From NCBI RefSeq assembly GCF_019061125.1, contig NZ_JAHQYI010000001.1:2046001-2110000 (forward strand): 64,000 nucleotides of DNA, written 5' to 3'. The notes below the pieces were generated by a model. The model searched no databases. It saw only the letters and a list, made by a program, of their open reading frames with translations, and was not told the origin of the DNA. A program made the translations under genes and the position numbers. Origin of the DNA: Microbacterium sp. NC79. Its GTDB lineage: Bacteria; Actinomycetota; Actinomycetes; Actinomycetales; Microbacteriaceae. How positions within the stretch are numbered: position 1 is the first letter of the stretch; each line of letters starts with the position of its first letter. Positions 1 through 64,000 of the stretch are shown here, one piece after another.

Positions 1-2
1 CC

Positions 3-164
3 GAAAACTGGAAGGGCGAAGCTGGCGCTACGGTCGATGCGACCCTGGCGAGCCGCTACCACGAGCGCTTCGCAGACCACGCCGTCTCGGTCGCGAAGAA
101 GGTTGTCTACCTGGCAACGGGTGACTGGGCAGCCGACACCGACGCGGTTCCGGTTCAGGACTAA
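3..164 (+). CDS. phoU: PhoU phosphate regulatory protein, C-terminal end (partial)
   Basis: Only the last 53 codons and a TAA stop are inside the window. The visible residues [20 protein letters not shown] are the typical final helix of PhoU, the cytoplasmic protein that couples the Pst phosphate transporter to the phosphate-sensing kinase. This fits with pstSCAB about 11 kb downstream and with the phoU-gpm neighbourhood common in actinobacteria. The gene converges on gpmA and shares a terminator hairpin with it. The 5' part cannot be judged. Confidence 0.85.
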
Positions 165-196
165 CGCGGTTCCTCTCCAGGACGAAAACGAACAAG

Positions 197-226
197 GGCG
201 GCTCGGTGACTGATCACCGAGCCGCC
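197..226. terminator. Bidirectional terminator hairpin between phoU and gpmA
   Basis: A perfect 13-bp stem (GGCGGCTCGGTGA with its complement) encloses a 4-base loop and lies between the convergent stops of phoU and gpmA. There is no strong T run, so termination may be of the stem-only actinobacterial type. Confidence 0.75.
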
Positions 227-242
227 GTTGGCGTTTCAAGAC

Positions 243-995
243 TTAGTGCTTGGCGCCCTGGTTTGCCACGGCGGCTGCGCCGGCAGCTGCGGCCTCCGGG
301 TCCAGGTACTCACCAGCACCGAGCGGCTTCAGGTCAGCGTCGAGACGGTACACGAGCGGAATACCGGTTGGAATGTTGAGGGCAGCGATGTCTTCGTCGC
401 TGATGCCTTCGAGGTGCTTCACGAGCCCACGCAGCGAGTTGCCGTGCGCGGTAACGAGAACGGTTTTGCCCGCCTGCAGGTCGGGAACGATGGCGTTCTC
501 CCAGTACGGAAGGAGGCGGTTGATGACGAGGCTCAGCGACTCAGTGCGCGGCAGTTCACCGTCGATGTCGGCGTAGCGCACATCGTTAACCTGGCTGAAT
601 TCGCTCGCGTCGTCGAGTGCGGGCGGCGGCACGTCGAACGAACGTCGCCACAGCTGGAACTGCTCGGGGCCGAACTCCTCGAGCGTCTGCGCCTTGTCTT
701 TGCCCTGCAAAGCGCCGTAGTGGCGCTCGTTGAGGCGCCATGAACGCGAGACCGGGATCCACAGGCGGTCGGCAGCGTCCAGCGCAATGTTTGCGGTCTG
801 GATTGCGCGGCTCAACAGCGACGTGTGCAGCACGTCAGGCAGGAGGCCATTTTCGGCCAGCAGCTCGCCACCGCGACGCGCTTCGTTCTTGCCCTGCTCC
901 GTGAGTCGAACATCGACCCAACCGGTGAACAGGTTCAGCTGGTTCCATTCGCTCTGTCCGTGGCGAAGGAGGATGAGAGTGTAGGGCTCCGTCAT
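243..995 (-). CDS. gpmA: 2,3-bisphosphoglycerate-dependent phosphoglycerate mutase
   Basis: This cytoplasmic glycolytic/gluconeogenic enzyme interconverts 3- and 2-phosphoglycerate. The N-terminal [10 protein letters not shown] carries the phospho-acceptor histidine in the RHG signature, and a second RH-type histidine lies in TAHGNSLRG near residue 187. The length of about 250 aa is normal for the dPGM family. I prefer the ATG at 995 (MTEPYT...); a GTG six bases upstream (1001) is possible. It converges with phoU, a frequent actinobacterial arrangement. Confidence 0.95.
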
Positions 996-1070
996 GCTCA
1001 CAGCCTACCGGCGCGCGAAGCCTCGCCGCGTCGCGGGATGTCATACACCGACGCCTGGCAAGATTGAGTC

Positions 1071-1889
1071 ATGGCACGGCGCACGGCTCCCACGGGGCAC
1101 GCAACTCGCGGAACCACCGGAACCAATCGGTTGCGCCGCGTGGACCGCTGGATTGCCGCGCGTCGCGAGTTCACCTCCGCAGCTTCTCCCCTGGTGGTTG
1201 ATCTCGGCTTTGGCGCCTCAGGCGTGACGGCATTCGAACTGTATGCGCGTCTGGTGAAGGCGCATCCGACCGTCGAGGTGCTCGGCATCGAGATTGACCC
1301 TGAACGGGTCGCCCGAGCAAACGAACAGCTGGCGGAGGTGCGCAGCGGAACCACGGCTTTTCCTGCTGATGCGCGCGTCAGTTTCCTGAAGGGCGGGTTT
1401 GAGACGCCCACCGACCGTGCCCCGCAGATTATTCGCGCCTTCAATGTGTTGCGGCAGTACGACGAGGCAGACGTGCTGGCGGCGTGGGCTCTCATGGCTG
1501 GGCGTTTGAATCCCGGTGGCCTTCTCGTTGAAGGCACGTGTGATGAGATCGGACGCGTCTCGAGTTGGATCGATATTGACCACACGGCGACTCCTCTTCG
1601 TTTGACGGTGTCACTTCGCCTCGCCGGGCTGGTGGCGCCGAGCATCGTGGCGGAGCGCCTGCCCAAGGCGTTGATTCATCACAACGTTGCGGGCGAGCGG
1701 GTTCATGCGTACATCTCGGCTCTTGATGATGCGTGGGAACGTAACGCGCCGCTCGGTACCTTCGGCCCCGTGCAACGGTGGCTCGCGACCGTGCGAGCGG
1801 TCAAGGATGCGGGGTGGCCGGTCCAGGGTACGCCGTCGCGGTGGCGTCTGGGCGAAGTGACGGTTGATTGGGCGGCGGTAGCACCATGA
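1071..1889 (+). CDS. Class I SAM-dependent methyltransferase, substrate unknown
   Basis: The protein has 272 aa. Motif I of the Rossmann methyltransferase fold is visible as VVDLGFGASGVTAFEL near residue 43, followed by an acidic strand end (GIEIDPERVARA) that should bind the ribose of SAM. A basic N-terminus (MARRTAPTGH) precedes it. The stop overlaps the ATG of the next gene (ATGA), so the two are likely translated together. I recognise the fold but not the substrate; small molecule, RNA or lipid are all open. Confidence 0.75.
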   Translation: MARRTAPTGHATRGTTGTNRLRRVDRWIAARREFTSAASPLVVDLGFGASGVTAFELYARLVKAHPTVEVLGIEIDPERVARANEQLAEVRSGTTAFPADARVSFLKGGFETPTDRAPQIIRAFNVLRQYDEADVLAAWALMAGRLNPGGLLVEGTCDEIGRVSSWIDIDHTATPLRLTVSLRLAGLVAPSIVAERLPKALIHHNVAGERVHAYISALDDAWERNAPLGTFGPVQRWLATVRAVKDAGWPVQGTPSRWRLGEVTVDWAAVAP

Positions 1890-3295
1890 CGGCAGCAGCG
1901 ATTGTCGGTTCCGGACCGAACGGGCTGGCGGCGGCTATTCGGCTCGCGCAGGCGGGCATCACGGTCACGGTCTACGAGGCCAACGACCGTATCGGCGGTG
2001 GCGCTCTTACGTCAGAACTCACGGTTCCGTGGCTCTTGCATGATGACTGTTCCACCGCTCTGCCCGCGGCTCTCGCTTCACCGTTTTTCCAGTCGCTGAA
2101 TCTCGAGCGGCACGGGTTGCGCTGGCGGCATGCGCCGATTGAGTTGGCGCATCCGTTGCTCGGGCAACGCACGGCGACGCTGTACCGCGATATCGATGAG
2201 ACGGCGATGGCACTCGGCTCCGATGGTGAGCGGTGGCGGCGGTTGTTCGGACCGCTTGCTGCTCGACCGGAGGCCCTGGCTGAAACCTCGTTTGCGCCGC
2301 TGGTGAGTTGGCCGCGGCATCCGATCATGCTGGCGCGGTTGGGGATGCGTGCGTTGCCCCCTGCGACGATGACGGCCAGGTATTTCCGTACGCCGCAGGC
2401 GGCTGCCCTGTTTGGCGGTATTGCCGCACACGCGTTTATGCCGTTGACGTCGCTGGTGTCATCGTCGGTTGGCATCATGTTGGGTGCGCTGGCGCACGCG
2501 CATGGCTGGCCGATGGCGCAGGGTGGGGCTGGTGCGCTGACGGAGGCTTTGGCTGCAGAGCTGTTGAGTTTGGGCGGGCGTATTGAGACTGGCGTTCGGG
2601 TCACTCGCACTGAGGATCTGGGTGCAGACATTGTGATTCTTACGGTGCCGCCCGCTGTTGCTCTCCCCATGATCGGCGATGTGCCCCGTGGTGTGGGTCG
2701 TTCGTGGCGACGTTTTCGGCAGGGTCCGTCTGCCTACAAGATCGACCTTGCTGTTGAGGGTGAGGTGCCGTGGCGGGATGAGGAGTCGCGGCGCGCTGGT
2801 GTCGTTCATGTCGGCGGAACCATGGCGGAGATGCGTGCGGCTGAGTCGGCGATGAGTCGGGGGCGGATGCCAGAGCGTCCATTCATCCTCACCGCGCAGC
2901 CGCACACCACTGATCCTTCGCGGCGGGTCGGCAATGTGGTTCCGTTTTGGCTTTATGCGCACGTTCCGCATGCGTGGGGCGGAGACGAAACTGATCGCAT
3001 TCTGTCGCGGGTGGAAGAGTTTGCGCCGGGGTTGCGTGAGCGGATCGTGGGCATCAATGTGCGTGGCCCCGCGGCATTGGAAGCGCACAATGCGGCATAC
3101 GTTGGTGGTGACATTGCGGGTGGTGCGACGTCGTTGCGTCAGTTGGTGATGCGGCCGCGTCTCGGGTCGCTTGGATATCGAACCGGGGTCCCTGGTGTCT
3201 ATCTGGGCGGCGCATCGACGTCTCCTGCTGCGGGCGTGCATGGGATGAGTGGAATGCAGGCCGCGGAGTGTGCGCTGAGAGATCTAACCCGGTAG
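1886..3295 (+). CDS. FAD-dependent oxidoreductase, phytoene-desaturase/amine-oxidase-like
   Basis: About 469 aa. The N-terminal dinucleotide-binding motif IVGSGPNGLAAAIRLAQAG followed by VYEANDRIGGGALTSEL is typical of the NAD(P)/FAD-dependent oxidoreductases related to CrtI, and the C-terminal GVYLGGASTSPAAGVHGMSG is the second FAD contact of this family. I chose the ATG at 1886 because it forms an ATGA overlap with the methyltransferase stop; an upstream GTG would lie inside that gene. No carotenoid genes are nearby, so the substrate is not known. Confidence 0.8.
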   Translation: MTAAAIVGSGPNGLAAAIRLAQAGITVTVYEANDRIGGGALTSELTVPWLLHDDCSTALPAALASPFFQSLNLERHGLRWRHAPIELAHPLLGQRTATLYRDIDETAMALGSDGERWRRLFGPLAARPEALAETSFAPLVSWPRHPIMLARLGMRALPPATMTARYFRTPQAAALFGGIAAHAFMPLTSLVSSSVGIMLGALAHAHGWPMAQGGAGALTEALAAELLSLGGRIETGVRVTRTEDLGADIVILTVPPAVALPMIGDVPRGVGRSWRRFRQGPSAYKIDLAVEGEVPWRDEESRRAGVVHVGGTMAEMRAAESAMSRGRMPERPFILTAQPHTTDPSRRVGNVVPFWLYAHVPHAWGGDETDRILSRVEEFAPGLRERIVGINVRGPAALEAHNAAYVGGDIAGGATSLRQLVMRPRLGSLGYRTGVPGVYLGGASTSPAAGVHGMSGMQAAECALRDLTR

Positions 3296-3331
3296 GGCGC
3301 GAATCGGTGGGTCACGCCCCGGCGGAGCGGA

Positions 3332-3411
3332 GTCAGGCCATCGTGTCGTCAGGCCATCGCGTCGTCAGGCCATCGCGTCGTTAGGTGGTCGTGTCGTTAG
3401 GCGGCGATGTC
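3332..3411. repeat. Five-copy degenerate 16-bp tandem repeat at the 3' end of the HNH gene
   Basis: Five head-to-tail units of 16 bp read GTCAGGCCATCGTGTC, GTCAGGCCATCGCGTC (twice), GTTAGGTGGTCGTGTC and GTTAGGCGGCGATGTC. The last unit holds the final codons and TAA stop of the HNH gene on the minus strand; the others extend the array into the spacer. It looks like repeated duplication of the gene's own 3' end. Confidence 0.85.
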
Positions 3412-4806
3412 GTAGCGGGCGCGGCCGCCAAGGCGTGGGGTTTGTGTCGGGTCGACGGTGGCGGGTGGGATGATCCACACTTTCGACGTACGTTTCGTGC
3501 CGTCGACGCGGATGTTCCAGCCATTGTCATGAATGCGATGGTGACAGCTCGTACAGAGCAGGACCCCGTTGCTGAGGTCGGTTGGTCCGGTGTCTCGTTG
3601 CCACCATCTAATGTGATGGGCTTTTGTCATTTGGGGTGGGAGTCCGCACATGACGCATCCGCCGTCTCGTTCGACGAGGGCGAGGCGTTGAGCCCGGGTG
3701 AAGAGTCGCTTTTCGCGGCCCCAGTCGAGAATCTCACCGTCACTGCCGAGGACGGCGGGAATGACACCGCCGCTCGCGGCCATCTGCCTGCAAGTGCTGA
3801 TGCTGATCGGCTGATCCGTGCCGTCGATCGTCGCGACACCGGTGCCGGTGGTGAGATCATCAAGGCTCACGCGGACAATGACAGTCGCGCCGGTGAGCGG
3901 GAGTTCGTTGTTGTCGCATCCGGTCATGTGCTCGCAGATCGCGGTGAGCGCATCTGCTTGCAGTTGCGCAACCGTGCGGCGATCATCACCCGGCATGGTC
4001 CACCCCTCGGGAGCGTCCCCGGTGGCGGTGCCTTCGCACGTTTCACTGTGACCGGCGGCGGCGTTGGCGTTGGTGTTGCGGGCTTGGAAGGTCGCAGTGA
4101 CCCAGGCTTGGATCGCATTCTTAATCGGGGCGCCCGACGCGACGTCGGTGCGGAAGTTGACGAACAGGGACCCGTCGCGCTCAAACATGGTCAGTGACCG
4201 GCTGGCGCGGGCCTCATCTTCGCGGGGTTCGACACCGTCGGGGTTCAGCCAGGCCTCGGCCCGGGTGACAAGTTTGCGGACGTCATCACACGAGAGCCCC
4301 GCAGCACCCTCCACCAGAAGAGCTTCGGCTTCACCGACCTGTTCGATGCTGGCGTGCAGGCGGGCACGGTCAAGCATCCCAACGATGAGCGATCCGGCTG
4401 CTGCGGCAATCGTGCCCCGCTGCAGCGCGTCTTGCACTGCCGGATATTTCGGGGGCAACTTTTCGCCGAGCAGGTTCGACCGCGGCGCGGTCGCTTTACC
4501 TAGTTTTGTGAGTTTTGACGCATCGCCGGTCGTGCCACCGGTGGTTGCCGCGATCAGCGTCGCCGAGTTGCGAAAACCCTGCTGTTTCGCGAGCCCATCC
4601 GGCCCCAACTCAGGCCGTGACTCATGCTCGATTCCTGCGGCGACTTCCGCGCGGAGTCCGTCGAAGCGTCGTTGCAATGTTCCCATCGCGGCATTCACCG
4701 CCAGCAGCTGCGTGCGGTCTAAATCGGTGCCACATTCCGCATCGCACCACGCCGACTCGAGCGCCGCAACGGCTTCGAGAAGAGGGGTGAGATGTGGATT
4801 GGTCAT
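3397..4806 (-). CDS. DUF222 / HNH endonuclease (13E12-repeat-like)
   Basis: 469 aa. The N-terminal two thirds match the helical DUF222 region of the actinobacterial 13E12 repeat family (AESAW-like start, LNPDGVEPREDEARASRSL). The C-terminus has an intact HNH nuclease with two CxxC zinc knuckles: CVMCGLPPQMTKAHHIRWW and LLCTSCHHRIHDNGW at about residues 383-430. The family is often multicopy and partly SOS-regulated in actinobacteria; its cellular role is unsettled. A LexA-like palindrome lies 11 bp before the ATG. The stop codon sits in a 16-bp tandem repeat. Confidence 0.9.
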   Translation of the reverse strand: MTNPHLTPLLEAVAALESAWCDAECGTDLDRTQLLAVNAAMGTLQRRFDGLRAEVAAGIEHESRPELGPDGLAKQQGFRNSATLIAATTGGTTGDASKLTKLGKATAPRSNLLGEKLPPKYPAVQDALQRGTIAAAAGSLIVGMLDRARLHASIEQVGEAEALLVEGAAGLSCDDVRKLVTRAEAWLNPDGVEPREDEARASRSLTMFERDGSLFVNFRTDVASGAPIKNAIQAWVTATFQARNTNANAAAGHSETCEGTATGDAPEGWTMPGDDRRTVAQLQADALTAICEHMTGCDNNELPLTGATVIVRVSLDDLTTGTGVATIDGTDQPISISTCRQMAASGGVIPAVLGSDGEILDWGREKRLFTRAQRLALVERDGGCVMCGLPPQMTKAHHIRWWQRDTGPTDLSNGVLLCTSCHHRIHDNGWNIRVDGTKRTSKVWIIPPATVDPTQTPRLGGRARYDIAA

Positions 4807-4816
4807 ACCCCCATTT

Positions 4817-4832
4817 TAGAATACATATTCGA
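4817..4832. promoter_or_regulatory. Candidate LexA (SOS) box upstream of the HNH gene
   Basis: TAGAAT-ACAT-ATTCGA is a near-perfect palindrome with the 4-base spacing of the actinobacterial SOS box (from memory TCGAAC-N4-GTTCGA); 9 of 12 conserved positions match and the centre fits RNRY. It lies immediately before the DUF222-HNH start codon. Binding is inferred, not shown. Confidence 0.5.
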
Positions 4833-5149
4833 AGGATGCAAGCATTTTCTCAAGAATTCTCCCGATTCTTTCGAACGCACATATGGGATCACATTTGCTA
4901 GAAGAACGCGTCCTCGGCGCTGGGAGACGCGCCACTCAGACCTGGAGAGCGACGAGAGCAACCCTCACCAACCGCGTGCGGAGAACGTCGCGCGGTAAGA
5001 CGCTCGACCTGGCACGATTATGCCGCGAGCCTCCGACACACGCCCCACCCACCCCGCAGCGCAAGCACCCGCCCCGCACAACACGCACCGCACGCGTGCG
5101 ACAGCATGCCAAAGGCACTCCCCCGCCCGCGTCAAGACGCGGAACGGCC
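4833..5149. other. 317-bp intergenic region without a convincing gene
   Basis: The first 60 bases are A+T-richer and probably hold the HNH promoter. The rest is C-rich, with no start with a ribosome site that leads to a protein-like frame. A short stem (CCGCGT/ACGCGG, 5127-5142) next to the stop of the ygfZ-like gene may be its terminator. Nothing else is seen. Confidence 0.6.
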
Positions 5150-6250
5150 TTAGTCCTGCTTAAGCGGACGCCGCGACAATCGAGTCAACCGTGGCACGTT
5201 GGCAGTGGCGCCAGCGTCGGCCGGAACAATGACCTCCTGGGCCGCCGAAATGACAGCCTCATCGAGGTGAACGCTCAAGACCGCGTCCGCAGGCACGCGA
5301 CGACTGACGATGGCCAGAGCAATGGGTCCGAGTTCATGGTGCATCGCCGCCGACGTCACCGTGCCGACCTCGTCTTCGCCATTGAATACCGTCGTTCCGG
5401 GCGCCGGAATCACGCTGTCACTGCCATCGAGATGAAGCATGACAAGGCGACGCGGAGGGTGGCCCAGGTTGTGCACCTTGGCAACCGTTTCTTGCCCGCG
5501 ATAGCACCCCTTGTTGAGGTGCACCGCGGAGCGCAACCAGTCGACTTCGTGCGGAATCACGCGGTCATCGCGTTCGTTTGCCCACCGCGGACGCCATGCC
5601 GCAATGCGCAGAGCGTCGACAGAGAGAAGTCCGGCGGTGGTGACGGAACCACGCTGTGCGATAAGAGCATCCCGTTGCGCGGGCGTCACAATGGCTTCGC
5701 GCCAAGCACGCTCGGCACCAGGGTGTTCAGCAACGTGCGAATACTGCCAACCACCAGGTGCAACAGCGCTCCACGGATCGACCCAAATGCGAGCGTCATC
5801 ACCGAGAACGCTCTTCACAAGTTCTTCCGCGCGACCACCAGCGTTGTAGCCGACGAGAACCCAGTCGGTCGTCGCAGCAATCTCCACCTGCGCCCGGAAC
5901 CGCATGCGCATCAACCACGTAGCCAATGGTTCCGCATCGTCGATGTCGACGAGCAGATATGAGGTTTCACCGTCATCGAAGACGCCAGCGGCGTGTTCCA
6001 CACGGCCCTGCACGTCGAGCACCAGAAGTTCAGTCGAGTCACCAGCAGCGAGTCGGTCGACGGCCTGCGAAGTGATGGAGTTCAGCCAGGTCAGGCGGTC
6101 TGGTCCGGTCAGGGTGACGACAGCGCGATCCGCGAGTTCAGCCAGGGCTGCGCCGCGGTCCAACGCACGCTGCTCACGCAACGGCTCCCCATAGTGGGCG
6201 ATACCGTGATCGCCGGCGACAGCGCCGGGCAAAGACGCAAAACGGCTCAT
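5150..6250 (-). CDS. ygfZ: YgfZ/CAF17-like folate-binding protein (GcvT family)
   Basis: About 366 aa. The signature KGCYRGQETVAK near residue 245 is diagnostic of the YgfZ/CAF17 family, tetrahydrofolate-binding proteins related to the glycine-cleavage T-protein that help maintain or repair Fe-S enzymes such as MiaB. The GcvT-like fold starts at about residue 40 (VVTLTGPDRLTWLNSITSQ). I take the ATG at 6250, which overlaps the TGA of the FABP gene by one base (TGATG); a longer upstream reading would lie inside that gene. The pairing with an FABP-family gene is common in Microbacteriaceae. Confidence 0.88.
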   Translation of the reverse strand: MSRFASLPGAVAGDHGIAHYGEPLREQRALDRGAALAELADRAVVTLTGPDRLTWLNSITSQAVDRLAAGDSTELLVLDVQGRVEHAAGVFDDGETSYLLVDIDDAEPLATWLMRMRFRAQVEIAATTDWVLVGYNAGGRAEELVKSVLGDDARIWVDPWSAVAPGGWQYSHVAEHPGAERAWREAIVTPAQRDALIAQRGSVTTAGLLSVDALRIAAWRPRWANERDDRVIPHEVDWLRSAVHLNKGCYRGQETVAKVHNLGHPPRRLVMLHLDGSDSVIPAPGTTVFNGEDEVGTVTSAAMHHELGPIALAIVSRRVPADAVLSVHLDEAVISAAQEVIVPADAGATANVPRLTRLSRRPLKQD

Positions 6251-6843
6251 CAGGAAACCTTTGCTAGGCGTGCGGAAGCGTGCGATCCGAGCGGCGCACC
6301 GAGCGCTGCGATATCCCACGCCCACAACAGGTGTGATTCAACGAGTCCGTACATTCGCGAGGCCGCCGTGTATGGCTGAGCCGATGCGCTCCGCACGACA
6401 GCGTCGGTTGCGATGTCGATACGCGGGCCGTTGACCTGACCGAGGTAAAGCTCACTCATGCCATCGGAGTGCACGACATTGACCTCAATGTCGAAGCCCC
6501 CACTCGGTTGGCGAAGCGCCTCGACGTCGTGCACGGTGCGCACGACAGGCGCGGCGGTCGCAGGCAACAGCCCGGGGCCAGCATCGGCCTTGGTTTGCGG
6601 GCGCACCAGGCGCCAGAAACCGGCCTCACTGACCAGCGCACGCTGCGAGTCCACCATGACCGCTGTCGCCGAATAGTTGAGGAAGCTACTACCATCGTGG
6701 CTAAAGCTCACTCGGTGAGTGAACTCACCGGAATAGTGCTCGTCACCGACGTGGTAGTCGATGACACCAACGCCCTCCCAGACTCCAAGAAGCCACGAGA
6801 GCGGAACGAGATCCGCCGGAAGATCGCTCGGCAGCTCGATCAT
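6250..6843 (-). CDS. FABP/nitrobindin-like beta-barrel protein (DUF1794)
   Basis: 197 aa. The motif LLGVWEGVGV near residue 20 is the GxWxGxG signature of the nitrobindin/THAP4-like heme-binding lipocalin family, annotated as FABP family in actinobacteria. Family members bind heme and react with nitric oxide or peroxynitrite; this protein's ligand is not known. The start MIELPSDLP at 6843 is preferred over an upstream in-frame ATG at 6900 that would overlap a small membrane ORF. The stop is coupled to the ygfZ-like start. Confidence 0.82.
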   Translation of the reverse strand: MIELPSDLPADLVPLSWLLGVWEGVGVIDYHVGDEHYSGEFTHRVSFSHDGSSFLNYSATAVMVDSQRALVSEAGFWRLVRPQTKADAGPGLLPATAAPVVRTVHDVEALRQPSGGFDIEVNVVHSDGMSELYLGQVNGPRIDIATDAVVRSASAQPYTAASRMYGLVESHLLWAWDIAALGAPLGSHASARLAKVS

Positions 6844-6847
6844 TCGC

Positions 6848-6961
6848 TTAGCGCTGGCCGCGGAACAGGTTCCAAAGGACGGCGCCCGACACGAAAGCAA
6901 TAGCCGCCCCGGCGAGTCCCAGGAGACCTACGAAGAAGAGTTCAAGCGCAAGATAGTCCAT
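6848..6961 (-). CDS. Putative 37-aa single-span membrane protein
   Basis: Reading from the ATG at 6961 gives a 37-residue frame, MDYLALELFFVGLLGLAGAA followed by IAFVSGAV and a basic end (LFRGQR). It is one transmembrane helix with a positive-inside C-terminus. It ends 4 bp before the FABP gene, as a leader gene of the same operon would. The ribosome site is weak. I do not recognise a family. Confidence 0.5.
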   Translation of the reverse strand: MDYLALELFFVGLLGLAGAAIAFVSGAVLWNLFRGQR

Positions 6962-6998
6962 GTCTTTACTCTAGCGCGCTCTCGCACCTCTTCGACAC

Positions 6999-7292
6999 CT
7001 AAGCGCCAGCCATCACCGCAGCGAGGCCAAACCCGACCGAAACAACACCCATCACGATGAGCGCACCGAGCATGCTCACGCCGACACGTCGGATGAAATC
7101 GTTCGGCCGACCGTATGCAACCTGAATGCCAAACGCGAGAATGAGACACCCTCCGAGCGCAACAGTCAGCCACTGCGGGCGGGCTTCAGCCGGAACAAAG
7201 ATTCCGATTGCCGAGGCCGCAAGCAATCCGGCGACCCACACGGCGATGACGCCAGGAAACGACGATCGCGGAGCCAGTTCAGGTGTTGACAC
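6999..7292 (-). CDS. Small integral membrane protein, unknown function
   Basis: About 97 aa with three hydrophobic segments: VIAVWVAGLLAASAIGIFV, WLTVALGGCLILAFGIQVA and MLGALIVMGVVSVGFGLAAV. The chosen start is the GTG at 7292 (VSTPELAP...); the much longer frame running upstream overlaps glnR antisense and is not protein-like. It diverges from glnR. No family recognised with confidence. Confidence 0.7.
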   Translation of the reverse strand: MSTPELAPRSSFPGVIAVWVAGLLAASAIGIFVPAEARPQWLTVALGGCLILAFGIQVAYGRPNDFIRRVGVSMLGALIVMGVVSVGFGLAAVMAGA

Positions 7293-7398
7293 CTCGCCAT
7301 TGTTACATGACGACACCGAGTGGACATGAGAAACAGCGGTATTGAAGCGTCTGGTTATTATGGAATCGAGGCGGCCAAGCCGCCAAAGAGGAGCGGGC

Positions 7399-8085
7399 AT
7401 GGCACAGATCCTGGTACTGAGCTCAGCCGCGGATACCTCTGGCCCTCTGCCGGCGCTCGAGCTCCTTGCCCATACTGTGCGCGTCATCCCTGCCTCTCCT
7501 GCGCATCTCGTCTCCGCGCCTGATGCCGATCTCATTGTGATCGACGCGCGCGGTGACCTGCTCGCTGCGAAGTCGTTGTGCAAGATTCTCCGCACCACCG
7601 GCCTCTCCAGCCCCCTCATCGCCGCCGTCAACGAAGGCGGACTCACCGCCGTCTCCCCCGACTGGGGCATCGATGATGTCATCTTGACGACCGCCGGCCC
7701 CGCAGAAATTGACGCTCGGATTCGCCTCACCCTCGGCCGCATCGCCCCGACCACCGCCACAACACGCGTGCAGACCAGTGGCATATCCATCGACGAGGCG
7801 AGCTATTCAGCCAAGGTCAATGGCCGCCCGCTCGACCTCACGTACAAAGAGTTTCAGCTGCTCCACTTCCTCGCCACACACCCCACGCGCGTCTTCACTC
7901 GAGAACAACTCCTCAGCGAAGTGTGGGGATACGACTACTTCGGCGGAACCAGAACTGTCGACGTGCATGTGCGTCGCCTCCGCGCGAAGCTGGGCGACTT
8001 GGAACAATTGATTGGCACCGTGCGAAACGTCGGCTATCGCTTCAATAACGCAGACGACGAAGCGCTGAATTCTTCCCACGCCTAA
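7399..8085 (+). CDS. glnR: GlnR-type orphan OmpR-family response regulator
   Basis: 228 aa. The N-terminal receiver-like domain (residues 1-115) keeps the family phrase [10 protein letters not shown] with Asp49, the position of Asp50 in Streptomyces GlnR, but lacks the full acidic phosphorylation pocket. [19 protein letters not shown] also matches GlnR. The C-terminal winged helix (about 128-222) ends in [20 protein letters not shown] and [11 protein letters not shown]. GlnR controls nitrogen-assimilation genes and works without a partner kinase; none is present here. A clear ribosome site (AGAGGAG) precedes the ATG. It lies directly upstream of ppk, suggesting a nitrogen-phosphate link. Confidence 0.88.
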
Positions 8086-8127
8086 TCGGTTTACCTCCAA
8101 GACATTGATGACTGAGATGATGTTGAC

Positions 8128-10293
8128 ATGATCGAGCAGACGATCCCCTTTGCGGGCTTCAGCGATGACGACGATGATTTCGATGCCATGACGCCCGATA
8201 CCGACGATCGTTTTCCTGACGACCGCTATCTTGACCGCGAGCTGAGCTGGCTCGCGTTCAACCAGCGCGTGCTCGAACTCGCTGAGGATCCGACGACGCC
8301 GTTGCTTGAGCGCGCCAACTTCCTGGCGATCTTCGCGAGCAACCTCGACGAGTTCTTCATGGTTCGTGTCGCCGGACTCAAACGCCGCATTCTTACCGGC
8401 CTTGCCGTTCCGACCAATGTGGGCCGTGCGCCACTCGACGTGTTGGCAGACATTTCTGATGAGGCACACCGCCTGCAGTTACGTCACGCCGCCGCATGGA
8501 AGAAGCTCGTCCAGCCGTCTCTCGCCGAAGCGGGCATTGAGGTTGTTGATTGGGAAGACCTCACTGCTGACGAGCAGGCGAAGCTGACGGAATACTTCCA
8601 GGGTCAAGTCTTCCCGGTACTGATGCCGCTCGCGGTCGATCCGGCACACCCTTTCCCGTACATCTCCGGCCTGTCGTTGAACCTCGCGATCCGTGTGCGC
8701 AACGCTCGCACCGGGCGCCAAGACTTTGCCCGTCTCAAAGTGCCGCAAATGATGCCCCGCCTTGTCGAGGTTCCGACCGAGGGTACTGCCCTGCGCTTTA
8801 TCTCCCTCGAGGAGCTCATCGCCAACCACCTGGGCGATCTCTTCCCGGGCATGGAGGTCATCGATCACCACCTCTTCCGCCTCACCCGCAACGAAGACAT
8901 GGTCATCGAAGAGGACGAAAGCGAGAGCCTCATTCAGGCGCTCGAGGCCGAGCTCATGCGTCGCCGTTTCGGTCCGCCCATTCGTTTGGAAATCACAGAC
9001 GATATGGATGACCTCACACTCGATCTGTTGCTGAAAGAACTCGGCATCACCGATCAAGAGGTCTATCGCCTGCCTGGCGCGCTGGATCTGCGTTCGCTGT
9101 TCAGCCTGTCGCGCATCGAGCGCCCCGACCTGCATTACCCGCCGCACCTGCCCCGCACGGCGCTGGCTTTCCAGCCCATCGAACAGAACGGTCGCGCGGA
9201 CATTTTCGCCGCGATCCGTCGCGGCGACGTGCTGGTGCACCACCCCTACGAATCGTTCGCGACGAGCGTGCAGGCGTATTTGGAGCAGGCCGCTCGCGAC
9301 CCGCACGTGCTCGCGATCAAGCAAACGCTGTACCGCACGTCAGGTGATAGCCCCATCGTGCAGGCGCTGATTGATGCCGCCGAAGCTGGCAAGCAGGTAC
9401 TGGCCCTCGTTGAGGTCAAGGCACGATTCGATGAAGCCGCCAACATCGTGTGGGCGCGCAAGCTGGAAAAAGCCGGCGTGCACGTCGTGTACGGCCTTGT
9501 TGGCCTGAAGACCCACTCGAAGCTGTGCCTCGTCATTCGTGAAGAAGAGGGCACGCTGCGCCACTACAGTCACGTCGGAACCGGAAACTACAACCCGAAG
9601 ACATCGCGCCTTTACGAAGACTTCGGTCTGTTCACAACGGACGATCAGGTCGGCAAAGACCTCACCCGCCTCTTCAACGAGCTCAGCGGGTACGCGATCG
9701 AGAAGAAGTTCAAGCGTCTGCTGGTCGCTCCCCTGCACCTGCGCAAGGGACTCATCCGTCTCATCGAGAAAGAACGTCGCAATGCGCTCGCGGGTAAGCC
9801 CGCACGCATTCGCATCAAGGTGAACTCGATGGTCGACGAGCAGATCATCGACGCGCTTTATCGTGCGTCGATGGCAGGCGTTCCGGTCGAGGTGTGGGTG
9901 CGCGGCATCTGTTCGCTGCGGCCGGGAGTGCCTGGACTGAGTGAAAACATTACGGTCCGGTCGATTCTCGGTCGATACCTTGAGCACTCGCGTCTGTTCC
10001 TTTTCGAAAACGACGGCGACCCGCAGATCTACATCGGTAGCGCCGACATGATGCACCGCAACCTTGATCGCCGCGTCGAAGCCCTCGTGCGTGTCACAGC
10101 CCCGGAACACCTCACCGAGTTGGCGACACTTTTTGATCTCGCTATGAGCGACGCGACCAGTTCGTGGCACCTCGACGCAGAAGGTGCGTGGACGCGACAC
10201 TCCGTTGACAGCGATGGGCAGCCCCTGATCGATGTGCAGGACGCAACGATGGCCGCCGTCGCCCGCCGCCGCCGATCTCGCGCGGTGCGATGA
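8128..10293 (+). CDS. ppk: Polyphosphate kinase 1
   Basis: 721 aa, normal for PPK1. It makes polyphosphate reversibly from ATP. Domains in order: N domain ([17 protein letters not shown], about residue 35), head domain, then two catalytic phospholipase-D-like domains. The autophosphorylated histidine lies in [11 protein letters not shown] (about residue 458), and the second conserved histidine region is [17 protein letters not shown] near 640. The gene starts 42 bp after glnR and overlaps the MutT-like gene by ATGA, matching ppk-mutT1 of mycobacteria. A single PHO-box-like half (GTTTACCTCC) at about 8091 is too weak to call. Confidence 0.97.
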
Positions 10294-11228
10294 GCGATAA
10301 GGCTGTTTACGCGGCTGGTGCCCTCGTCTGGAGAATTGTCGAAGGCAAACTCCGCATTCTCGTGATTCATCGCACGAAGTACGCTGACGTGACCCTACCC
10401 AAGGGCAAAGTCGACCCCGGCGAGACCCTGCCGGAGACGGCAGTGCGTGAAATCTTCGAAGAAACCGGAATCCGCGTGAGCCTTGGCGCACCGGTGGGTG
10501 TCTCGCACTACCGCCTCCCCAGCCGTCGCCAAAAGATCGTGCACTATTGGGCGGCGCACGCGTCAGACCAAGCGATCAGGCGCTCCGCATTCGTGCCGAA
10601 CAAAGAGGTGGCTGGCCTGGAGTGGGTCTCCCCGAAGCGCGCCCTCACCTACCTCAGCTACCCGGTAGACGTCGAAATCGTCGAGAACTTCCTTCGGCTC
10701 GAGGGTGACGGCGTGCGCGAAACCTTCCCCCTGATCGTGCTGCGACACGCAAAAGCGCTTTCCCGCTCGGAATGGTCAGATGCCGACGCCGCCCGCCCGC
10801 TGACGGCCCGCGGAACCAGGCAAGCGCAAGCGATCAGCGGAACTCTCGCGAGCTTCGGCGTGCGTCGTCTCGTTTCGTCCTCCGCTATTCGATGCGTCAC
10901 CACTGTGGTTCCGCTCGCCACGGCTCTCGGCCGCGACATCATCCGCACCGACGACCTGTCTCAGGATTCCTTCGAAGCCGGAACCGCAGACATCCGCGGG
11001 GTGGTTGGCAAGCGCGTGCGCTCACGTAAAGCTGCCGTCTTGTGTAGTCACCGTCCGGTTATCCCCACAATTATGCGGGAATTGGCACTGGCGACCGGAA
11101 CCATTGAGGGCCAGTATCTGTCGGATGCGGCAACACTCGAGCCCTCGGCTTTCAGTGTTGTTCACCTGTCGGCAACCCATCCGGGAGCCGGAATCGTCAC
11201 AATCGAAACGTACGACGCCCGCGATTAG
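10290..11228 (+). CDS. mutT1: MutT1-like Nudix hydrolase fused to a histidine phosphatase domain
   Basis: 312 aa in two domains. Residues 1-140 form a Nudix hydrolase with the Nudix box [20 protein letters not shown] (about residues 38-57, G-x5-E-x7-RE-x-xEE). Residues 145-312 form an RHG-type (SixA-like) phosphatase with LRHAKA at about 150. Mycobacterial MutT1 has this architecture and removes oxidised or dinucleoside polyphosphates. The ATG overlaps the ppk stop (ATGA), so the two are co-translated. The pathway role is inferred from the mycobacterial pair. Confidence 0.9.
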
Positions 11229-11240
11229 AGTGTTCCGGCC

Positions 11241-11262
11241 GTTCACCTTCCGTTTACCTGAG
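11241..11262 (+). promoter_or_regulatory. PHO box upstream of pstS
   Basis: Two 11-bp direct repeats, GTTCACCTTCC and GTTTACCTGAG, lie back to back about 85 bp before the pstS start. They fit the actinomycete PhoP box (GTTCACC-type 11-bp units), so pstSCAB should be induced at low phosphate by a PhoR-PhoP/SenX3-RegX3-type system encoded elsewhere. Confidence 0.75.
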
Positions 11263-11273
11263 TTCCCACACTA

Positions 11274-11293
11274 GTTAAGAAGCACCTCTTAAC
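11274..11293. promoter_or_regulatory. Palindrome GTTAAGA-N6-TCTTAAC in the pstS promoter region
   Basis: A perfect 7-bp inverted repeat around a 6-base centre, 11 bp downstream of the PHO box and 54 bp before the pstS start. It may be an operator or a 5'-leader hairpin; the sequence does not decide. Confidence 0.5.
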
Positions 11294-11347
11294 GTCTGTG
11301 ATGTCCCTGCACCGGGACGATCTCCGACACAGTGAAGGATTCACCCC

Positions 11348-12478
11348 GTGAAGCTCACCCGTATTGCCCAGATCGGCGCGATCAGCGCTATCGCTGCTCT
11401 CTCGCTGACGGCTTGCGCAGCGAACGAAGGCGCCCCCGCCGACTCCGCAGCGCCCACCGGCTCGAGCGCTCCTGACGCTCCCGCTCTCTCGGGCGAAATC
11501 GCAGGTTCCGGCGCTTCGTCACAGGAAGTTGCTGTTCAGACCTGGACCGCCGGCTTCCAGACCGCAAACGCTGACGTCACCGTCACCTACGACCCGGCAG
11601 GTTCCGGAGCTGGTCGCGAGTCGTTCGCCGCTGGCGCTGTCGCCTTCGCTGGCTCCGACCGCGCGTTCAAGACGGAAGAGCTGGAAGGCACGTTCGCTGC
11701 CTGCGCTGACGGTTCGAACATCATCGAACTGCCCACCTACATCTCGCCGATCGCCATCATCTTCAACCTCGAGGGTGTCGACAAGCTGAACCTTGACGCT
11801 GCCACCACGGCGAAGCTGTTCACCGGTGAAATCAAGAACTGGAACGACCCGGCCATCGCCGCGCTCAACCCGGACGCAAAGCTTCCCGACCTCGCCGTAA
11901 ACCCCGTTCACCGTGCTGACAAGTCGGGTACCACGGGCAACTTCACCGACTACCTGGCAGCAGCTGCTCCCGAGGCATGGACCTACGACTCCGTCGAAGA
12001 GTGGCCCGTGCAGTCCGGTGAGGCCGCTCAGGGCACCTCGGGTGTTGTGAACTCGGTGAAGCAGGGCGTCGGATCGATCGGTTACGCCGACGCATCGCGC
12101 GCTGCAGAAGAGGGTCTGTCGACGGTTGCGATCAAGGTCGGCGACGAGTTCGTCGAGTACTCGCCGGAGGCAGCAGCTGCCGTCGTCGAGAAGTCGCCGT
12201 TCGCCGAAGGCCGCACCGAGGGCGACCTTGCGATCGAGCTCGACCGCACGTCGTCGGAAGCAGGCGTCTACCCGATCGTTCTGGTCAGCTACCTCATCGC
12301 GTGCCAGGAGTACGGCGCAGACTTCGCTGAGCAGGCTCCGATCGTGAAGTCGTACCTCCAGTACATCGCCAGCGAAGAAGGCCAGAACGCAGCCGCCGCT
12401 GCCGCCGGAAACGCTCCGATCACCGCCGACCTGCGCACGAAGATCAACGCAGCGATCGACCTGATCGTCACCAAGTAA
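11348..12478 (+). CDS. pstS: Phosphate ABC transporter substrate-binding lipoprotein
   Basis: 376 aa starting at a GTG. A lipoprotein signal peptide ends in LSLTAC with Cys23 as the lipidated residue, followed by an Ala/Pro/Ser linker. The mature part has PstS hallmarks: AGSGASSQEVAVQTW, TYDPAGSGAGRE and RADKSGTTGNFTDYL, which line the phosphate pocket. It captures phosphate outside the cell and passes it to PstCA. A PHO box lies upstream, and a strong hairpin downstream separates it from pstC. Confidence 0.97.
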   Translation: MKLTRIAQIGAISAIAALSLTACAANEGAPADSAAPTGSSAPDAPALSGEIAGSGASSQEVAVQTWTAGFQTANADVTVTYDPAGSGAGRESFAAGAVAFAGSDRAFKTEELEGTFAACADGSNIIELPTYISPIAIIFNLEGVDKLNLDAATTAKLFTGEIKNWNDPAIAALNPDAKLPDLAVNPVHRADKSGTTGNFTDYLAAAAPEAWTYDSVEEWPVQSGEAAQGTSGVVNSVKQGVGSIGYADASRAAEEGLSTVAIKVGDEFVEYSPEAAAAVVEKSPFAEGRTEGDLAIELDRTSSEAGVYPIVLVSYLIACQEYGADFAEQAPIVKSYLQYIASEEGQNAAAAAAGNAPITADLRTKINAAIDLIVTK

Positions 12479-12485
12479 TACTGCT

Positions 12486-12513
12486 GCCCGGCTCGGTCCA
12501 CACCGAGCCGGGC
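12486..12513 (+). terminator. Intercistronic hairpin between pstS and pstC
   Basis: A perfect 12-bp stem (GCCCGGCTCGGT and complement) with a CCAC loop starts 8 bp after the pstS stop, with no T run. Such a structure is likely an attenuator or 3'-end stabiliser that keeps pstS more abundant than pstCAB. Confidence 0.65.
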
Positions 12514-12544
12514 ACACTGCCGTATCAGCCGAGAACAGGACACC

Positions 12545-13498
12545 ATGACCTCTTCCACCCAGACAGCACCGCGAGCGCGCCAGACCAAGCCGCCCGTACG
12601 TGTTGGCGACCGCGTGTTCTCCGGAACCGCCCTGTTCGCAGGCTCCATGATTCTGGTGACGCTCGCCGCCGTCACCATCTTCCTCGTCGTACAGTCCCTG
12701 CCAGGCATCGCGGCAAGCAACGAAGAAGCGTCGCTGCTGAAGACGAACTTCTGGGACTACGTGTGGCCGCTCACCTTCGGAACCGTGTGGGCGTCATTCC
12801 TCGCGATCATCATCGCGGTTCCGCTCTCCGTCTCAGTGGCGCTGTTCATCTCCCACTACGCACCGCGCAAGCTCGCGCAGGCTCTCGGCTACGTCGTTGA
12901 CCTGCTCGCCGCGGTGCCATCTGTCGTCTTTGGTCTCTGGGGCATCATGGTTCTTGCCCCGTCAGCCCAACCGATCTACAGCTGGCTCATGACGAACATG
13001 GGCTGGTTTCCGCTTTTCGCCGGTGAAGCCGCCGTTGGCCGCTCCATCTTCACCGCAGCGATCGTGCTCGCCGTCATGATTGTTCCGATCATCACGGCGA
13101 TTTGCCGCGAAATCTTCCTGCAGACCCCGCGCCTGCACGAAGAGGCAGCCCTTGCCCTCGGTGCCACCCGCTGGGAAATGGTCAAGATGGCGGTCTTCCC
13201 GTTTGGCCGCTCCGGCATCGTTTCGGCGTCCATGCTCGGCCTCGGCCGCGCGCTTGGTGAGACCATGGCCGTCGCCATGGTGCTGTCGGCGACCGGTGTG
13301 ATCAGCTTCAAGCTCTTCACCAGCCAGAACCCCTCAACGATTCCGGCCAACATCGCCCTCACCTTCCCCGAGGCCTACGGCACAAACGTCAACGTTTTGA
13401 TCGCCACCGGCCTCATCCTCTTCATCGTCACCTTCGCGGTCAACGCGCTCGCGCGCTGGGTTGTTAGCCGCCGCAAGGAATTCTCGGGAGCCAACTGA
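12545..13498 (+). CDS. pstC: Phosphate ABC transporter permease PstC
   Basis: 317 aa inner-membrane permease with six predicted membrane segments. The first is GTALFAGSMILVTLAAVTIF near residue 30. The EAA-type loop that contacts PstB reads HEEAALALGATRWEMVKMAV at about 198-217. A hydrophilic N-terminus precedes the first span. Its TGA overlaps the ATG of pstA (TGATG). Confidence 0.96.
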   Translation: MTSSTQTAPRARQTKPPVRVGDRVFSGTALFAGSMILVTLAAVTIFLVVQSLPGIAASNEEASLLKTNFWDYVWPLTFGTVWASFLAIIIAVPLSVSVALFISHYAPRKLAQALGYVVDLLAAVPSVVFGLWGIMVLAPSAQPIYSWLMTNMGWFPLFAGEAAVGRSIFTAAIVLAVMIVPIITAICREIFLQTPRLHEEAALALGATRWEMVKMAVFPFGRSGIVSASMLGLGRALGETMAVAMVLSATGVISFKLFTSQNPSTIPANIALTFPEAYGTNVNVLIATGLILFIVTFAVNALARWVVSRRKEFSGAN

Positions 13499-14622
13499 TG
13501 TCGATCACCGTTTCTCCCTCTCCCGCCTCTGAGACGCCCGAAGGCGCGCACCAGCCGGTGTCTGCCTCTCCTGTGCGTCTCACGAGCGGCCAGCTGCCCC
13601 GCTGGACGCCGTGGGGCCTGCTCGGCGGCACGGCCGTCGCGATGGCGCTGGTGTTTCTCCTGCTCGCGCAGAGCGTGCAAGACGAATTCAACATCGCCGG
13701 CTGGGCCATCGTCACCGCGCTGGTGTACCTGACGCTCATCACGGTCATCTCCGCGACCGTCGAAGGCCGCCGTAAGGCGACCGACCGCCTGGTGACCGGT
13801 GTCGTCAGCAGCGCGTTCGTGCTCGCCATGGTTCCGCTCGTCTCGGTCGGCATCACCGTCGTCAGCAATGGCGTCGCTGGTATCTCCGCCGAGTTCTTCT
13901 CCAACTCGATGCGCAACGTCGTCGGCGAAGGCGGCGGTGCGTTGCACGCCATCATGGGAACGCTGTTGATCACGCTCGCCGCGTCGATCATCTCGATCCC
14001 GATCGGCATCTTCACCGCGATTTACCTGATCGAATACGGCAACAACAACCGCCTCGCCCGCGGCATTACGTTCTTGGTTGACGTGATGACGGGTATTCCG
14101 TCGATCGTTGCCGGTCTGTTCGCATTCGCCCTATTCGCGCTGTTCTTCGGCCCGGGCGTGCGCATGGGCATCATGGGCTCGATCGCCCTCGCCGTGCTGA
14201 TGATCCCGGTGGTCGTGCGCTCCACAGAAGAAATGCTCCGCCTGGTTCCGAACGAACTGCGCGAAGCCTCCTACGCGCTCGGCGTGCCGAAGTGGCGCAC
14301 GATCGCGAAGGTGGTGCTGCCGACGTCGATCGCCGGAATCACGACGGGCGTCATGCTCTCCATCTCTCGTGTTATCGGTGAGACCGCGCCGCTGCTGATC
14401 ACTGCTGGCGTTGCCACGAGCATGAACTACGACCTGTTCGACGGCCGCATGATGTCGCTTCCGGTGTTCGTGTACAACCAGTACATGAACCAGGGCATCC
14501 CTGCCTCCGCGTTCGTTGACCGCGCCTGGGCAGGCGCCCTGACGCTCATCGTCATCGTGATGGTGCTGAACCTCCTCGCACGCCTGATTGCCAAGATCTT
14601 CGCCCCCAAGATGGGCCGCTGA
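13498..14622 (+). CDS. pstA: Phosphate ABC transporter permease PstA
   Basis: 374 aa. After a hydrophilic N-terminus there are two or three extra hydrophobic segments (residues 40-130) before the core permease, making it longer than the E. coli PstA of about 296 aa, as is usual in actinobacteria. The EAA-type loop is LREASYALGVPKWRTIAKVV (about 257-276). It pairs with PstC to form the phosphate channel and is translationally coupled to it. Confidence 0.96.
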   Translation: MSITVSPSPASETPEGAHQPVSASPVRLTSGQLPRWTPWGLLGGTAVAMALVFLLLAQSVQDEFNIAGWAIVTALVYLTLITVISATVEGRRKATDRLVTGVVSSAFVLAMVPLVSVGITVVSNGVAGISAEFFSNSMRNVVGEGGGALHAIMGTLLITLAASIISIPIGIFTAIYLIEYGNNNRLARGITFLVDVMTGIPSIVAGLFAFALFALFFGPGVRMGIMGSIALAVLMIPVVVRSTEEMLRLVPNELREASYALGVPKWRTIAKVVLPTSIAGITTGVMLSISRVIGETAPLLITAGVATSMNYDLFDGRMMSLPVFVYNQYMNQGIPASAFVDRAWAGALTLIVIVMVLNLLARLIAKIFAPKMGR

Positions 14623-14659
14623 CGCGGCGTACCTCAGTAGATAAGAAATCGAGAATCCC

Positions 14660-15439
14660 GTGTCTAAGAGCATCGAAGTAAACGACCTGAACGTCTACTA
14701 CAGCGACTTCCTCGCTGTCGAGGGCGTCTCCATGACGATCGAGCCGCGCAGCGTGACGGCATTCATCGGCCCGTCGGGCTGTGGCAAGTCCACGTTCCTG
14801 CGCACGCTCAACCGCATGCACGAAGTCATCCCCGGCGCGCGCGTCGAGGGTGAGGTGCTGCTCGACGGCGAAGACCTCTACGGTGCCGCCGTTGACCCGG
14901 TGCTCGTGCGCCGCCAGGTGGGCATGGTGTTCCAGCGCCCGAACCCGTTCCCCACGATGTCGATCCGTGAGAACGTGCTCGCCGGCGTGAAGCTCAACAA
15001 CCGCCGCATGGCCAAGAGCGACCAGGACGCCCTCGTCGAAAAGTCGCTGCAGGGCGCCAACCTCTGGAACGAGGTCAAGGATCGCCTCGACAAGCCGGGC
15101 TCGGGCCTTTCGGGTGGCCAGCAGCAGCGTCTGTGCATCGCTCGCGCGATCGCCGTCTCCCCCGATGTGATCCTGATGGACGAGCCGTGCTCGGCCCTTG
15201 ACCCGATCTCCACTTTCGCAATCGAAGAGCTCATCAACGAGCTGAAGAACGAGTACACGGTCGTGATCGTGACGCACAACATGCAGCAGGCATCGCGCGT
15301 CAGCGACAAGACCGCGTTCTTCAACATCGCAGGCACCGGCAAGCCAGGCAAGCTCATTGAATTCGATGACACCACAACGATCTTCACGACGCCATCTGTG
15401 CAGGCAACTGAAGACTACGTGTCGGGCCGATTCGGGTAG
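14660..15439 (+). CDS. pstB: Phosphate ABC transporter ATP-binding protein
   Basis: 259 aa, GTG start. Walker A is [19 protein letters not shown] (about residue 36), the signature motif is [16 protein letters not shown] (about 150) and Walker B is [16 protein letters not shown], with the switch histidine in VIVTHNMQQ. The asparagine-rich [10 protein letters not shown] is typical of PstB. It drives the PstCA channel. A hairpin terminator follows. Confidence 0.98.
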
Positions 15440-15472
15440 CCCACACGTTCTGCGAGGCAGGGACCCTCGCCC

Positions 15473-15505
15473 AAAACCGCCGCAGGCTTCAGCCGCGGCG
15501 GTTTT
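15473..15505 (+). terminator. Rho-independent terminator after pstB
   Basis: An 11-bp perfect stem AAAACCGCCGC / GCGGCGGTTTT with an 11-base loop, ending in TTTT, 34 bp after the pstB stop. It closes the pst operon. Confidence 0.85.
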
Positions 15506-15569
15506 GCGTTGTGTGCGTGGTTCCGGGTCCTGCGGCGGGGAACCTGGTTCCGGCGCCCCTCATATGAGG

Positions 15570-15645
15570 AACCGTCGGACGAATCAGCCGACACGCCGAC
15601 AGAACCCACCGCACAGCCCCTCCGGCACGGATTCGTCCGACGGTT
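15570..15645. repeat. Inverted-repeat element A (76 bp, 16-bp perfect arms)
   Basis: The arms AACCGTCGGACGAATC (15570-15585) and their exact complement (15630-15645) enclose a 44-base C-rich interior containing ACACGCCGACAGAACCC. The arm length and large loop are unlike a terminator, and there is no T run. Element B nearby has the same plan and a related interior. Confidence 0.8.
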
Positions 15646-15742
15646 GCACACACGGCGGCCCCAGGTTCCGGAACCACGCGCCCCGGCCGGCGAGACGGTT
15701 TCGACCTCGGAAATTCGGGCATGTCCTTGCACCCCGACTTAT

Positions 15743-15821
15743 CAAATGTCGAACACGGTCACCCAACACGCCGACAAACCCCCCTCTACAAGGCCCCAGT
15801 CCGACGCGCGTTCGACATTTG
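15743..15821. repeat. Inverted-repeat element B (79 bp, 12-bp perfect arms)
   Basis: The arms CAAATGTCGAAC (15743-15754) and GTTCGACATTTG (15810-15821) are exactly complementary. The 55-base C-rich interior contains ACACGCCGACAAACCCC, matching element A's interior apart from one base. Function unknown; it could be a small mobile or protein-binding element. Confidence 0.8.
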
Positions 15822-15889
15822 GTGACTGAGGTGGAACCACAGGGCAAGCGGAACCACGTGGTTTACGCAACGAGAGGAACGTCTCGGGG

Positions 15890-16774
15890 TTAGTCGCGGG
15901 GTGAGAGGAGGTACGCGTTGAGCTGAGCGGTGAGTGCGGCGTCAACGTCGAGCGTCGTGCCGTCGACAGACCGAATCGGGGCGGCCAGGCGTACCGACGA
16001 CACCAGCCAGGCCGCGTTAACGCGCGGGAGGGACGAGGCCGGGAGCGTTTCGTAGGCAACCTCGTAGCCCTTGTCCTGCAAGAACGTGAAGACGCTGATC
16101 TGCGTGGTTCCGTGCAGAATGCCCGCACCCGGCTTGGGCGTCACGAATCGGTCGCCCACGCGCATCACGAGCGACGCTGTCGGTGCTTCAAGCAGAACGC
16201 CGTCAGACGACACAAATACTGCATCGTCGGCGCCGCGGCGCTTGGCCTCGCGGATCGCCGCCATGTTTACGGCATACGACAGCGTCTTCGCACCAAGCAA
16301 CAGCCACGGTGCGCGGTCGGGGGCGCCGCTGTCGAATCCGCGGTCGAGTATGACGACGGAAACACCGTCGCTGCGCACCTTCGCGAAGTCTCCGGCGGGG
16401 GCAGCGGTCACCCACGCGGTGGGTGTGGGGCCGTGCTCGATGCCACGGCTCAGGATGAGTTTGATGACCCACTCCCCCTCACCGCACGCGTCAGCCGCCA
16501 CGGCGATCGCCTCGCGCCACTGTGCCGTATTCGGTGCGGGCAAATCGCACAGCCGCGCCGAATGCGCGAGGCGTTCCAGGTGTGGCATGACCTCCTGCGG
16601 GTGCTTCGCAGAAACACCAATCGACTCGAAAATGCCGTCGCCGCGCTGCGTTGACAGCTCTCCCACGCTGAGCGCGGGAGCCGACGCATCAATCACGCTG
16701 AACGTGTCAGCGTAGCTGTCACGAATATCGAAGTCGGCAACGGGTGTGATGAGAAGCGCGAAAGTGCTGGCCAT
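15890..16774 (-). CDS. pabC: Class IV aminotransferase, aminodeoxychorismate-lyase-like
   Basis: 294 aa. This is a PLP fold-type IV enzyme: the Schiff-base lysine lies in LLGAKTLSYAVNMAAIREAK near residue 160, and the phosphate-binding loop is GILHGTTQISVF. It most resembles aminodeoxychorismate lyase (PabC), which releases pyruvate to make p-aminobenzoate for folate, but branched-chain or D-amino-acid transaminases share these motifs. It stands alone, convergent to the pst operon. The start MASTFALL is near the spacer and plausible. Confidence 0.78.
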   Translation of the reverse strand: MASTFALLITPVADFDIRDSYADTFSVIDASAPALSVGELSTQRGDGIFESIGVSAKHPQEVMPHLERLAHSARLCDLPAPNTAQWREAIAVAADACGEGEWVIKLILSRGIEHGPTPTAWVTAAPAGDFAKVRSDGVSVVILDRGFDSGAPDRAPWLLLGAKTLSYAVNMAAIREAKRRGADDAVFVSSDGVLLEAPTASLVMRVGDRFVTPKPGAGILHGTTQISVFTFLQDKGYEVAYETLPASSLPRVNAAWLVSSVRLAAPIRSVDGTTLDVDAALTAQLNAYLLSPRD

Positions 16775-16846
16775 GCACTGAGCCTAGAGCCTGCGCCCAC
16801 CGCATCGCCGATTTTCTGTGTGCCCCCGCCCTCTGGTTCCAACGCC

Positions 16847-16880
16847 AAGGGCGGGAGAGGAATAGTCCCCTCCCGCCCTT
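16847..16880. terminator. Terminator hairpin between the pabC-like and fasciclin genes
   Basis: An 11-bp perfect stem AAGGGCGGGAG / CTCCCGCCCTT with a 12-base loop, 20 bp after the fasciclin stop on the minus strand. Confidence 0.7.
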
Positions 16881-16899
16881 ATCGGTACGAATGACCGCG

Positions 16900-17574
16900 T
16901 TACTCGGTCGGCGGCATCAGTACTGAGTCGATGAGATAGACGGTGGCATTTGCCGTCTGCACGCCGCCGCAGATCACCATCGCGTCATTGACCATCCAGC
17001 TATCGCCCGATCCGGTGACTTCAAGATCAGCGCCCTGCACGGTGGTGTGCATGCCCGCAATGTCGGCCGGCTCGATCTGCCCCGGAACCACGTGGTACGT
17101 GAGGATCGAAGTCAGCAGATCAGAATCGGTCTTGAGTGCGTCAATCGTTGCCGCGTCGATCTTTGCGAATGCTTCGTCGACGGGGGCAAAGACCGTGAAC
17201 TCAGACGAGTTCAATGTGTCGACCAGATTGACATCGGGGTTGAGCTGCCCACTGACAGCCGCGACGAGCGTCGTCAGGAGCGGGTTATTGGATGCCGCGA
17301 CGGCAACCGGGTCTTGCGACATTCCCTGAATAGATCCGGCTCCGGACGGAACCGTCTCAGCGTACGACGCGCAACCGGGCCCCACCAGGTTCGCCGCCGG
17401 ATCCATCGCTGCGTCACCGGTCTCCATCGGCGTCGATGCCATGGATTCCGTTGGTTCCGGTGCTGATGACTCCATTGCGTTGTCAGACGCGCCCATGGTG
17501 CATCCGGCGAGTGCAAAAGCCCCCGCAACCGTCAAAACGAAAGCTGCGGTGGTCTTCTTTGTGATGCTGAACAT
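16900..17574 (-). CDS. Fasciclin-domain lipoprotein, MPT70/MPT83-like
   Basis: 224 aa. The signal peptide [20 protein letters not shown] ends at a lipobox LAGC, so the protein should be anchored outside the membrane. A Ser/Met/Glu-rich linker precedes one fasciclin (FAS1) domain: [30 protein letters not shown] and [10 protein letters not shown] are classic. The start at 17574 has a strong GGAGG site. In mycobacteria the homologues MPT70/MPT83 are SigK targets next to dipZ; the divergent dipZ-sigK-rskA here supports the same regulon. The molecular role is adhesion- or sensing-like and not established. Confidence 0.92.
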
Positions 17575-17645
17575 CTCTACCTCCGAGGTATAGCCGCGTG
17601 TTGAACGCGGCGGTTGTTCCGCGATTTCTCCGCGGTGTTGAACGA

Positions 17646-17673
17646 TGTTCGGAGACATCCACATACTGGATGG
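17646..17673 (-). promoter_or_regulatory. Candidate SigK promoter of the fasciclin gene
   Basis: On the minus strand, CCATCC (17673-17668) and CGAACA (17651-17646) are separated by exactly 16 bases. This matches the mycobacterial SigK promoter as I remember it (-35 CCATCC, -10 CGAAT-like). It leaves a leader of about 65 bases. Confidence 0.7.
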
Positions 17674-17697
17674 GAAGAAAACGAAAAAAGATTTGTG

Positions 17698-17726
17698 CCA
17701 TCCAATTGGGCAGGCACGACGAATCC
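17698..17726 (+). promoter_or_regulatory. Candidate SigK promoter of dipZ-sigK-rskA
   Basis: CCATCC (17698-17703), a 16-base spacer and CGAATCC (17720-17726), about 25 bp before the dipZ ATG. It has the same -35 hexamer and the same spacer as the divergent promoter, so both genes likely answer to SigK, with autoregulation of sigK through dipZ. Confidence 0.75.
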
Positions 17727-17750
17727 TCGGTGACAGAAACGAGGATCGTG

Positions 17751-19469
17751 ATGGATCAAATCATTATTGGGTTCTTGGGCGGGCTCATCACCGGAATCTC
17801 GCCGTGCATCCTTCCCGTACTACCGGTCATCTTCCTCACCGCCGGGGCCCAATCAGCGAAATTCGAGGGCCAGGATGACGCGATCCCGGCCGGTCGAAGC
17901 CGCCCCTACTTCGTGATCCTCGGCCTCATGCTCAGCTTCACTCTCGTGACACTTGTCGGGTCGCTCCTCCTCGGAGCGCTCGGCCTGCCCGCAGACATCA
18001 TCCGGTGGGCAGGAATTATCGTGCTGATTCTGATCGGCGTCGGACTATTGGTTCCGCAGGTGGAGCGGTTGCTGGAGAAACCGTTCGGCTGGATCCCCTC
18101 CAAAAACGTGAAAAACCGCGGCAACGGCTTCGGAGTGGGGCTTGCCCTTGGTGCCGTCTTCGTGCCGTGCGCTGGCCCCGTATTGGCCGCCATTATCGTT
18201 GCCGGCTCGACCGGACAAATTGGCGTGGGAACCATCATGCTGACAACAGCATTTGCTGCCGGAGTTGCGGTACCGCTTTTGATCTTTGCGCTCGCAGGAC
18301 GCGGCGTGGTGGAGCGAATCCGCGCTTTCCGCACCCACGAACGCGGCCTCCGCATTGCGGCTGGTGTTGCCATGTTGGGATTGGCTGTCGGCCTCATCTT
18401 CAATGTGCCCCAGGCCCTGCAGCAGCTTGTTCCTGACTACACCGCTGGCCTCCAAAAAGACCTTTCGGAGTCGGACGCCGGAGAGTCCGCGCTCGGGCTT
18501 GGTGGGCTCGTCACCGATGAGAATCGTCAGCTCGACAACTGTGAGAGCGGCGCAGATGAACTCGCTGAGTGCGGCACCGCACCCGCGATCCGAGGCATTG
18601 AACAGTGGCTCAACACGCCCAATGGTGAACCAATCGACATCGCCGACCTCAAAGGCAACGTCGTCCTGATCGATTTCTGGGCATACTCCTGTATCAATTG
18701 CCAGCGCGCCATCCCTCACGTCAACGCGTGGTACGAGGCTTATGCCGACAGCGGGCTCCAGATCATTGGCGTCCATTCCCCGGAGTACGCGTTTGAAAAG
18801 AACCCCGACAATGTCGCGGCCGGTGCGAAAGATTTCGGAATTGCCTACCCCATCGCGCTCGACAACTCACTCTCCACCTGGACCGCATATCGCAACCGCT
18901 ATTGGCCAGCTCACTACCTCATCGACGCGAGTGGCGTGGTGCGAGCCATCTCCTTCGGAGAGGGCAACTATGCCACCACCGAAATGCTGATTCGCGAACT
19001 GCTCGAAGACGCCAACCCCGGCGTTGCGTTACCGCCAGCAACGGAAACGGCCGATGAAACTCCCGAGATTGGCGCAACCACACCCGAGACGTTTCTCGGC
19101 TCAAGCAAAGATGTCAACTACGGCGCAGCGGAACCATATCGCTCGGGAGAAGGATCGTTCGCCTTTCCGCAGGAGCAGCCTGCCGACTCATTCGCCCTGG
19201 CAGGAGATTGGACGATCGAGACGCAATTCGCGACTCCGACCACCCAGTCCGCGAGTATTCGGCTGAACTTCCGTGCCGCAGAGGTGAGGATGGTGCTGGC
19301 GGGAAGCGGAACCATCATCGTGCGTGATGAGGATGGCAAGGAACGCACCATCACCGTCAATGGCACCCCGCGGTCCTACGCGCTTGTGGATGGTTCCGCG
19401 CTGTCCTCCGGCCAACTCACGGTCGAGGTCTCCCCCGGCGTCGAAGCGTATTCGTTCACTTTTGGGTGA
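17751..19469 (+). CDS. dipZ: DipZ: CcdA membrane domain plus thioredoxin-like and C-terminal beta domain
   Basis: 572 aa. Residues 1-225 form a CcdA/DsbD-type electron-carrying membrane domain with about six spans (start [20 protein letters not shown], with the CcdA cysteine). Residues 280-425 form a periplasm-side thioredoxin/TlpA-like domain with the redox pair YSCINCQRA (Cys about 314 and 317). The C-terminal 130 residues resemble the carbohydrate-binding-like module of mycobacterial DipZ. It would move reducing power across the membrane. I use the ATG at 17751 after GAGGATC; a GTG is three bases earlier. The sigK start overlaps its stop (GTGA). Confidence 0.92.
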
Positions 19470-20101
19470 TTCTTATGACTGGGAACGCCACGGCATGGTG
19501 CATGCTGGAGTCAATGGTCATCGACGGCGCGGAGATTGACGAAGAAGGCCCGGCGAGGGATCTCGTCGGGGAACTTCTCGTGCGCGTCGCGGCCGGGGAT
19601 CAAGGCGCGTTCGCCGAGCTCTACGACATGCTGTCTGCCCGCGTATTCGCTCTCGTCTTGAAGGTTGTCATCAATCGAGCACAGAGCGAAGAGGTGCTGC
19701 AGGAGGTCTTTTTGACCGTGTGGCAATCCGCTGCGCGGTTTGCTCCGAACAAAGGGCAAGGACGCACCTGGATCTTCACCATCGCCCACAGGCGAGCAGT
19801 TGACCGGGTGCGATCATCGCAGTCCAGTAGCGACCGCGATATCGCTGCTGGCTTGCGTGACCTGGGTGTCGATCACGACAGCGTCGCCGAGCAGGTTGAG
19901 CTCAGCATCGAAGGTCAGAAAGTCGTTCGCGCACTATCGACCCTGCCCGATGCGCAACGCGAAGCAATCGTTTTGGCATATTACGGCGGCTATTCTCAGA
20001 GCGAGATCGCGGCGTTGCTACGAACACCACTGGGAACGATAAAGACCCGTATGCGCGACGGCCTCGCCAAACTTCGAACCACCTTGGGGGTGATGTTATG
20101 A
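19466..20101 (+). CDS. sigK: ECF RNA polymerase sigma factor SigK
   Basis: Up to 211 aa. Sigma region 2 spans LYDMLSARVFALVLKVVINR to SEEVLQEVFLTVWQSAARF and region 4 is LPDAQREAIVLAYYGGYSQSEIAALLRTPLGTIKTRMRDG. The sequence and the rskA and dipZ neighbours identify SigK. The GTG at 19466 overlaps the dipZ stop; ATG codons at 19475 and 19514 are alternative starts. It is held inactive by RskA and probably transcribes dipZ-sigK-rskA and the fasciclin gene. Confidence 0.92.
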   Translation: MILMTGNATAWCMLESMVIDGAEIDEEGPARDLVGELLVRVAAGDQGAFAELYDMLSARVFALVLKVVINRAQSEEVLQEVFLTVWQSAARFAPNKGQGRTWIFTIAHRRAVDRVRSSQSSSDRDIAAGLRDLGVDHDSVAEQVELSIEGQKVVRALSTLPDAQREAIVLAYYGGYSQSEIAALLRTPLGTIKTRMRDGLAKLRTTLGVML

Positions 20102-20850
20102 CAGAGAACGAGTTCGCCGAGCTCGCCGCCGGTCATGCCCTCCACTCGCTCTCTCATGAGGACGAAGTTCGGTACCGCGCAGCGCTCATCGAGCATCCGG
20201 AGTGGGAACGGATCGCGATTGACGCCGAGGAGACGAGTGCGGCACTCGCGGATGGCATCGTCGATGTACCGCCGCCGCCCGCGCTGCGAAGTGAGCTTCT
20301 CACCCGGATCGCGGCCACGCCGCAACACGGTGCTCCTACCCACAACGCGCCAGAAGTGCCGCTGAGCGCGCCAGAACCGGCGCAGCCACGAGCATGGCGC
20401 CGCCGCCTCTTCGCACTCGCCGCAAGCGTGGTGCTCTTGGTCGGCATCGGAGTGGCCACGACGACCATCATGACCAGCTTGAATAGGCCAGCTGCGGTGA
20501 TCGCGCTGGAAGAAGTGCGTGCCGCAGACGATGCCGCGCACGCTACGGCTGAGCTTCCGTCAGGAGCGCAGGCGACCGCCTACTGGTCTGCCTCACTCGC
20601 TAAAGCAGTACTCGTCACCGAGGGCTTGGCGGAGTTGGAACCAGGGCAAGCGTACGAACTTTGGCTGGTTCGCGGCGAGAGACCGATTTCTGGCGGTGTT
20701 TTCACGACGAGCGGTGGCGGCGAAGCAACTGCCGTGGTTGACGAGCCCATGCACGACGGCGACGTCATCGCGGTCACGATTGAAGACGCCGGCGGCTCCC
20801 CCACCGGCCTGCCAACGACAGATCCCATCATTGTGATCGCAACAACCTAG
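20098..20850 (+). CDS. rskA: Anti-sigma-K factor RskA
   Basis: 250 aa with one membrane span (LFALAASVVLLVGIGVATTT, about residues 104-124). The N-terminal cytoplasmic part (ELAAGHALHSLSHEDEVRY) binds the sigma factor. The extracellular C-terminal domain with LEPGQAYELWLVRGERPISGG is the RskA family domain whose proteolysis releases SigK in mycobacteria. The ATG overlaps the sigK stop (ATGA), giving the fixed ratio expected for a sigma/anti-sigma pair. Confidence 0.93.
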   Translation: MTENEFAELAAGHALHSLSHEDEVRYRAALIEHPEWERIAIDAEETSAALADGIVDVPPPPALRSELLTRIAATPQHGAPTHNAPEVPLSAPEPAQPRAWRRRLFALAASVVLLVGIGVATTTIMTSLNRPAAVIALEEVRAADDAAHATAELPSGAQATAYWSASLAKAVLVTEGLAELEPGQAYELWLVRGERPISGGVFTTSGGGEATAVVDEPMHDGDVIAVTIEDAGGSPTGLPTTDPIIVIATT

Positions 20851-20871
20851 CCGCGAGATTATCGCGTGAAA

Positions 20872-20909
20872 ACGATGAAGGGCGCACCAAGAGGTGCGCC
20901 CTTCATCGT
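20872..20909. terminator. Shared terminator of rskA and tRNA-Lys
   Basis: A perfect 17-bp inverted repeat (ACGATGAAGGGCGCACC and complement) with an AAGA loop between convergent rskA and tRNA-Lys. Its right arm touches the discriminator base of the tRNA. Confidence 0.8.
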
Positions 20910-20981
20910 GGGCCCCATGGGGCTCGAACCCATGACCCGCGGATTAAAAGTCCGATGCTCTGCCAACTGAGCTAGAGGCCC
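20909..20981 (-). tRNA. tRNA-Lys (anticodon TTT)
   Basis: 73 bases with a 7-bp acceptor stem GGGCCTC/ GGGGCCC-type pairing, D loop AGCTCAGTTGGCAGAGC, anticodon loop CTTTTAA (anticodon TTT) and T loop GGTTCGAGCCC. CCA is not encoded. Confidence 0.95.
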
Positions 20982-21133
20982 GTAGGTTCTAGCTTAGCGG
21001 GGCTCAAGACCTCTTCGTGACGCGTGTCGACGGCGTCGCCACGAAATGCCGCAGCACTTCGTCTCTCTATCGCGACGACGAACGCACAGAGCGCACCAAT
21101 CCCCAGAATCCCGGCAATCACAATCTCAGCCAT
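20972..21133 (-). CDS. Possible 53-aa single-span membrane protein
   Basis: From the ATG at 21133 a 53-codon frame reads MAEIVIAGILGIGALCAFVV then AIERRSAAAF, one hydrophobic helix with a basic cytoplasmic side. Its stop lies 10 bp inside tRNA-Lys on the same strand. That overlap and the lack of a recognised family make it tentative. Apart from this ORF I see nothing in the spacer 20982-21301. Confidence 0.3.
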   Translation of the reverse strand: MAEIVIAGILGIGALCAFVVAIERRSAAAFRGDAVDTRHEEVLSPAKLEPTGL

Positions 21134-21301
21134 GACGTCCCCCTCAAGCGTCTGCGCCGTGTCCCCGCGGCGCGTGATCAGTATTGCGTATCGTGGCGCA
21201 CCTCGCGCGCACTATGTGTTTCTCCTCATAAGTGTTCATCAAGCGGCATTCGTCTCAGGACACACCGTCATCGGCTTTCCACCGATCGCGCGTACGCTGG
21301 A

Positions 21302-21934
21302 ATGGTGTCCGATGCATTTCACAAGCCCATCAAACGCCCAAGTTCCATGTTTGACGTCGCCTTCGGAAGCATCGACCCTGCCGAACACGCTCGTGTCGCC
21401 CACGCCACAGCCAGCGCCCTGCTGAGCCGTGTTCGCACGGAGGCTGACCCCGAGACCGTCACCAAACTCGTCGAGTTCACCGCTGTGCACGGCATTGAGA
21501 CCATCGCCGAACTCTGGTCGCAATCACCCGCTCGATCATTGCCAGGCGCACTGTGGCGCATCTACCTCCTCCAGCTCATGGTCCACAACGACGCCACTAT
21601 GTCTGCCCTCCTCTATGAGCGGGGTAGCGCAGAGCTGTCGTCCGCAGACCCCGTCATCGCTGGTGCACCGACGCCCGCAGGCCCTGCTGAACTCATCAAT
21701 CTGGCCGATACAATCCTCCGCGGCGTTTTCGACGGTGACTTTGCCAGTGCACTCGAGCGCGCGGCTTCCTTCTGCCGCGTCGAGGCTGCAGGTGCCACAC
21801 ATATCGCCGATGACTACGAGCTGACCGAACCGCAGCGCGCGAGCGAACTCACCACGCGAGCGTTGCGCCTCGCCACGTATGCATCAGATTTGTCGACGAC
21901 GGCCCGGTTGTGGCGTTCCGGCCTCCTGATCTGA
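21302..21934 (+). CDS. Conserved actinobacterial hypothetical protein
   Basis: 210 aa, soluble and probably all-helical, with phrases FDVAFGSIDPAEHARVAHAT, ARSLPGALWRIYLLQLMVH and ALERAASFCRVEAAGATHIA. I recall close homologues across Microbacteriaceae, some mislabelled as RNA polymerase beta subunit; I see no polymerase motif. The ATG at 21302 or the adjacent GTG at 21305 starts the conserved part. Function unknown. Confidence 0.75.
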   Translation: MVSDAFHKPIKRPSSMFDVAFGSIDPAEHARVAHATASALLSRVRTEADPETVTKLVEFTAVHGIETIAELWSQSPARSLPGALWRIYLLQLMVHNDATMSALLYERGSAELSSADPVIAGAPTPAGPAELINLADTILRGVFDGDFASALERAASFCRVEAAGATHIADDYELTEPQRASELTTRALRLATYASDLSTTARLWRSGLLI

Positions 21935-22041
21935 GGATTTCTGAGAGAGCAGAGCGGAACCATCAGGAGACACGCGCGATTGTGCTTCGTTTCTGAGAAT
22001 CTCGGGAATTCGTTCCGCGGCAATCGCGTTATGATCTATTG

Positions 22042-22130
22042 GCCGGGCCGCTAACCCCGGGCTCCAAAACTTGCCGCTACGAGCGGCCTTCCGCCGAGAG
22101 GCGTTCAGCGGCTCGGTCTTATTCTTTCTC
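22042..22130 (+). ncRNA. Candidate structured RNA or complex terminator region
   Basis: A compact stretch with several possible stems: GGCCGCT/AGCGGCC (22046-22052 with 22082-22088), an alternative GCCGCT-acg-AGCGGC (22073-22087), CCGGG/CCCGG, and a last CCGAG/CTCGG stem followed by a T-rich tail (TCTTATTCTTTCT). A TATGAT at 22030-22035 could be a -10 element. It lies between two convergent genes, so it may equally be the terminator of pncA. I do not recognise an Rfam-type class. Confidence 0.35.
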
Positions 22131-22135
22131 CGGCA

Positions 22136-22708
22136 CTAGTCCGTGACGATCTCGGCGCCCGCGTGGCCCATTTCGTCGATCGCTCGCTGTGAGCTCTCCG
22201 GCGCGACACCGGCGATCATCGTCGTCAGCACGCGCACATCGACGCCGTGTTCAATCGCGTCAAGCACCGATGCTCGAACGCAGTGGTCAGTGGCGATGCC
22301 GACGACATCGACCGAGAGCACGCCGTGGGCGTTGAGGAGCGCAGCAGCCGTTTCTCCCGCATCGGTCTGCCCTTCGAACAGGGAGTATGCCGGCTTCCCC
22401 TGCCCCTTTTTCACATGGTGCGTGACCGCTGAGACGTCGAGCGCTGAGTGATACGCGGCACCCTCGGTATCGGCGACGCAGTGCACCGGCCACGTGTCGA
22501 CGTAGTCGGGCTCCGCCGCAAAGTGTCCGCCGTTGTCGTCATCAGCGTTATGCCAGTCTCGCGACGCGATGATGAGGTCGTAGTCGCGTGCGTGCTCGGC
22601 CAGGTATGACGATACGGCCGCTGCAACGGCCGCACCACCATCGACACCAAGAGCGCCGCCCTCGGTGAAGTCGTTTTGAACGTCAACGATAAACAATGCG
22701 CGAGTCAT
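22136..22708 (-). CDS. pncA: Nicotinamidase / isochorismatase-family hydrolase
   Basis: 190 aa. It converts nicotinamide to nicotinate for NAD salvage. The cysteine-hydrolase triad is visible: Asp9 in LFIVDVQNDF, Lys about 100 in HHVKKGQGKPAYS, and the nucleophile Cys in VGIATDHCVRAS (about 143). The metal-binding region SRDWHNADDDNGGHF is also PncA-like. Length fits the family. Confidence 0.92.
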   Translation of the reverse strand: MTRALFIVDVQNDFTEGGALGVDGGAAVAAAVSSYLAEHARDYDLIIASRDWHNADDDNGGHFAAEPDYVDTWPVHCVADTEGAAYHSALDVSAVTHHVKKGQGKPAYSLFEGQTDAGETAAALLNAHGVLSVDVVGIATDHCVRASVLDAIEHGVDVRVLTTMIAGVAPESSQRAIDEMGHAGAEIVTD

Positions 22709-22739
22709 ATTCTGAGCCTACGCGCCGGGCAGACATCCG

Positions 22740-23147
22740 TCAGCCGCCGATGATCATGAGTGCGATCGACGTGCCGCCACTCAGCACGAGCAGCGTCGCG
22801 CTTGCGACGAGAGCGGCCGTGGCTGGCCGTCGCGCCGGTGACACCGCCTTCAGCCGCACCGCGCCGGTACGCCCCGGCTGCACCCAGATCGTGGCGTGAT
22901 CAACATCACCCAGCTCCGCTGCTTGCGCTGGCGTGAGAATTGCCGCGCCCACGGTTCCGGCACGGTCATCAAACCAACGTGCGACGCGAGCCGAACCTTC
23001 GGTCTCCAGCATGGCGTCGACCTTGACCCAGGTCTTCTGCTGCGCGACGATCACGAACACCATCATCGCGAAGAAGCCCGTCGCCAGCGCTCCCAGCCAC
23101 GTGAAAACGTCCGTCACGGCACCGAGCACATTGAGGGCATCATTCAC
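22740..23147 (-). CDS. Membrane protein of unknown function
   Basis: About 135 aa with an N-terminal membrane span (VFTWLGALATGFFAMMVFVIV) and a C-terminal span (ATAALVASATLLVLSGGTSIAL), separated by a soluble middle region. The start is uncertain; I use the GTG at 23147 because longer readings run into the tRNA-Thr terminator. It lies 31 bp upstream of pncA on the same strand and may be co-transcribed with it. Confidence 0.65.
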   Translation of the reverse strand: MNDALNVLGAVTDVFTWLGALATGFFAMMVFVIVAQQKTWVKVDAMLETEGSARVARWFDDRAGTVGAAILTPAQAAELGDVDHATIWVQPGRTGAVRLKAVSPARRPATAALVASATLLVLSGGTSIALMIIGG

Positions 23148-23211
23148 CCATCGATCGTAGCGGGTCGACGCGTCTCGCTTCGCTCGCTCAACGACCAGGT
23201 CGGTACAAAGC

Positions 23212-23241
23212 GAAAGACCCCCGGCATGCCGGGGGTCTTTC
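23212..23241. terminator. Terminator palindrome downstream of tRNA-Thr
   Basis: A perfect 30-base palindrome with 15-base arms GAAAGACCCCCGGCA and TGCCGGGGGTCTTTC, ending in TCTTTC on the minus strand just after tRNA-Thr. Confidence 0.8.
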
Positions 23242-23243
23242 TG

Positions 23244-23318
23244 TGGAGCCACCTATCGGGTTCGAACCGATGGCCTTCCCATTACGAGTGGGATGCTCTA
23301 CCACTGAGCTAAGGTGGC
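23244..23318 (-). tRNA. tRNA-Thr (anticodon CGT), CCA encoded
   Basis: Acceptor stem GCCACCT/AGGTGGC, D arm AGCTCAGTGGTAGAGC, anticodon loop CTCGTAA (CGT), T loop GGTTCGAACCC and an encoded terminal CCA (23244-23246). Confidence 0.95.
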
Positions 23319-23470
23319 GTTCCAGTTTGTAATCGGAATTCCGCGGGCGTGAGCCGGTGGAATTCGCGTGTTACGAACCTGAAATAGCCTAGCGCATATT
23401 TTCGATGGTCATGAACATGGCCTGCGCCCCGGGCGGGTCGAAGCGCACATGCGCTCCCCCGCGCCGCCGG

Positions 23471-25039
23471 CTATTTACAGGTTGTCTGGTCTGCGGGCGG
23501 AGTTCCCTCAAGCAAGAACGTATCGACCGCATCGTCAATGCACGAGTTGCCCTGGCCGTATGCGGTGTGCCCTTCGCCGACACGCGTCAGCAATACACCG
23601 CTGGAGAGCTGCTCAGCGAGCGATACTGCCCACTCGTATGGGGTCGCAGGGTCGTTCGTGGTTCCGACCACCAGAATTGGTGCTGCGCCGTCTGCTGTGA
23701 TGGCGCCACGGGTTCCGGACGGCGGGTACGCCCATGCCGCACAGGTATCGCCGCCTGACCAGTATGGTGCGATCGTTGGCGCGTTTTTCTGAACGTAGGC
23801 ATCGACGTCGTCGAGCTCTGCGTCGGTCATGTCATCCGGATAATCCATGCAGTTGTACGCGTTGAAGGCTTCGGTCGAATTGTCGGAGTACAGCTCGGCA
23901 CCTTCGCGCCCGTTGTAGACGTCTGCGAGGTACATGAGGGTCTCCCCATTACCCTCTTCTGCCTCGGCGAGCCCCTGCGTCAGCACAGGCCACCAGCCCT
24001 GCTGGTACATTGCCGACACGACGCCGGTGAAGGCCGAGTCAGCGCCCAGTTTGCGACCATCAGCAATCGTGATGGGGCGCGCATCGAGCTCAGCGAGGAG
24101 CTCGCTCAAGTCTGTCAACGCCTCATCAACGTCGCCGCTGTATGGGCAATCCTTAGCAGCGAGACAACCCTTCATGTAGGCGCGCAACGCGTTTTCAAAA
24201 CCGACTGCCTGAATTTTTCCGACATCCGCGCTTGGGATGGCCGGGTCAATCGCACCGTCGAGCACAAGGCGGCCGGCCCGCTCTGGGAACAGTTTCGCGT
24301 AGGTGGCCCCGAGGAAGGTTCCGTATGAGAAGCCGATGTAGTTCAGCGTCTCGTCGCCTAAGACGCCGCGGAGCACGTCCATATCGCGGGCGGAGTTCTC
24401 GGTGGTGATGTGCTCGAGCAGCTCGCCGGTGTTTTCAGTGCATGCCTGCGCGAACTCTGCGGCTCGTTCATCGACCTCTGCGCTCCACGCATCTGAGCCG
24501 CGTTCATTCTTGGGAATGTCGTATAGGTACGAATCCATCTGGGCACCGTCGAAGCACGTCACCGCGGTTGATGCGCCGACACCGCGCGGGTCAAAACCAA
24601 TGATGTCGAACTCGGTGCGAAGCTCCTTCGAAAAGACGTAGGTGGCCGCCGTCATCACAAAGTCAAAGCCACTGGCACCTGGGCCGCCAGGGTTCATCAG
24701 CAATGAGCCCTGCGCGTGGCCATACGACGCACGTAACCGCACAACGGCAATCTCGATATCGCCCGCTGCCGGATCGGCGTAGTTCATCGGCACCTGCACC
24801 ATGGTGCAGTCCATGTCTTCGTTGGCGTCGCAGACCTCCCACTCGAGCGTCTGCCCGTAATACGACACCAATTCGTCAGCGACACCGTCGGTCACCGGTG
24901 CTTTGGTAGGAATCACGCTCGGGCCGCTGGTGCCTGCGCCTTCCGGGATGGCTGCATAAAAGCACCCAGACAGCGCGATTGCGCCGATCGCAACACTCGC
25001 GAGGGCAGCGCTCCAGCGCCTCATGGCCTTGATTTTCAC
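23471..25039 (-). CDS. Secreted alpha/beta hydrolase, tripeptidyl-aminopeptidase (TAP) family lipoprotein
   Basis: 522 aa. A lipoprotein signal ends in ALSGC. The core hydrolase has the oxyanion region MNPGGPGASG and nucleophile elbow IGFSYGTFLGA. The C-terminal TAP-like domain carries the acid residue in VVGTTNDPATPYEWAV and the histidine in GEGHTAYGQGNSCID. The family removes N-terminal di/tripeptides or acts on esters outside the cell. The ATG overlaps the holB stop (ATGA), so secretion of this enzyme is tied to an unrelated replication gene, a common Microbacteriaceae order. Confidence 0.9.
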   Translation of the reverse strand: MKIKAMRRWSAALASVAIGAIALSGCFYAAIPEGAGTSGPSVIPTKAPVTDGVADELVSYYGQTLEWEVCDANEDMDCTMVQVPMNYADPAAGDIEIAVVRLRASYGHAQGSLLMNPGGPGASGFDFVMTAATYVFSKELRTEFDIIGFDPRGVGASTAVTCFDGAQMDSYLYDIPKNERGSDAWSAEVDERAAEFAQACTENTGELLEHITTENSARDMDVLRGVLGDETLNYIGFSYGTFLGATYAKLFPERAGRLVLDGAIDPAIPSADVGKIQAVGFENALRAYMKGCLAAKDCPYSGDVDEALTDLSELLAELDARPITIADGRKLGADSAFTGVVSAMYQQGWWPVLTQGLAEAEEGNGETLMYLADVYNGREGAELYSDNSTEAFNAYNCMDYPDDMTDAELDDVDAYVQKNAPTIAPYWSGGDTCAAWAYPPSGTRGAITADGAAPILVVGTTNDPATPYEWAVSLAEQLSSGVLLTRVGEGHTAYGQGNSCIDDAVDTFLLEGTPPADQTTCK

Positions 25040-26199
25040 GGTGTCCTTCCGGTCGTGATCGTCACCAGCAAGCTCTCCAGGGCGAGCAACGGAGCAGCAT
25101 TCTGCTCGATCGCGTCACGCGTATCGGTAATGGCGTCAAGCACGGCAAGCGTGCGATCCGGCGGCCATGCCGACGCAACGAACGAAATGTCGCTCTCGAG
25201 CTCCCGATTGATCATGTCATCCGTGCGCCCAAACTGACAGAGCACAACATCCCGGAACAGCGATTGCAGGTCGGTGAGCACGCGGTCAATGCCGTCACGC
25301 ACGCTTCTGGTGGCACGCTTTTTCTGTGCGTCTTCCAGCGCGGTCACCTGTGACCGGACTGCGGGCGGAACCGCGGCACCGTCTGCGATGCCTGCCGTTC
25401 GCAACAGCTCGGCACGTTCGACAGCGTCGCGCTCTGTTGTGAGCGTCTTGGCGTCATCCGTCGCGGCCTGCACAATTGCGGCAGCGACCTCCACCACATC
25501 GGCGACGGTGCGCGCGCGAAGCGTGTCGCGCAGCGTCTTCTCCCGGCGCTCGCGCGACACCGGATTCGTTGCCAGCCGCTGCGCCATCCCAATGTGACGT
25601 TGCGCATGCCGTGCCGATTGCTCGGCGACAGCGCGGTCAGCCCCGGTGCGACGAACGATCAAATCCGCAACGTCGGCGACTTCTGGTTCCGCCAGCCGCA
25701 CCATGCGAACTCGGGAACGAATCGTGGGCAACAGGTCAACGTCACTCGGTGCGCAGAGGATCCACACCGTCTCAGGCGGCGGCTCCTCGAGCGCCTTCAG
25801 AATCGCGTTCGACGCCTGCTCCGCCATGCGGTCGGCATCTTCGATGACAACCACACGGTGCCGCCCGACAGACGGCGCAAGATAGCTTCGGGCCGCGGCA
25901 GCGCGCACATCTTTCACCGGGATGATGACGCCCTCGGTGCGCAGGCGCACGAGGTCGGGGTGGGTTCCGGCGAGAACCTGCTGCACGGTGTGCTCATCGT
26001 TCGCGTCACGGGCGATGAGGGTCGCTGCGAACGCGTAGGCGAGGGTCGAGCGGCCGGAACCAGGGGGCCCGGTGATGAGCCAAGCGTGCGTCATCTCCGC
26101 ACGGTTTTCGGCTGCATTTTTCAACTGCTCGACCGCTGCGGGCTGCCCCCACACTGCGTCCCAGGCGGAATCAGCAGGTGTGCCAGGCGCGGAAGTCAT
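25036..26199 (-). CDS. holB: DNA polymerase III subunit delta prime
   Basis: 387 aa AAA+ clamp-loader subunit. A P-loop GPPGSGRSTLAYAFA lies at about residue 45, with VVVIEDADRMAEQASNAILKALEEPP as the Walker B/sensor region typical of delta prime. The zinc-binding cysteines of E. coli delta prime are not obvious. The downstream stop overlaps the TAP-type hydrolase; upstream a 104-bp spacer with no visible feature separates it from tmk. Confidence 0.9.
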   Translation of the reverse strand: MTSAPGTPADSAWDAVWGQPAAVEQLKNAAENRAEMTHAWLITGPPGSGRSTLAYAFAATLIARDANDEHTVQQVLAGTHPDLVRLRTEGVIIPVKDVRAAAARSYLAPSVGRHRVVVIEDADRMAEQASNAILKALEEPPPETVWILCAPSDVDLLPTIRSRVRMVRLAEPEVADVADLIVRRTGADRAVAEQSARHAQRHIGMAQRLATNPVSRERREKTLRDTLRARTVADVVEVAAAIVQAATDDAKTLTTERDAVERAELLRTAGIADGAAVPPAVRSQVTALEDAQKKRATRSVRDGIDRVLTDLQSLFRDVVLCQFGRTDDMINRELESDISFVASAWPPDRTLAVLDAITDTRDAIEQNAAPLLALESLLVTITTGRTP

Positions 26200-26303
26200 G
26201 CCACCAGCCTAGACGGCACCACCGACGCCGTCTGGCGTTTCGCTTGGAACGCGTCGATGCGCCAGAAGAGCGGCGCTCATCGTCGAGAAGACGACGGACA
26301 GAG

Positions 26304-26936
26304 TCACTCAGCGTTGATCGCTCGCTGTACGCGGGTACGTATCTGGTCGGCTATTTTGTCCACTGACTGTTGCGCGTCCACCACGATGAAGCGTTCTGGT
26401 TCCGCCGCAGCCAACGCGAGGTAGGCATCGCGCACCCGCGTGTGGAATTCCAGCTTCTCGGCTTCCAGACGGTCGAAAGGCTTGTCGGCCGCGTCGAGAC
26501 GCTGCCGCGCGATAACCGGGTCAATGTCCAAGAGCACCGTGACATCCGGTAGCGCACCCTCTGCTGCCCAGAGCGAAAGGTCACGCACCTCCCCCGCATC
26601 AAGCACGCGGCCAGCGCCCTGATACGCGACGGAGGAATCGAGGTACCGGTCTTGCAGCACAATGTCGCCGCGCTCGAGCGCTGGGCGCACCACGGTCGCC
26701 ACATGATGCGCACGGTCGGCGGCATACAGCAGAGCCTCGGCACGCGGCGCAATATGGCCGCGGTGGTGCAAGACAATGTTGCGGATCAGCTCGCCGACTT
26801 CGCTGCCACCCGGTTCACGCGTGTGCACGATCGTGCGGCCGAGGGTCTGCAACCACTCCATCAGCAAGGCCGACTGCGTCGTCTTGCCTGAGCCGTCTCC
26901 GCCCTCGATCGTGATCCAGAGCCCGCGAGCACTCAC
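26304..26936 (-). CDS. tmk: Thymidylate kinase
   Basis: 210 aa. The P-loop is ITIEGGDGSGKTTQSALL (about residues 8-25), the DRX motif is LQDRYLDSSVAYQGAGR, and VTVLLDIDP is the usual strand. It phosphorylates dTMP to dTDP. The GTG start overlaps the topA stop (GTGA), giving a topA-tmk-holB order well known in actinobacteria. Confidence 0.96.
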   Translation of the reverse strand: MSARGLWITIEGGDGSGKTTQSALLMEWLQTLGRTIVHTREPGGSEVGELIRNIVLHHRGHIAPRAEALLYAADRAHHVATVVRPALERGDIVLQDRYLDSSVAYQGAGRVLDAGEVRDLSLWAAEGALPDVTVLLDIDPVIARQRLDAADKPFDRLEAEKLEFHTRVRDAYLALAAAEPERFIVVDAQQSVDKIADQIRTRVQRAINAE

Positions 26937-29749
26937 TCGCTATCCGCCGCCTTCTTTGCGGGAGCCTTCTTGGCCGCCGTGGTCTTCGTAGCCGTGGTCT
27001 TCGTAGCCGTGGTCTTCTTCGCTGCCGTGGTCTTGGCCGCCGTCGTCTTCTTGGCCGCCGCAGTCTTCGTCGCGGTGGTCTTCTTCGCCGGCGCCTTCTT
27101 GGCGGGAGCCTTCTTCTTGACTGGACCCTTGGCGCGCTTGTCAGCGAGCATCTGAACGGCCTTTTCAAACGTGATGTCGTCCGGCGTTTCACCGCGCGGA
27201 ATCGTCACGTTCGTCTCGCCGTCGGTCACGTACGGCCCAAATCGGCCATCGCGCACACGGATCGGCTTGCCCGATACCGGGTCAGCGTCAAACTCTTTCA
27301 GCGCGCTCGATGCCTTGCGGGCACCGTACTTCGGCTGCGCATACAGCTCGAGTGCTTCGGCAAGCGTGACGTCGAAGATCTGCTGCTCGGTCTGCAACGA
27401 ACGCGAGTCCGCACCCTTCTTCAGGTACGGGCCAAACCGGCCGTTCTGGGCGGTGATCTCATCGCCCGACTCCGGGTCGAGGCCAACAACGCGCGGCAGA
27501 TCAAGAAGCTTGAGCGCCGTCTCCAGATCAACGGTGTCGACAGCCATCGACTTAAACAGGCTGCCCGTGCGCGGCTTCGGCTCGTCGGCCTTCTTCTTGG
27601 CCTTCTTCCGCGCCTCAACAACCTCACCGGTTGCTTCGTCGACGACTTCGTCCTCCGCAGGCAGGAGCTCCTGCACGTAGGGACCAAAACGGCCATCCTT
27701 GACGACAATGAGTCGCCCGTTCTCCGGGTTTTCACCCAGCACACGGTCACCAGCAACCGGAGCTTCAATCAGCTCAATTGCCTTCTCGGCCGTGAGCTCA
27801 TCGGGCGCGAGATCTTCCGGAATGTTGATGATGCGCGGCTTCGCCTCGGGGTTCGCCGGGTCAACAACCTCAAGATATGGCCCGTAGCGGCCAAAGCGCA
27901 GGGTGGAATTCTCGGTGATCGACGTCGCATTCAGCGCACGCGCGTCAATGTCACCGACGTTGTCCACAATGTGGCGCAGACCGACGTGCTTGTCTGAGCC
28001 GAAGTAGAACTCCTTCAGCCACTCCACGCGGTTCTGCTCGCCGCGCGAAATCGCGTCAAGGTCATCTTCCAGCGCTGCAGTGAAGTCGTAGTCGACGAGC
28101 GAGCTGAAGTTCTCTTCCAGCAGGCGCACAACGCTAAAGGCCATCCAGCTTGGCACCAGTGCCTGGCCACGCTTGGTGACGTAACCGCGCTCGATAATGG
28201 TGTCGATGATGCTCGCGAAGGTCGATGGGCGTCCAATGCCCTTTTCTTCCAATGCCTTCACCAGCGATGCCTCGGTATAGCGCGGCTTCGGCGTGGTCTT
28301 GTGCCCCTTCGCCTCCACGTCGCGCACGGACACGGAGTCGCCAACGGCAAGTGCAGGCAGCGACTGGTCAGCGGCCTTGTCGGCATCGCTGCGCTTTTCG
28401 TCTTTGCCCTCTTCGTATGCCTCCAGGAAGCCCTTGAAGGTATAGACGGTTCCGGAAGCCGTGAATTCGGCCTTCTTGTCGCCAGCAGCAACAGCCACGG
28501 TCACCGTGGTGGTCTCAAACTTGGCGTCAGACATCTGGCTGGCGACCGTGCGCTTCCAGATCAGGTCGTAAAGGCGCTGCTCGTCGCGGTTGAGCTCAGA
28601 CGCTACCTCTGACGGCGTGCGGAACGTCTCACCCGACGGACGAATAGCTTCGTGCGCTTCCTGCGCGTTCTTGCTCTTCGACTTGTAAACACGGGGCTTG
28701 AGCGGAACCGCGCCGTCGCCGTAGAGGGTGACAGCCTGCGTGCGGGCGGCGGTGATCGCCTGGGCAGACAGCGACACCGAGTCGGTACGCATATAGGTAA
28801 TGAAACCCTTTTCGTACAGCTTCTGCGCCACCGACATTGCGTTCTTGGCGCTCAAACCGAGCTTGCGGCCCGCTTCCTGCTGCATCGTCGAGGTCGTGAA
28901 AGGCGCGTACGGGCTGCGGGTGCCTGGCTTCGCTTCAACTTTTGTCACATCGCCGGAACCAGCGGCTGTGATCGCGTCGGCAAGTGCGGTGGCTTCGGCT
29001 TCGGTGAAGACCAAAACGGCCTTCTTCAGCTTGCCGTTTTCGTCGAAGTCGGTGCCGCGGGCGAGGGATGCGCCATCAACCCGCACGAGGCGAATGCGGA
29101 AGTTGTTGTTGTCTTTCGCTGCGTCTGCGTCAACGTCCCAGTAGCTGGCCGAGACGAACGCCATGCGCTCACGCTCACGGTCGACAACCATGCGTGTCGC
29201 GGCGGACTGCACGCGGCCGGCGGAAAGACCGGGCTGAACCTTGTACCACAGCACGGGGCTGACGTCCCAGCCATAGAGGCGGTCGAGAATGCGGCGGGTT
29301 TCCTGCGCGTCGACGAGCGCGGTATCCAGTTCGCGGGTGTTGTGGACGGCAGCCTGAATCGCGTCCTTCGTGATTTCGTGGAAGACCATGCGACGCACCG
29401 GAACCTTGGGCTTCAGCGTCTCGAGGAGGTGCCATGCGATGGCCTCGCCTTCGCGGTCCTCATCAGTTGCGAGGAGCACTTCGTCGGCGTTCTTCAGGGC
29501 ACGCTTAAGCTCCTGGACCGTCTTTGTTTTGCGGTCGCTGACGACGTAGAGCGGGTCGAAGCCGTTCTCAATGTCGATGGAGTACTTGCCGTATGCAGCC
29601 TTTTTCTCGGCCGGAATGCTCTTCTTATCGGCCAGGTCGCGAATGTGACCGACCGAGCTGAGCACCTCATAGTCGTCGCCGAGATAGCCCTGAATTGACT
29701 TCATCTTCGTCGGTGACTCAACGATGACGAGCTTCTTGCCGTTTGCCAA
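26933..29749 (-). CDS. topA: DNA topoisomerase I with Lys/Ala-rich C-terminal tail
   Basis: About 938 aa. The N-terminal Toprim domain starts LVIVESPTKMKSIQGYLGDD and has TDEDREGEAIAWHL with the metal-binding acidic residues. The active-site tyrosine is in GFITYMRTDSVSLS (about residue 319). Four C-terminal repeats of the type GRFGPYV follow, then a 55-residue basic tail rich in KKT/AAK/TTA. Such tails in actinobacterial TopA raise DNA affinity and processivity. I prefer the TTG at 29749 after GGAGGAAGGA; an ATG at 29782 is upstream. The tail is encoded by imperfect tandem repeats (26960-27110). Confidence 0.95.
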   Translation of the reverse strand: MANGKKLVIVESPTKMKSIQGYLGDDYEVLSSVGHIRDLADKKSIPAEKKAAYGKYSIDIENGFDPLYVVSDRKTKTVQELKRALKNADEVLLATDEDREGEAIAWHLLETLKPKVPVRRMVFHEITKDAIQAAVHNTRELDTALVDAQETRRILDRLYGWDVSPVLWYKVQPGLSAGRVQSAATRMVVDRERERMAFVSASYWDVDADAAKDNNNFRIRLVRVDGASLARGTDFDENGKLKKAVLVFTEAEATALADAITAAGSGDVTKVEAKPGTRSPYAPFTTSTMQQEAGRKLGLSAKNAMSVAQKLYEKGFITYMRTDSVSLSAQAITAARTQAVTLYGDGAVPLKPRVYKSKSKNAQEAHEAIRPSGETFRTPSEVASELNRDEQRLYDLIWKRTVASQMSDAKFETTTVTVAVAAGDKKAEFTASGTVYTFKGFLEAYEEGKDEKRSDADKAADQSLPALAVGDSVSVRDVEAKGHKTTPKPRYTEASLVKALEEKGIGRPSTFASIIDTIIERGYVTKRGQALVPSWMAFSVVRLLEENFSSLVDYDFTAALEDDLDAISRGEQNRVEWLKEFYFGSDKHVGLRHIVDNVGDIDARALNATSITENSTLRFGRYGPYLEVVDPANPEAKPRIINIPEDLAPDELTAEKAIELIEAPVAGDRVLGENPENGRLIVVKDGRFGPYVQELLPAEDEVVDEATGEVVEARKKAKKKADEPKPRTGSLFKSMAVDTVDLETALKLLDLPRVVGLDPESGDEITAQNGRFGPYLKKGADSRSLQTEQQIFDVTLAEALELYAQPKYGARKASSALKEFDADPVSGKPIRVRDGRFGPYVTDGETNVTIPRGETPDDITFEKAVQMLADKRAKGPVKKKAPAKKAPAKKTTATKTAAAKKTTAAKTTAAKKTTATKTTATKTTAAKKAPAKKAADSE

Positions 29750-29959
29750 GAGTGTTCCTTCCTCCGAGAGCACACCATACACGCCCCCTCCCCGGTATCG
29801 ACAGGGAGAAACGTGTGCGCAGTGCGAGTCTCAGAGCGTGATGTGGCTTGCGCGACGACCAGTTTTACGATGCACGGGACGCAGAGAAACATTAAGTCGT
29901 CACGTCACACCTTACGGCGTTTCCCTGGCAGACGGCGCCGCTGGCACTAGTTTGGTCTC

Positions 29960-31228
29960 ATGCTCGCTCTGTTGCGCACGTGGGGTCGGGTGCTCGTCAT
30001 GCACGGTCCGGCCCTCGGCGCCGCGTACCTTATCGGGCACACCGCACACTACATTCTGATCTGGGTATCGGGAATCGTGGGCGCCTACTCTTCCTTCGCC
30101 CTTGTGCTGATCGCACCCCTGGCGGTGCTGTCGAAGCTGTTGGCTTTCGTTGCGATGATGTTGATCACCCGTGACGCACTTCCCACCCTGAACCGCTTCG
30201 CGCCCGCGACCGAGCGCACAGTGGGTGCGCGCCGGGCTGGGTTCAGCGAGGCTGTGCTCTCCTCCGTCATTCCGTTCTTTGCCTTCTACTATGCGGCCGG
30301 CTTCTTCCGTGAGGATCTCGCGCGCATTCTCACCATTTCGCAAAACCAGGTGATGGTCGGTGCCGGTTCTGATATCGGCAATGCGACGCAGTTCGACGTG
30401 TCTCCCGCTCTCCTGATCTTGCTCGTCACGTGCTTCGTCCTGAAACAGGCATGGGAGAAGTTCAAAAACAAGCTGCCGATTTGGACCCGCGTGCCAGCGG
30501 TGTACCTCGATGTGGTGTGGGTTCTCGTTCTCATCTACGGCGCATCCTCGTTTACCGTCGCGATCGAGGATTGGATCGCCTCTCGCGCTGTTGTGCAGTG
30601 GACAAACGACTTCGGCGACTGGTTTGCCGTCAGCATTCCCGCAGTCGCGGTGGCCTGGGAGGCCATCGTGCAGGTTGTCACGGTCATTCTCAACCTCAGC
30701 GTGGTTCCGCTCGCGTGGCTCCTTATCGCCGGCGTCGTGTTCGGCGAAGCGATTGCCGTGCAACGTCCCAAAATGGAGCGCATCACCCGACGCTACGACC
30801 GCCTGAACGCGGCCGCGAAACGCCGACTTCGTGACACGGCGGGGCTCGCGAGTAGTCGCGTAAAGCCGATCCTGGAAGCAGGAACGCTCCTCCTCCACGC
30901 TGGCCCCATCCGCATTGCGTTCTATCTCTTGCTTTCGCAGGCGTGGCTGTTCCTCGATCAGACACTTGCTGCCGGAATCCCCCGTCTTTTCGGAGCGCAC
31001 GCATGGGAATGGTGGGTCATGTTCCTGCCCCTCATCTCGGTGATTCCGGCGCTCATTTCTGAGCCCATCCGCATTGCGCTGATCGCGGCGGCTTACGACG
31101 GCGTCTTGGGCACGGCACGGAACGGCGGCGTGCAGAAGACACCTGCTGGTTCCGGAACCATCGCCCCCGGTGTCGAGAATCTGGTTCCGTTCACCCGTCA
31201 GCGCGAGAATTCAACCTCGACTGGCTGA
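29960..31228 (+). CDS. Polytopic membrane protein, unknown function
   Basis: 422 aa with about seven to eight hydrophobic segments, for example IGHTAHYILIWVSGIVGAYS, LVLIAPLAVLSKLLAFVAMM, LLILLVTCFVL and PLAWLLIAGVVFGEAIAV. A basic cytoplasmic loop (MERITRRYDRLNAAAKRRLR) lies at about 276-295. No transporter signature is recognised. The 3' end overlaps the convergent secreted-protein gene by 31 bp. Confidence 0.75.
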   Translation: MLALLRTWGRVLVMHGPALGAAYLIGHTAHYILIWVSGIVGAYSSFALVLIAPLAVLSKLLAFVAMMLITRDALPTLNRFAPATERTVGARRAGFSEAVLSSVIPFFAFYYAAGFFREDLARILTISQNQVMVGAGSDIGNATQFDVSPALLILLVTCFVLKQAWEKFKNKLPIWTRVPAVYLDVVWVLVLIYGASSFTVAIEDWIASRAVVQWTNDFGDWFAVSIPAVAVAWEAIVQVVTVILNLSVVPLAWLLIAGVVFGEAIAVQRPKMERITRRYDRLNAAAKRRLRDTAGLASSRVKPILEAGTLLLHAGPIRIAFYLLLSQAWLFLDQTLAAGIPRLFGAHAWEWWVMFLPLISVIPALISEPIRIALIAAAYDGVLGTARNGGVQKTPAGSGTIAPGVENLVPFTRQRENSTSTG

Positions 31229-31710
31229 TCGGGGTCAAGAAAAATCAGGGTGAAGTTGCCGGTGAGCCCCTCAGGAATGAGGAACACCAGGTACTCATCA
31301 GATTGTTCGCTGGGCGAACCGACGCAGTTCGAGGTGAAGCTCGCCTCGCCAGTGAGACCCAGCTCCATCGACGTCGGCCGGAAGACAAGGGTGGGGTCTT
31401 GGTCGTGCCGCAACTCGACATGACAGTTGTATGTGGCGTCTTCAGGCGCATCGGCGTCGACGGCGATCAATACGACTTCGACGCCGATCATGGGCTCATC
31501 AGTCGCTGGGCGCTGAAACGACACGCTCATGTCGGTGACCGTCGTTTCTTCCAGCTTGAACGTGTCGCTAATGTTCACGCGGGTGGCTGTGCCGCCGGTC
31601 TGTACGATCGTCGGGCGGATGGCGATCAACCAAACCGCCAACACAAAAGCAGTGATCGCGATCGGCAGCGTCATGAGAGCCCACCGATTCGCACGCATCC
31701 AGCTCGACAT
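31198..31710 (-). CDS. Membrane-anchored secreted protein, DUF4352-cluster gene 3
   Basis: 170 aa: a short cytoplasmic start, one N-terminal span (LMTLPIAITAFVLAVWLIAI) and a beta-rich extracytoplasmic domain. It is the last of three adjacent genes with the same plan and starts one base after the previous stop. No enzyme motif is visible. The two cysteines (CHVEL, SNCVGS) could form a disulfide. Confidence 0.65.
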   Translation of the reverse strand: MSSWMRANRWALMTLPIAITAFVLAVWLIAIRPTIVQTGGTATRVNISDTFKLEETTVTDMSVSFQRPATDEPMIGVEVVLIAVDADAPEDATYNCHVELRHDQDPTLVFRPTSMELGLTGEASFTSNCVGSPSEQSDEYLVFLIPEGLTGNFTLIFLDPDQPVEVEFSR

Positions 31711-31711
31711 G

Positions 31712-32272
31712 TCAGTACCCCACCACGGCTGAATCGACCTCTATCGTCGGCACCTGCTCGGCAACGGAGAGATCGATGGCGAAGGCGAGGTAGGTGTCAG
31801 CGTTGTCGACGTCCCAACGCGAGCCCAGCCGCAACTCCCCCGTCTTGTGAGCATCTGGTTCCGGAATCTCAAAAACGAGATAACCCCGTGACGGTGCGGC
31901 GACGAAAATTCGCGCGTCTTGCATGCTGTTTCGCACGCGATCTGAGGGCCGATACTCGTTGCCTTCGATGTTGAGAGTGGCGTGTTTGATCGTGCCTTCG
32001 GTTTCGTCTGTGAGTGATTGCGCCGTGATCCCGATGACGACCCAGATGGCGCCATCGCTCTGCGGATAGATATCGGAACCTTCGACCACGTCATCGGTGA
32101 GAGTTACGTCGGTAATGGTGACGCTGACGTTTCGGTCAGCGATCTCTTCGCCGACCACACCCGTGATCGGGAATCCGTCGCGCCACGCGACCTCCTGGGG
32201 CGTGACGAGGGAGATGAGCCAGCCGCCGGCGAGCAAAGCGAACGCTATGCCCCAAGCTGTGAGGCGCTTCAT
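31712..32272 (-). CDS. Membrane-anchored secreted protein, DUF4352-cluster gene 2
   Basis: 186 aa with an N-terminal span (GIAFALLAGGWLISLVTP) and a beta-rich extracytoplasmic domain containing VSVTITDVTLTDDVV and WVVIGITAQSL, like the extracellular Ig-like DUF4352 group. The ATG overlaps the stop of the upstream gene (ATGA). Function unknown. Confidence 0.7.
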   Translation of the reverse strand: MKRLTAWGIAFALLAGGWLISLVTPQEVAWRDGFPITGVVGEEIADRNVSVTITDVTLTDDVVEGSDIYPQSDGAIWVVIGITAQSLTDETEGTIKHATLNIEGNEYRPSDRVRNSMQDARIFVAAPSRGYLVFEIPEPDAHKTGELRLGSRWDVDNADTYLAFAIDLSVAEQVPTIEVDSAVVGY

Positions 32273-32934
32273 GGTGCACCGACTTCATCCGTGATGGCGA
32301 ACTCGCCAATCGCGATGGTGTCGAGGGTTTCGTAGTAGCCGTCTGAGGTGTCACGAAGGAACTTGTTTGGCGTGTATTGGCTGGGGGCGAAGGCAATGGT
32401 GAGGAAGTCGCGATCAGTCGGTGGTTCAATGGCAAGCACCGTGATGTCGTACGTTTGCGTGAGTTTCGGGCCGAGCTGAACCGAGGCGTCGCCACTTGCG
32501 GTGCGAATCGAGGGGTAATCAAGTTCGAGATCTTCATCGATCGCGATGGCATTGACCCCATAGGTGGGGTTGGTCAATGTGCCCGCCGTAAAGAGTTCGG
32601 TGACCGAGTATGTGGTGTCAAACGTGTTCGTGACGGTTACGCGAAGCGTCAGAAACTCACCGCCATTTTCGTCCGGGTCACCGTAATTGTCGGTGGTTGT
32701 GAGACGAACGCTATCGATCGTGACGTCAGCAATACCGAGGTGTATAACTTCGCCCGCTTTTGCGGTGGCGCACGTCTTGTGACCATCTTTGAGTCCACCG
32801 AATATCGCGATTGCGCCGACCAGGACCGCTGCCACAAACGCGAGGTACACCACCGTCGGTACGCGATCGAATATGACAGGGAGCCGCGACCGTGTTGACG
32901 GTGGTTGCGGTGCCGGCGCATCGGTGATGGTCAC
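32269..32934 (-). CDS. DUF4352-like membrane-anchored secreted protein, cluster gene 1
   Basis: About 221 aa from the GTG at 32934. A proline-rich cytoplasmic start is followed by a span (VVYLAFVAAVLVGAIAIFGG) and a domain with IADVTIDSVRLTTTDN and EFLTLRVTVTNTFDTTY, the typical first strands of DUF4352 (antigen MPT63/MPB63-like Ig fold). First gene of a three-gene operon. Its ligand or partner is unknown. Confidence 0.7.
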   Translation of the reverse strand: MTITDAPAPQPPSTRSRLPVIFDRVPTVVYLAFVAAVLVGAIAIFGGLKDGHKTCATAKAGEVIHLGIADVTIDSVRLTTTDNYGDPDENGGEFLTLRVTVTNTFDTTYSVTELFTAGTLTNPTYGVNAIAIDEDLELDYPSIRTASGDASVQLGPKLTQTYDITVLAIEPPTDRDFLTIAFAPSQYTPNKFLRDTSDGYYETLDTIAIGEFAITDEVGAP

Positions 32935-33032
32935 AACGCACAGCTTATGGCGCGATGGGCGAGAACATGCACCCCGATATGGTGTGCTGCTGAATCGCAC
33001 CATGGCAAATCTGAGCTGGCGTCAGCGGTCGG

Positions 33033-33788
33033 TCAGTCGAGAACGGTCATGGGGTCAATGAGGGCTCCGTTCTGTTCGAGTGTGATGTGGACGTGGCAAC
33101 CGAATGACTGCCCGGTATCTCCTTCCAACGCAATGAGCTGCCCGGCAACGACGGTGTCGCCCACCGCGATGAGAATCCCGCCATTTTGAATGTGCGCGTA
33201 GCCGGTCGTGAGGTCGTTTTCGTGCTCAATACGCACCTGATTGCCATAACCCCCACCGTCGCCAGCGCTGATGACGGTTCCGGCCCGTGCCGCGTAAATC
33301 GGCGCACCGCACCCCGCTGAAAAATCCACGCCCTCATGGAAACTCGAGGCGCACCCTGACGCATCGCACTGCACTTCCCGTTGGCCAAAGGACGAGGTGA
33401 TGTCGCCGTCGCTTGGACGCACCCACCCTGCGGCATTCATAGCGACTGCACTTCCCGTCGATCCGGCGCGAGCCGCGACGGCAATCGGGAAGCCTGCGTA
33501 CGTGGCCTGCACACTCACCCGCACCATGGCAGCGTCGATAACGCATTCGGTGAGTGTGGCGCGGTTTGCTCCGGCAATTCGGGCGGCGTTGTCACACGGA
33601 TCGCCTGCGCTGAATCCCAATGCGGTGTCGGCGGCGGCCAGTGCCGCAGCGTCTGCCGCTGCGCTCACGCGTTGCGCTGTAACAGCGGCTCCGCCGGCGG
33701 CCACGATACCGCACGCCAGCGTACTGACGGCAGCCATGGTTCCGAGGCTCATCATCACGCTCATTAGAGCCCTCCCGCGAGCGCGCAT
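33033..33788 (-). CDS. TadG/Rv3654c-like protein fused to an M23 (LytM) peptidase domain
   Basis: 251 aa. Residues 1-100 match the Rv3654c-type TadE/G-like protein of actinobacterial tad loci: an N-terminal membrane helix (MMSLGTMAAVSTLACGIVAA) then RVSAAADAAALAAADTALG. Residues 125-251 form an M23 peptidase with intact zinc ligands: FHEGVDFSAG (His and Asp) and CHVHITLEQNG (HxH). The enzyme would cut peptidoglycan peptides outside the membrane. I use the ATG at 33788; it overlaps the tadE-like gene by 25 bp. Confidence 0.8.
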   Translation of the reverse strand: MRARGRALMSVMMSLGTMAAVSTLACGIVAAGGAAVTAQRVSAAADAAALAAADTALGFSAGDPCDNAARIAGANRATLTECVIDAAMVRVSVQATYAGFPIAVAARAGSTGSAVAMNAAGWVRPSDGDITSSFGQREVQCDASGCASSFHEGVDFSAGCGAPIYAARAGTVISAGDGGGYGNQVRIEHENDLTTGYAHIQNGGILIAVGDTVVAGQLIALEGDTGQSFGCHVHITLEQNGALIDPMTVLD

Positions 33789-34123
33789 GCCCGGGCGCTG
33801 AGGGTGAGCGGAACCACGATACTGACGGTCGCAGAAGCGGTGACGCACACATCACCGTCGACGAATGTTACGTCCATCGTCGCGCCGCTCACCGCCGTCG
33901 TGATGGCGGATTCCGCGCGCACGACATCATCGTCACGCGCAATCAGTCGCGCAGCGTCGGCAGCGGAGTCTTGGAGCAGAATCTGTTTGCCCTGAGCCGA
34001 GATCATGGCAGACATCACAAGCAGAACCAGCACCACAGCGGGAAGCGCGATCGCAAACTCTGCGGTCGCGCTCCCCCGTTGTGAACGGCCAAGCGCGCGC
34101 ACTCGTAGCCACTGCCGACGCAC
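33764..34123 (-). CDS. tadE: TadE-like pilus assembly protein
   Basis: About 119 aa. After a short basic lead the TadE signature QRGSATAEFAIALPAVVLVL forms a processed pseudopilin-like helix, followed by QGKQILLQDSAADAARLIA and a small extracytoplasmic domain. The start is uncertain; I use the GTG at 34123. A longer reading of the same frame upstream is an antisense-like artefact over the DUF4244 gene. Confidence 0.78.
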   Translation of the reverse strand: MRRQWLRVRALGRSQRGSATAEFAIALPAVVLVLLVMSAMISAQGKQILLQDSAADAARLIARDDDVVRAESAITTAVSGATMDVTFVDGDVCVTASATVSIVVPLTLSARACALAGGL

Positions 34124-34137
34124 GGGGTGCAACCGGG

Positions 34138-34395
34138 TTAGGGCACCGTGAGGGCGCGTTCGATGAGATCGGTCAGAATCTGCTTGACTTCGTCTGATCG
34201 CATGATGGCCACAAGTAGGCCTGCGAATGCGACGGCCGCCATCGTGGCGATCGCGTATTCCGCGGTGGCTGCACCTGTTTCGTCGCACGCGACGGCTCGA
34301 GCGCGCTCGATGAGGCCTCTCGGCCGACGGGAGGAGCCGCGCAAAGCCCGCGTTTTGCACGCGGAACCGCGCAACGGTGCGGTGATGAGTGTCAT
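34138..34395 (-). CDS. DUF4244 Flp-type pilin-like protein
   Basis: 85 aa. The C-terminal half, DETGAATAEYAIATMAAVAF followed by AGLLVAIM, is the DUF4244 (Rv3656c-like) prepilin motif with the conserved Glu-Tyr after the Gly-Ala cleavage region. It is the probable major Flp-like pilin of this tad locus. The ATG at 34395 has an AAAGGA site. Confidence 0.8.
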   Translation of the reverse strand: MTLITAPLRGSACKTRALRGSSRRPRGLIERARAVACDETGAATAEYAIATMAAVAFAGLLVAIMRSDEVKQILTDLIERALTVP

Positions 34396-34437
34396 GACAT
34401 TCCTTTCTGATGTGGGCACGTGAGTAGGTGGGCACGG

Positions 34438-35337
34438 TCATAGCGGCACCTCGGTGCTCGCGATCACGCTGAGCATCATCGGCGCAACACCCAGCAGGAA
34501 GAACGCAGGCAGGGCGCACACCCCGATCGGTAGCAAAAGTTTGGTGGCGAGACGCGTAGCGCGAAGGCGCCCAGTGGTTCGCGCTTGGGCCACCATCGCA
34601 CTCGCGCTCGCCCGCAACAGGTCAACCGCGGGAACCCCAGCAATCCGCGATAAGCGCAAGATATGAGCGGTTTCATCGGCCTCGGCGGCACCGCCCACGT
34701 CAACATCGTCGACCAACTGCTGTGCGCGTGCCGGAGAGGCTCCGCCTGCCAATGCAATCGACATGAGTTCCGCCCGCAGTCCAGGAACCACGGTGCTGGG
34801 AGCCGCTGCGGCGACGATTCGTCTGGTCCACCAGCGGGCAAGGACAATCATGCCGACCCCGAGAACCAGGCACGCGATACCAATGGGGTTGGTGGTGAGA
34901 ATGACAAATGAGTTGAACCCGAGCACGACTCCCATGACGACAGAAACCGCGGGCAACCACATCATGAGACGGGCGGTCGATGCTGGTTCGGAAAGCGCGA
35001 TGCGCACTTCGTTGGCAGCTTCGCGAGCATCATTGGCGACGCCCACCATCGATCGCAATGCCGGCGACACCGGTGATCCCACGGCCGTCGCAATGCGCCA
35101 GGCACTCGCTACCCATTCCCATGACCCGCCCTCAGCCTCCACGGCGTCGGCCACACCCACGCCTGCGCGGATGCGAACATTCACTCGAGCAGCAAAATCT
35201 CCGATCGGGTCATCGTCATCACAGGCTTCGGCGATGTAGGAGAAAACACGTTCCGGAATCGCCCCGGACTCCAGCAGTACCGCGATTCGAAGCGTCGTCG
35301 CTGCCACATCGGCCGAATGTTCACGCCGCATGGTCAT
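34438..35337 (-). CDS. Type II secretion F-like Tad platform protein, apparent TadB-TadC fusion
   Basis: About 299 aa inner-membrane platform of the Tad/Flp pilus. Two T2SF-like helical bundles are visible: TLRIAVLLESGAIPERVFSY (about 15-130) and LRAELMSIALAGGASPARAQ (about 190-270). Each is followed by hydrophobic spans (WLPAVSVVMGVVLGFNSFVI and VCALPAFFLLGVAPMMLSVI). Usually TadB and TadC are two genes; here one protein seems to supply both. It overlaps the tadA-like gene by 17 bp. Confidence 0.78.
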   Translation of the reverse strand: MTMRREHSADVAATTLRIAVLLESGAIPERVFSYIAEACDDDDPIGDFAARVNVRIRAGVGVADAVEAEGGSWEWVASAWRIATAVGSPVSPALRSMVGVANDAREAANEVRIALSEPASTARLMMWLPAVSVVMGVVLGFNSFVILTTNPIGIACLVLGVGMIVLARWWTRRIVAAAAPSTVVPGLRAELMSIALAGGASPARAQQLVDDVDVGGAAEADETAHILRLSRIAGVPAVDLLRASASAMVAQARTTGRLRATRLATKLLLPIGVCALPAFFLLGVAPMMLSVIASTEVPL

Positions 35338-36382
35338 CACGCAACCTTTGGTTCAGTCGGACCGGCCCCACTACCGCAGGTTCCGTTCGGGGCGTGCCCT
35401 GCGCTGGCTCTGTGGGGTGCACGACCAGGTGCCCATCGTGCAGGGCGAACTCTCCGATCGCGTCGACGCGCCGCACGCCGCTCGATGATCGAGTGAGGTG
35501 GACAACAAAGTCCATGGCGCTGACCACCTGTCGGGCGAGGGCCGCCGCATCGAGGCCAGCGAGAGCGCCCAGCGCTTCCAGTCTCGTTGCCACGTCGTGC
35601 AGACCATTGGCATGAATGGTTCCGGCACCGCCATCGTGCCCGGTATTCAGTGCGCTGAGGAGTTCACGGATCTCCGCACCACGACATTCACCGATCACGA
35701 GTCGATCGGGTCTCATCCGAAGCGCTTCGCGTACGAGCTGCGCAAGCGAGACGGCACCGGCACCCTCAACGGTCGCCTGGCGAGACTCCAAGGCCACATG
35801 GTGCGGATGCTGGAGGCGGATCTCCTGGACGTCTTCGATCGTGAGAATGCGCTCGGACGGCGCCGCCTCGCTCAACAGCGCCGAGAGCAGCGTGGTCTTA
35901 CCGCTTCCGCCCGCTCCCGAGATTAAGAAGTTGGCGCGCCTGCCCACACTCTCGCGCAGCCACGCGTCCTGTTCTCTGGTGAACATCCCTGCTGCCGCTA
36001 GCTCAGTGAGGCTCTGCCCAGCCATCCGCGCAATGCGAATCGAAATCGTGGTTCCGTCCACCGCAATCGGTGCGAGCACCGCGTGCACCCGAACACCACC
36101 CTCAAGGCGCACATCAACACACGGGTGCGCATCGTCAATGTGTCGGTCGCCCGCGGCCATCAGGGAGACGGCGAGGTCACGCACCTCCCGCTCCGATGCA
36201 CCCCAGGATTCGTCTTTCTCGCTCCCCTGACCTCGATCAATGAAGAGGCCGCGTGCGCCGTTGATGAAGACGTCGGTGACCTCGGGATCGTCGAGGTAGC
36301 GCGCAAGAGGTTGCAAGACGCGAGGTCGCGCAACGAGCGGCGCAGCCACGTGTTCGGCATGAATGACGAATGCTTCAACCAT
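35321..36382 (-). CDS. tadA: TadA/CpaF-type secretion ATPase
   Basis: 353 aa. Walker A is ISGAGGSGKTTLLSALLSEA (about residue 155-174), the Asp/Walker B region is LTIEDVQEIRL, and ALRMRPDRLVIGECRGAEI holds the His/Walker B boxes of the CpaF family. It powers pilin export for the Flp-type pilus. First gene of the tad operon; the septum-site ssd gene that often precedes it is missing here. Confidence 0.93.
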   Translation of the reverse strand: MVEAFVIHAEHVAAPLVARPRVLQPLARYLDDPEVTDVFINGARGLFIDRGQGSEKDESWGASEREVRDLAVSLMAAGDRHIDDAHPCVDVRLEGGVRVHAVLAPIAVDGTTISIRIARMAGQSLTELAAAGMFTREQDAWLRESVGRRANFLISGAGGSGKTTLLSALLSEAAPSERILTIEDVQEIRLQHPHHVALESRQATVEGAGAVSLAQLVREALRMRPDRLVIGECRGAEIRELLSALNTGHDGGAGTIHANGLHDVATRLEALGALAGLDAAALARQVVSAMDFVVHLTRSSSGVRRVDAIGEFALHDGHLVVHPTEPAQGTPRTEPAVVGPVRLNQRLRDDHAA

Positions 36383-36868
36383 GCCAACGACGATAGGAAA
36401 ATCGTGGTGCCCGCAAGCGAACCCGCACCAGGGTGTGCACGCTTCCCGAAAATGTCACCGTTGTGGAGGAATGAGCGTCGACAACGGCGAGGGGCGATGA
36501 CACTCCGTACGCGGCGCCAACACGCATCTCCCCAAAGAGAAGGGCGACGCTCCAACCGGGGGAAGTGGAGCGCCGCCCAGCAACGTCCGTGGCTTGGGGG
36601 AACCGTATCGGCCGTTGCGGTGCCAGAATCAGATCGTTCGGCTCTACGACTATACGACGAACACCGCACTTGTGCCGCGCTCGAAGGATGTATGCGTGCA
36701 GTGTCGGGCACCTACGCGTGCGGCGGCCGGCACATGCGGGCGGCGCCGCACGTGCCCACAATGCCGATAACTGACTTTCGGCAGTAGTCGCTCCCGCGCT
36801 CCGCCGATAAATTCACCCCATGCCGCAACGAAGCGGCGTTCGTCATTTTCGCAAAGGAGCATACGCGA
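36383..36868. other. 486-bp divergent intergenic region between tadA and acs
   Basis: No convincing coding frame. It contains a strong hairpin at 36542-36578 (GGGCG-A-CGCTCCA paired with TGGAGCG-C-CGCCC, one mismatch) and CG-rich direct sequence before acs. It must hold both divergent promoters. Where many actinobacteria carry ssd and a HAD gene next to tad, none is seen. Confidence 0.6.
36542..36578. terminator. Strong hairpin in the tadA-acs spacer
   Basis: A 12-of-13-bp stem with an 11-base loop and no T tail, lying between two divergent genes. A terminator has no obvious upstream gene to serve here, so it may mark a small transcript or a decayed gene end. Confidence 0.5.
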
Positions 36869-38836
36869 ATGAGCAGTCAGATCGATCACCTGTTGAACGA
36901 AACCCGCAAGTTTGCACCGTCCCCCGAGTTCGTCGACAACGCGATCGCTACCCAGGAGATGTACGCAGAGGCCAAGGCCGACCGGGAAGCGTTCTGGGCA
37001 GATCAGGCTCGCGAACTGCTGACCTGGAGCACCCCCTTCACGGAGGTCCTCGACTGGACCAACCCGCCGTTCGCGAAATGGTTTGCCGATGGCAAGCTCA
37101 ACGTCGCCTACAACTGCCTTGACCGTCACGTCGAGGCAGGCAACGGCGACCGCGTCGCGCTGCTGTTCGAAGGCGAACCTGGAGATACCCGAGAGGTCAC
37201 GTATGCGCAGCTGACCGATGAGGTTAAGCGCCTCGCGAATGTGCTGACTGACCTCGGTATCGGCAAGGGAGACCGCGTTGCGATCTATCTCCCCATGATT
37301 CCCGAGGCCATCGCGTCAATGTTGGCCGTTGCACGCCTTGGTGCCGCCCACTCCGTCGTCTTCGGCGGCTTCTCGGCCGACAGCCTCCGTTCCCGCATCG
37401 ACGATGCCGGCGCCAAGGTCGTCATTACGGCTGATGGTGGTTACCGCAAGGGTCGTGTATCTCCGCTTAAGCCGGCCGTCGACCAGGCGCTGTCTGATCG
37501 AGGCAACGGCGTTCAGGCGACAGTTGAGAAGGTGCTCGTCGTAAACCGCTGCGGCAACGACGTGCAGTGGACCGAGGGCCGCGACCTGTGGTGGAACGAT
37601 CTGGTTCCGTCGGCATCCAACGAGCACACCCCCGAGGGTTTCGAAGCTGAGAACCCGCTCTTCATCCTGTACACGTCCGGAACCACAGGCAACCCGAAGG
37701 GCATTCTGCACACGTCGGGTGGTTACCTCACGCAGGCTGCTTTCACGAACCGCACCGTTCACGACCTGCACCCTGAGACCGACGTATATTGGTGCACCGC
37801 CGACATCGGGTGGATCACCGGACACACCTACGTCACTTATGGCCCGCTCGCCAATGGCGCGACCCAGGTGCTCTACGAAGGAACCCCTGACAGCCCGCAC
37901 CCGGGCCGCTGGTGGGAGCTCGTCGAAAAGTACGGCGTCACCGTGCTCTACACGGCACCGACCGCGATCCGCTCGTTCATGAAGATGGGTCGACAGGTCC
38001 CTGAGCAGTTTGACCTCTCCTCCCTGCGCCTGCTCGGCTCAGTGGGCGAGCCGATCAACCCCGAAGCCTGGATGTGGTATCGCCACGTCATCGGTGGCGA
38101 TTCCACCCCGATCGTCGACACCTGGTGGCAGACCGAAACGGGCGCCATCATGATTTCAGCGCTTCCCGGTATCACCGAAACAAAGCCCGGGTCAGCCCAG
38201 GTAGCGCTGCCCGGAATCTCAATCGATGTCGTCGATGAAAAGGGCAACGACGTCGGCGACGGCAATGGCGGCCTCTTGGTCATCACCGAACCATGGCCGA
38301 GCATGCTGCGCGGCATCTGGGGCGACCCGGATCGCTTCGTCGAGACGTACTGGAAGATGTTCCAAGACAAGGGCTACTACTTTGCTGGCGACGGTGCACG
38401 CCTCGATGAGGATGGCGACATTTGGCTTCTTGGCCGCGTCGACGACGTGATGAACGTCTCAGGTCACCGCCTGTCGACCGCCGAAATCGAGTCAGCGCTG
38501 GTTGGCAATGAGGCCGTTGCTGAGGCCGCTGTCGTCGGTGCGTCCGACGAGACGACCGGCCAGGCTGTTGTCGCGTTCGTGATAATCAAGGAGAGCTACC
38601 TCAAGACGCACCAGCCTGATGGTCTGGCTCAAAACCTGCGCCTGTGGGTCGGTGAACAGATCGGTCCGATCGCTCGACCGCGCGACATCTACATCGTGGG
38701 AGAGTTGCCGAAGACCCGCTCAGGCAAGATCATGCGGCGTCTGCTGCGCGACGTTGCCGAGGGTCGTGAGGTGGGAGACACCACAACACTGGCCGATACC
38801 GCGGTGATGAGCACGATCTCTCGCCAGGTGAAGTAG
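36869..38836 (+). CDS. acs: Acetyl-CoA synthetase (AMP-forming)
   Basis: 655 aa, normal for Acs. It makes acetyl-CoA from acetate, ATP and CoA. The AMP-binding P-loop is LYTSGTTGNPKGI (about residue 268), WCTADIGWITGHTYVTYGPL is characteristic, and LPKTRSGKIMRRLLR near the C-terminus holds the catalytic lysine (about 620), the site of regulatory acetylation. A good AAAGGAG site precedes the ATG. Single-gene unit with its own terminator. Confidence 0.98.
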   Translation: MSSQIDHLLNETRKFAPSPEFVDNAIATQEMYAEAKADREAFWADQARELLTWSTPFTEVLDWTNPPFAKWFADGKLNVAYNCLDRHVEAGNGDRVALLFEGEPGDTREVTYAQLTDEVKRLANVLTDLGIGKGDRVAIYLPMIPEAIASMLAVARLGAAHSVVFGGFSADSLRSRIDDAGAKVVITADGGYRKGRVSPLKPAVDQALSDRGNGVQATVEKVLVVNRCGNDVQWTEGRDLWWNDLVPSASNEHTPEGFEAENPLFILYTSGTTGNPKGILHTSGGYLTQAAFTNRTVHDLHPETDVYWCTADIGWITGHTYVTYGPLANGATQVLYEGTPDSPHPGRWWELVEKYGVTVLYTAPTAIRSFMKMGRQVPEQFDLSSLRLLGSVGEPINPEAWMWYRHVIGGDSTPIVDTWWQTETGAIMISALPGITETKPGSAQVALPGISIDVVDEKGNDVGDGNGGLLVITEPWPSMLRGIWGDPDRFVETYWKMFQDKGYYFAGDGARLDEDGDIWLLGRVDDVMNVSGHRLSTAEIESALVGNEAVAEAAVVGASDETTGQAVVAFVIIKESYLKTHQPDGLAQNLRLWVGEQIGPIARPRDIYIVGELPKTRSGKIMRRLLRDVAEGREVGDTTTLADTAVMSTISRQVK

Positions 38837-38846
38837 GCGCGCAAGC

Positions 38847-38889
38847 AAAAGGGATCCGCGGAACCAGTTGGTTCCCCGGATCCCTTTTT
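38847..38889 (+). terminator. Rho-independent terminator after acs
   Basis: Stem AAAAGGGATCCGCGGAACC with its near-complement (one mismatch), loop AGTT, ending in TTTTT. It also faces the convergent ridA gene. Confidence 0.85.
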
Positions 38890-38895
38890 GTTGCG

Positions 38896-39363
38896 TCAGT
38901 TGGTGGTGAAGATGACTTCGACCTCCACAGGGGCGTCAAGCGGCAATACCGGAACGCCAACGGCGGAGCGGGCATGCGTGCCCTTTTCGCCAAAGATCTC
39001 GCCGAGAACCTCGCTTGCACCGTTGATCACGCCAGGCTGACCGGTGAACTCGGGCACCGAGGCTACGAATCCGGTGACCTTGAGGACACCAGTGATGTTG
39101 TCTACACCACCGGCGACGGCAGCGGCCGCGGCCAGCGCATTGAGCGCGCTTTGGCGAGCATAGGCCGTCGCGTCGGCCGCTGGGACCAGCCGGTGGCCGT
39201 CGCCAACTTTGCCTGTCGCAGGCAAAGAACCAGCCACCATGGGCAACTGGCCTGACGTGTAAATCAGGTGGCCGTCAACAATGGCCGGAATGTATGCGGC
39301 CACGGGGGCTGCCACACCGGGAAGCTCAATACCAAGCTCAGCAAGTCGTGCAGAAACGGTCAT
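38896..39363 (-). CDS. RidA/YjgF-family protein
   Basis: 155 aa. LIYTSGQLPMVAGSLPATGK and the C-terminal HARSAVGVPVLPLDAPVEVE are the RidA family signatures; the conserved Arg in ARSAVG binds the imine substrate carboxylate. RidA hydrolyses reactive enamine/imine intermediates. I use the ATG at 39363 (GAGG site); a GTG is at 39369. It follows a DUF4177 gene with a two-base gap. Confidence 0.9.
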   Translation of the reverse strand: MTVSARLAELGIELPGVAAPVAAYIPAIVDGHLIYTSGQLPMVAGSLPATGKVGDGHRLVPAADATAYARQSALNALAAAAAVAGGVDNITGVLKVTGFVASVPEFTGQPGVINGASEVLGEIFGEKGTHARSAVGVPVLPLDAPVEVEVIFTTN

Positions 39364-39365
39364 GT

Positions 39366-39581
39366 TCACGCCTCAAACTGCTTGGCGGCAACGGCGGCAG
39401 ACGCGAGGCCAGCGTTCTCCGGAGCAGCGCTGGAAACCGGACGCTTGAAGTAGGCCACCAGGCCGCCTTCAGCGTTCGTAACTACCTGCACAAGCTCCCA
39501 GCCCTGCTTGCCCCAGTTATTGAGGATCGCGGCGGTGTTGTGAATCAGTAGCGGCGTGGTGAAGTACTCCCAGGTCGTCAT
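39366..39581 (-). CDS. DUF4177 family small protein
   Basis: 71 aa. MTTWEYFTTPLLIHNTAAIL and WGKQGWELVQVVT show the DUF4177 pattern (WEY...L..G.EGWELV). The ATG at 39581 is preceded by GGGAGAAC. Co-transcribed with the RidA-like gene. Function unknown; actinobacteria often keep this pair beside a class A PBP and WhiB. Confidence 0.85.
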   Translation of the reverse strand: MTTWEYFTTPLLIHNTAAILNNWGKQGWELVQVVTNAEGGLVAYFKRPVSSAAPENAGLASAAVAAKQFEA

Positions 39582-39644
39582 TGTTCTCCCGACTCTCATT
39601 CACCCGTGGGCGGATCCCCAGGGTTTTCAATTACGATCAAGCCT

Positions 39645-42368
39645 ATGCCTGGAAAGAATCGCACGTTTAAAGGTGTGCTCGGAGGAGTCCTCGGATTCAC
39701 CGCGTTGAGCGCCCTCGCTGGTCTTTTGTTGACCGCAACGATCACTCCCGCGATCGCGCTGACGAGCACGGCTGCGTCCAGCGCCATCTCCGTGTTCAAC
39801 AATATTCCGGGATTCCTCGCCATCGACAAGTTGATGCTGCCGACGGAGATTTACGCCACAAACAAGCAGACGGGTCAGCCCCAGCTGATGGCGCAGTTCT
39901 GGGAACAGAACCGCCAGCCGGTAACGTACGACCAGGTGTCGCCGTACATCGTTGACTCCCTGCTGTCATCGGAAGACCCGCGTTACTTCGAGCACGGTGG
40001 CATCGACATGATCGGTACCGCCCGCGCGCTGCTCTCCAACGCTGCAGGCGGAGGCGAAACCCAGGGTGGTTCGTCGATCACGCAGCAGTACGTCAAGAAC
40101 GTGCTCATTCAGCGTTGTGAGGCGGAGAAGGAGACGCAGGAAGAGAAAGACGCCTGCTGGACAGAAGCGACCAACGCTGAGGGCGCCGAAGGGTACAAGC
40201 GTAAGGTTCAGGAGTTGCGCTACGCGATCGCGTTGGAACAGCGCTTCTCGAAGGAAGAAATTCTCCTCGGCTACCTCAACATTGCGAACTTCGGCGGCCG
40301 CACTTACGGCATTGAAGCCGCCGCACAGCGCTACTTCGGGGTTTCTGCCGCGAATGTGACCCTTGACCAGGCGGCAATCCTCGCCGGCATGGTGCAGAAC
40401 CCCAACTCGTTCCGTATCGACCACCCCGAGTGGGAGATGAACGGTGAAGCGACCAACTACCAGGAGACGAAACACCGCCGCAACTACGTGTTGGGCCGTC
40501 TCCTCGATGACAAGAAGATCACCGAGGCCGACTACGACGCGGCCTACGCGTTACCGATTACGCCGAACATTCAGGCCGAGAGTTCGGGCTGTGTCACGGC
40601 CGTCGACGCCGAATACTTCTGCCAGATGATCAAGATCAAGGTTCTCAACGACCCCGCCTTTGGCGAGACGGCAGAAGAACGCCGTCTGATGCTTGACCGC
40701 GGCGGTCTGAAGATCTACACCACGATGGACTGGGATCTGCAGTGGAACAACATGCGCACGATGGAGTCCACGGTGCCTGCCACGGTGGAGGGTATTGCAA
40801 ACTTCGGCTCCGCGATCGTCAACGTTGAGGTCGGAACCGGCCGTGTGCTCTCGATGGTGCAGAACACGCATTTTAGCGAAGCATCCGCGGACGCTGGCAC
40901 CCCCGGCTACACCAGCCTGGTCTACGGTGCTGATCAGCGTTATGGCCTCGGAACAGGTATCGGCTTCCCTGCGGGTTCGACGTTCAAGGTGTTCACCGTC
41001 CTCGAATGGCTCAAGGAGGGCCACTCGATTCGTGAGGTGCTGAACGGCGTGAACCGCAAGGCATGGACGGTCGGTTGTGGTACGGACAAGATCAAGTTCG
41101 ACCCCGAAAAGATGGTGCAGAACTACAACGGCGTCCGTGGCTACACCGGCGATATTGTGCGCTTCACTCGTGACTCCCTCAACTCCGGCTTCTTCGCCAT
41201 GGCTGAGAAGCTCGACATGTGCAAGATCGGTCAGACCGCCATGGATCTCGGCGTCTACAACGGCAACTACTGGACGGGCAGTGTTCAGAACGAAGCAGGC
41301 GAAACTGCCACCGGCTACCTCAAGGCCGATGGCACCCCGAACTACCTCCTCGACGAAAACGGTGAGCGTGTGCTCGATGAGGCTGGCTTCCCGGTAACCG
41401 AACCAGACGCACTGACCCCGATCGACATGACGACCGGTCACTTCTCCGTGCTGGGATCACACAACGTTTCGCCGCTCGCGATGGCAAACGCGTACGCGAC
41501 AATCGCGGCGGGTGGCACATACTGCGAACCGCGCTTCATCGACCGTGTCACAGACTCCGACGGCAAGGATCGCCCAGACCTGCTTCCGGTCACCACGTGT
41601 ACCCCCGGCGTCATCAGCCCTGAGGTCGCCGCAACCGCCATCGTGCCGCTCAGCGCTGTCATGAATGATGGTGCAGGAACGGGTCGCCAGGCCAACAACT
41701 GGGACGGCGTGCCGGTGTTCGGCAAGACCGGTACGCACGAAGAGTTCCAGACCTGGATGGTGCAGTCCAGCTCCAAGGTGGCAACGGCCGCGTGGGTCGG
41801 TAACTCCGAAGGCGAAAGCGACATGACCTGGATCTGGCTTGATTCGGGCAAGCTCACGGATCTTCGCTACAAGCTCTCCCGCGAATCGCAGGGTGTCGCC
41901 AACAGCGTGTTTGGTGGAGCTGCATTCCCGCAGCCCGACCCGAACCTGTCGCGCCAGGTCTACAAAGACCTCCCCAACGTTGTCGGCATGAGCATTGCTG
42001 ACGCGGAAAAGGCGCTGGAGGATGCTGGCTTCGCCGTCACTGTTGGCCCGGAGATTCCCGGTAGCCAGCCCGCCGGAATCATCGAGCAGCAGGATCCGGG
42101 CGCCGGTTCTGTTGTCGCTGGCACGACCGTCACAATCTCCCCAAGCAACGGACAGGGCGGTGCTGTGCCAGACGTGATGGGTATGTCTGTCAAGAACGCC
42201 AAGTCAACGCTCATCAACGCCGGGTTCACGAGCATTCAAGAATCCTGCGTCGAAAAGGATGACGCGCCCAAGGAGGGCACTGTCACCGCACAGTCCCCTG
42301 GTTCCGGAACTGTGACGACGAAGCAGACTCCGGTTTCGATCACCTACGAGCGAGAAAAGTGCAAGTGA
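39645..42368 (+). CDS. ponA: Class A penicillin-binding protein with two PASTA domains
   Basis: 907 aa bifunctional peptidoglycan synthase. An N-terminal span (VLGFTALSALAGLLLTATIT) is followed by a GT51 glycosyltransferase (SSEDPRYFEHGGID, GGSSITQQYVKN; about 105-290). The transpeptidase has SxxK in AGSTFKVFT (about 446), SxN in DSLNSGF and KTG in VFGKTGTHEE (about 693). Two C-terminal PASTA repeats (PNVVGMSIADAEKALEDAGF and PDVMGMSVKNAKSTLINAGF) probably sense cell-wall fragments. The stop overlaps the phosphoesterase gene. Confidence 0.95.
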   Translation: MPGKNRTFKGVLGGVLGFTALSALAGLLLTATITPAIALTSTAASSAISVFNNIPGFLAIDKLMLPTEIYATNKQTGQPQLMAQFWEQNRQPVTYDQVSPYIVDSLLSSEDPRYFEHGGIDMIGTARALLSNAAGGGETQGGSSITQQYVKNVLIQRCEAEKETQEEKDACWTEATNAEGAEGYKRKVQELRYAIALEQRFSKEEILLGYLNIANFGGRTYGIEAAAQRYFGVSAANVTLDQAAILAGMVQNPNSFRIDHPEWEMNGEATNYQETKHRRNYVLGRLLDDKKITEADYDAAYALPITPNIQAESSGCVTAVDAEYFCQMIKIKVLNDPAFGETAEERRLMLDRGGLKIYTTMDWDLQWNNMRTMESTVPATVEGIANFGSAIVNVEVGTGRVLSMVQNTHFSEASADAGTPGYTSLVYGADQRYGLGTGIGFPAGSTFKVFTVLEWLKEGHSIREVLNGVNRKAWTVGCGTDKIKFDPEKMVQNYNGVRGYTGDIVRFTRDSLNSGFFAMAEKLDMCKIGQTAMDLGVYNGNYWTGSVQNEAGETATGYLKADGTPNYLLDENGERVLDEAGFPVTEPDALTPIDMTTGHFSVLGSHNVSPLAMANAYATIAAGGTYCEPRFIDRVTDSDGKDRPDLLPVTTCTPGVISPEVAATAIVPLSAVMNDGAGTGRQANNWDGVPVFGKTGTHEEFQTWMVQSSSKVATAAWVGNSEGESDMTWIWLDSGKLTDLRYKLSRESQGVANSVFGGAAFPQPDPNLSRQVYKDLPNVVGMSIADAEKALEDAGFAVTVGPEIPGSQPAGIIEQQDPGAGSVVAGTTVTISPSNGQGGAVPDVMGMSVKNAKSTLINAGFTSIQESCVEKDDAPKEGTVTAQSPGSGTVTTKQTPVSITYEREKCK

Positions 42369-43291
42369 GTTCTGCAGGACGCACAACACGTCGCCTCTTT
42401 GCTGCGGCTGGCATCGCTAGTGCCGCCGCGGCAACCTGGGGTTTCGGAATCGAACGCCACCTCTACACGTTGCGTCAGCACACGGTAGCGATCCTGCCGC
42501 CGCGTACCGACCCCATTCGCATCCTGCACCTGTCTGACGTGCACATGGCACCGTGGCAGGGGCGCAAGCAAGCATGGCTCGCATCGCTCGCTTCGTTGCG
42601 TCCCGATCTCGTCATCAACACCGGCGACAATCTCGGCCACCAGGACGCCCTGCGCGGAATCAAGGCGAGTTTCGCCGGCCTTGCTGGCGTGCCAGGACTC
42701 TACGTGCACGGCTCCAACGACATCGTTGCCCCGCGTCCGCGCAACTGGCTCAAATACTTTGCTGGTCCTTCCGAGCCCAGTGACGGCCCGGTCGAGACGC
42801 TCGACACCGGGGCCCTCGATGAGTACTTCACCGATGCCCTCGGTTGGCGGCCGCTGAACAACGCTGCCGCCACGCTCGATGTGCGTGGCCACCACATTGG
42901 CGCTTTCGGCGTCGATGACCCGCACGTCGGGCGCGACCGCATGGACATGGTGCCGGATCTTGCCGCCAGCGTTGCCGACGCCGAGTTGCGTTTTGGCGTC
43001 GCCCACGCACCGTACCGCCGTGTGCTCGATGGCTTGATGGCTGGCGGCGCCGACGTATTGTTCGCTGGGCACACCCACGGTGGACAAGTGCGCATGCCTG
43101 GCTTCGGTGCTCTCGTTGCGAACTGCGATATTCCGCTGCACCAGGCACGCGGGCTCTCCACGTGGCATGACGACAGCAGAGCCATCCCCCTCAACGTCAG
43201 CGCCGGAGTGGGCCACTCGATCTACGCACCCGTGCGCTTCGCATGCCGCCCTGAGGCGTCCCTTATCACCCTGGTTCCGCGCTCCGCTTAG
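42365..43291 (+). CDS. Metallophosphoesterase, YkuE-like
   Basis: About 308 aa. After a hydrophobic, Tat-like N-terminus (TTRRLFAAAGIASAAAATWG) the calcineurin-like motifs follow: LHLSDVHMA, INTGDN, HGSNDIV and FAGHTHGGQVRMP, which bind two metals. The GTG at 42365 overlaps the PBP stop (GTGA); a GTG at 42359 is also possible. This PBP-phosphoesterase pair is conserved in actinobacteria and suggests a cell-envelope role, but the substrate is unknown. Confidence 0.88.
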   Translation: MSSAGRTTRRLFAAAGIASAAAATWGFGIERHLYTLRQHTVAILPPRTDPIRILHLSDVHMAPWQGRKQAWLASLASLRPDLVINTGDNLGHQDALRGIKASFAGLAGVPGLYVHGSNDIVAPRPRNWLKYFAGPSEPSDGPVETLDTGALDEYFTDALGWRPLNNAAATLDVRGHHIGAFGVDDPHVGRDRMDMVPDLAASVADAELRFGVAHAPYRRVLDGLMAGGADVLFAGHTHGGQVRMPGFGALVANCDIPLHQARGLSTWHDDSRAIPLNVSAGVGHSIYAPVRFACRPEASLITLVPRSA

Positions 43292-43431
43292 GCGGATGGT
43301 TCCGGAACCACGACTGCTGCTAAGCAATTTGTTTGACGGTTTTCGGCCGGTGCGGTTTGGTTTTCTCGCCACCCGCAAGCAGGAATGGTCAAGAGCCCAG
43401 CCGAACATGGGATAGACTAGAACAGTTGTCA

Positions 43432-43505
<74 letters not shown>

Positions 43506-43513
43506 CAATAGTG

Positions 43514-43544
43514 AAAGGGCCGGATCATACGATCCGGCCCTTTT
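43514..43544 (+). terminator. Terminator of tRNA-Pro
   Basis: Perfect 13-bp stem AAAGGGCCGGATC / GATCCGGCCCTTT with an ATAC loop and TTTT tail. Confidence 0.88.
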
Positions 43545-43547
43545 GCG

Positions 43548-43766
43548 TTGCCGCTGTGGCTCGTTAAAGCCGCCGTGAACCGCATTATGGCCGAGCAGGC
43601 ACGTCGGGCTGTCGTTGTCACCGACAGCAGCAAGCTGGGTGAAACGGCGTTCGCGCTGGTCGGCGGCACCGAGCTTTTCGCGGCTGTGCTTACCGACTCC
43701 GCAGCCGATGCGGCCCGGGTCACTTCGCTGCGCGATGCCGGATACGACGTCATCATCGCGGAGTAG
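43548..43766 (+). pseudogene. Remnant of a DeoR-family regulator, C-terminal ligand domain only
   Basis: 72 codons from a TTG. VKAAVNRIMAEQARRAVVVT then DSSKLGETAFALVG and SLRDAGYDVIIAE match the end of the DeoR/GlpR C-terminal sugar-phosphate domain (consensus ...VKRAMI..A...VV.L.D.SK.G). The DNA-binding domain and most of the ligand domain are absent, replaced by the tRNA-Pro terminator. It may be a decayed gene or a short expressed protein. Confidence 0.6.
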
Positions 43767-43866
43767 TTCGCGCCTCACACGCCAAGCCGCTACCCGCTGA
43801 CGCGGCGCCAATCCTCAGGTGCCGTCGATAGGATGGAGCGGTTCTGACACCTGATCCGGAAGAGTT

Positions 43867-44619
43867 ATGACGACACCGCTTTTGGTCGCCTTCGACCTTG
43901 ACGACACCCTCGCCCCTTCGAAGACCGCGATCGACGCTCGAATGGGTGCGCTCCTGTCTGCGCTCAGCCAGCGCGTCGAGGTTGCCATCATCTCCGGTGG
44001 TCAGTGGGACCAGTTCAACAGCCAGCTCGTCGCGAATCTGCCCTCAGACACCGATCTCACGCGCATTCACCTGCTGCCCACGTGCGGTACGCAGTATTGG
44101 CGCCACGATGGTTCCGCCTTCGCCCCGCTGTATGCGGAAAACCTCACTGCGGAGCAGAAGGCAGCGGCTTTGCGCATCGTCGAAGCGGAAGCGCGCGCGC
44201 TGGGGCTGTGGGAAGCGGAACCATGGGGCAACATTTTGGAGGACCGCGGTTCGCAAATCACGTTCTCCGCACTCGGCCAGCAAGCTCCGCTCGATGCGAA
44301 GAAGGCGTGGGATCCGGACGGTTCGAAGAAGGCGCGTCTGCGCGACGCCGTGGCCGTCCACCTGCCTGACCTTGAAGTGCGCTCGGGTGGATCAACGTCA
44401 ATTGATATCACCCGAAAGGGCATCGATAAGGCGTACGGGATGAACAAGCTGGCGGCCGCCACCGGCATTTCACTTGACGACATGCTGTTCTACGGCGACC
44501 GCCTCGATCTGGGTGGCAACGATCGCCCCGTGCTCGATATGGGCGTCGAGTGTGTGAGCGTAGACGGCCCTGCCGACACCGCGGATCATCTCGACGAGCT
44601 GATCCCCCAACTCCCCTGA
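43867..44619 (+). CDS. HAD-superfamily (subclass IIB) hydrolase, phosphomannomutase-like
   Basis: 250 aa. The HAD motif I is LLVAFDLDDTLAPSK (nucleophile and acid Asp), motif II lies in VAIISGG, and motif IV is MLFYGDRLDLGGND. SGGSTSIDITRKGIDKAYGM is the cap-to-core phrase of Cof/PMM-type phosphatases. The sequence resembles the eukaryotic-type phosphomannomutase fold, but sugar-phosphatase activity is equally possible. It converges with galE. Confidence 0.85.
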   Translation: MTTPLLVAFDLDDTLAPSKTAIDARMGALLSALSQRVEVAIISGGQWDQFNSQLVANLPSDTDLTRIHLLPTCGTQYWRHDGSAFAPLYAENLTAEQKAAALRIVEAEARALGLWEAEPWGNILEDRGSQITFSALGQQAPLDAKKAWDPDGSKKARLRDAVAVHLPDLEVRSGGSTSIDITRKGIDKAYGMNKLAAATGISLDDMLFYGDRLDLGGNDRPVLDMGVECVSVDGPADTADHLDELIPQLP

Positions 44620-44626
44620 ATTCGTA

Positions 44627-44668
44627 ACGAGAACGGCGGCCCGAATCTCTTCTGGCCGCCGTTCTCGT
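44627..44668. terminator. Bidirectional terminator between the HAD gene and galE
   Basis: Perfect 15-bp stem ACGAGAACGGCGGCC / GGCCGCCGTTCTCGT with a 12-base loop, between convergent genes. Confidence 0.85.
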
Positions 44669-44679
44669 GATGAGGCGCG

Positions 44680-45696
44680 TTAGCTGTTGTAGCCCTGGGG
44701 GTTCTTCGTCTGCCAGGTCCAGTAGTCACGGCAGGCGTCATCAATCGTGAGCTGTGCCTTCCAGCCGAGCTCACGCTCTGCCTTCGACGGGTCGCAGTAG
44801 GTTGCGGCAACGTCACCGGCGCGGCGCGGCTTAATGTTGACGGGCAGTTCGTGGCCGATGGCCTTCTCGAACGCCGCGACGACACCCTTCACGCTGACGG
44901 GTTCACCGGTTCCGAGGTTGTAAACGCAGTACCCAGGCTGGGCTTGCTCGAGCGCAACCACGTGGCCGCCTGCCAGGTCAACGACGTGGATGTAGTCACG
45001 CAGACCGGTGCCATCCGGGGTGTCGTAGTCGTCGCCGAAGATACCCACTTCGTCCAGCGTGCCGATGGCAACGCGAGACACAAACGGCATGAGGTTGTTG
45101 GGGATTCCTGCGGGGTCTTCGCCAATCAGTCCCGACGAGTGCGCGCCCACCGGGTTGAAGTAGCGCAAAACGGTCACGGCGAGGTCAGGTGAAACCGCCG
45201 CGACGTCTTCGAGCACCTTCTCGTTCATGCGCTTCGACTTCGAGTAGGGGTTCGACAGGTCAACACTTGTCGTCGACTCTTCTGTGAACGGAAGATCCGC
45301 TGGGTCGGAGTACACGGTTCCGGTGCTGGAGAACACAAACGACTTCAGGCCACGCTCGATGCCCACGCTCAGCAGCGTAAACGTGCTGCCGAGGTTGTTG
45401 GAGTAGTACTTCAGCGGCAACTGGGTGGATTCCCCTACGGCCTTGTGCGCTGCGAGGTGAATGATCGAGTCAAACGGACCATACTCGTCGAACACGCTCG
45501 ACACCGTGGCCGGGTCCTTGGCGTCACCGACAACGAGCGGTGCGGGCTTGCCGGTAATTTCTGCGACCCGCTCAGCGGCAACGGCCGACGTTGCCGACAG
45601 GTCGTCAAGGAGAACGACCTCGTGGCCTGCATCGAGCAGTGCCACGGCCGTGTGAGTGCCAATGTAGCCGGCGCCGCCGGCGAGAAGTACGCGCAT
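44680..45696 (-). CDS. galE: UDP-glucose 4-epimerase
   Basis: 338 aa short-chain dehydrogenase fold. NAD binds at LLAGGAGYIGTHTAVALL; the catalytic Tyr/Lys pair is in NPYSKSKRMNEK, and the sugar-binding phrase FNPVGAHSSG is typical. It interconverts UDP-glucose and UDP-galactose for the Leloir pathway and cell-wall glycans. It is not linked to galTK, which lie 18 kb away. Confidence 0.95.
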   Translation of the reverse strand: MRVLLAGGAGYIGTHTAVALLDAGHEVVLLDDLSATSAVAAERVAEITGKPAPLVVGDAKDPATVSSVFDEYGPFDSIIHLAAHKAVGESTQLPLKYYSNNLGSTFTLLSVGIERGLKSFVFSSTGTVYSDPADLPFTEESTTSVDLSNPYSKSKRMNEKVLEDVAAVSPDLAVTVLRYFNPVGAHSSGLIGEDPAGIPNNLMPFVSRVAIGTLDEVGIFGDDYDTPDGTGLRDYIHVVDLAGGHVVALEQAQPGYCVYNLGTGEPVSVKGVVAAFEKAIGHELPVNIKPRRAGDVAATYCDPSKAERELGWKAQLTIDDACRDYWTWQTKNPQGYNS

Positions 45697-45733
45697 GAAC
45701 CCAGTTTACGTGGCGCGGCTTCTCAGCCCCGGC

Positions 45734-46399
45734 CTATTGCACGCCCTGCGGCAAAAGCACCCCGTTCGATTCTTCGAGATAGCACGAGCCGCACAGCGAT
45801 TCATATGTCACAAAGTGCTCGTCACGCACGGCCGCCGTCGCTGCGTCAATGGCGACTTGATCGCCGTCGAAGATAAAGCGTCCGCCGATCACCCGACCGT
45901 TGAACACGGCCTTGCGCCCGCAACGACAAATGGTCTTGAGCTCTTCAAGCGAGTGCGCGATTTCCAGCAGCCGCCGTGAACCCGGAAATGCCTGCGTGCG
46001 AAAGTCGGTGCGGATTCCGTAGGCGATCACCGGAATGCCATCAAGCACCGCAATACGGAACATGTCGTCGACCTGCGCAGGAGTGAGAAACTGCGCCTCA
46101 TCGACGAGGAGACACGCAATACGGTGTTCCCCAGGCACCAGCGCATCTGCCGCATCTCGCGCCAGGCGCTCGCGTGCGGCGGTAATCACGTCGCGCGCGG
46201 CAGCATCGGCTGGCAACAGAATATCGACTTCACGCGTCATGCCCAGGCGCGATTCGACCTGGCTCGCGCCCTTGGTATCGATGGCGGGCTTCACCAGCAG
46301 CACACGCTGGCCGCGTTCTTCGTAGTTGTAGGCCGCCTGCAAGAGTGCAGTCGACTTCCCGGAGTTCATCGCGCCATAGCGGAAGTACAGTTTGGCCAC
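45734..46399 (-). CDS. tdk: Thymidine kinase
   Basis: 221 aa type II thymidine kinase. P-loop YGAMNSGKSTALLQAAYNYE; Walker-B-like LLVDEAQFLTPAQVDDM with the catalytic Glu; zinc-lasso cysteines in CRCGRKAV and CGSCYLEE. It salvages thymidine. Confidence 0.95.
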   Translation of the reverse strand: MAKLYFRYGAMNSGKSTALLQAAYNYEERGQRVLLVKPAIDTKGASQVESRLGMTREVDILLPADAAARDVITAARERLARDAADALVPGEHRIACLLVDEAQFLTPAQVDDMFRIAVLDGIPVIAYGIRTDFRTQAFPGSRRLLEIAHSLEELKTICRCGRKAVFNGRVIGGRFIFDGDQVAIDAATAAVRDEHFVTYESLCGSCYLEESNGVLLPQGVQ

Positions 46400-46460
46400 C
46401 AGAAGAGTCTACAAAGATGTGGCTCCTACGCAGGACAGAACCGCGGGTACGTGAACGCAA

Positions 46461-46492
46461 ACGAGCCCGCCCCTCGAAAGGGACGGGCTCGT
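46461..46492. terminator. Terminator hairpin downstream of mqo
   Basis: Stem ACGAGCCCG-C-CCC / GGG-A-CGGGCTCGT (one internal mismatch) with a TCGAAA loop, 15 bp after the mqo stop. Confidence 0.8.
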
Positions 46493-46506
46493 GAAAGCGT
46501 GAGTGC

Positions 46507-47964
46507 TTAGCGGTTGATCTGCAGCGCCTCAGCGGTTTCTGAGACGACCTTGTCAGCCTCAGCCGGCTTGTCGTTCAGCGTCTCGCCATAGGTGGGGATG
46601 AGCTCCTTGAGGCGCGGTTCCCACTCGCCAATGCGGTCGGGGAAGCACGTGTTCAGCAGGTCGACCATGATCGACACGGCCGTCGACGCACCCGGCGATG
46701 CGCCAAGGAGACCGGCAATCGAGCCGTCGGAGTGCGCGATGACCTCGGTGCCGAACTGCAGCTTGCCGCCCTTCATCACCTGAGCGCGTTGACCGGCGTT
46801 GAGAAGAACCCAGTCTTCGTCCTTCGCCGTGGGCATGAACTCGCGCAACGAGTCCACCTTGCCCTTGTGCGTCTTCATGAGCTCACCAACGAGGTACTTG
46901 ATCAGGTTGAAGTTTGTGAGTCCGACCTTGATCATGCTGAAGACGTTGTGGAAGCGAACCTGCGTGATGAGGTCCATCATGTTGCCGTTCTTCAGGAACT
47001 TCGGCGTGAAGGTCGCGAACGGTCCGAACAGAATCGAGGTCTCGCCGTCGACAACGCGGGTGTCGAGGTGCGGCACCGACATCGGCGGCGCACCAACGGC
47101 AGCCTGCGAGTACACCTTGGCCTTGTGCTGCGAAACGATGGCAGGGTTGGACGTCTTCAGCCACTGGCCACCGATCGGGAAGCAACCATAGCCCTTGATC
47201 TCAGGAATGCCCGAGCCCTGCAGCAGCTTGAGGGCCCAGCCACCAGCGCCAACGAAGACGAACTTGGCGTTGATGGAACCAGGGGTGCGGCCGAGCATGT
47301 CGCGGAAGTTCACCTTCCACGTGCCGTCCTTCTGACGCTTCAGCTTGCGAACCTCGCGGTTCGTGTAGAGCGTCGCACCCTTGCTCGTCATGTTGTCGAA
47401 CAGCTGGCGGGTGACGGAACCAAAGTCAACGTCGGTGCCGGCAGGCACTCGGGTCGCCGCGAACGGCTCGCCTGCAACACGCTTCTGCATGAGCAGCGGT
47501 GCCCACTGGTTGATGACGCGGCTGTCTTCGCTGTACTCGATGCCAGCGAACAGCGGCTCGTTCTTGAGCGCCTCATAGCGGGTCTTGAGGTACTTGACGT
47601 CTTTTTCGCCGGTAACGAAAGTCATGTGAGGAGTGGGATTGATGAAGGTGTCAGGAGCGTTGAGCACGCCCTCCTCCATCAGCTTCGTCCAGAGCTGGCG
47701 GCTCTGCTGGAATTGCTCGTTGATCGAGATGGCCTTGGCCGGGTTGACGGAACCATCGGCTGCGGCAGGCATGTAGTTCAATTCACACAGCGCTGCGTGG
47801 CCGGTGCCCGCGTTGTTCCACGCGTTGGACGACTCCTGCGCGACGTCGGAGAGTCGTTCGAAGACGACGATCTTCCAGTCCGGCTGAAGCTCTGAGATAA
47901 GGGTGCCAAGGGTGGCACTCATCACTCCGCCACCAATAAGAACGACGTCTACAGTTTCACTCAC
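46507..47964 (-). CDS. mqo: Malate:quinone oxidoreductase
   Basis: 485 aa FAD-dependent membrane-associated enzyme of the TCA cycle that oxidises malate to oxaloacetate and passes electrons to quinone. The FAD motif is VVLIGGGVMSATLGTLISEL; AWNNAGTGHAALCELNYMP and GVDFGS-type phrases plus the C-terminal LLGASPGASTAVSIMVDLL are MQO hallmarks. Full length. Single-gene unit. Confidence 0.97.
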   Translation of the reverse strand: MSETVDVVLIGGGVMSATLGTLISELQPDWKIVVFERLSDVAQESSNAWNNAGTGHAALCELNYMPAAADGSVNPAKAISINEQFQQSRQLWTKLMEEGVLNAPDTFINPTPHMTFVTGEKDVKYLKTRYEALKNEPLFAGIEYSEDSRVINQWAPLLMQKRVAGEPFAATRVPAGTDVDFGSVTRQLFDNMTSKGATLYTNREVRKLKRQKDGTWKVNFRDMLGRTPGSINAKFVFVGAGGWALKLLQGSGIPEIKGYGCFPIGGQWLKTSNPAIVSQHKAKVYSQAAVGAPPMSVPHLDTRVVDGETSILFGPFATFTPKFLKNGNMMDLITQVRFHNVFSMIKVGLTNFNLIKYLVGELMKTHKGKVDSLREFMPTAKDEDWVLLNAGQRAQVMKGGKLQFGTEVIAHSDGSIAGLLGASPGASTAVSIMVDLLNTCFPDRIGEWEPRLKELIPTYGETLNDKPAEADKVVSETAEALQINR

Positions 47965-48038
47965 CCGACTAGTTTAAGCCGTCGGATGCCGCACCCTTGC
48001 CCGTAGGCGGGTTCTTGGCCTCGTCAATTGATCCGATA

Positions 48039-48060
48039 CGAAAGAAGTCCCCTTCTTTCG
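48039..48060. terminator. Terminator hairpin downstream of the VIT-family gene
   Basis: Perfect 9-bp stem CGAAAGAAG / CTTCTTTCG with a TCCC loop, in an A+T-richer spacer between the VIT-family stop and the start of mqo. Confidence 0.6.
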
Positions 48061-48085
48061 GCAGTAATTTTGATTCCGTTGCCTG

Positions 48086-48817
48086 CTAATTATTTCGGTT
48101 GACATCAATTTGCGGCACGAACTGGTCAATCGCCTCAAGAAGCAAACCCGCACTAAAGGCAACAACCGCCACAAAGAGCCCGGTAAGCAACGATCGGGCA
48201 ATCGCGCGGCCCGCCGTTCCTGAGCCCGAAGCCCACGCGACGACGCCGCTCATGGTGAGGCAAATCACGACCACGCTGATGGACGCCACCGCGCGCACGT
48301 CTTCGGAGACGAGCAGCACCGTGACTGTCAGCGGAAGCGCGCCTGATATGAAGCCAAGCACCGTGAGGAACCCTCCCCACCAGGGCTGCCACGCAGGCGG
48401 CGGTGGGTCAAGGAGGCCGAGGTCGGTTTCGAGATGGGCGGCTAGCGCGTTGCGCTGGGTGAGTTGGGTTGCCACTTGCTTTGCCAACGGGGCATCCAAA
48501 CCAAGGTTGCTGTAATGCTCTTCAAGGTCGCTGAACTCTTCCTCAGGCGACCGCGCCAACAGCACCTGCTGGCGTTCAACGGCCCGACGCTGGTGCCCGC
48601 GTTCCTGCGCAAGCTCAGCAAAGGTTCCGGCAGCCAACGACAGCGCCCCGGTGATGAGCACGATGGCTGCGGCAAAGCTGACCGTCGTCATGTCGGCGCC
48701 TGCGCCCATAAATCCCTGAATTGCGCCGGTGGTCGTCATGACGCCGTCGTTGGCGTCGAGCGCCCAGCGGCGGCCAGTGGAACCGTCGATGATGTCGCGG
48801 CGAGACCGAATGAACAT
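48086..48817 (-). CDS. VIT1/CCC1-family membrane protein (Fe/Mn transporter-like)
   Basis: 243 aa. The N-terminal ALDANDGVMTTTGAIQGFMGAG and LITGALSLAAGTFAELAQER are the two conserved regions of the VIT1/CCC1 family, which moves ferrous iron or manganese out of the cytosol. An acidic cytoplasmic helix pair follows (RSPEEEFSDLEEHYSNLG), then three more spans. Substrate metal is inferred from the family. No DtxR-type operator was seen upstream. Confidence 0.85.
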   Translation of the reverse strand: MFIRSRRDIIDGSTGRRWALDANDGVMTTTGAIQGFMGAGADMTTVSFAAAIVLITGALSLAAGTFAELAQERGHQRRAVERQQVLLARSPEEEFSDLEEHYSNLGLDAPLAKQVATQLTQRNALAAHLETDLGLLDPPPPAWQPWWGGFLTVLGFISGALPLTVTVLLVSEDVRAVASISVVVICLTMSGVVAWASGSGTAGRAIARSLLTGLFVAVVAFSAGLLLEAIDQFVPQIDVNRNN

Positions 48818-48864
48818 GACGCCATCATGCCCAACCCGCGCGGTTTAGGGAACTTCGGCGAGAC

Positions 48865-48902
48865 GACAATCGCGCCGAGCCCGCAGGCCCGACGCGATTG
48901 TC
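48865..48902. terminator. Terminator hairpin downstream of asd
   Basis: Stem GACAATCGCG / CGCGATTGTC with an 18-base inner part that can pair further (GAGCCCGCAGGCCCG), 14 bp after the asd stop. Confidence 0.75.
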
Positions 48903-48916
48903 ATGTGAATGGGAGC

Positions 48917-51227
<2,311 letters not shown>

Positions 51228-51268
51228 GAGAGCGTCCTCTTTTCTGGAGTGCTTGTAGAGAGCGGCGG

Positions 51269-52774
51269 CTAGCTGTCTGGCGACATCGCCACGATGAGCC
51301 GGTGCTCTGAAATCTCGGATCCGTGCAGTTGTTCACTCACCTGGCCGTCGACCAGCACGAGCACGCGGTCGCACAGTCGGGTGAGGTCTTCGAGGTCGGA
51401 GGACGCAACAAGCACCGGCGTGCCAGTCGCGGCAACATCACGCACCTGTTCGTACATGGCTTTTCGTGCGCCAATGTCGACGCCACTCGTGGGGTCATCC
51501 ATGACGAGCAGGCGCGGCCCAACATTGAGCCATTTGCCGAAGATGACCTTCTGCCTGTTACCGCCAGAGAGCGCGGCATAGTCGCGGCTGGGCACGCGTG
51601 GCCGAATATCAAGGCGCTCCATCCAGAGGTCAACACGCTGCTTTTCAGCTGCTTTGTTGATCACACCGAATCGGGTGAGCCCGTCGATATCGCCCATCGT
51701 CAGGTTCTCGGCAATACTCATGCCGCGAACAGCGGCCCCGGGCTCACGGTTGGCGAGCACGAGCGCAATGCCCGCTCGAATCGCCGCCGCCGGCGTCAGT
51801 GATTCAAGTTGTTCTCCGTCAATCACGACGGTTTCTGCCCGCCCGTTGGCATCTCCGTAGAGAGCGGAGGCAACAGTCTCTCGGCCAGACCCGTCAAGGC
51901 CGGCCACTCCGACGATCTCGCCAGGTGCCAGTTCAACGTCGAACTGTCGAAGCGTCGTTGAGCTCAATCCCGAAATCGACACGCGTGCCGGTTGCCCCGT
52001 GGGTGCGGGGCGACGCTCGTCGTCAGCAGCAATCTCCTCGCCGACGATGAGAGCAGCAAGCCCGGCACGATCAAGTCCGGCTGTGGTCGTGCTGGCAACA
52101 ACGCGACCATCCCGCAACGCGGTGATGCCTGTGCAGAGTTGGGTGACCTCATCGAGGCGGTGCGAAACATACATCACGGCAACTCCGCGAGCTGCCACTT
52201 CTCGCACAATCTCAAAGAGACGTTCCACGTCATCGACGGGCAACGCCGCGGTCGGCTCGTCCAGCACCAGCAGCCGGGCGGGGCCGAGCTCCGAATCGTC
52301 GAGGCATCGCGCTACCGCGAGCGCCGTGCGTTCCACCGCGCTCAGGGTAGAAACCGGTGCGTCCAGATCGATCGTGACGCCAACACGCGCCAGGGATTCG
52401 GTCGCGATCTTGCGCAGCGGCGCCCAGTCGATACCAAACGTGCCGCGCGGGAATCCGCTCGTGAGGCCAAAGTTCTCAATGGCGCTGAACGCCTCGATGA
52501 GTCCGAGGTCCTGGTGTACAAAACGCAGACCGCTGTGCCGTGAGTCTTCGGGGCTACCGAGCTTGAGCGGGGAGCCTGCGACGAACACCTCTCCCCCATG
52601 ATCAGGGTGGTGAAAGCCCGACAGAATCTTGATCAGGGTCGATTTGCCCGACCCGTTTTCTCCCACGAGTGCGTGGACCTCGCCCGCCGCTATCGTCAGC
52701 GAGGCATCTTGCAACGCACGAGCGTCACCAAAGGTTTTCGATACGCCACGGAGGGCGAGGGCCACATCAGTCAT
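51269..52774 (-). CDS. Ribose-type ABC transporter ATP-binding protein (two ATPase domains)
   Basis: 501 aa. It has two fused ABC domains as in RbsA/MglA. The first has Walker A VGENGSGKSTLIKILSGFHH (about residue 33). The signature is degenerate (VSTLSAVERTALAVARCLDD) and Walker B is LLVLDEPTAAL. The second has a degenerate Walker A (GVAGLDGSGRETVASALYG), the usual RbsA pattern, with signature LSGGNRQKVIFGKWL. The ATG at 52774 lies two bases after the binding-protein stop. Confidence 0.93.
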   Translation of the reverse strand: MTDVALALRGVSKTFGDARALQDASLTIAAGEVHALVGENGSGKSTLIKILSGFHHPDHGGEVFVAGSPLKLGSPEDSRHSGLRFVHQDLGLIEAFSAIENFGLTSGFPRGTFGIDWAPLRKIATESLARVGVTIDLDAPVSTLSAVERTALAVARCLDDSELGPARLLVLDEPTAALPVDDVERLFEIVREVAARGVAVMYVSHRLDEVTQLCTGITALRDGRVVASTTTAGLDRAGLAALIVGEEIAADDERRPAPTGQPARVSISGLSSTTLRQFDVELAPGEIVGVAGLDGSGRETVASALYGDANGRAETVVIDGEQLESLTPAAAIRAGIALVLANREPGAAVRGMSIAENLTMGDIDGLTRFGVINKAAEKQRVDLWMERLDIRPRVPSRDYAALSGGNRQKVIFGKWLNVGPRLLVMDDPTSGVDIGARKAMYEQVRDVAATGTPVLVASSDLEDLTRLCDRVLVLVDGQVSEQLHGSEISEHRLIVAMSPDS

Positions 52775-52775
52775 G

Positions 52776-53900
52776 TCAGACGCCCCACAGTGCCTTGAAC
52801 TGGTCGGCGAAGTCAACGACCGAGGGGAACGTCTCGTCGCGCGATGGCAGGGTATCCTTCGTCACGATCCAGGCCGGGTATGTGTGCGCAACGGAAGGGG
52901 CGATATCTTCCCCGTTGAACATGCGCAACAAAGTATCGACGTGACGCCAAGCGAACTCGTACCCTGACGGGGTATCAATCGCCGCCAAATAGTCGCCGTC
53001 TGCGAGGTATCCCATTGCCGCCGCGCCGTAGCCGACGGTGACGAACCGTACGTTTTCTCCGACACCGCTCGCGCGCAGTGCGTCAGGCACACCGACCATC
53101 ATGTCGGCCCAGGCGAGGTTGACCCAGTTCACGTCCGGGTGCGACTGCAGGTACGTCACGATACGAGAGGACAGGTCACCGCCAAGTGCATCCACGGGCA
53201 GATCAACAACATCCGCCGTGCAGGATTCACAATTCTCAGAGATGGTGTCGGTGAAGGCGGCCGTGCCTATGGGGGTGACGTCCATTGCGCTGACCATGAA
53301 GGTGACGGCATTCGTCCCTGCACCAGACTGGCTCATCACGAAGTTTGCGAGACGCTCGCCAGCGGCCGCGAACTCTGCGGGCCCGAAGTGGTTAACCGGC
53401 ACCGACTCGGTGGGCTCCTGCGAACTGTTCATGTCGAGCACCGGAATGCCGCGCGCGGCAAGCGTTGCCGCTTCGTCAGCCCACACGGCCCGAGCGCTAC
53501 CTGAGGTAATGACGGCATCAGGATTGTCGAGCACTGCCTGACCCCACGCCGCCTTCGTATCTTCCGGGGTGAGACCCGAGTCGATGCGGGTGAGCGTCCA
53601 GCCCACCGCATCGATCGACGCCTCGATCGTGTTGCCAAGGTCTTGACATGCGGGCAGCGCGCACTGCATGAAGTAGATTTCCTTGTCAGCCGGCACGTCA
53701 CCCGCGATGGGTTCGTCGATACCGATGCTGGTGGGACGCAGCAGAACGTCTTTCACCTTAGCTGCGGCAGCGGTGGCGACTTTGTCGGTTGCCGGGGCCG
53801 CGTCGTCGCCTCCGCCCGCGGAACCATCCGCGGAGCAGGCAGTCAAAGCAAGGGTTGCGACGGCCAGCGTCGCGCCAAGGACAGCAAGTTTGCGATGCAT
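52776..53900 (-). CDS. Type I periplasmic-binding-fold substrate-binding lipoprotein
   Basis: 374 aa. Signal peptide with lipobox ALTACSADG, then two Rossmann-like lobes as in ribose-binding proteins: IYFMQCALPACQDLGNTIEA and DAVITSGSARAVWADEAATL. Four extra cysteines (QCALPAC, CESC) suggest disulfides, unlike RbsB. I use the ATG at 53900 with GAGAGG. It is the first gene of the importer operon and diverges from the SDR-dioxygenase genes; the ligand is unknown. Confidence 0.88.
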   Translation of the reverse strand: MHRKLAVLGATLAVATLALTACSADGSAGGGDDAAPATDKVATAAAAKVKDVLLRPTSIGIDEPIAGDVPADKEIYFMQCALPACQDLGNTIEASIDAVGWTLTRIDSGLTPEDTKAAWGQAVLDNPDAVITSGSARAVWADEAATLAARGIPVLDMNSSQEPTESVPVNHFGPAEFAAAGERLANFVMSQSGAGTNAVTFMVSAMDVTPIGTAAFTDTISENCESCTADVVDLPVDALGGDLSSRIVTYLQSHPDVNWVNLAWADMMVGVPDALRASGVGENVRFVTVGYGAAAMGYLADGDYLAAIDTPSGYEFAWRHVDTLLRMFNGEDIAPSVAHTYPAWIVTKDTLPSRDETFPSVVDFADQFKALWGV

Positions 53901-54140
53901 AAATTGGACCTCTCTGTTCATCGTTGAAAGCGAGTGCATGGGTGCTGGTGTCAGGCGAGGGGTACAGAATCCTCGTCCGGGATGCCTGATGCCAGCGGAA
54001 GCGACCATAGGAGCGCCGCTAGCGCGCCCGCCATCGAATGTCCCGCCAGCCGAAACATTTGCCATGGCGAAGCATCTTCCAGCCCTTAGATGACTCGAAA
54101 CGCCGTCAACGAAGCGGCGTCTCACTATGAAGGGAACATT
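53901..54140. promoter_or_regulatory. Divergent control region between importer and catabolic operons
   Basis: About 240 bp between two divergent first genes. It contains the palindrome core GCCATGGC (54061-54068 region) and a hairpin AACGCCG/CGGCGTC at about 54100-54122, just before the SDR ribosome site. No match to a known operator is certain, but shared control of both operons is likely. Confidence 0.45.
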
Positions 54141-55046
54141 ATGACTACTCAAAGACGAGTTGTTCTCGTTACAGGCGCGTCCCGCGGCGCAGGACGCGGT
54201 ATCGCGGTGGGTCTCGCACCCGATTCTGTCGTCTATATCACGGGCAGAACCTCCAGCCCTTCCCACGAAGATCAGTGGCTACCAGGATCGTTAGCCGAAA
54301 CTGCTGGCGAGATCGAAGCTGCAGGTGGCGTGGCGGTGCCTGTTGCGTGTGATCACGGAGATGATGATCAGGTCGCAGCTCTGTTTGAGCAGATCACCCG
54401 CGATCACGGCCGTCTCGACATTCTTGTGAACAATGCGATCGCGCTCCCTCGCGAGCTGCCGGGGCCGCGCGGGTTCTGGGAAATGCCGCTCGACGATGAA
54501 GTACGGTTACTCAACGTGGGACTGCGCTCACACTACGTGTCGAGCTACCACGCGGCAAAGCTTATGGTGCCCCAGGGCAGCGGCCTCATCGTTAACACGT
54601 CATCACCCGGGGCACGCACTCACCTTCCAGGCGTACACACGCCGCCATATGGTGCAGGCAAGGCCGGTTCTGACAAGCTCATCCACGACATGGCGTGCGA
54701 ACTCGAACCACATGGTGTTGCGGCCGTCGGGATCTGGATGGGTCTGCTGCTCACAGAGCGCGTTCTCGCTAACCCCGACTGGGTACGCGACGACGGAGTA
54801 TTTCCCGGAATGGAGTCACCATGGTTCATCGGCCGTGTTATCGACGCTCTCTCTCGTGATGAAAAACTTGCGGCGCGTAGCGGTGGCATTTTCTATAGCA
54901 GCGAACTGGCTGCGGCTTACGGCGTGACAGAGGCAGATGGAACCACTCCACCGTCATATCGCGCATGGTTGGGAGCGCCTTCCTCGTTCACCGACGTATA
55001 TCCGACATATGCCGAGTTTGTTGCCTCGGAAGCCGCCGTCTCATGA
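54141..55046 (+). CDS. Short-chain dehydrogenase/reductase (DHRS1-like)
   Basis: 301 aa. The NAD(P) motif VLVTGASRGAGRGIAVGLA opens the protein, NNA is in ILVNNAIALP, and the catalytic Tyr/Lys pair is YGAGKAGSDKL (about 170/174) with Ser in VNTSSPGA. The ATG at 54141 has AGGGA. It is the first gene of the plus-strand catabolic set and probably oxidises or reduces a hydroxyl or ketone group of the substrate. Confidence 0.88.
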   Translation: MTTQRRVVLVTGASRGAGRGIAVGLAPDSVVYITGRTSSPSHEDQWLPGSLAETAGEIEAAGGVAVPVACDHGDDDQVAALFEQITRDHGRLDILVNNAIALPRELPGPRGFWEMPLDDEVRLLNVGLRSHYVSSYHAAKLMVPQGSGLIVNTSSPGARTHLPGVHTPPYGAGKAGSDKLIHDMACELEPHGVAAVGIWMGLLLTERVLANPDWVRDDGVFPGMESPWFIGRVIDALSRDEKLAARSGGIFYSSELAAAYGVTEADGTTPPSYRAWLGAPSSFTDVYPTYAEFVASEAAVS

Positions 55047-55166
55047 TGCACCATCCTCGCATCCGGGCATCCTTTCCGAGGGGCGGAACACCCGATTTTT
55101 CCTCTGCGCACTGTGTGGTGGGCTATCCGCATCTGACAGAGACGTTAGGTTCCAGAGGAGAAAACT

Positions 55167-56189
55167 TTGAGTAAGTACGACTACAACCCGGGCCCCACCA
55201 TCTCGCATGCCGCTGGAATCAACATCGGCACGCCTGATCTCGAGAAATCGCTGTGGTTTTTCCGCGATCTGCTCGGCATGGAGGTCACCGCCCAAACTGA
55301 GAACGTCGCGTACCTGCGGGGATACCAGGAGCACGTTCACCACTCCCTCACGCTGACGCGCCAGGCAAACTCGGCCGTGAACAGCCTGAGCTTCCGCGTC
55401 GGTCGACGAGAAGACGTGGAACTTTTTCACGACCGCATTCAGAAGTCGGAAACCGACGTTCTGGAACTTCCGTCAGGAAGCGAAGCGGGCCGCGGCGAAG
55501 CGATTCGCTTCCTGATCCCTGGTTCCAACCACCCTGTCGAGCTCTACTACGACATCGACCGCACCGCTGGTGACCCCGACCTGAAGTCACAGCTGCTTGG
55601 CAACTCGACGCGTCGCCGCGGTCTCGGAGTCCAGCGCATCGACCACCTGAACGTTTCGACAACGCCAAGCACGATCGGAACCGCTGAGCGTTGGATGCGC
55701 GAAGAGCTCGGCATGAAGCGTCGCGAGTACGCGGCAGCGGAACCGGGAACGGACGATCTGTGGGTGTCATGGTTGTCGGTGAACTCGCGTCTGCACGACA
55801 TTGCTATCGCAGCCAACGAGCAGGAAGGGGATGCCCGGTTCCACCACGTCGCTTTCCACCTCGCGAACTACCACGATGTCCTCACCGCCGCCGATGTGCT
55901 GCGCGACAACGGCATCCAGATTGACGCTGGCCCCGGCGTGCACGGCGTCGGCCAGGCGATGTACCTCTACGTGCGCGACCCCGGTTCGGGCCACCGCATC
56001 GAGCTGTACTCCGGCGGATACCCGTTCTTCGAGCCGGACTGGGAGGCGACGTACTGGGGAATCGCCGAAATGGGTGCAGGCATGACCTGGGTGGCAGACC
56101 TCCCGAACATGGACCCTGCCACCAGCACCTACGTGACCACGACGGCAATGTCGGGTCTCGAGTTCAACCGAGCTGGCGGCCAGGCTTAA
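55167..56189 (+). CDS. Extradiol ring-cleavage dioxygenase (VOC family, catechol 2,3-dioxygenase-like)
   Basis: 340 aa, TTG start after AGAGGAGAAAA. Two vicinal-oxygen-chelate modules: an N-terminal copy (INIGTPDLEKSLWFFRDLLG) and a catalytic C-terminal copy. The probable Fe ligands are His in VQRIDHLNVS, His in RFHHVAFHLANYHD and Glu in SGHRIELYSGGY, the class I extradiol pattern. It would open a catechol ring next to the diol. A hairpin follows, then the TetR gene. Confidence 0.88.
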   Translation: MSKYDYNPGPTISHAAGINIGTPDLEKSLWFFRDLLGMEVTAQTENVAYLRGYQEHVHHSLTLTRQANSAVNSLSFRVGRREDVELFHDRIQKSETDVLELPSGSEAGRGEAIRFLIPGSNHPVELYYDIDRTAGDPDLKSQLLGNSTRRRGLGVQRIDHLNVSTTPSTIGTAERWMREELGMKRREYAAAEPGTDDLWVSWLSVNSRLHDIAIAANEQEGDARFHHVAFHLANYHDVLTAADVLRDNGIQIDAGPGVHGVGQAMYLYVRDPGSGHRIELYSGGYPFFEPDWEATYWGIAEMGAGMTWVADLPNMDPATSTYVTTTAMSGLEFNRAGGQA

Positions 56190-56198
56190 CAGAACAAT

Positions 56199-56244
56199 CC
56201 GAGCGTGTCGCGGCGGGGGCTCTCCCCCTTCGCGGCACGCTCGG
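56199..56244 (+). terminator. Terminator after the dioxygenase gene
   Basis: Stem CCGAGCGTG / CACGCTCGG extended by inner CGCGG and GGGG/CCCC pairs, 10 bp after the dioxygenase stop. It separates that transcript from the TetR-hydrolase-monooxygenase group. Confidence 0.7.
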
Positions 56245-56266
56245 TGCGTGTAGGCTCACTCACGAT

Positions 56267-56941
56267 ATGAATCAGCCCGCTGTGATCTCCGCGCGACCGG
56301 GGAAAAAGGCACCCCACGAGCCCCGCCGGCCAGGTGAACACCGCCAGAGCGCCGAAGTTCGCGAACGCATTTTGGACGCGACGCTCGAGGTTGCGCGTGA
56401 AAGCGGTTACCGCGGCCTCACGATCGCTCGCGTTTCGGCGGCGTCTGGCTATCCTTCCGGCAGCGTCTACTGGCATTTCGAGAACAAAGATGGCCTCTTG
56501 CGGGCCGCTCTCGACATCAGCTTCGAGCGTCAGGATGACGCGTTCCAGACGTTCGCGCCACGCGAGGGCGAGACCGCGCACGAGTATGTTGATCGATCGT
56601 TCGACAACATTCGTGGTTCCCAAGAGCCGTGGGAGTTCTGGCGCATCGGCGTCACGCTCATTAGTGACGAAATGGCCCCCGAAAAGCTGACGTTGCAGCG
56701 CTTCCGCGAGATCCGCGTCGAAGCGCGTGCCATGTATGCGCGGTGGTGGGCAGCCGTGCTTCCGCGCACCACTGGTTCCGTCCCCGGCCACACGCCAGAA
56801 GACTTCGCCGACCTCATGCTCGTCATCCACGATGGATTCGACGTTTCGCTTGCTTCTGGCGACTCCAGCGGTCGCCAAATTGACGTGTTCGCTGCCGCGT
56901 TTCACGCGATGGTCGACGTCGTCGAACGCGCCGCTACATGA
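56267..56941 (+). CDS. TetR-family transcriptional regulator
   Basis: 224 aa. The helix-turn-helix lies at about residues 30-75 (ILDATLEVARESGYRGLTIA then VSAASGYPSGSVYWHFENKD). The C-terminal ligand domain is diverged. Its place inside the catabolic set suggests it controls these genes in response to a pathway compound. Confidence 0.9.
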   Translation: MNQPAVISARPGKKAPHEPRRPGEHRQSAEVRERILDATLEVARESGYRGLTIARVSAASGYPSGSVYWHFENKDGLLRAALDISFERQDDAFQTFAPREGETAHEYVDRSFDNIRGSQEPWEFWRIGVTLISDEMAPEKLTLQRFREIRVEARAMYARWWAAVLPRTTGSVPGHTPEDFADLMLVIHDGFDVSLASGDSSGRQIDVFAAAFHAMVDVVERAAT

Positions 56942-57027
56942 CACGTTCCGCCTGAGGGAACACCCCCGCGCACACCCCGAGTGATGTGTCTAGATTCTGT
57001 GATCAAGACCACGCAAGGAGGCGGATC

Positions 57028-57882
57028 ATGGCGGAAACTCCGCAGACGCCGTTCACGTTTGAGAACACCGCTCGTTTTGTGCAGACGCCCGGATTTCGGT
57101 TGCACTATCACGACGCCGGATCGGGAGATGTTGTTCTCTTCCTCCACGGAAGCGGCCCAGGTGCAACCGGCTGGAGCAACTTCCGTCTGAATATTGAGGC
57201 GATCGCAAAAACCCACCGCGTCCTGCTGCTCGATCAGCCAGGCTGGGGTGAGTCCGGCGCCTTTGAGAGTGCCCCGGGCGGACACCTGCAGGCGATCACT
57301 GAGTTTCTCGACACGCTCGGTATCGAGCGCGTCTCGCTCGTTGGCAACTCGATGGGCGGCATCAACGCCATCGAGTTCACGATGACGCACCCCGAACGCG
57401 TAGACAAGCTCATCACGATGGGGGCGCCGGACATGTCGCACCCCAACGTGTTCTCTCCCGGCGGCTTCTCGCTCGGGCTCCAGGCCGTCTATCACGGCTA
57501 CGTTGAGCGCACCCCTGCCGTCTACCGTCGCCTCGTCGATGTGATGACCTTTGGTGACGCTTTCCTCGACGATGACCTCATCGCGGAGCGACTGCAGTCC
57601 GCTCTCAACCACGAAGAGCACCTCGACGCGTTCTTGAAGCGTGGTTCCGCCCCTCGCATTGGACCGGAGTGGACCCAGGCGACGGTCGCGGCAATCACGC
57701 AGCCGACGCTGCTGATTCATGGTCGTGACGATCAGGTGGTTCCGTACGAGGCGACCCTGCGCCTGCTCACTATGATCCCCAACTCTCGTGCGCTGCTTTT
57801 CAACCAGTGCGGCCACTGGGCCCAGCTGGAAAAGGCTGACGAATTCAACCGGGTCGTATCTGGCTTCCTCCGCGAAGCCTGA
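57028..57882 (+). CDS. Meta-cleavage product hydrolase (alpha/beta hydrolase)
   Basis: 284 aa. HGSGPGATGWSNFRLNIEAI is the oxyanion-loop phrase typical of C-C bond hydrolases such as BphD/HsaD. The nucleophile is Ser in GNSMGG (about residue 107), Asp is in HGRDDQVVP and His in CGHWAQLEKAD. It would split the ring-opened product of the dioxygenase. Start ATG 57028 with AAGGAGG. Confidence 0.88.
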   Translation: MAETPQTPFTFENTARFVQTPGFRLHYHDAGSGDVVLFLHGSGPGATGWSNFRLNIEAIAKTHRVLLLDQPGWGESGAFESAPGGHLQAITEFLDTLGIERVSLVGNSMGGINAIEFTMTHPERVDKLITMGAPDMSHPNVFSPGGFSLGLQAVYHGYVERTPAVYRRLVDVMTFGDAFLDDDLIAERLQSALNHEEHLDAFLKRGSAPRIGPEWTQATVAAITQPTLLIHGRDDQVVPYEATLRLLTMIPNSRALLFNQCGHWAQLEKADEFNRVVSGFLREA

Positions 57883-57913
57883 CCCACCCCTGCACCGAAC
57901 TGAAAGGAACAAC

Positions 57914-59104
57914 GTGGTTCACTCACTGACGGCCGAAGAAGAAACTCTGGTCCCGATCACTGACATCGTGGAAGAGCTCGCCGCTGATGCGATTGCCTGC
58001 GACGAAGCCAACCAGCTCACCGCAAAGAGCGTCGCGCTGCTGAAGTCCACGGGCGTGACCCGCATGATGCAGCCACGCGACCGTGGCGGCCTTGAGACAC
58101 ACCCTTCCGACTACTGCGCCGCGCTCATCGAGATCGCATCACATGCGCCCAGCGCCGGCTGGGTTGCCGGCGTTGTCGGCGTACACCCGTGGCAGTTTGC
58201 GTGGCTTTCGCCTCGGCTTCAAGAAGAAGTATGGGGCGAAGACCCGAACACCTGGATCGCGTCACCGTACGCGCCGACCGGAACCGCACGTCGTGTTGAC
58301 GGCGGATACATCTTTAACGGTCGCTGGCAGTTCTCCAGCGGCGCTGACAACTGCCAGTGGGACGTGCTCGCCGGTATTGAGGTTGACGATGAGGGCAAGC
58401 CGATTCCAGGCGCTGTGCGTCACTTCGTCCTTCCCCGCGCCGACTACACGATTGTTCCGGATTCCTGGGATGTCGCGGGTCTTCGTGGAACCGGTTCGAA
58501 GGACGTCATCGTCAAGGACGCGTTTGTGCCTGACTACCGCAGCGCATCGGCCGAAGAGGTCTTCGGCGGCGGTCTCTCGCGTATCAACCGTCCGGGCAAC
58601 CCGCTGTACGCACTGCCGTTCAACGTGATGTTCCCCGCCGCAGTGAGCTCGGCGACGATCGGTATCGCAAAGGGCCTCGTTGATCGCTACCGCGAGTACA
58701 CCGCATCGCGCGTTGACATTCTCGGCGTGAAGGCCGTGGAACACCCGTTCCGCATGGCGGCGCTCGGCGCCGCGACGGCCGACATTGAGGCTTCGGTGTT
58801 GCAGGTCACGGAAGATCTCCGTCGCCTCTACCAGCACGCGGCAGATGGCGGCGTCATTACTCCGGAAATGCACTACGCAGCGCGCCGCAACCAGGTGCGT
58901 TCCGTGCGCCGTGCGTACGAGGCTGCGCTCATGGTGTTCCGTCACGCAGGCGGGACCGCAAACCGACTCGACAACCCGATCCAGCGGTTCCACCGCGACC
59001 TGGCAATCGCCATGGGTCACGCTGCAAACCAGGATGACCTCGTCTACCAGGCGGAGGCGATGTACTCGCTCGGCGCTCCCATTCCGCCGGGAACCTACAT
59101 CTAA
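57914..59104 (+). CDS. Flavin-dependent monooxygenase, acyl-CoA-dehydrogenase fold (HsaA/HpaH-like)
   Basis: 396 aa from a GTG after AAAGGAAC. ALKSTGVTRMMQPRDRGGLE-type phrases, WQFSSGADNCQWDVLAGIEV and the C-terminal RDLAIAMGHAANQDDLVYQA match the oxygenase component of two-component aromatic hydroxylases rather than a true acyl-CoA dehydrogenase. It needs reduced flavin from a partner reductase, for which the flavin reductase fusion at 60162-61334 is the obvious candidate. It follows the C-C hydrolase by 31 bp. Confidence 0.88.
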   Translation: MVHSLTAEEETLVPITDIVEELAADAIACDEANQLTAKSVALLKSTGVTRMMQPRDRGGLETHPSDYCAALIEIASHAPSAGWVAGVVGVHPWQFAWLSPRLQEEVWGEDPNTWIASPYAPTGTARRVDGGYIFNGRWQFSSGADNCQWDVLAGIEVDDEGKPIPGAVRHFVLPRADYTIVPDSWDVAGLRGTGSKDVIVKDAFVPDYRSASAEEVFGGGLSRINRPGNPLYALPFNVMFPAAVSSATIGIAKGLVDRYREYTASRVDILGVKAVEHPFRMAALGAATADIEASVLQVTEDLRRLYQHAADGGVITPEMHYAARRNQVRSVRRAYEAALMVFRHAGGTANRLDNPIQRFHRDLAIAMGHAANQDDLVYQAEAMYSLGAPIPPGTYI

Positions 59105-59116
59105 CCCGCAAACGAA

Positions 59117-59151
59117 GAACGGGCCGCTCGAACGTATCGAGCGGCCCGTTC
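59117..59151. terminator. Bidirectional terminator between the monooxygenase and IclR genes
   Basis: Perfect 15-bp stem GAACGGGCCGCTCGA / TCGAGCGGCCCGTTC with a 5-base loop between convergent genes. Confidence 0.88.
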
Positions 59152-59176
59152 TCTGTGTTCGGCACGGGGAGGCCGG

Positions 59177-60004
59177 CTATCGGGTGGCCGTCGCTGCGGC
59201 CTTTCGCAACTGCATCTGGTCAAGGTGAGCAACGGTGAGCGCGCGCGACGCGGCACGGGCTGCCTTGTGCACGCTTTGGGCCAGGTTTTCCGTTCCTGCC
59301 ACACCGGCATCCCACGACAACGAGATCGCGGCAACGGCCTTACCGTCGAGTCCCGGAACGGGTGCGGCGACACAGCGGATAGTGCTGACCGTCTCACCTC
59401 GATCAATCGCGTGGCCGTCAAGACGGATGCGCGACAGCTCCTGCGACAATTCGCGCTGATTCGAGACCGTTGCTGGCGTCCATTTCACGAACTCAACGTC
59501 CTGCAGACGCCGGAGCGCAGGCGCATTGAACGCCAGCATCGCCTTACCGACCGCGGTGGAGTATGCCGGGGCACGTCCGCCGATGCGCACAGGCGAGCGT
59601 GACGAGCGCGTGTCCTGCAGCTTGTTGAGGTACACCACGTCGGAACCATCAAGCACGGCAAGGTGCGTCGTGAAGCCCGTCGACGCGTAAAGTTCAGCAA
59701 TGTGTGGCGTCAGGAGCTCCCGGATCCAGTCGTGTTGCATGCGCCGAGGTGAGGCCTGCATTTGCGTGAAAAGCGCGCCGCGACGATAGAGCTTGCCGAC
59801 GCGTGCGATTGCGCCGCCGGACTCCATCGACCCCAAAATGCGGTGCGCCGTCGATTTGCTGAGCTGTGCGCGACGAGCGAGTTCGGAGACGCCGAGCCCA
59901 TCGTGCGCATCATCGCCAAATGCTCGAAGGAGGTCTAACGCCTTGCCAATCGAGGTGCGGCTGTCCGCGTCCAACGCGTCTGCCGATTGCAGTACAGCTT
60001 CCAT
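59177..60004 (-). CDS. IclR-family transcriptional regulator
   Basis: 275 aa. The N-terminal winged helix-turn-helix (IGKALDLLRAF, LGVSELARRAQLSKSTAHRI) at about residues 18-75 is followed by the IclR effector domain with VRIGGRAPAYSTAVGKAMLA and ending RCVAAPVPGLDGKAVAAISL. The ATG at 60004 has AAGGAG. A 14-bp palindrome lies 47 bp upstream. It probably controls this catabolic region. Confidence 0.92.
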   Translation of the reverse strand: MEAVLQSADALDADSRTSIGKALDLLRAFGDDAHDGLGVSELARRAQLSKSTAHRILGSMESGGAIARVGKLYRRGALFTQMQASPRRMQHDWIRELLTPHIAELYASTGFTTHLAVLDGSDVVYLNKLQDTRSSRSPVRIGGRAPAYSTAVGKAMLAFNAPALRRLQDVEFVKWTPATVSNQRELSQELSRIRLDGHAIDRGETVSTIRCVAAPVPGLDGKAVAAISLSWDAGVAGTENLAQSVHKAARAASRALTVAHLDQMQLRKAAATATR

Positions 60005-60050
60005 AGTGCGTACTCCTTGAGATCTATCACCATTGATAATTCTTGATCGC

Positions 60051-60064
60051 ACGTTCTAGAACGT
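60051..60064. promoter_or_regulatory. Palindromic operator candidate upstream of the iclR-type gene
   Basis: ACGTTCTAGAACGT is a perfect 14-bp palindrome in the iclR promoter region. Size and symmetry fit an IclR autoregulatory site; binding is inferred. Confidence 0.55.
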
Positions 60065-60099
60065 TCAATCATTGTACTGACGAGTGACAGAAAGGAAAG

Positions 60100-60137
60100 G
60101 CCCCGATCCCACTCATCAGGATGAGCAGAATCGGGGC
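60100..60137. terminator. Terminator downstream of the flavin reductase fusion gene
   Basis: Outer stem GCCCCGAT / ATCGGGGC with an inner CTCAT/ATGAG hairpin, 24 bp after the stop on the minus strand. Confidence 0.65.
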
Positions 60138-60161
60138 AGAATTTGGGGCGGAATCGGTGGG

Positions 60162-61334
60162 CTAAGCGCCGGCGGCAAGCTCCTCAGCGACCGCACGCGC
60201 GGTGTCTCGCAGCCGCTCGCCAAGTCGTTCCAACTCAGCAGGCGACATGTTCTCCGAAAGCCCAAACAGCGCAAGAACCAATGGGCAGCGCCCCGCTACC
60301 CAAACGGGTGCGGTCAAGATTCGCGGCTGCTCGTCATGCTGCGGCAACCCCGGCGGGTCGTAGTAGGGCAAGAGCTCATCCAACAGGCTTGCGTGCCGTC
60401 GCGCACCCGCCGGTGTCGGTGGTTCCGCACTCGTGCGCGCAATTTCTGCCCAGATTGCGTCGAAGCGGGGAGTGAAGAGGCCATATGACCAGCCTCGGGC
60501 CGCGATGGTCTCGAGCTTGAGTCGGTAAGCCGCTCGTTGCTCATCAGTGACACGGAGGTGCGAGGTCCATTGCGTTACGCCCTCATCCAGGTCACCCCCG
60601 GTCAAGAACGCGGCTCCAAACGGCGGCGCAAACGGCATCCGCCGACCGATCTGCGTGCGTGAGGACTCCCCCGTCGCTGCCACAATAACGATGTCGTGAT
60701 CGACGATCGCCTGCGCAATACACGCGACGTCCAGCTCGTCAGAGAGCGCCTCCATGTGCGTCTTGGCGATGTGCGCCGCATGCAATGGCTCACGAAGATT
60801 GTCAGCGAAGGGCGCGATCAGGGAGCGCGAGCGGAACCCGCCATACCCGCCCTGATAGAACAGGAGCGCACTTGAGTGGTGTGCTGCTTCCAACTCCAAC
60901 ACGCGACCCAGCACAATGTCATGATCGCCGCCGTCGACCGTCCGCTCGACCGCACAGTCGATCCAGGCAACGGCACCTTCGAGTCGCGGCGAGCCGCTTT
61001 CAGATAGATGCCACTGCACATCCGCAAACTTATCGACGTTCTTGGACGCAAAGCGTCGGCACAATTGCTCGTGTTCAACAGACAAGACGTTGACGCAGAA
61101 GCGGTCGGCCTGCCGCAGCGTGGCGTAGCTGGCCGATGACTTCGTCGGCAGGTAAGCAACAAGAGGCGGGTCGAGAGACACCGACGTGAACGACCCCACG
61201 ACCATTCCCGCAGGCTGGCCGTTCACCATTGCCGTGACGGCCACCACACCCGTGGGAAAGTTGCCAAGCGTCTCGCGAAAAACCATCGCATCAATCTCGT
61301 TGCGTCGTTCATGATCCAGCACCGTTGCCGACAT
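60162..61334 (-). CDS. Flavin reductase fused to an IclR-like ligand-binding domain
   Basis: 390 aa. Residues 1-165 are a flavin reductase of the HpaC/HsaB type: FRETLGNFPTGVVAVTAMVN, GMVVGSFTSVSLDPPLVAYL and ALLFYQGGYGGF. Residues 175-390 match the effector domain of IclR regulators (IGRRMPFAPPFGAAFL, cf. the usual GxRxPLHPPLGAVFLAW, and ARGWSYG) but there is no helix-turn-helix. The likely job is to supply reduced flavin to the monooxygenase, with the sensor domain binding a pathway aromatic and adjusting activity. Start ATG 61334 with AGAGGTGATG. Confidence 0.85.
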   Translation of the reverse strand: MSATVLDHERRNEIDAMVFRETLGNFPTGVVAVTAMVNGQPAGMVVGSFTSVSLDPPLVAYLPTKSSASYATLRQADRFCVNVLSVEHEQLCRRFASKNVDKFADVQWHLSESGSPRLEGAVAWIDCAVERTVDGGDHDIVLGRVLELEAAHHSSALLFYQGGYGGFRSRSLIAPFADNLREPLHAAHIAKTHMEALSDELDVACIAQAIVDHDIVIVAATGESSRTQIGRRMPFAPPFGAAFLTGGDLDEGVTQWTSHLRVTDEQRAAYRLKLETIAARGWSYGLFTPRFDAIWAEIARTSAEPPTPAGARRHASLLDELLPYYDPPGLPQHDEQPRILTAPVWVAGRCPLVLALFGLSENMSPAELERLGERLRDTARAVAEELAAGA

Positions 61335-61648
61335 CTCATCACCTCTCCTCAGCGATGTGCTCACGTTATGCGCGATGTGCTCCCGCGCCGAGGGCGCGTT
61401 GCGCCAAGCGGAACATCGCACGCGATCGAACCCACGGCCAACGAGAAAAGGGATCAAGTGTTTTCTGCACGATGAAATGGCGTTTCGGCCTCGACACGCC
61501 GTGTTTTCGCGCTGGTTGAGCGTTCGGCTCGTGCACAACTGGATCGGCTCATGCGTAACTGGTTCGATCCACGCAGGTCGTGTTCGATCGCACCACGCGA
61601 AACACTATTCGCAGGAATGTAATTCATGGTTCCGTGGTTCCATTGAAT
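61335..61648. other. 314-bp divergent region between the flavin reductase and LLM genes
   Basis: It holds both divergent promoters and a 20-bp tandem direct repeat (next entry), plus several GGTTCC copies just before the LLM start. No small ORF with a ribosome site was found. Confidence 0.6.
61526..61565. promoter_or_regulatory. Tandem 20-bp direct repeat, candidate regulator-binding sites
   Basis: GGCTCGTGCACAACTGGATC is followed directly by GGCTCATGCGTAACTGGTTC (16 of 20 identical). The exact two-turn period and the position 84 bp before the LLM start suggest paired binding of a regulator on one DNA face. Which regulator is unknown. Confidence 0.55.
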
Positions 61649-62680
61649 ATGAAGAAAATCGGCTTCCTCTCTTTCGGGCACTGGACTCCTCACCCGGACT
61701 CCCAAACCCGCTCGGCTCGTGACGTGCTGCACCAGTCGATCGACCTCGCGGTCGCCGCGGAAGAAATCGGCGCCGACGGCGCATACTTCCGTGTGCACCA
61801 CTACGCCCGCCAGCTCGCTTCTCCCTTCCCGCTCCTGGCGGCGATCGGCGCGAAGACATCCAAGATCGAAATCGGTACGGGCGTCATCGACATGCGCTAC
61901 GAAAATCCGCTCTACATGGCGGAAGATGCGGGAGCCGCCGACCTCATTTCCGATGGCCGACTTCAACTCGGCGTGAGCCGTGGGTCACCCGAGCAGGTCG
62001 TCGATGGCTACAAGTACTTTGGCTATGACGCTCCCGAAGGCATGACGATGGCTGACGTCGCGCGCAACAACACCGAGACATTTCTTCAAGTCATCGACGG
62101 TGCACGTTTCGCCGAGCCCAATCCGCGGCCAATGTTCCCAAACCCACACCCGGGCGCACTCGGTATCGAGCCGCAGTCCGCTGGGCTCCGTGATCGCATT
62201 TGGTGGGGTGCGGGGTCTAATGCCACCGCCGTCTGGGCAGCCCAAGCTGGCATGAACTTGATGAGCTCGACGCTGAAGGCCGATGAAAGCGGTAAGCCTT
62301 TCCACATTCAGCAGCGTGAGCAGATCGATGCCTTCCGTGACGCGTGGAAGGAAGCCGGCCATGAGCGCGAAGCTCGTGTCTCGGTGAGCCGATCCATTTT
62401 TGCGCTCACGTCAGACGAGGACTACCGCTACTTCGGCTTCGACCGCGATACCGACGATCAGATTGGCACCATCGGCGGCGACCCCATCGGCCGCGCCATC
62501 TTTGGCCGCTCGTTTGCTGCTGAGCCCGAAGCTCTCATCGAGCAGCTTCGCGGCGACGAGGCGATCGAAGCCGCAGACACCCTGCTCCTCACCGTGCCTA
62601 ATCAGCTCGGCGTTGCCTACAACACGCACGTGATCGAGTCGATCATTAAGCACGTAGCCCCCGCGCTCGGCTGGCGCTAA
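61649..62680 (+). CDS. LLM-class (luciferase-like) flavin-dependent oxidoreductase
   Basis: 343 aa TIM-barrel enzyme. Family phrases: DLAVAAEEIGADGAYFRVHH, IGTGVIDMRYENPLYMAEDA, LISDGRLQLGVSRGSPEQVV and WAAQAGMNLMSSTL. These bind FMN or F420; from sequence alone I cannot tell which. The ATG at 61649 has only a weak ribosome site. It diverges from the flavin reductase fusion and may use its reduced flavin. Confidence 0.88.
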   Translation: MKKIGFLSFGHWTPHPDSQTRSARDVLHQSIDLAVAAEEIGADGAYFRVHHYARQLASPFPLLAAIGAKTSKIEIGTGVIDMRYENPLYMAEDAGAADLISDGRLQLGVSRGSPEQVVDGYKYFGYDAPEGMTMADVARNNTETFLQVIDGARFAEPNPRPMFPNPHPGALGIEPQSAGLRDRIWWGAGSNATAVWAAQAGMNLMSSTLKADESGKPFHIQQREQIDAFRDAWKEAGHEREARVSVSRSIFALTSDEDYRYFGFDRDTDDQIGTIGGDPIGRAIFGRSFAAEPEALIEQLRGDEAIEAADTLLLTVPNQLGVAYNTHVIESIIKHVAPALGWR

Positions 62681-62692
62681 CCGCGCACCGCA

Positions 62693-62736
62693 AGAAGGCG
62701 GGTTTCGTAACCCTCCGGTTCCGGAACCCGCCTTCT
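62693..62736. terminator. Bidirectional terminator between the LLM gene and galK
   Basis: Perfect 12-bp stem AGAAGGCGGGTT / AACCCGCCTTCT between convergent genes; the loop contains GGTTCCGGAACC. Confidence 0.8.
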
Positions 62737-62738
62737 GC

Positions 62739-63932
62739 TTATTTGTTGCGGCGCGCTCCCGCTGACGGCGACACCGTAAAGAGGTGCGGTTCCGCAAAGC
62801 CAGCGTCGGCGAACGCGGCCACCACGGCATCCGACACTGCGTCGACAGCAGCGGCCTCAACGAGTGCGATCGCCGCGCCACCGAAACCACCGCCCGTCAT
62901 TCGCGCCCCCAGTGCGCCGGCGGCCAGCGCCGCTTCGACCGCAGTGTCAAGCTCAGCAACGGAAATTTCGAAGTCATCGCGCATTGACGCGTGCGAGGCA
63001 ACGAGCAGGTCGCCAATCGCACGGGCGCCATGCGTGCGCAGCGCCGCCACGGTGTCGAGCACGCGCTGATTCTCGGTCACGATGTGACGCACCCGGCGAA
63101 ACGTCACGTCATCCATCAGCTCGGCCGCACGGGCAAGGTCAGCGACCGAAAGATCACGCAACGCTGCGACGCCCATGACGGCAGCGCCACGTTCGCAGGC
63201 ATCGCGCCGATCACGGTAGCCGCCGGTCGCGTGGGCGTGCTTGACGTGAGTATCGATCACCAAAATCGCAAGATGCGCTTCGGCCATGCCCAGCGGAACC
63301 AGCTCACTGTCGAGTAAGCGGCAGTCGAGAAAAATCGCGGCGTCTGGAGCGCCCAGCATGGACGCGGTCTGATCCATGATGCCGGTCGGTGCGCCGACGG
63401 CTTCGTTTTCAGCCGTGCGCCCAATACTCGCCAGCTCTTTCGCACTGAGCCCCAGGTTCCACAGTTCATTCAGTGCCGACGCTGTCGCGCCTTCGATGGC
63501 GGCAGACGACGAGAGACCAGCACCGACCGGAACCTCGGAGGCGATGGCAATGTCGACACCGGTACCAGAAGCGGAACGCCCGTCGAGCAAAGCCCATGCC
63601 ACGCCCAGCGGATATGCGGCCCATTCAGGCACCGCGGGCGCGGAACCAGGGGCCGTCGGAAACACCTGGGCGAGATCGGCGAGATGCACCTCGACCGGTT
63701 CTTCCGCAAAGGTTGATGCCACACGAATGCGGCCGTCATCGCGCAGCCCAACCGCCGCGACCGTACGGTGCGAGATCGCAAAGGGAAGCACGAAACCCTC
63801 GTTGTAATCGGTGTGTTCGCCGATCAGATTGACGCGCCCTGGCGCTGACCACAGTCCCATCGGCGCGTGCCCCGTGAGCTCGTTAAAGAGCGCCGACGCG
63901 GCTTCGTGGGGGGCGAGTGTGGGCTGAGTCAC
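62739..63932 (-). CDS. galK: Galactokinase
   Basis: About 397 aa GHMP kinase. SAPGRVNLIGEHTDYNEGFV is the galactokinase signature, VPVGAGLSSSAAIEGATASA the ATP-binding motif, and LGARMTGGGFGGAAIALVE the third GHMP motif. It phosphorylates galactose to galactose 1-phosphate. I prefer the GTG at 63932 (AAGG site, usual length); a GTG at 63971 would overlap the galT stop as GTGA. Confidence 0.95.
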   Translation of the reverse strand: MTQPTLAPHEAASALFNELTGHAPMGLWSAPGRVNLIGEHTDYNEGFVLPFAISHRTVAAVGLRDDGRIRVASTFAEEPVEVHLADLAQVFPTAPGSAPAVPEWAAYPLGVAWALLDGRSASGTGVDIAIASEVPVGAGLSSSAAIEGATASALNELWNLGLSAKELASIGRTAENEAVGAPTGIMDQTASMLGAPDAAIFLDCRLLDSELVPLGMAEAHLAILVIDTHVKHAHATGGYRDRRDACERGAAVMGVAALRDLSVADLARAAELMDDVTFRRVRHIVTENQRVLDTVAALRTHGARAIGDLLVASHASMRDDFEISVAELDTAVEAALAAGALGARMTGGGFGGAAIALVEAAAVDAVSDAVVAAFADAGFAEPHLFTVSPSAGARRNK

Positions 63933-63967
63933 GGTGTTACCTTGCATGTTCGATGGTGAGGAGTCGG

Positions 63968-64000
63968 TCACGCGTGCGCGCGCTCGATGGCTTCGCGGAG
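63968..64000 (-). CDS. galT: Probable galactose-1-phosphate uridylyltransferase, last 10 codons
   Basis: The window ends inside a minus-strand frame reading LREAIERAHA then TGA, whose stop overlaps a possible galK GTG start. Position directly upstream of galK and the sequence fit the end of galT, but so little is visible that this is mainly inference from gene order. Confidence 0.5.
   Translation of the reverse strand, partial: LREAIERAHA

Follow-up and report, generated by a model that had tools for sequence, protein, structure and literature searches.

Here we describe a protein from Microbacterium sp. NC79 in which a flavin reductase of the HpaC/HsaB class is joined to an IclR-type effector domain with no detectable HTH part. 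Its gene lies in a 64,000-nucleotide stretch of contig NZ_JAHQYI010000001.1 (hereafter the window), beside genes of an aromatic catabolic cluster of the meta-cleavage type. The same two-domain architecture recurs across phyla with a conserved sensor core, shares ancestry with an HTH-bearing subfamily of IclR regulators and is linked to monooxygenase genes. We propose that the protein is probably a substrate-gated NAD(P)H:flavin reductase that would follow the logic of AbHpaC, with a sensor of the IclR type. A search of the open-licence PMC literature, covering titles and the beginnings of abstracts, returned no description of a flavin reductase–IclR fusion; absence is not proof, and the proteins themselves are already in public databases, yet the IclR-sensor variant of a substrate-gated flavin reductase is apparently undescribed in open PMC text.

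A continuous frame for two domains

The fused gene (P0001; positions 60162–61334, reverse strand) is a single open reading frame, open through 390 codons, and GAGGAGAGG, which by eye reads as a ribosome-binding-like sequence, stands just 5′ of its ATG. Directly 3′ of the gene lies a terminator-like hairpin of 17 pairs with a T-rich tail (60100–60137, reverse strand), and the gene therefore probably has its own transcript; overall, the hairpin scan gave 7 sites, against 5.2 in shuffled sequences. A contig scan of 84,980 species returned at least 562 related stretches, and in each of the best 79 loci, which were kept, we found one continuous fused frame, encoding 379–425 residues from the start chosen. 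The intact frame and the identical architecture in these best 79 loci rule out a frameshift or assembly artefact as the source of the two-part protein that the earlier note had read from the window.

In the AlphaFold model of the full protein (pLDDT 90.2, pTM 0.75), the two domains are connected by a low-confidence linker (residues 167–177; 60804–60836, reverse strand), with a mean pLDDT of 65–67 over residues 161–180, so that the model does not fix how the domains dock. A Foldseek search with the full model gave reductases throughout the best 50 rows, with SMa0793 (3rh7) at ranks 3, 5 and 6 and AbHpaC (5zc2 and 5zyr) at ranks 7–9.

The flavin reductase domain (residues 15–166; 60837–61292, reverse strand) contains GDH and GGYG motifs and matches Pfam Flavin_Reduct over residues 24–166 (E = 6e-43; 147 bits, against a cut-off of 27) as well as PDB entry 3nfw (E = 2e-38). 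We aligned 86 fused proteins; all 86 match Flavin_Reduct, and G136, D137 and H138 are invariant among them. The best NCBIfam model is that of HsaB, the reductase of the HsaAB steroid monooxygenase, which aligns with residues 12–172 at 176.6 bits, below the 230 bits of the equivalog NF045630. The HsaB model comprises 186 positions without a sensor domain, whereas the fused protein carries one, and an HsaA-like oxygenase is encoded nearby in the window. The MarR-type model NF045919 covers residues 12–166 only and scores 129.4 bits, against its cut-off of 340. Judged by its sequence, the N-terminal half is a flavin reductase of the HpaC/HsaB class, as had been proposed for the first ~165 residues under the name of a two-component-monooxygenase flavin reductase, and NAD(P)H-dependent reductase activity would be expected of it. 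In the source genome, the whole-protein query found two more matches, each confined to the reductase half, and the Flavin_Reduct model matched four places in total.

A predicted IclR-type effector domain in the C-terminal half

The Pfam IclR_C match of the window protein alone is marginal, covering residues 185–283 at 14.2 bits, below the 24-bit cut-off (E = 0.03), and reaching 17 bits (E = 0.0046) when the C-terminal half is searched by itself; its relatives therefore decide the identity of the domain. IclR_C matches 58 of the 86 fused proteins at E ≤ 0.01 (best 3e-14), and the window protein is one of the 28 that have no match at this threshold. A profile built from 80 fused C-terminal halves, including that of the window, matched 19 sequences in the PDB at E ≤ 0.1, every one of the IclR type (best 1.9e-16), counting three titled just 'transcriptional regulator' that we take to be members of the family. 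When the profile of the whole protein was searched, three weak and unrelated matches (E = 0.2–0.6) appeared besides reductases and IclR proteins. Alignment of the fused C-terminal halves with 23 IclR proteins (the window's own regulator and 22 from relative loci) by hhalign gave E = 1e-14 over 159 columns, as compared with E = 0.04–0.64 for six decoy families. With the window's row removed, the C-terminal profile matched two of the 278 window reading frames of at least 100 codons, namely the fused gene at 172 bits and, at 34 bits, the IclR regulator next to it.

The predicted structure points to the same family. AlphaFold modelled the C-terminal half alone at pLDDT 93.8 and pTM 0.90, and Foldseek with this model retrieved 68 structures at E ≤ 0.001, the best 50 of which are all IclR-type (E = 1.8e-7 to 1.4e-4), where some titles are presumed by us to denote IclR proteins. 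The TM-scores are moderate, at 0.42–0.59 by query length and up to 0.73 by target length. The matches include the 4-hydroxybenzoate entries 7dqb and 7cuo and PobR with PHB (5w1e). Pfam searches with the whole window protein and with its C-terminal half detected no HTH, and the reductase sits in the position of HTH_IclR. Taken together, the profile of the relatives and the predicted fold identify residues 178–389 (60168–60803, reverse strand) as an IclR-type effector domain, and the proposal that the last ~215 residues are such a domain without its DNA-binding part is upheld by family profile, hhalign and fold prediction alike. The fused C-terminal half thus has its effector fold and sequence profile in common with IclR regulators (PcaR, PobR, BlcR, KdgR and others), but the fused protein differs from them in the absence of an HTH, in the catalytic domain that takes its place and in an added two-helix insertion.

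Nine residues of the sensor core (R191, G230, P234, P237, P238, G240, W256, G281 and P343) are kept at 90% or more in the 86 rows. Identity over 3160 pairs is 29% in the C-terminal half versus 56% in the N-terminal half. A conserved core together with low identity is what is expected of a sensor scaffold whose members have differing ligands.

The insertion and the ancestry of the sensor

The two-helix insertion (residues 291–324; 60363–60464, reverse strand), with predicted helices at 291–302 and 308–324, falls in an extra stretch of ~45 residues for which five solved IclR domains show a gap when aligned with the fused domain. The adjacent IclR regulator is a distant homologue of the fused domain (blastp E = 0.16), matched by the family profile at E = 3e-11 in two pieces. 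An HTH-bearing IclR regulator from another genome (L009) is matched by the C-domain profile in one piece that includes the insertion (E ~2e-32 to 3.5e-32). Further relatives of the insertion type came from a survey covering 197 genomes of the class; of 30 loci retrieved, 24 were classified, the reductase being present in 10 and absent from 14. HTH_IclR scored above its cut-off in all seven insertion-type regulators tested with Pfam (L009 and six others). This HTH-bearing subfamily (L157, L160, L161, L009 and others) contains the closest C-domain relatives found, which align with the profile, insertion included, over almost its full length; they have their own HTH_IclR and no reductase, and the fused protein is the reverse.

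In the effector-domain tree (L166 left out), the 14 HTH-bearing insertion-type rows, of which six and L009 were checked with Pfam, form one group (support 98). The three labels require just two changes on this tree, the minimum, which fits a single replacement of the HTH by the reductase. In another tree, built with 40 of the 80 fused rows, the split between fused and regulator rows is weakly supported (31). In the reductase-domain tree, from which L109 and L115 were omitted, 83 fused rows, among them a TetR-type protein (L125, see below), share a branch with 4 unfused rows (support 98). An AU test on a thinned set of 42 fused and 27 other rows, made by taking every second fused row and dropping L002 and L127, did not reject a single fused clade (p = 0.267). 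The four reductases without a C-terminal domain inside the fused branch show that the sensor is dispensable in places. The idea that the sensor was borrowed from a regulator therefore holds as far as common ancestry with the HTH-bearing IclR subfamily goes, but the adjacent regulator is probably not the donor, since the insertion-sharing subfamily is closer in sequence.

A catabolic cluster around the fused gene

At lower positions of the window, four forward-strand genes encode an extradiol dioxygenase resembling catechol 2,3-dioxygenase and HpaD (55167–56189), a TetR-family regulator of the cluster (56267–56941; Pfam), an HsaD/BphD-like C–C bond hydrolase of a meta-cleavage pathway (57028–57882) and an HsaA-like flavin-dependent oxygenase (57914–59104), a candidate partner of the reductase. 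The dioxygenase and the hydrolase were assigned by NCBIfam matches below the equivalog cut-offs, and the oxygenase by an HsaA match of 335 bits, below the cut-off of 450. They are followed by the intact, separate IclR regulator (59177–60004, reverse strand), in which both HTH_IclR and IclR_C exceed their Pfam cut-offs. On the other side of the fused gene, and divergent from it, lies a gene for a luciferase-like (LLM) monooxygenase (61649–62680, forward strand; Pfam Bac_luciferase, E = 4e-27), a second candidate partner. The neighbours are thus as the earlier note described them, an intact IclR regulator and a monooxygenase, which we find to be HsaA-like, with the LLM enzyme in addition.

Upstream of the IclR gene lies a perfect palindrome of 14 bp (60051–60064, forward strand), the sole perfect copy in the window and a candidate operator for autoregulation; the longest IclR frame would start at a GTG that overlaps it, and the ATG at 60004 is therefore favoured as the start. 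An IclR operator near the fused gene was also considered and rejected, as there is no second perfect palindrome and three copies with 2–3 mismatches lie outside the intergenic regions examined. Beside the cluster, at 50145–53921, genes judged by eye to encode a ribose-type ABC importer (binding protein, ATPase and permease) are present, and permease-like and ATPase-like genes recur, also by eye, near the fused genes of relatives.

Candidate monooxygenase partners across loci

We counted neighbouring genes in 78 loci, no fused gene having been called in L086. Genes for LLM or HsaA-like enzymes occupy position −1 in 18 of 77 loci, 17 of them on the same strand, and position +1 in 4 of 77. Monooxygenase genes fill 22 of 154 adjacent positions versus 25 of 490 at positions 5–9 (Fisher p = 5e-4), a comparison that somewhat favours near positions because the profiles were built from genes within three positions. 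An LLM or HsaA-like gene is found within three genes in 43 of the 78 loci and in none of the other 35. Pfam searches with seven representatives confirmed both partner classes, which belong to unrelated families, luciferase-like and acyl-CoA-dehydrogenase-like. At E ≤ 1e-6, the neighbourhood of the fused gene contains no other flavin reductase match in 78 of 79 loci, L027 having a second.

On the C-domain tree, the partner class changes 4 times over 50 labelled rows (28 loci have neither class within four genes), compared with 14.4 times when labels are shuffled, and none of 500 shuffles gave a number as low; common descent alone may be the source of this clustering. The window protein belongs to a C-domain clade of seven rows (support 98) in which the nearest partner gene of each of the other six encodes an LLM enzyme, and their LLM proteins are only distantly related to that of the window. 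An HsaA-like protein scoring at least 470 bits is present in 12 of 79 loci, and in L056 and L093 its gene lies directly upstream on the same strand. We consider the HsaA-like enzyme a plausible partner, as the earlier note had assumed when it named the adjoining monooxygenase as the user of the reduced flavin, but the six relatives in the fused protein's clade indicate that the LLM enzyme may be the partner instead; the partner could be either enzyme or both. Near the fused gene of Arthrobacter mobilis (L070), a close homologue of the window's LLM protein (711 bits) is encoded.

Distribution of the fusion

The reductase–IclR fusion is not unique to the window but widespread. The best 79 loci come mostly from Actinomycetota and also from Pseudomonadota (Pseudomonas, Pandoraea, Sphingomonas, Methylobacterium and Bordetella); ranked by similarity to the fused query, they establish the architecture as genuine and frequent rather than show how often the sensor is absent. 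Among 297 genomes of the order, 8 gave a match of full length (E ≤ 1e-40, covering at least 380 of 393 positions), as did 2 of 13 within the genus, a patchy distribution that would be expected of horizontally moved catabolic clusters. In the three annotated plasmids examined, the fused protein carries the annotation 'flavin reductase'. An 848-codon frame upstream in L086, and similar long frames elsewhere, were considered as an extra fused oxygenase and set aside as GC-rich non-coding sequence, judged by eye. In Rhodococcus and Sphingobium plasmids (L011, 8662–8883; L012, 7752–7976), a gene for dodecin, a flavin-binding protein, lies directly upstream of the fused gene; as a conserved neighbour it was discarded, being matched in just 1 of 79 loci.

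Proposed gating of flavin reduction and competing explanations

AbHpaC (C1; 5zc2 and 5zyr), the reductase of p-hydroxyphenylacetate 3-hydroxylase from Acinetobacter baumannii, has a homologous N-terminal reductase (E = 7.5e-31), and in it, as in the fused protein, the reductase is followed by a C-terminal regulator-derived domain. According to a review, the C-terminal MarR domain of AbHpaC inhibits the enzyme until 4-hydroxyphenylacetate binds, whereupon flavin reduction rises at least 30-fold (PMC10816480). The precedent invoked by the earlier note for substrate switching in HpaC-type partners is sound as regards ligand gating, but the sensor of AbHpaC is of the MarR type and not an IclR effector.

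By analogy, we favour a mechanism in which the N-terminal domain would supply reduced flavin to the flavin-dependent monooxygenases of the local aromatic cluster, and the C-terminal domain would sense a small molecule, the enzyme having taken the place of its original DNA-binding part. A pathway compound entering the sensor pocket would relieve an inhibition of flavin reduction or release, and NADH consumption, like the formation of peroxide from free reduced flavin, would be confined to times when substrate is present. The earlier suggestion of an electron supply switched by the aromatic substrate is backed by this context, that is, by the AbHpaC analogy and the monooxygenase neighbours; the switching itself would be a transfer from the analogue.

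The most serious alternative, although on balance an unlikely one, is that the C-terminal domain serves for docking or oligomerization and keeps the reductase close to its monooxygenase, with no ligand switch involved. IclR effector domains also mediate dimer and tetramer contacts, and partner class tracks the C-domain tree, both of which suit docking; however, the partners come from two unrelated families, and what the other C-terminal domains found on this reductase type (MarR and TetR ligand domains) share is ligand sensing and not a docking surface. Inhibition of the reductase in response to an end product, or to a redox or flavin signal, detected by the domain is decidedly improbable. The sequence gives no indication of whether control is positive or negative, and PDB titles attest to varied ligands of IclR domains, but the analogue AbHpaC is reported to be substrate-activated. 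Slighter still is the chance that the fused protein acts as an anti-regulator, its effector domain mixing with a true IclR regulator to report the state of the enzyme or of redox to transcription. Effector domains of this family self-associate, and an intact IclR gene adjoins the fused gene of the window, but that regulator and the fused domain are only distantly related, and just 19 of 79 fused genes have an IclR regulator nearby (window-IclR profile, E ≤ 1e-6; some neighbourhoods end at contig ends). Least credible of all is a vestige without present function, for although identity in the C-terminal half is low (29%) and four reductases inside the fused branch lack the domain, it is full length in the best 79 loci, across phyla, with invariant or near-invariant core residues and a confident predicted fold.

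Regulator sensors on the reductase scaffold

A protein annotated as a flavin reductase on a plasmid of Arthrobacter sulfonylureivorans (L125; NZ_CP093327.1, 2974–4086) combines Flavin_Reduct with TetR_C_24 (E = 6e-20) and gave no HTH match. Its reductase domain lies inside the fused branch, but its sensor is of the TetR type instead of IclR. It is a single example, the only one at a coverage of at least 80% among 72,556 plasmid records; its C-terminal half, used as a query against 345 genomes, found matches in 92, the three best in frames of 234 codons, the size of TetR regulators. In Aminobacter (L015), a weak MarR_2 match follows the reductase, as in AbHpaC.

With MarR in AbHpaC, IclR here and TetR in L125, the reductases of two-component monooxygenases could be a scaffold that repeatedly takes up the sensors of regulators, in which case post-translational control of electron supply would be widespread in aromatic catabolism and many 'flavin reductases' of ~390 residues would be sensors; we regard this wider proposal as evenly balanced. 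Should substrate gating of the fused reductase be real, a large and almost unnoticed reductase family would be under allosteric control by pathway compounds, which would explain how waste of NADH and peroxide from free reduced flavin are avoided. Such proteins would be ligand-switched electron suppliers ready for use in biocatalysis and biosensors, and the substrates of orphan monooxygenases could be found by ligand screens of the fused sensor. Repeated capture of sensors by one enzyme scaffold would also represent a clear and directly testable case of modular evolution. In five further loci (L104, L106, L108, L110 and L112), which form a branch of their own (support 100), the reductase is followed by a domain of 217–268 residues that by eye resembles a TIM barrel of the HMGL/aldolase type.
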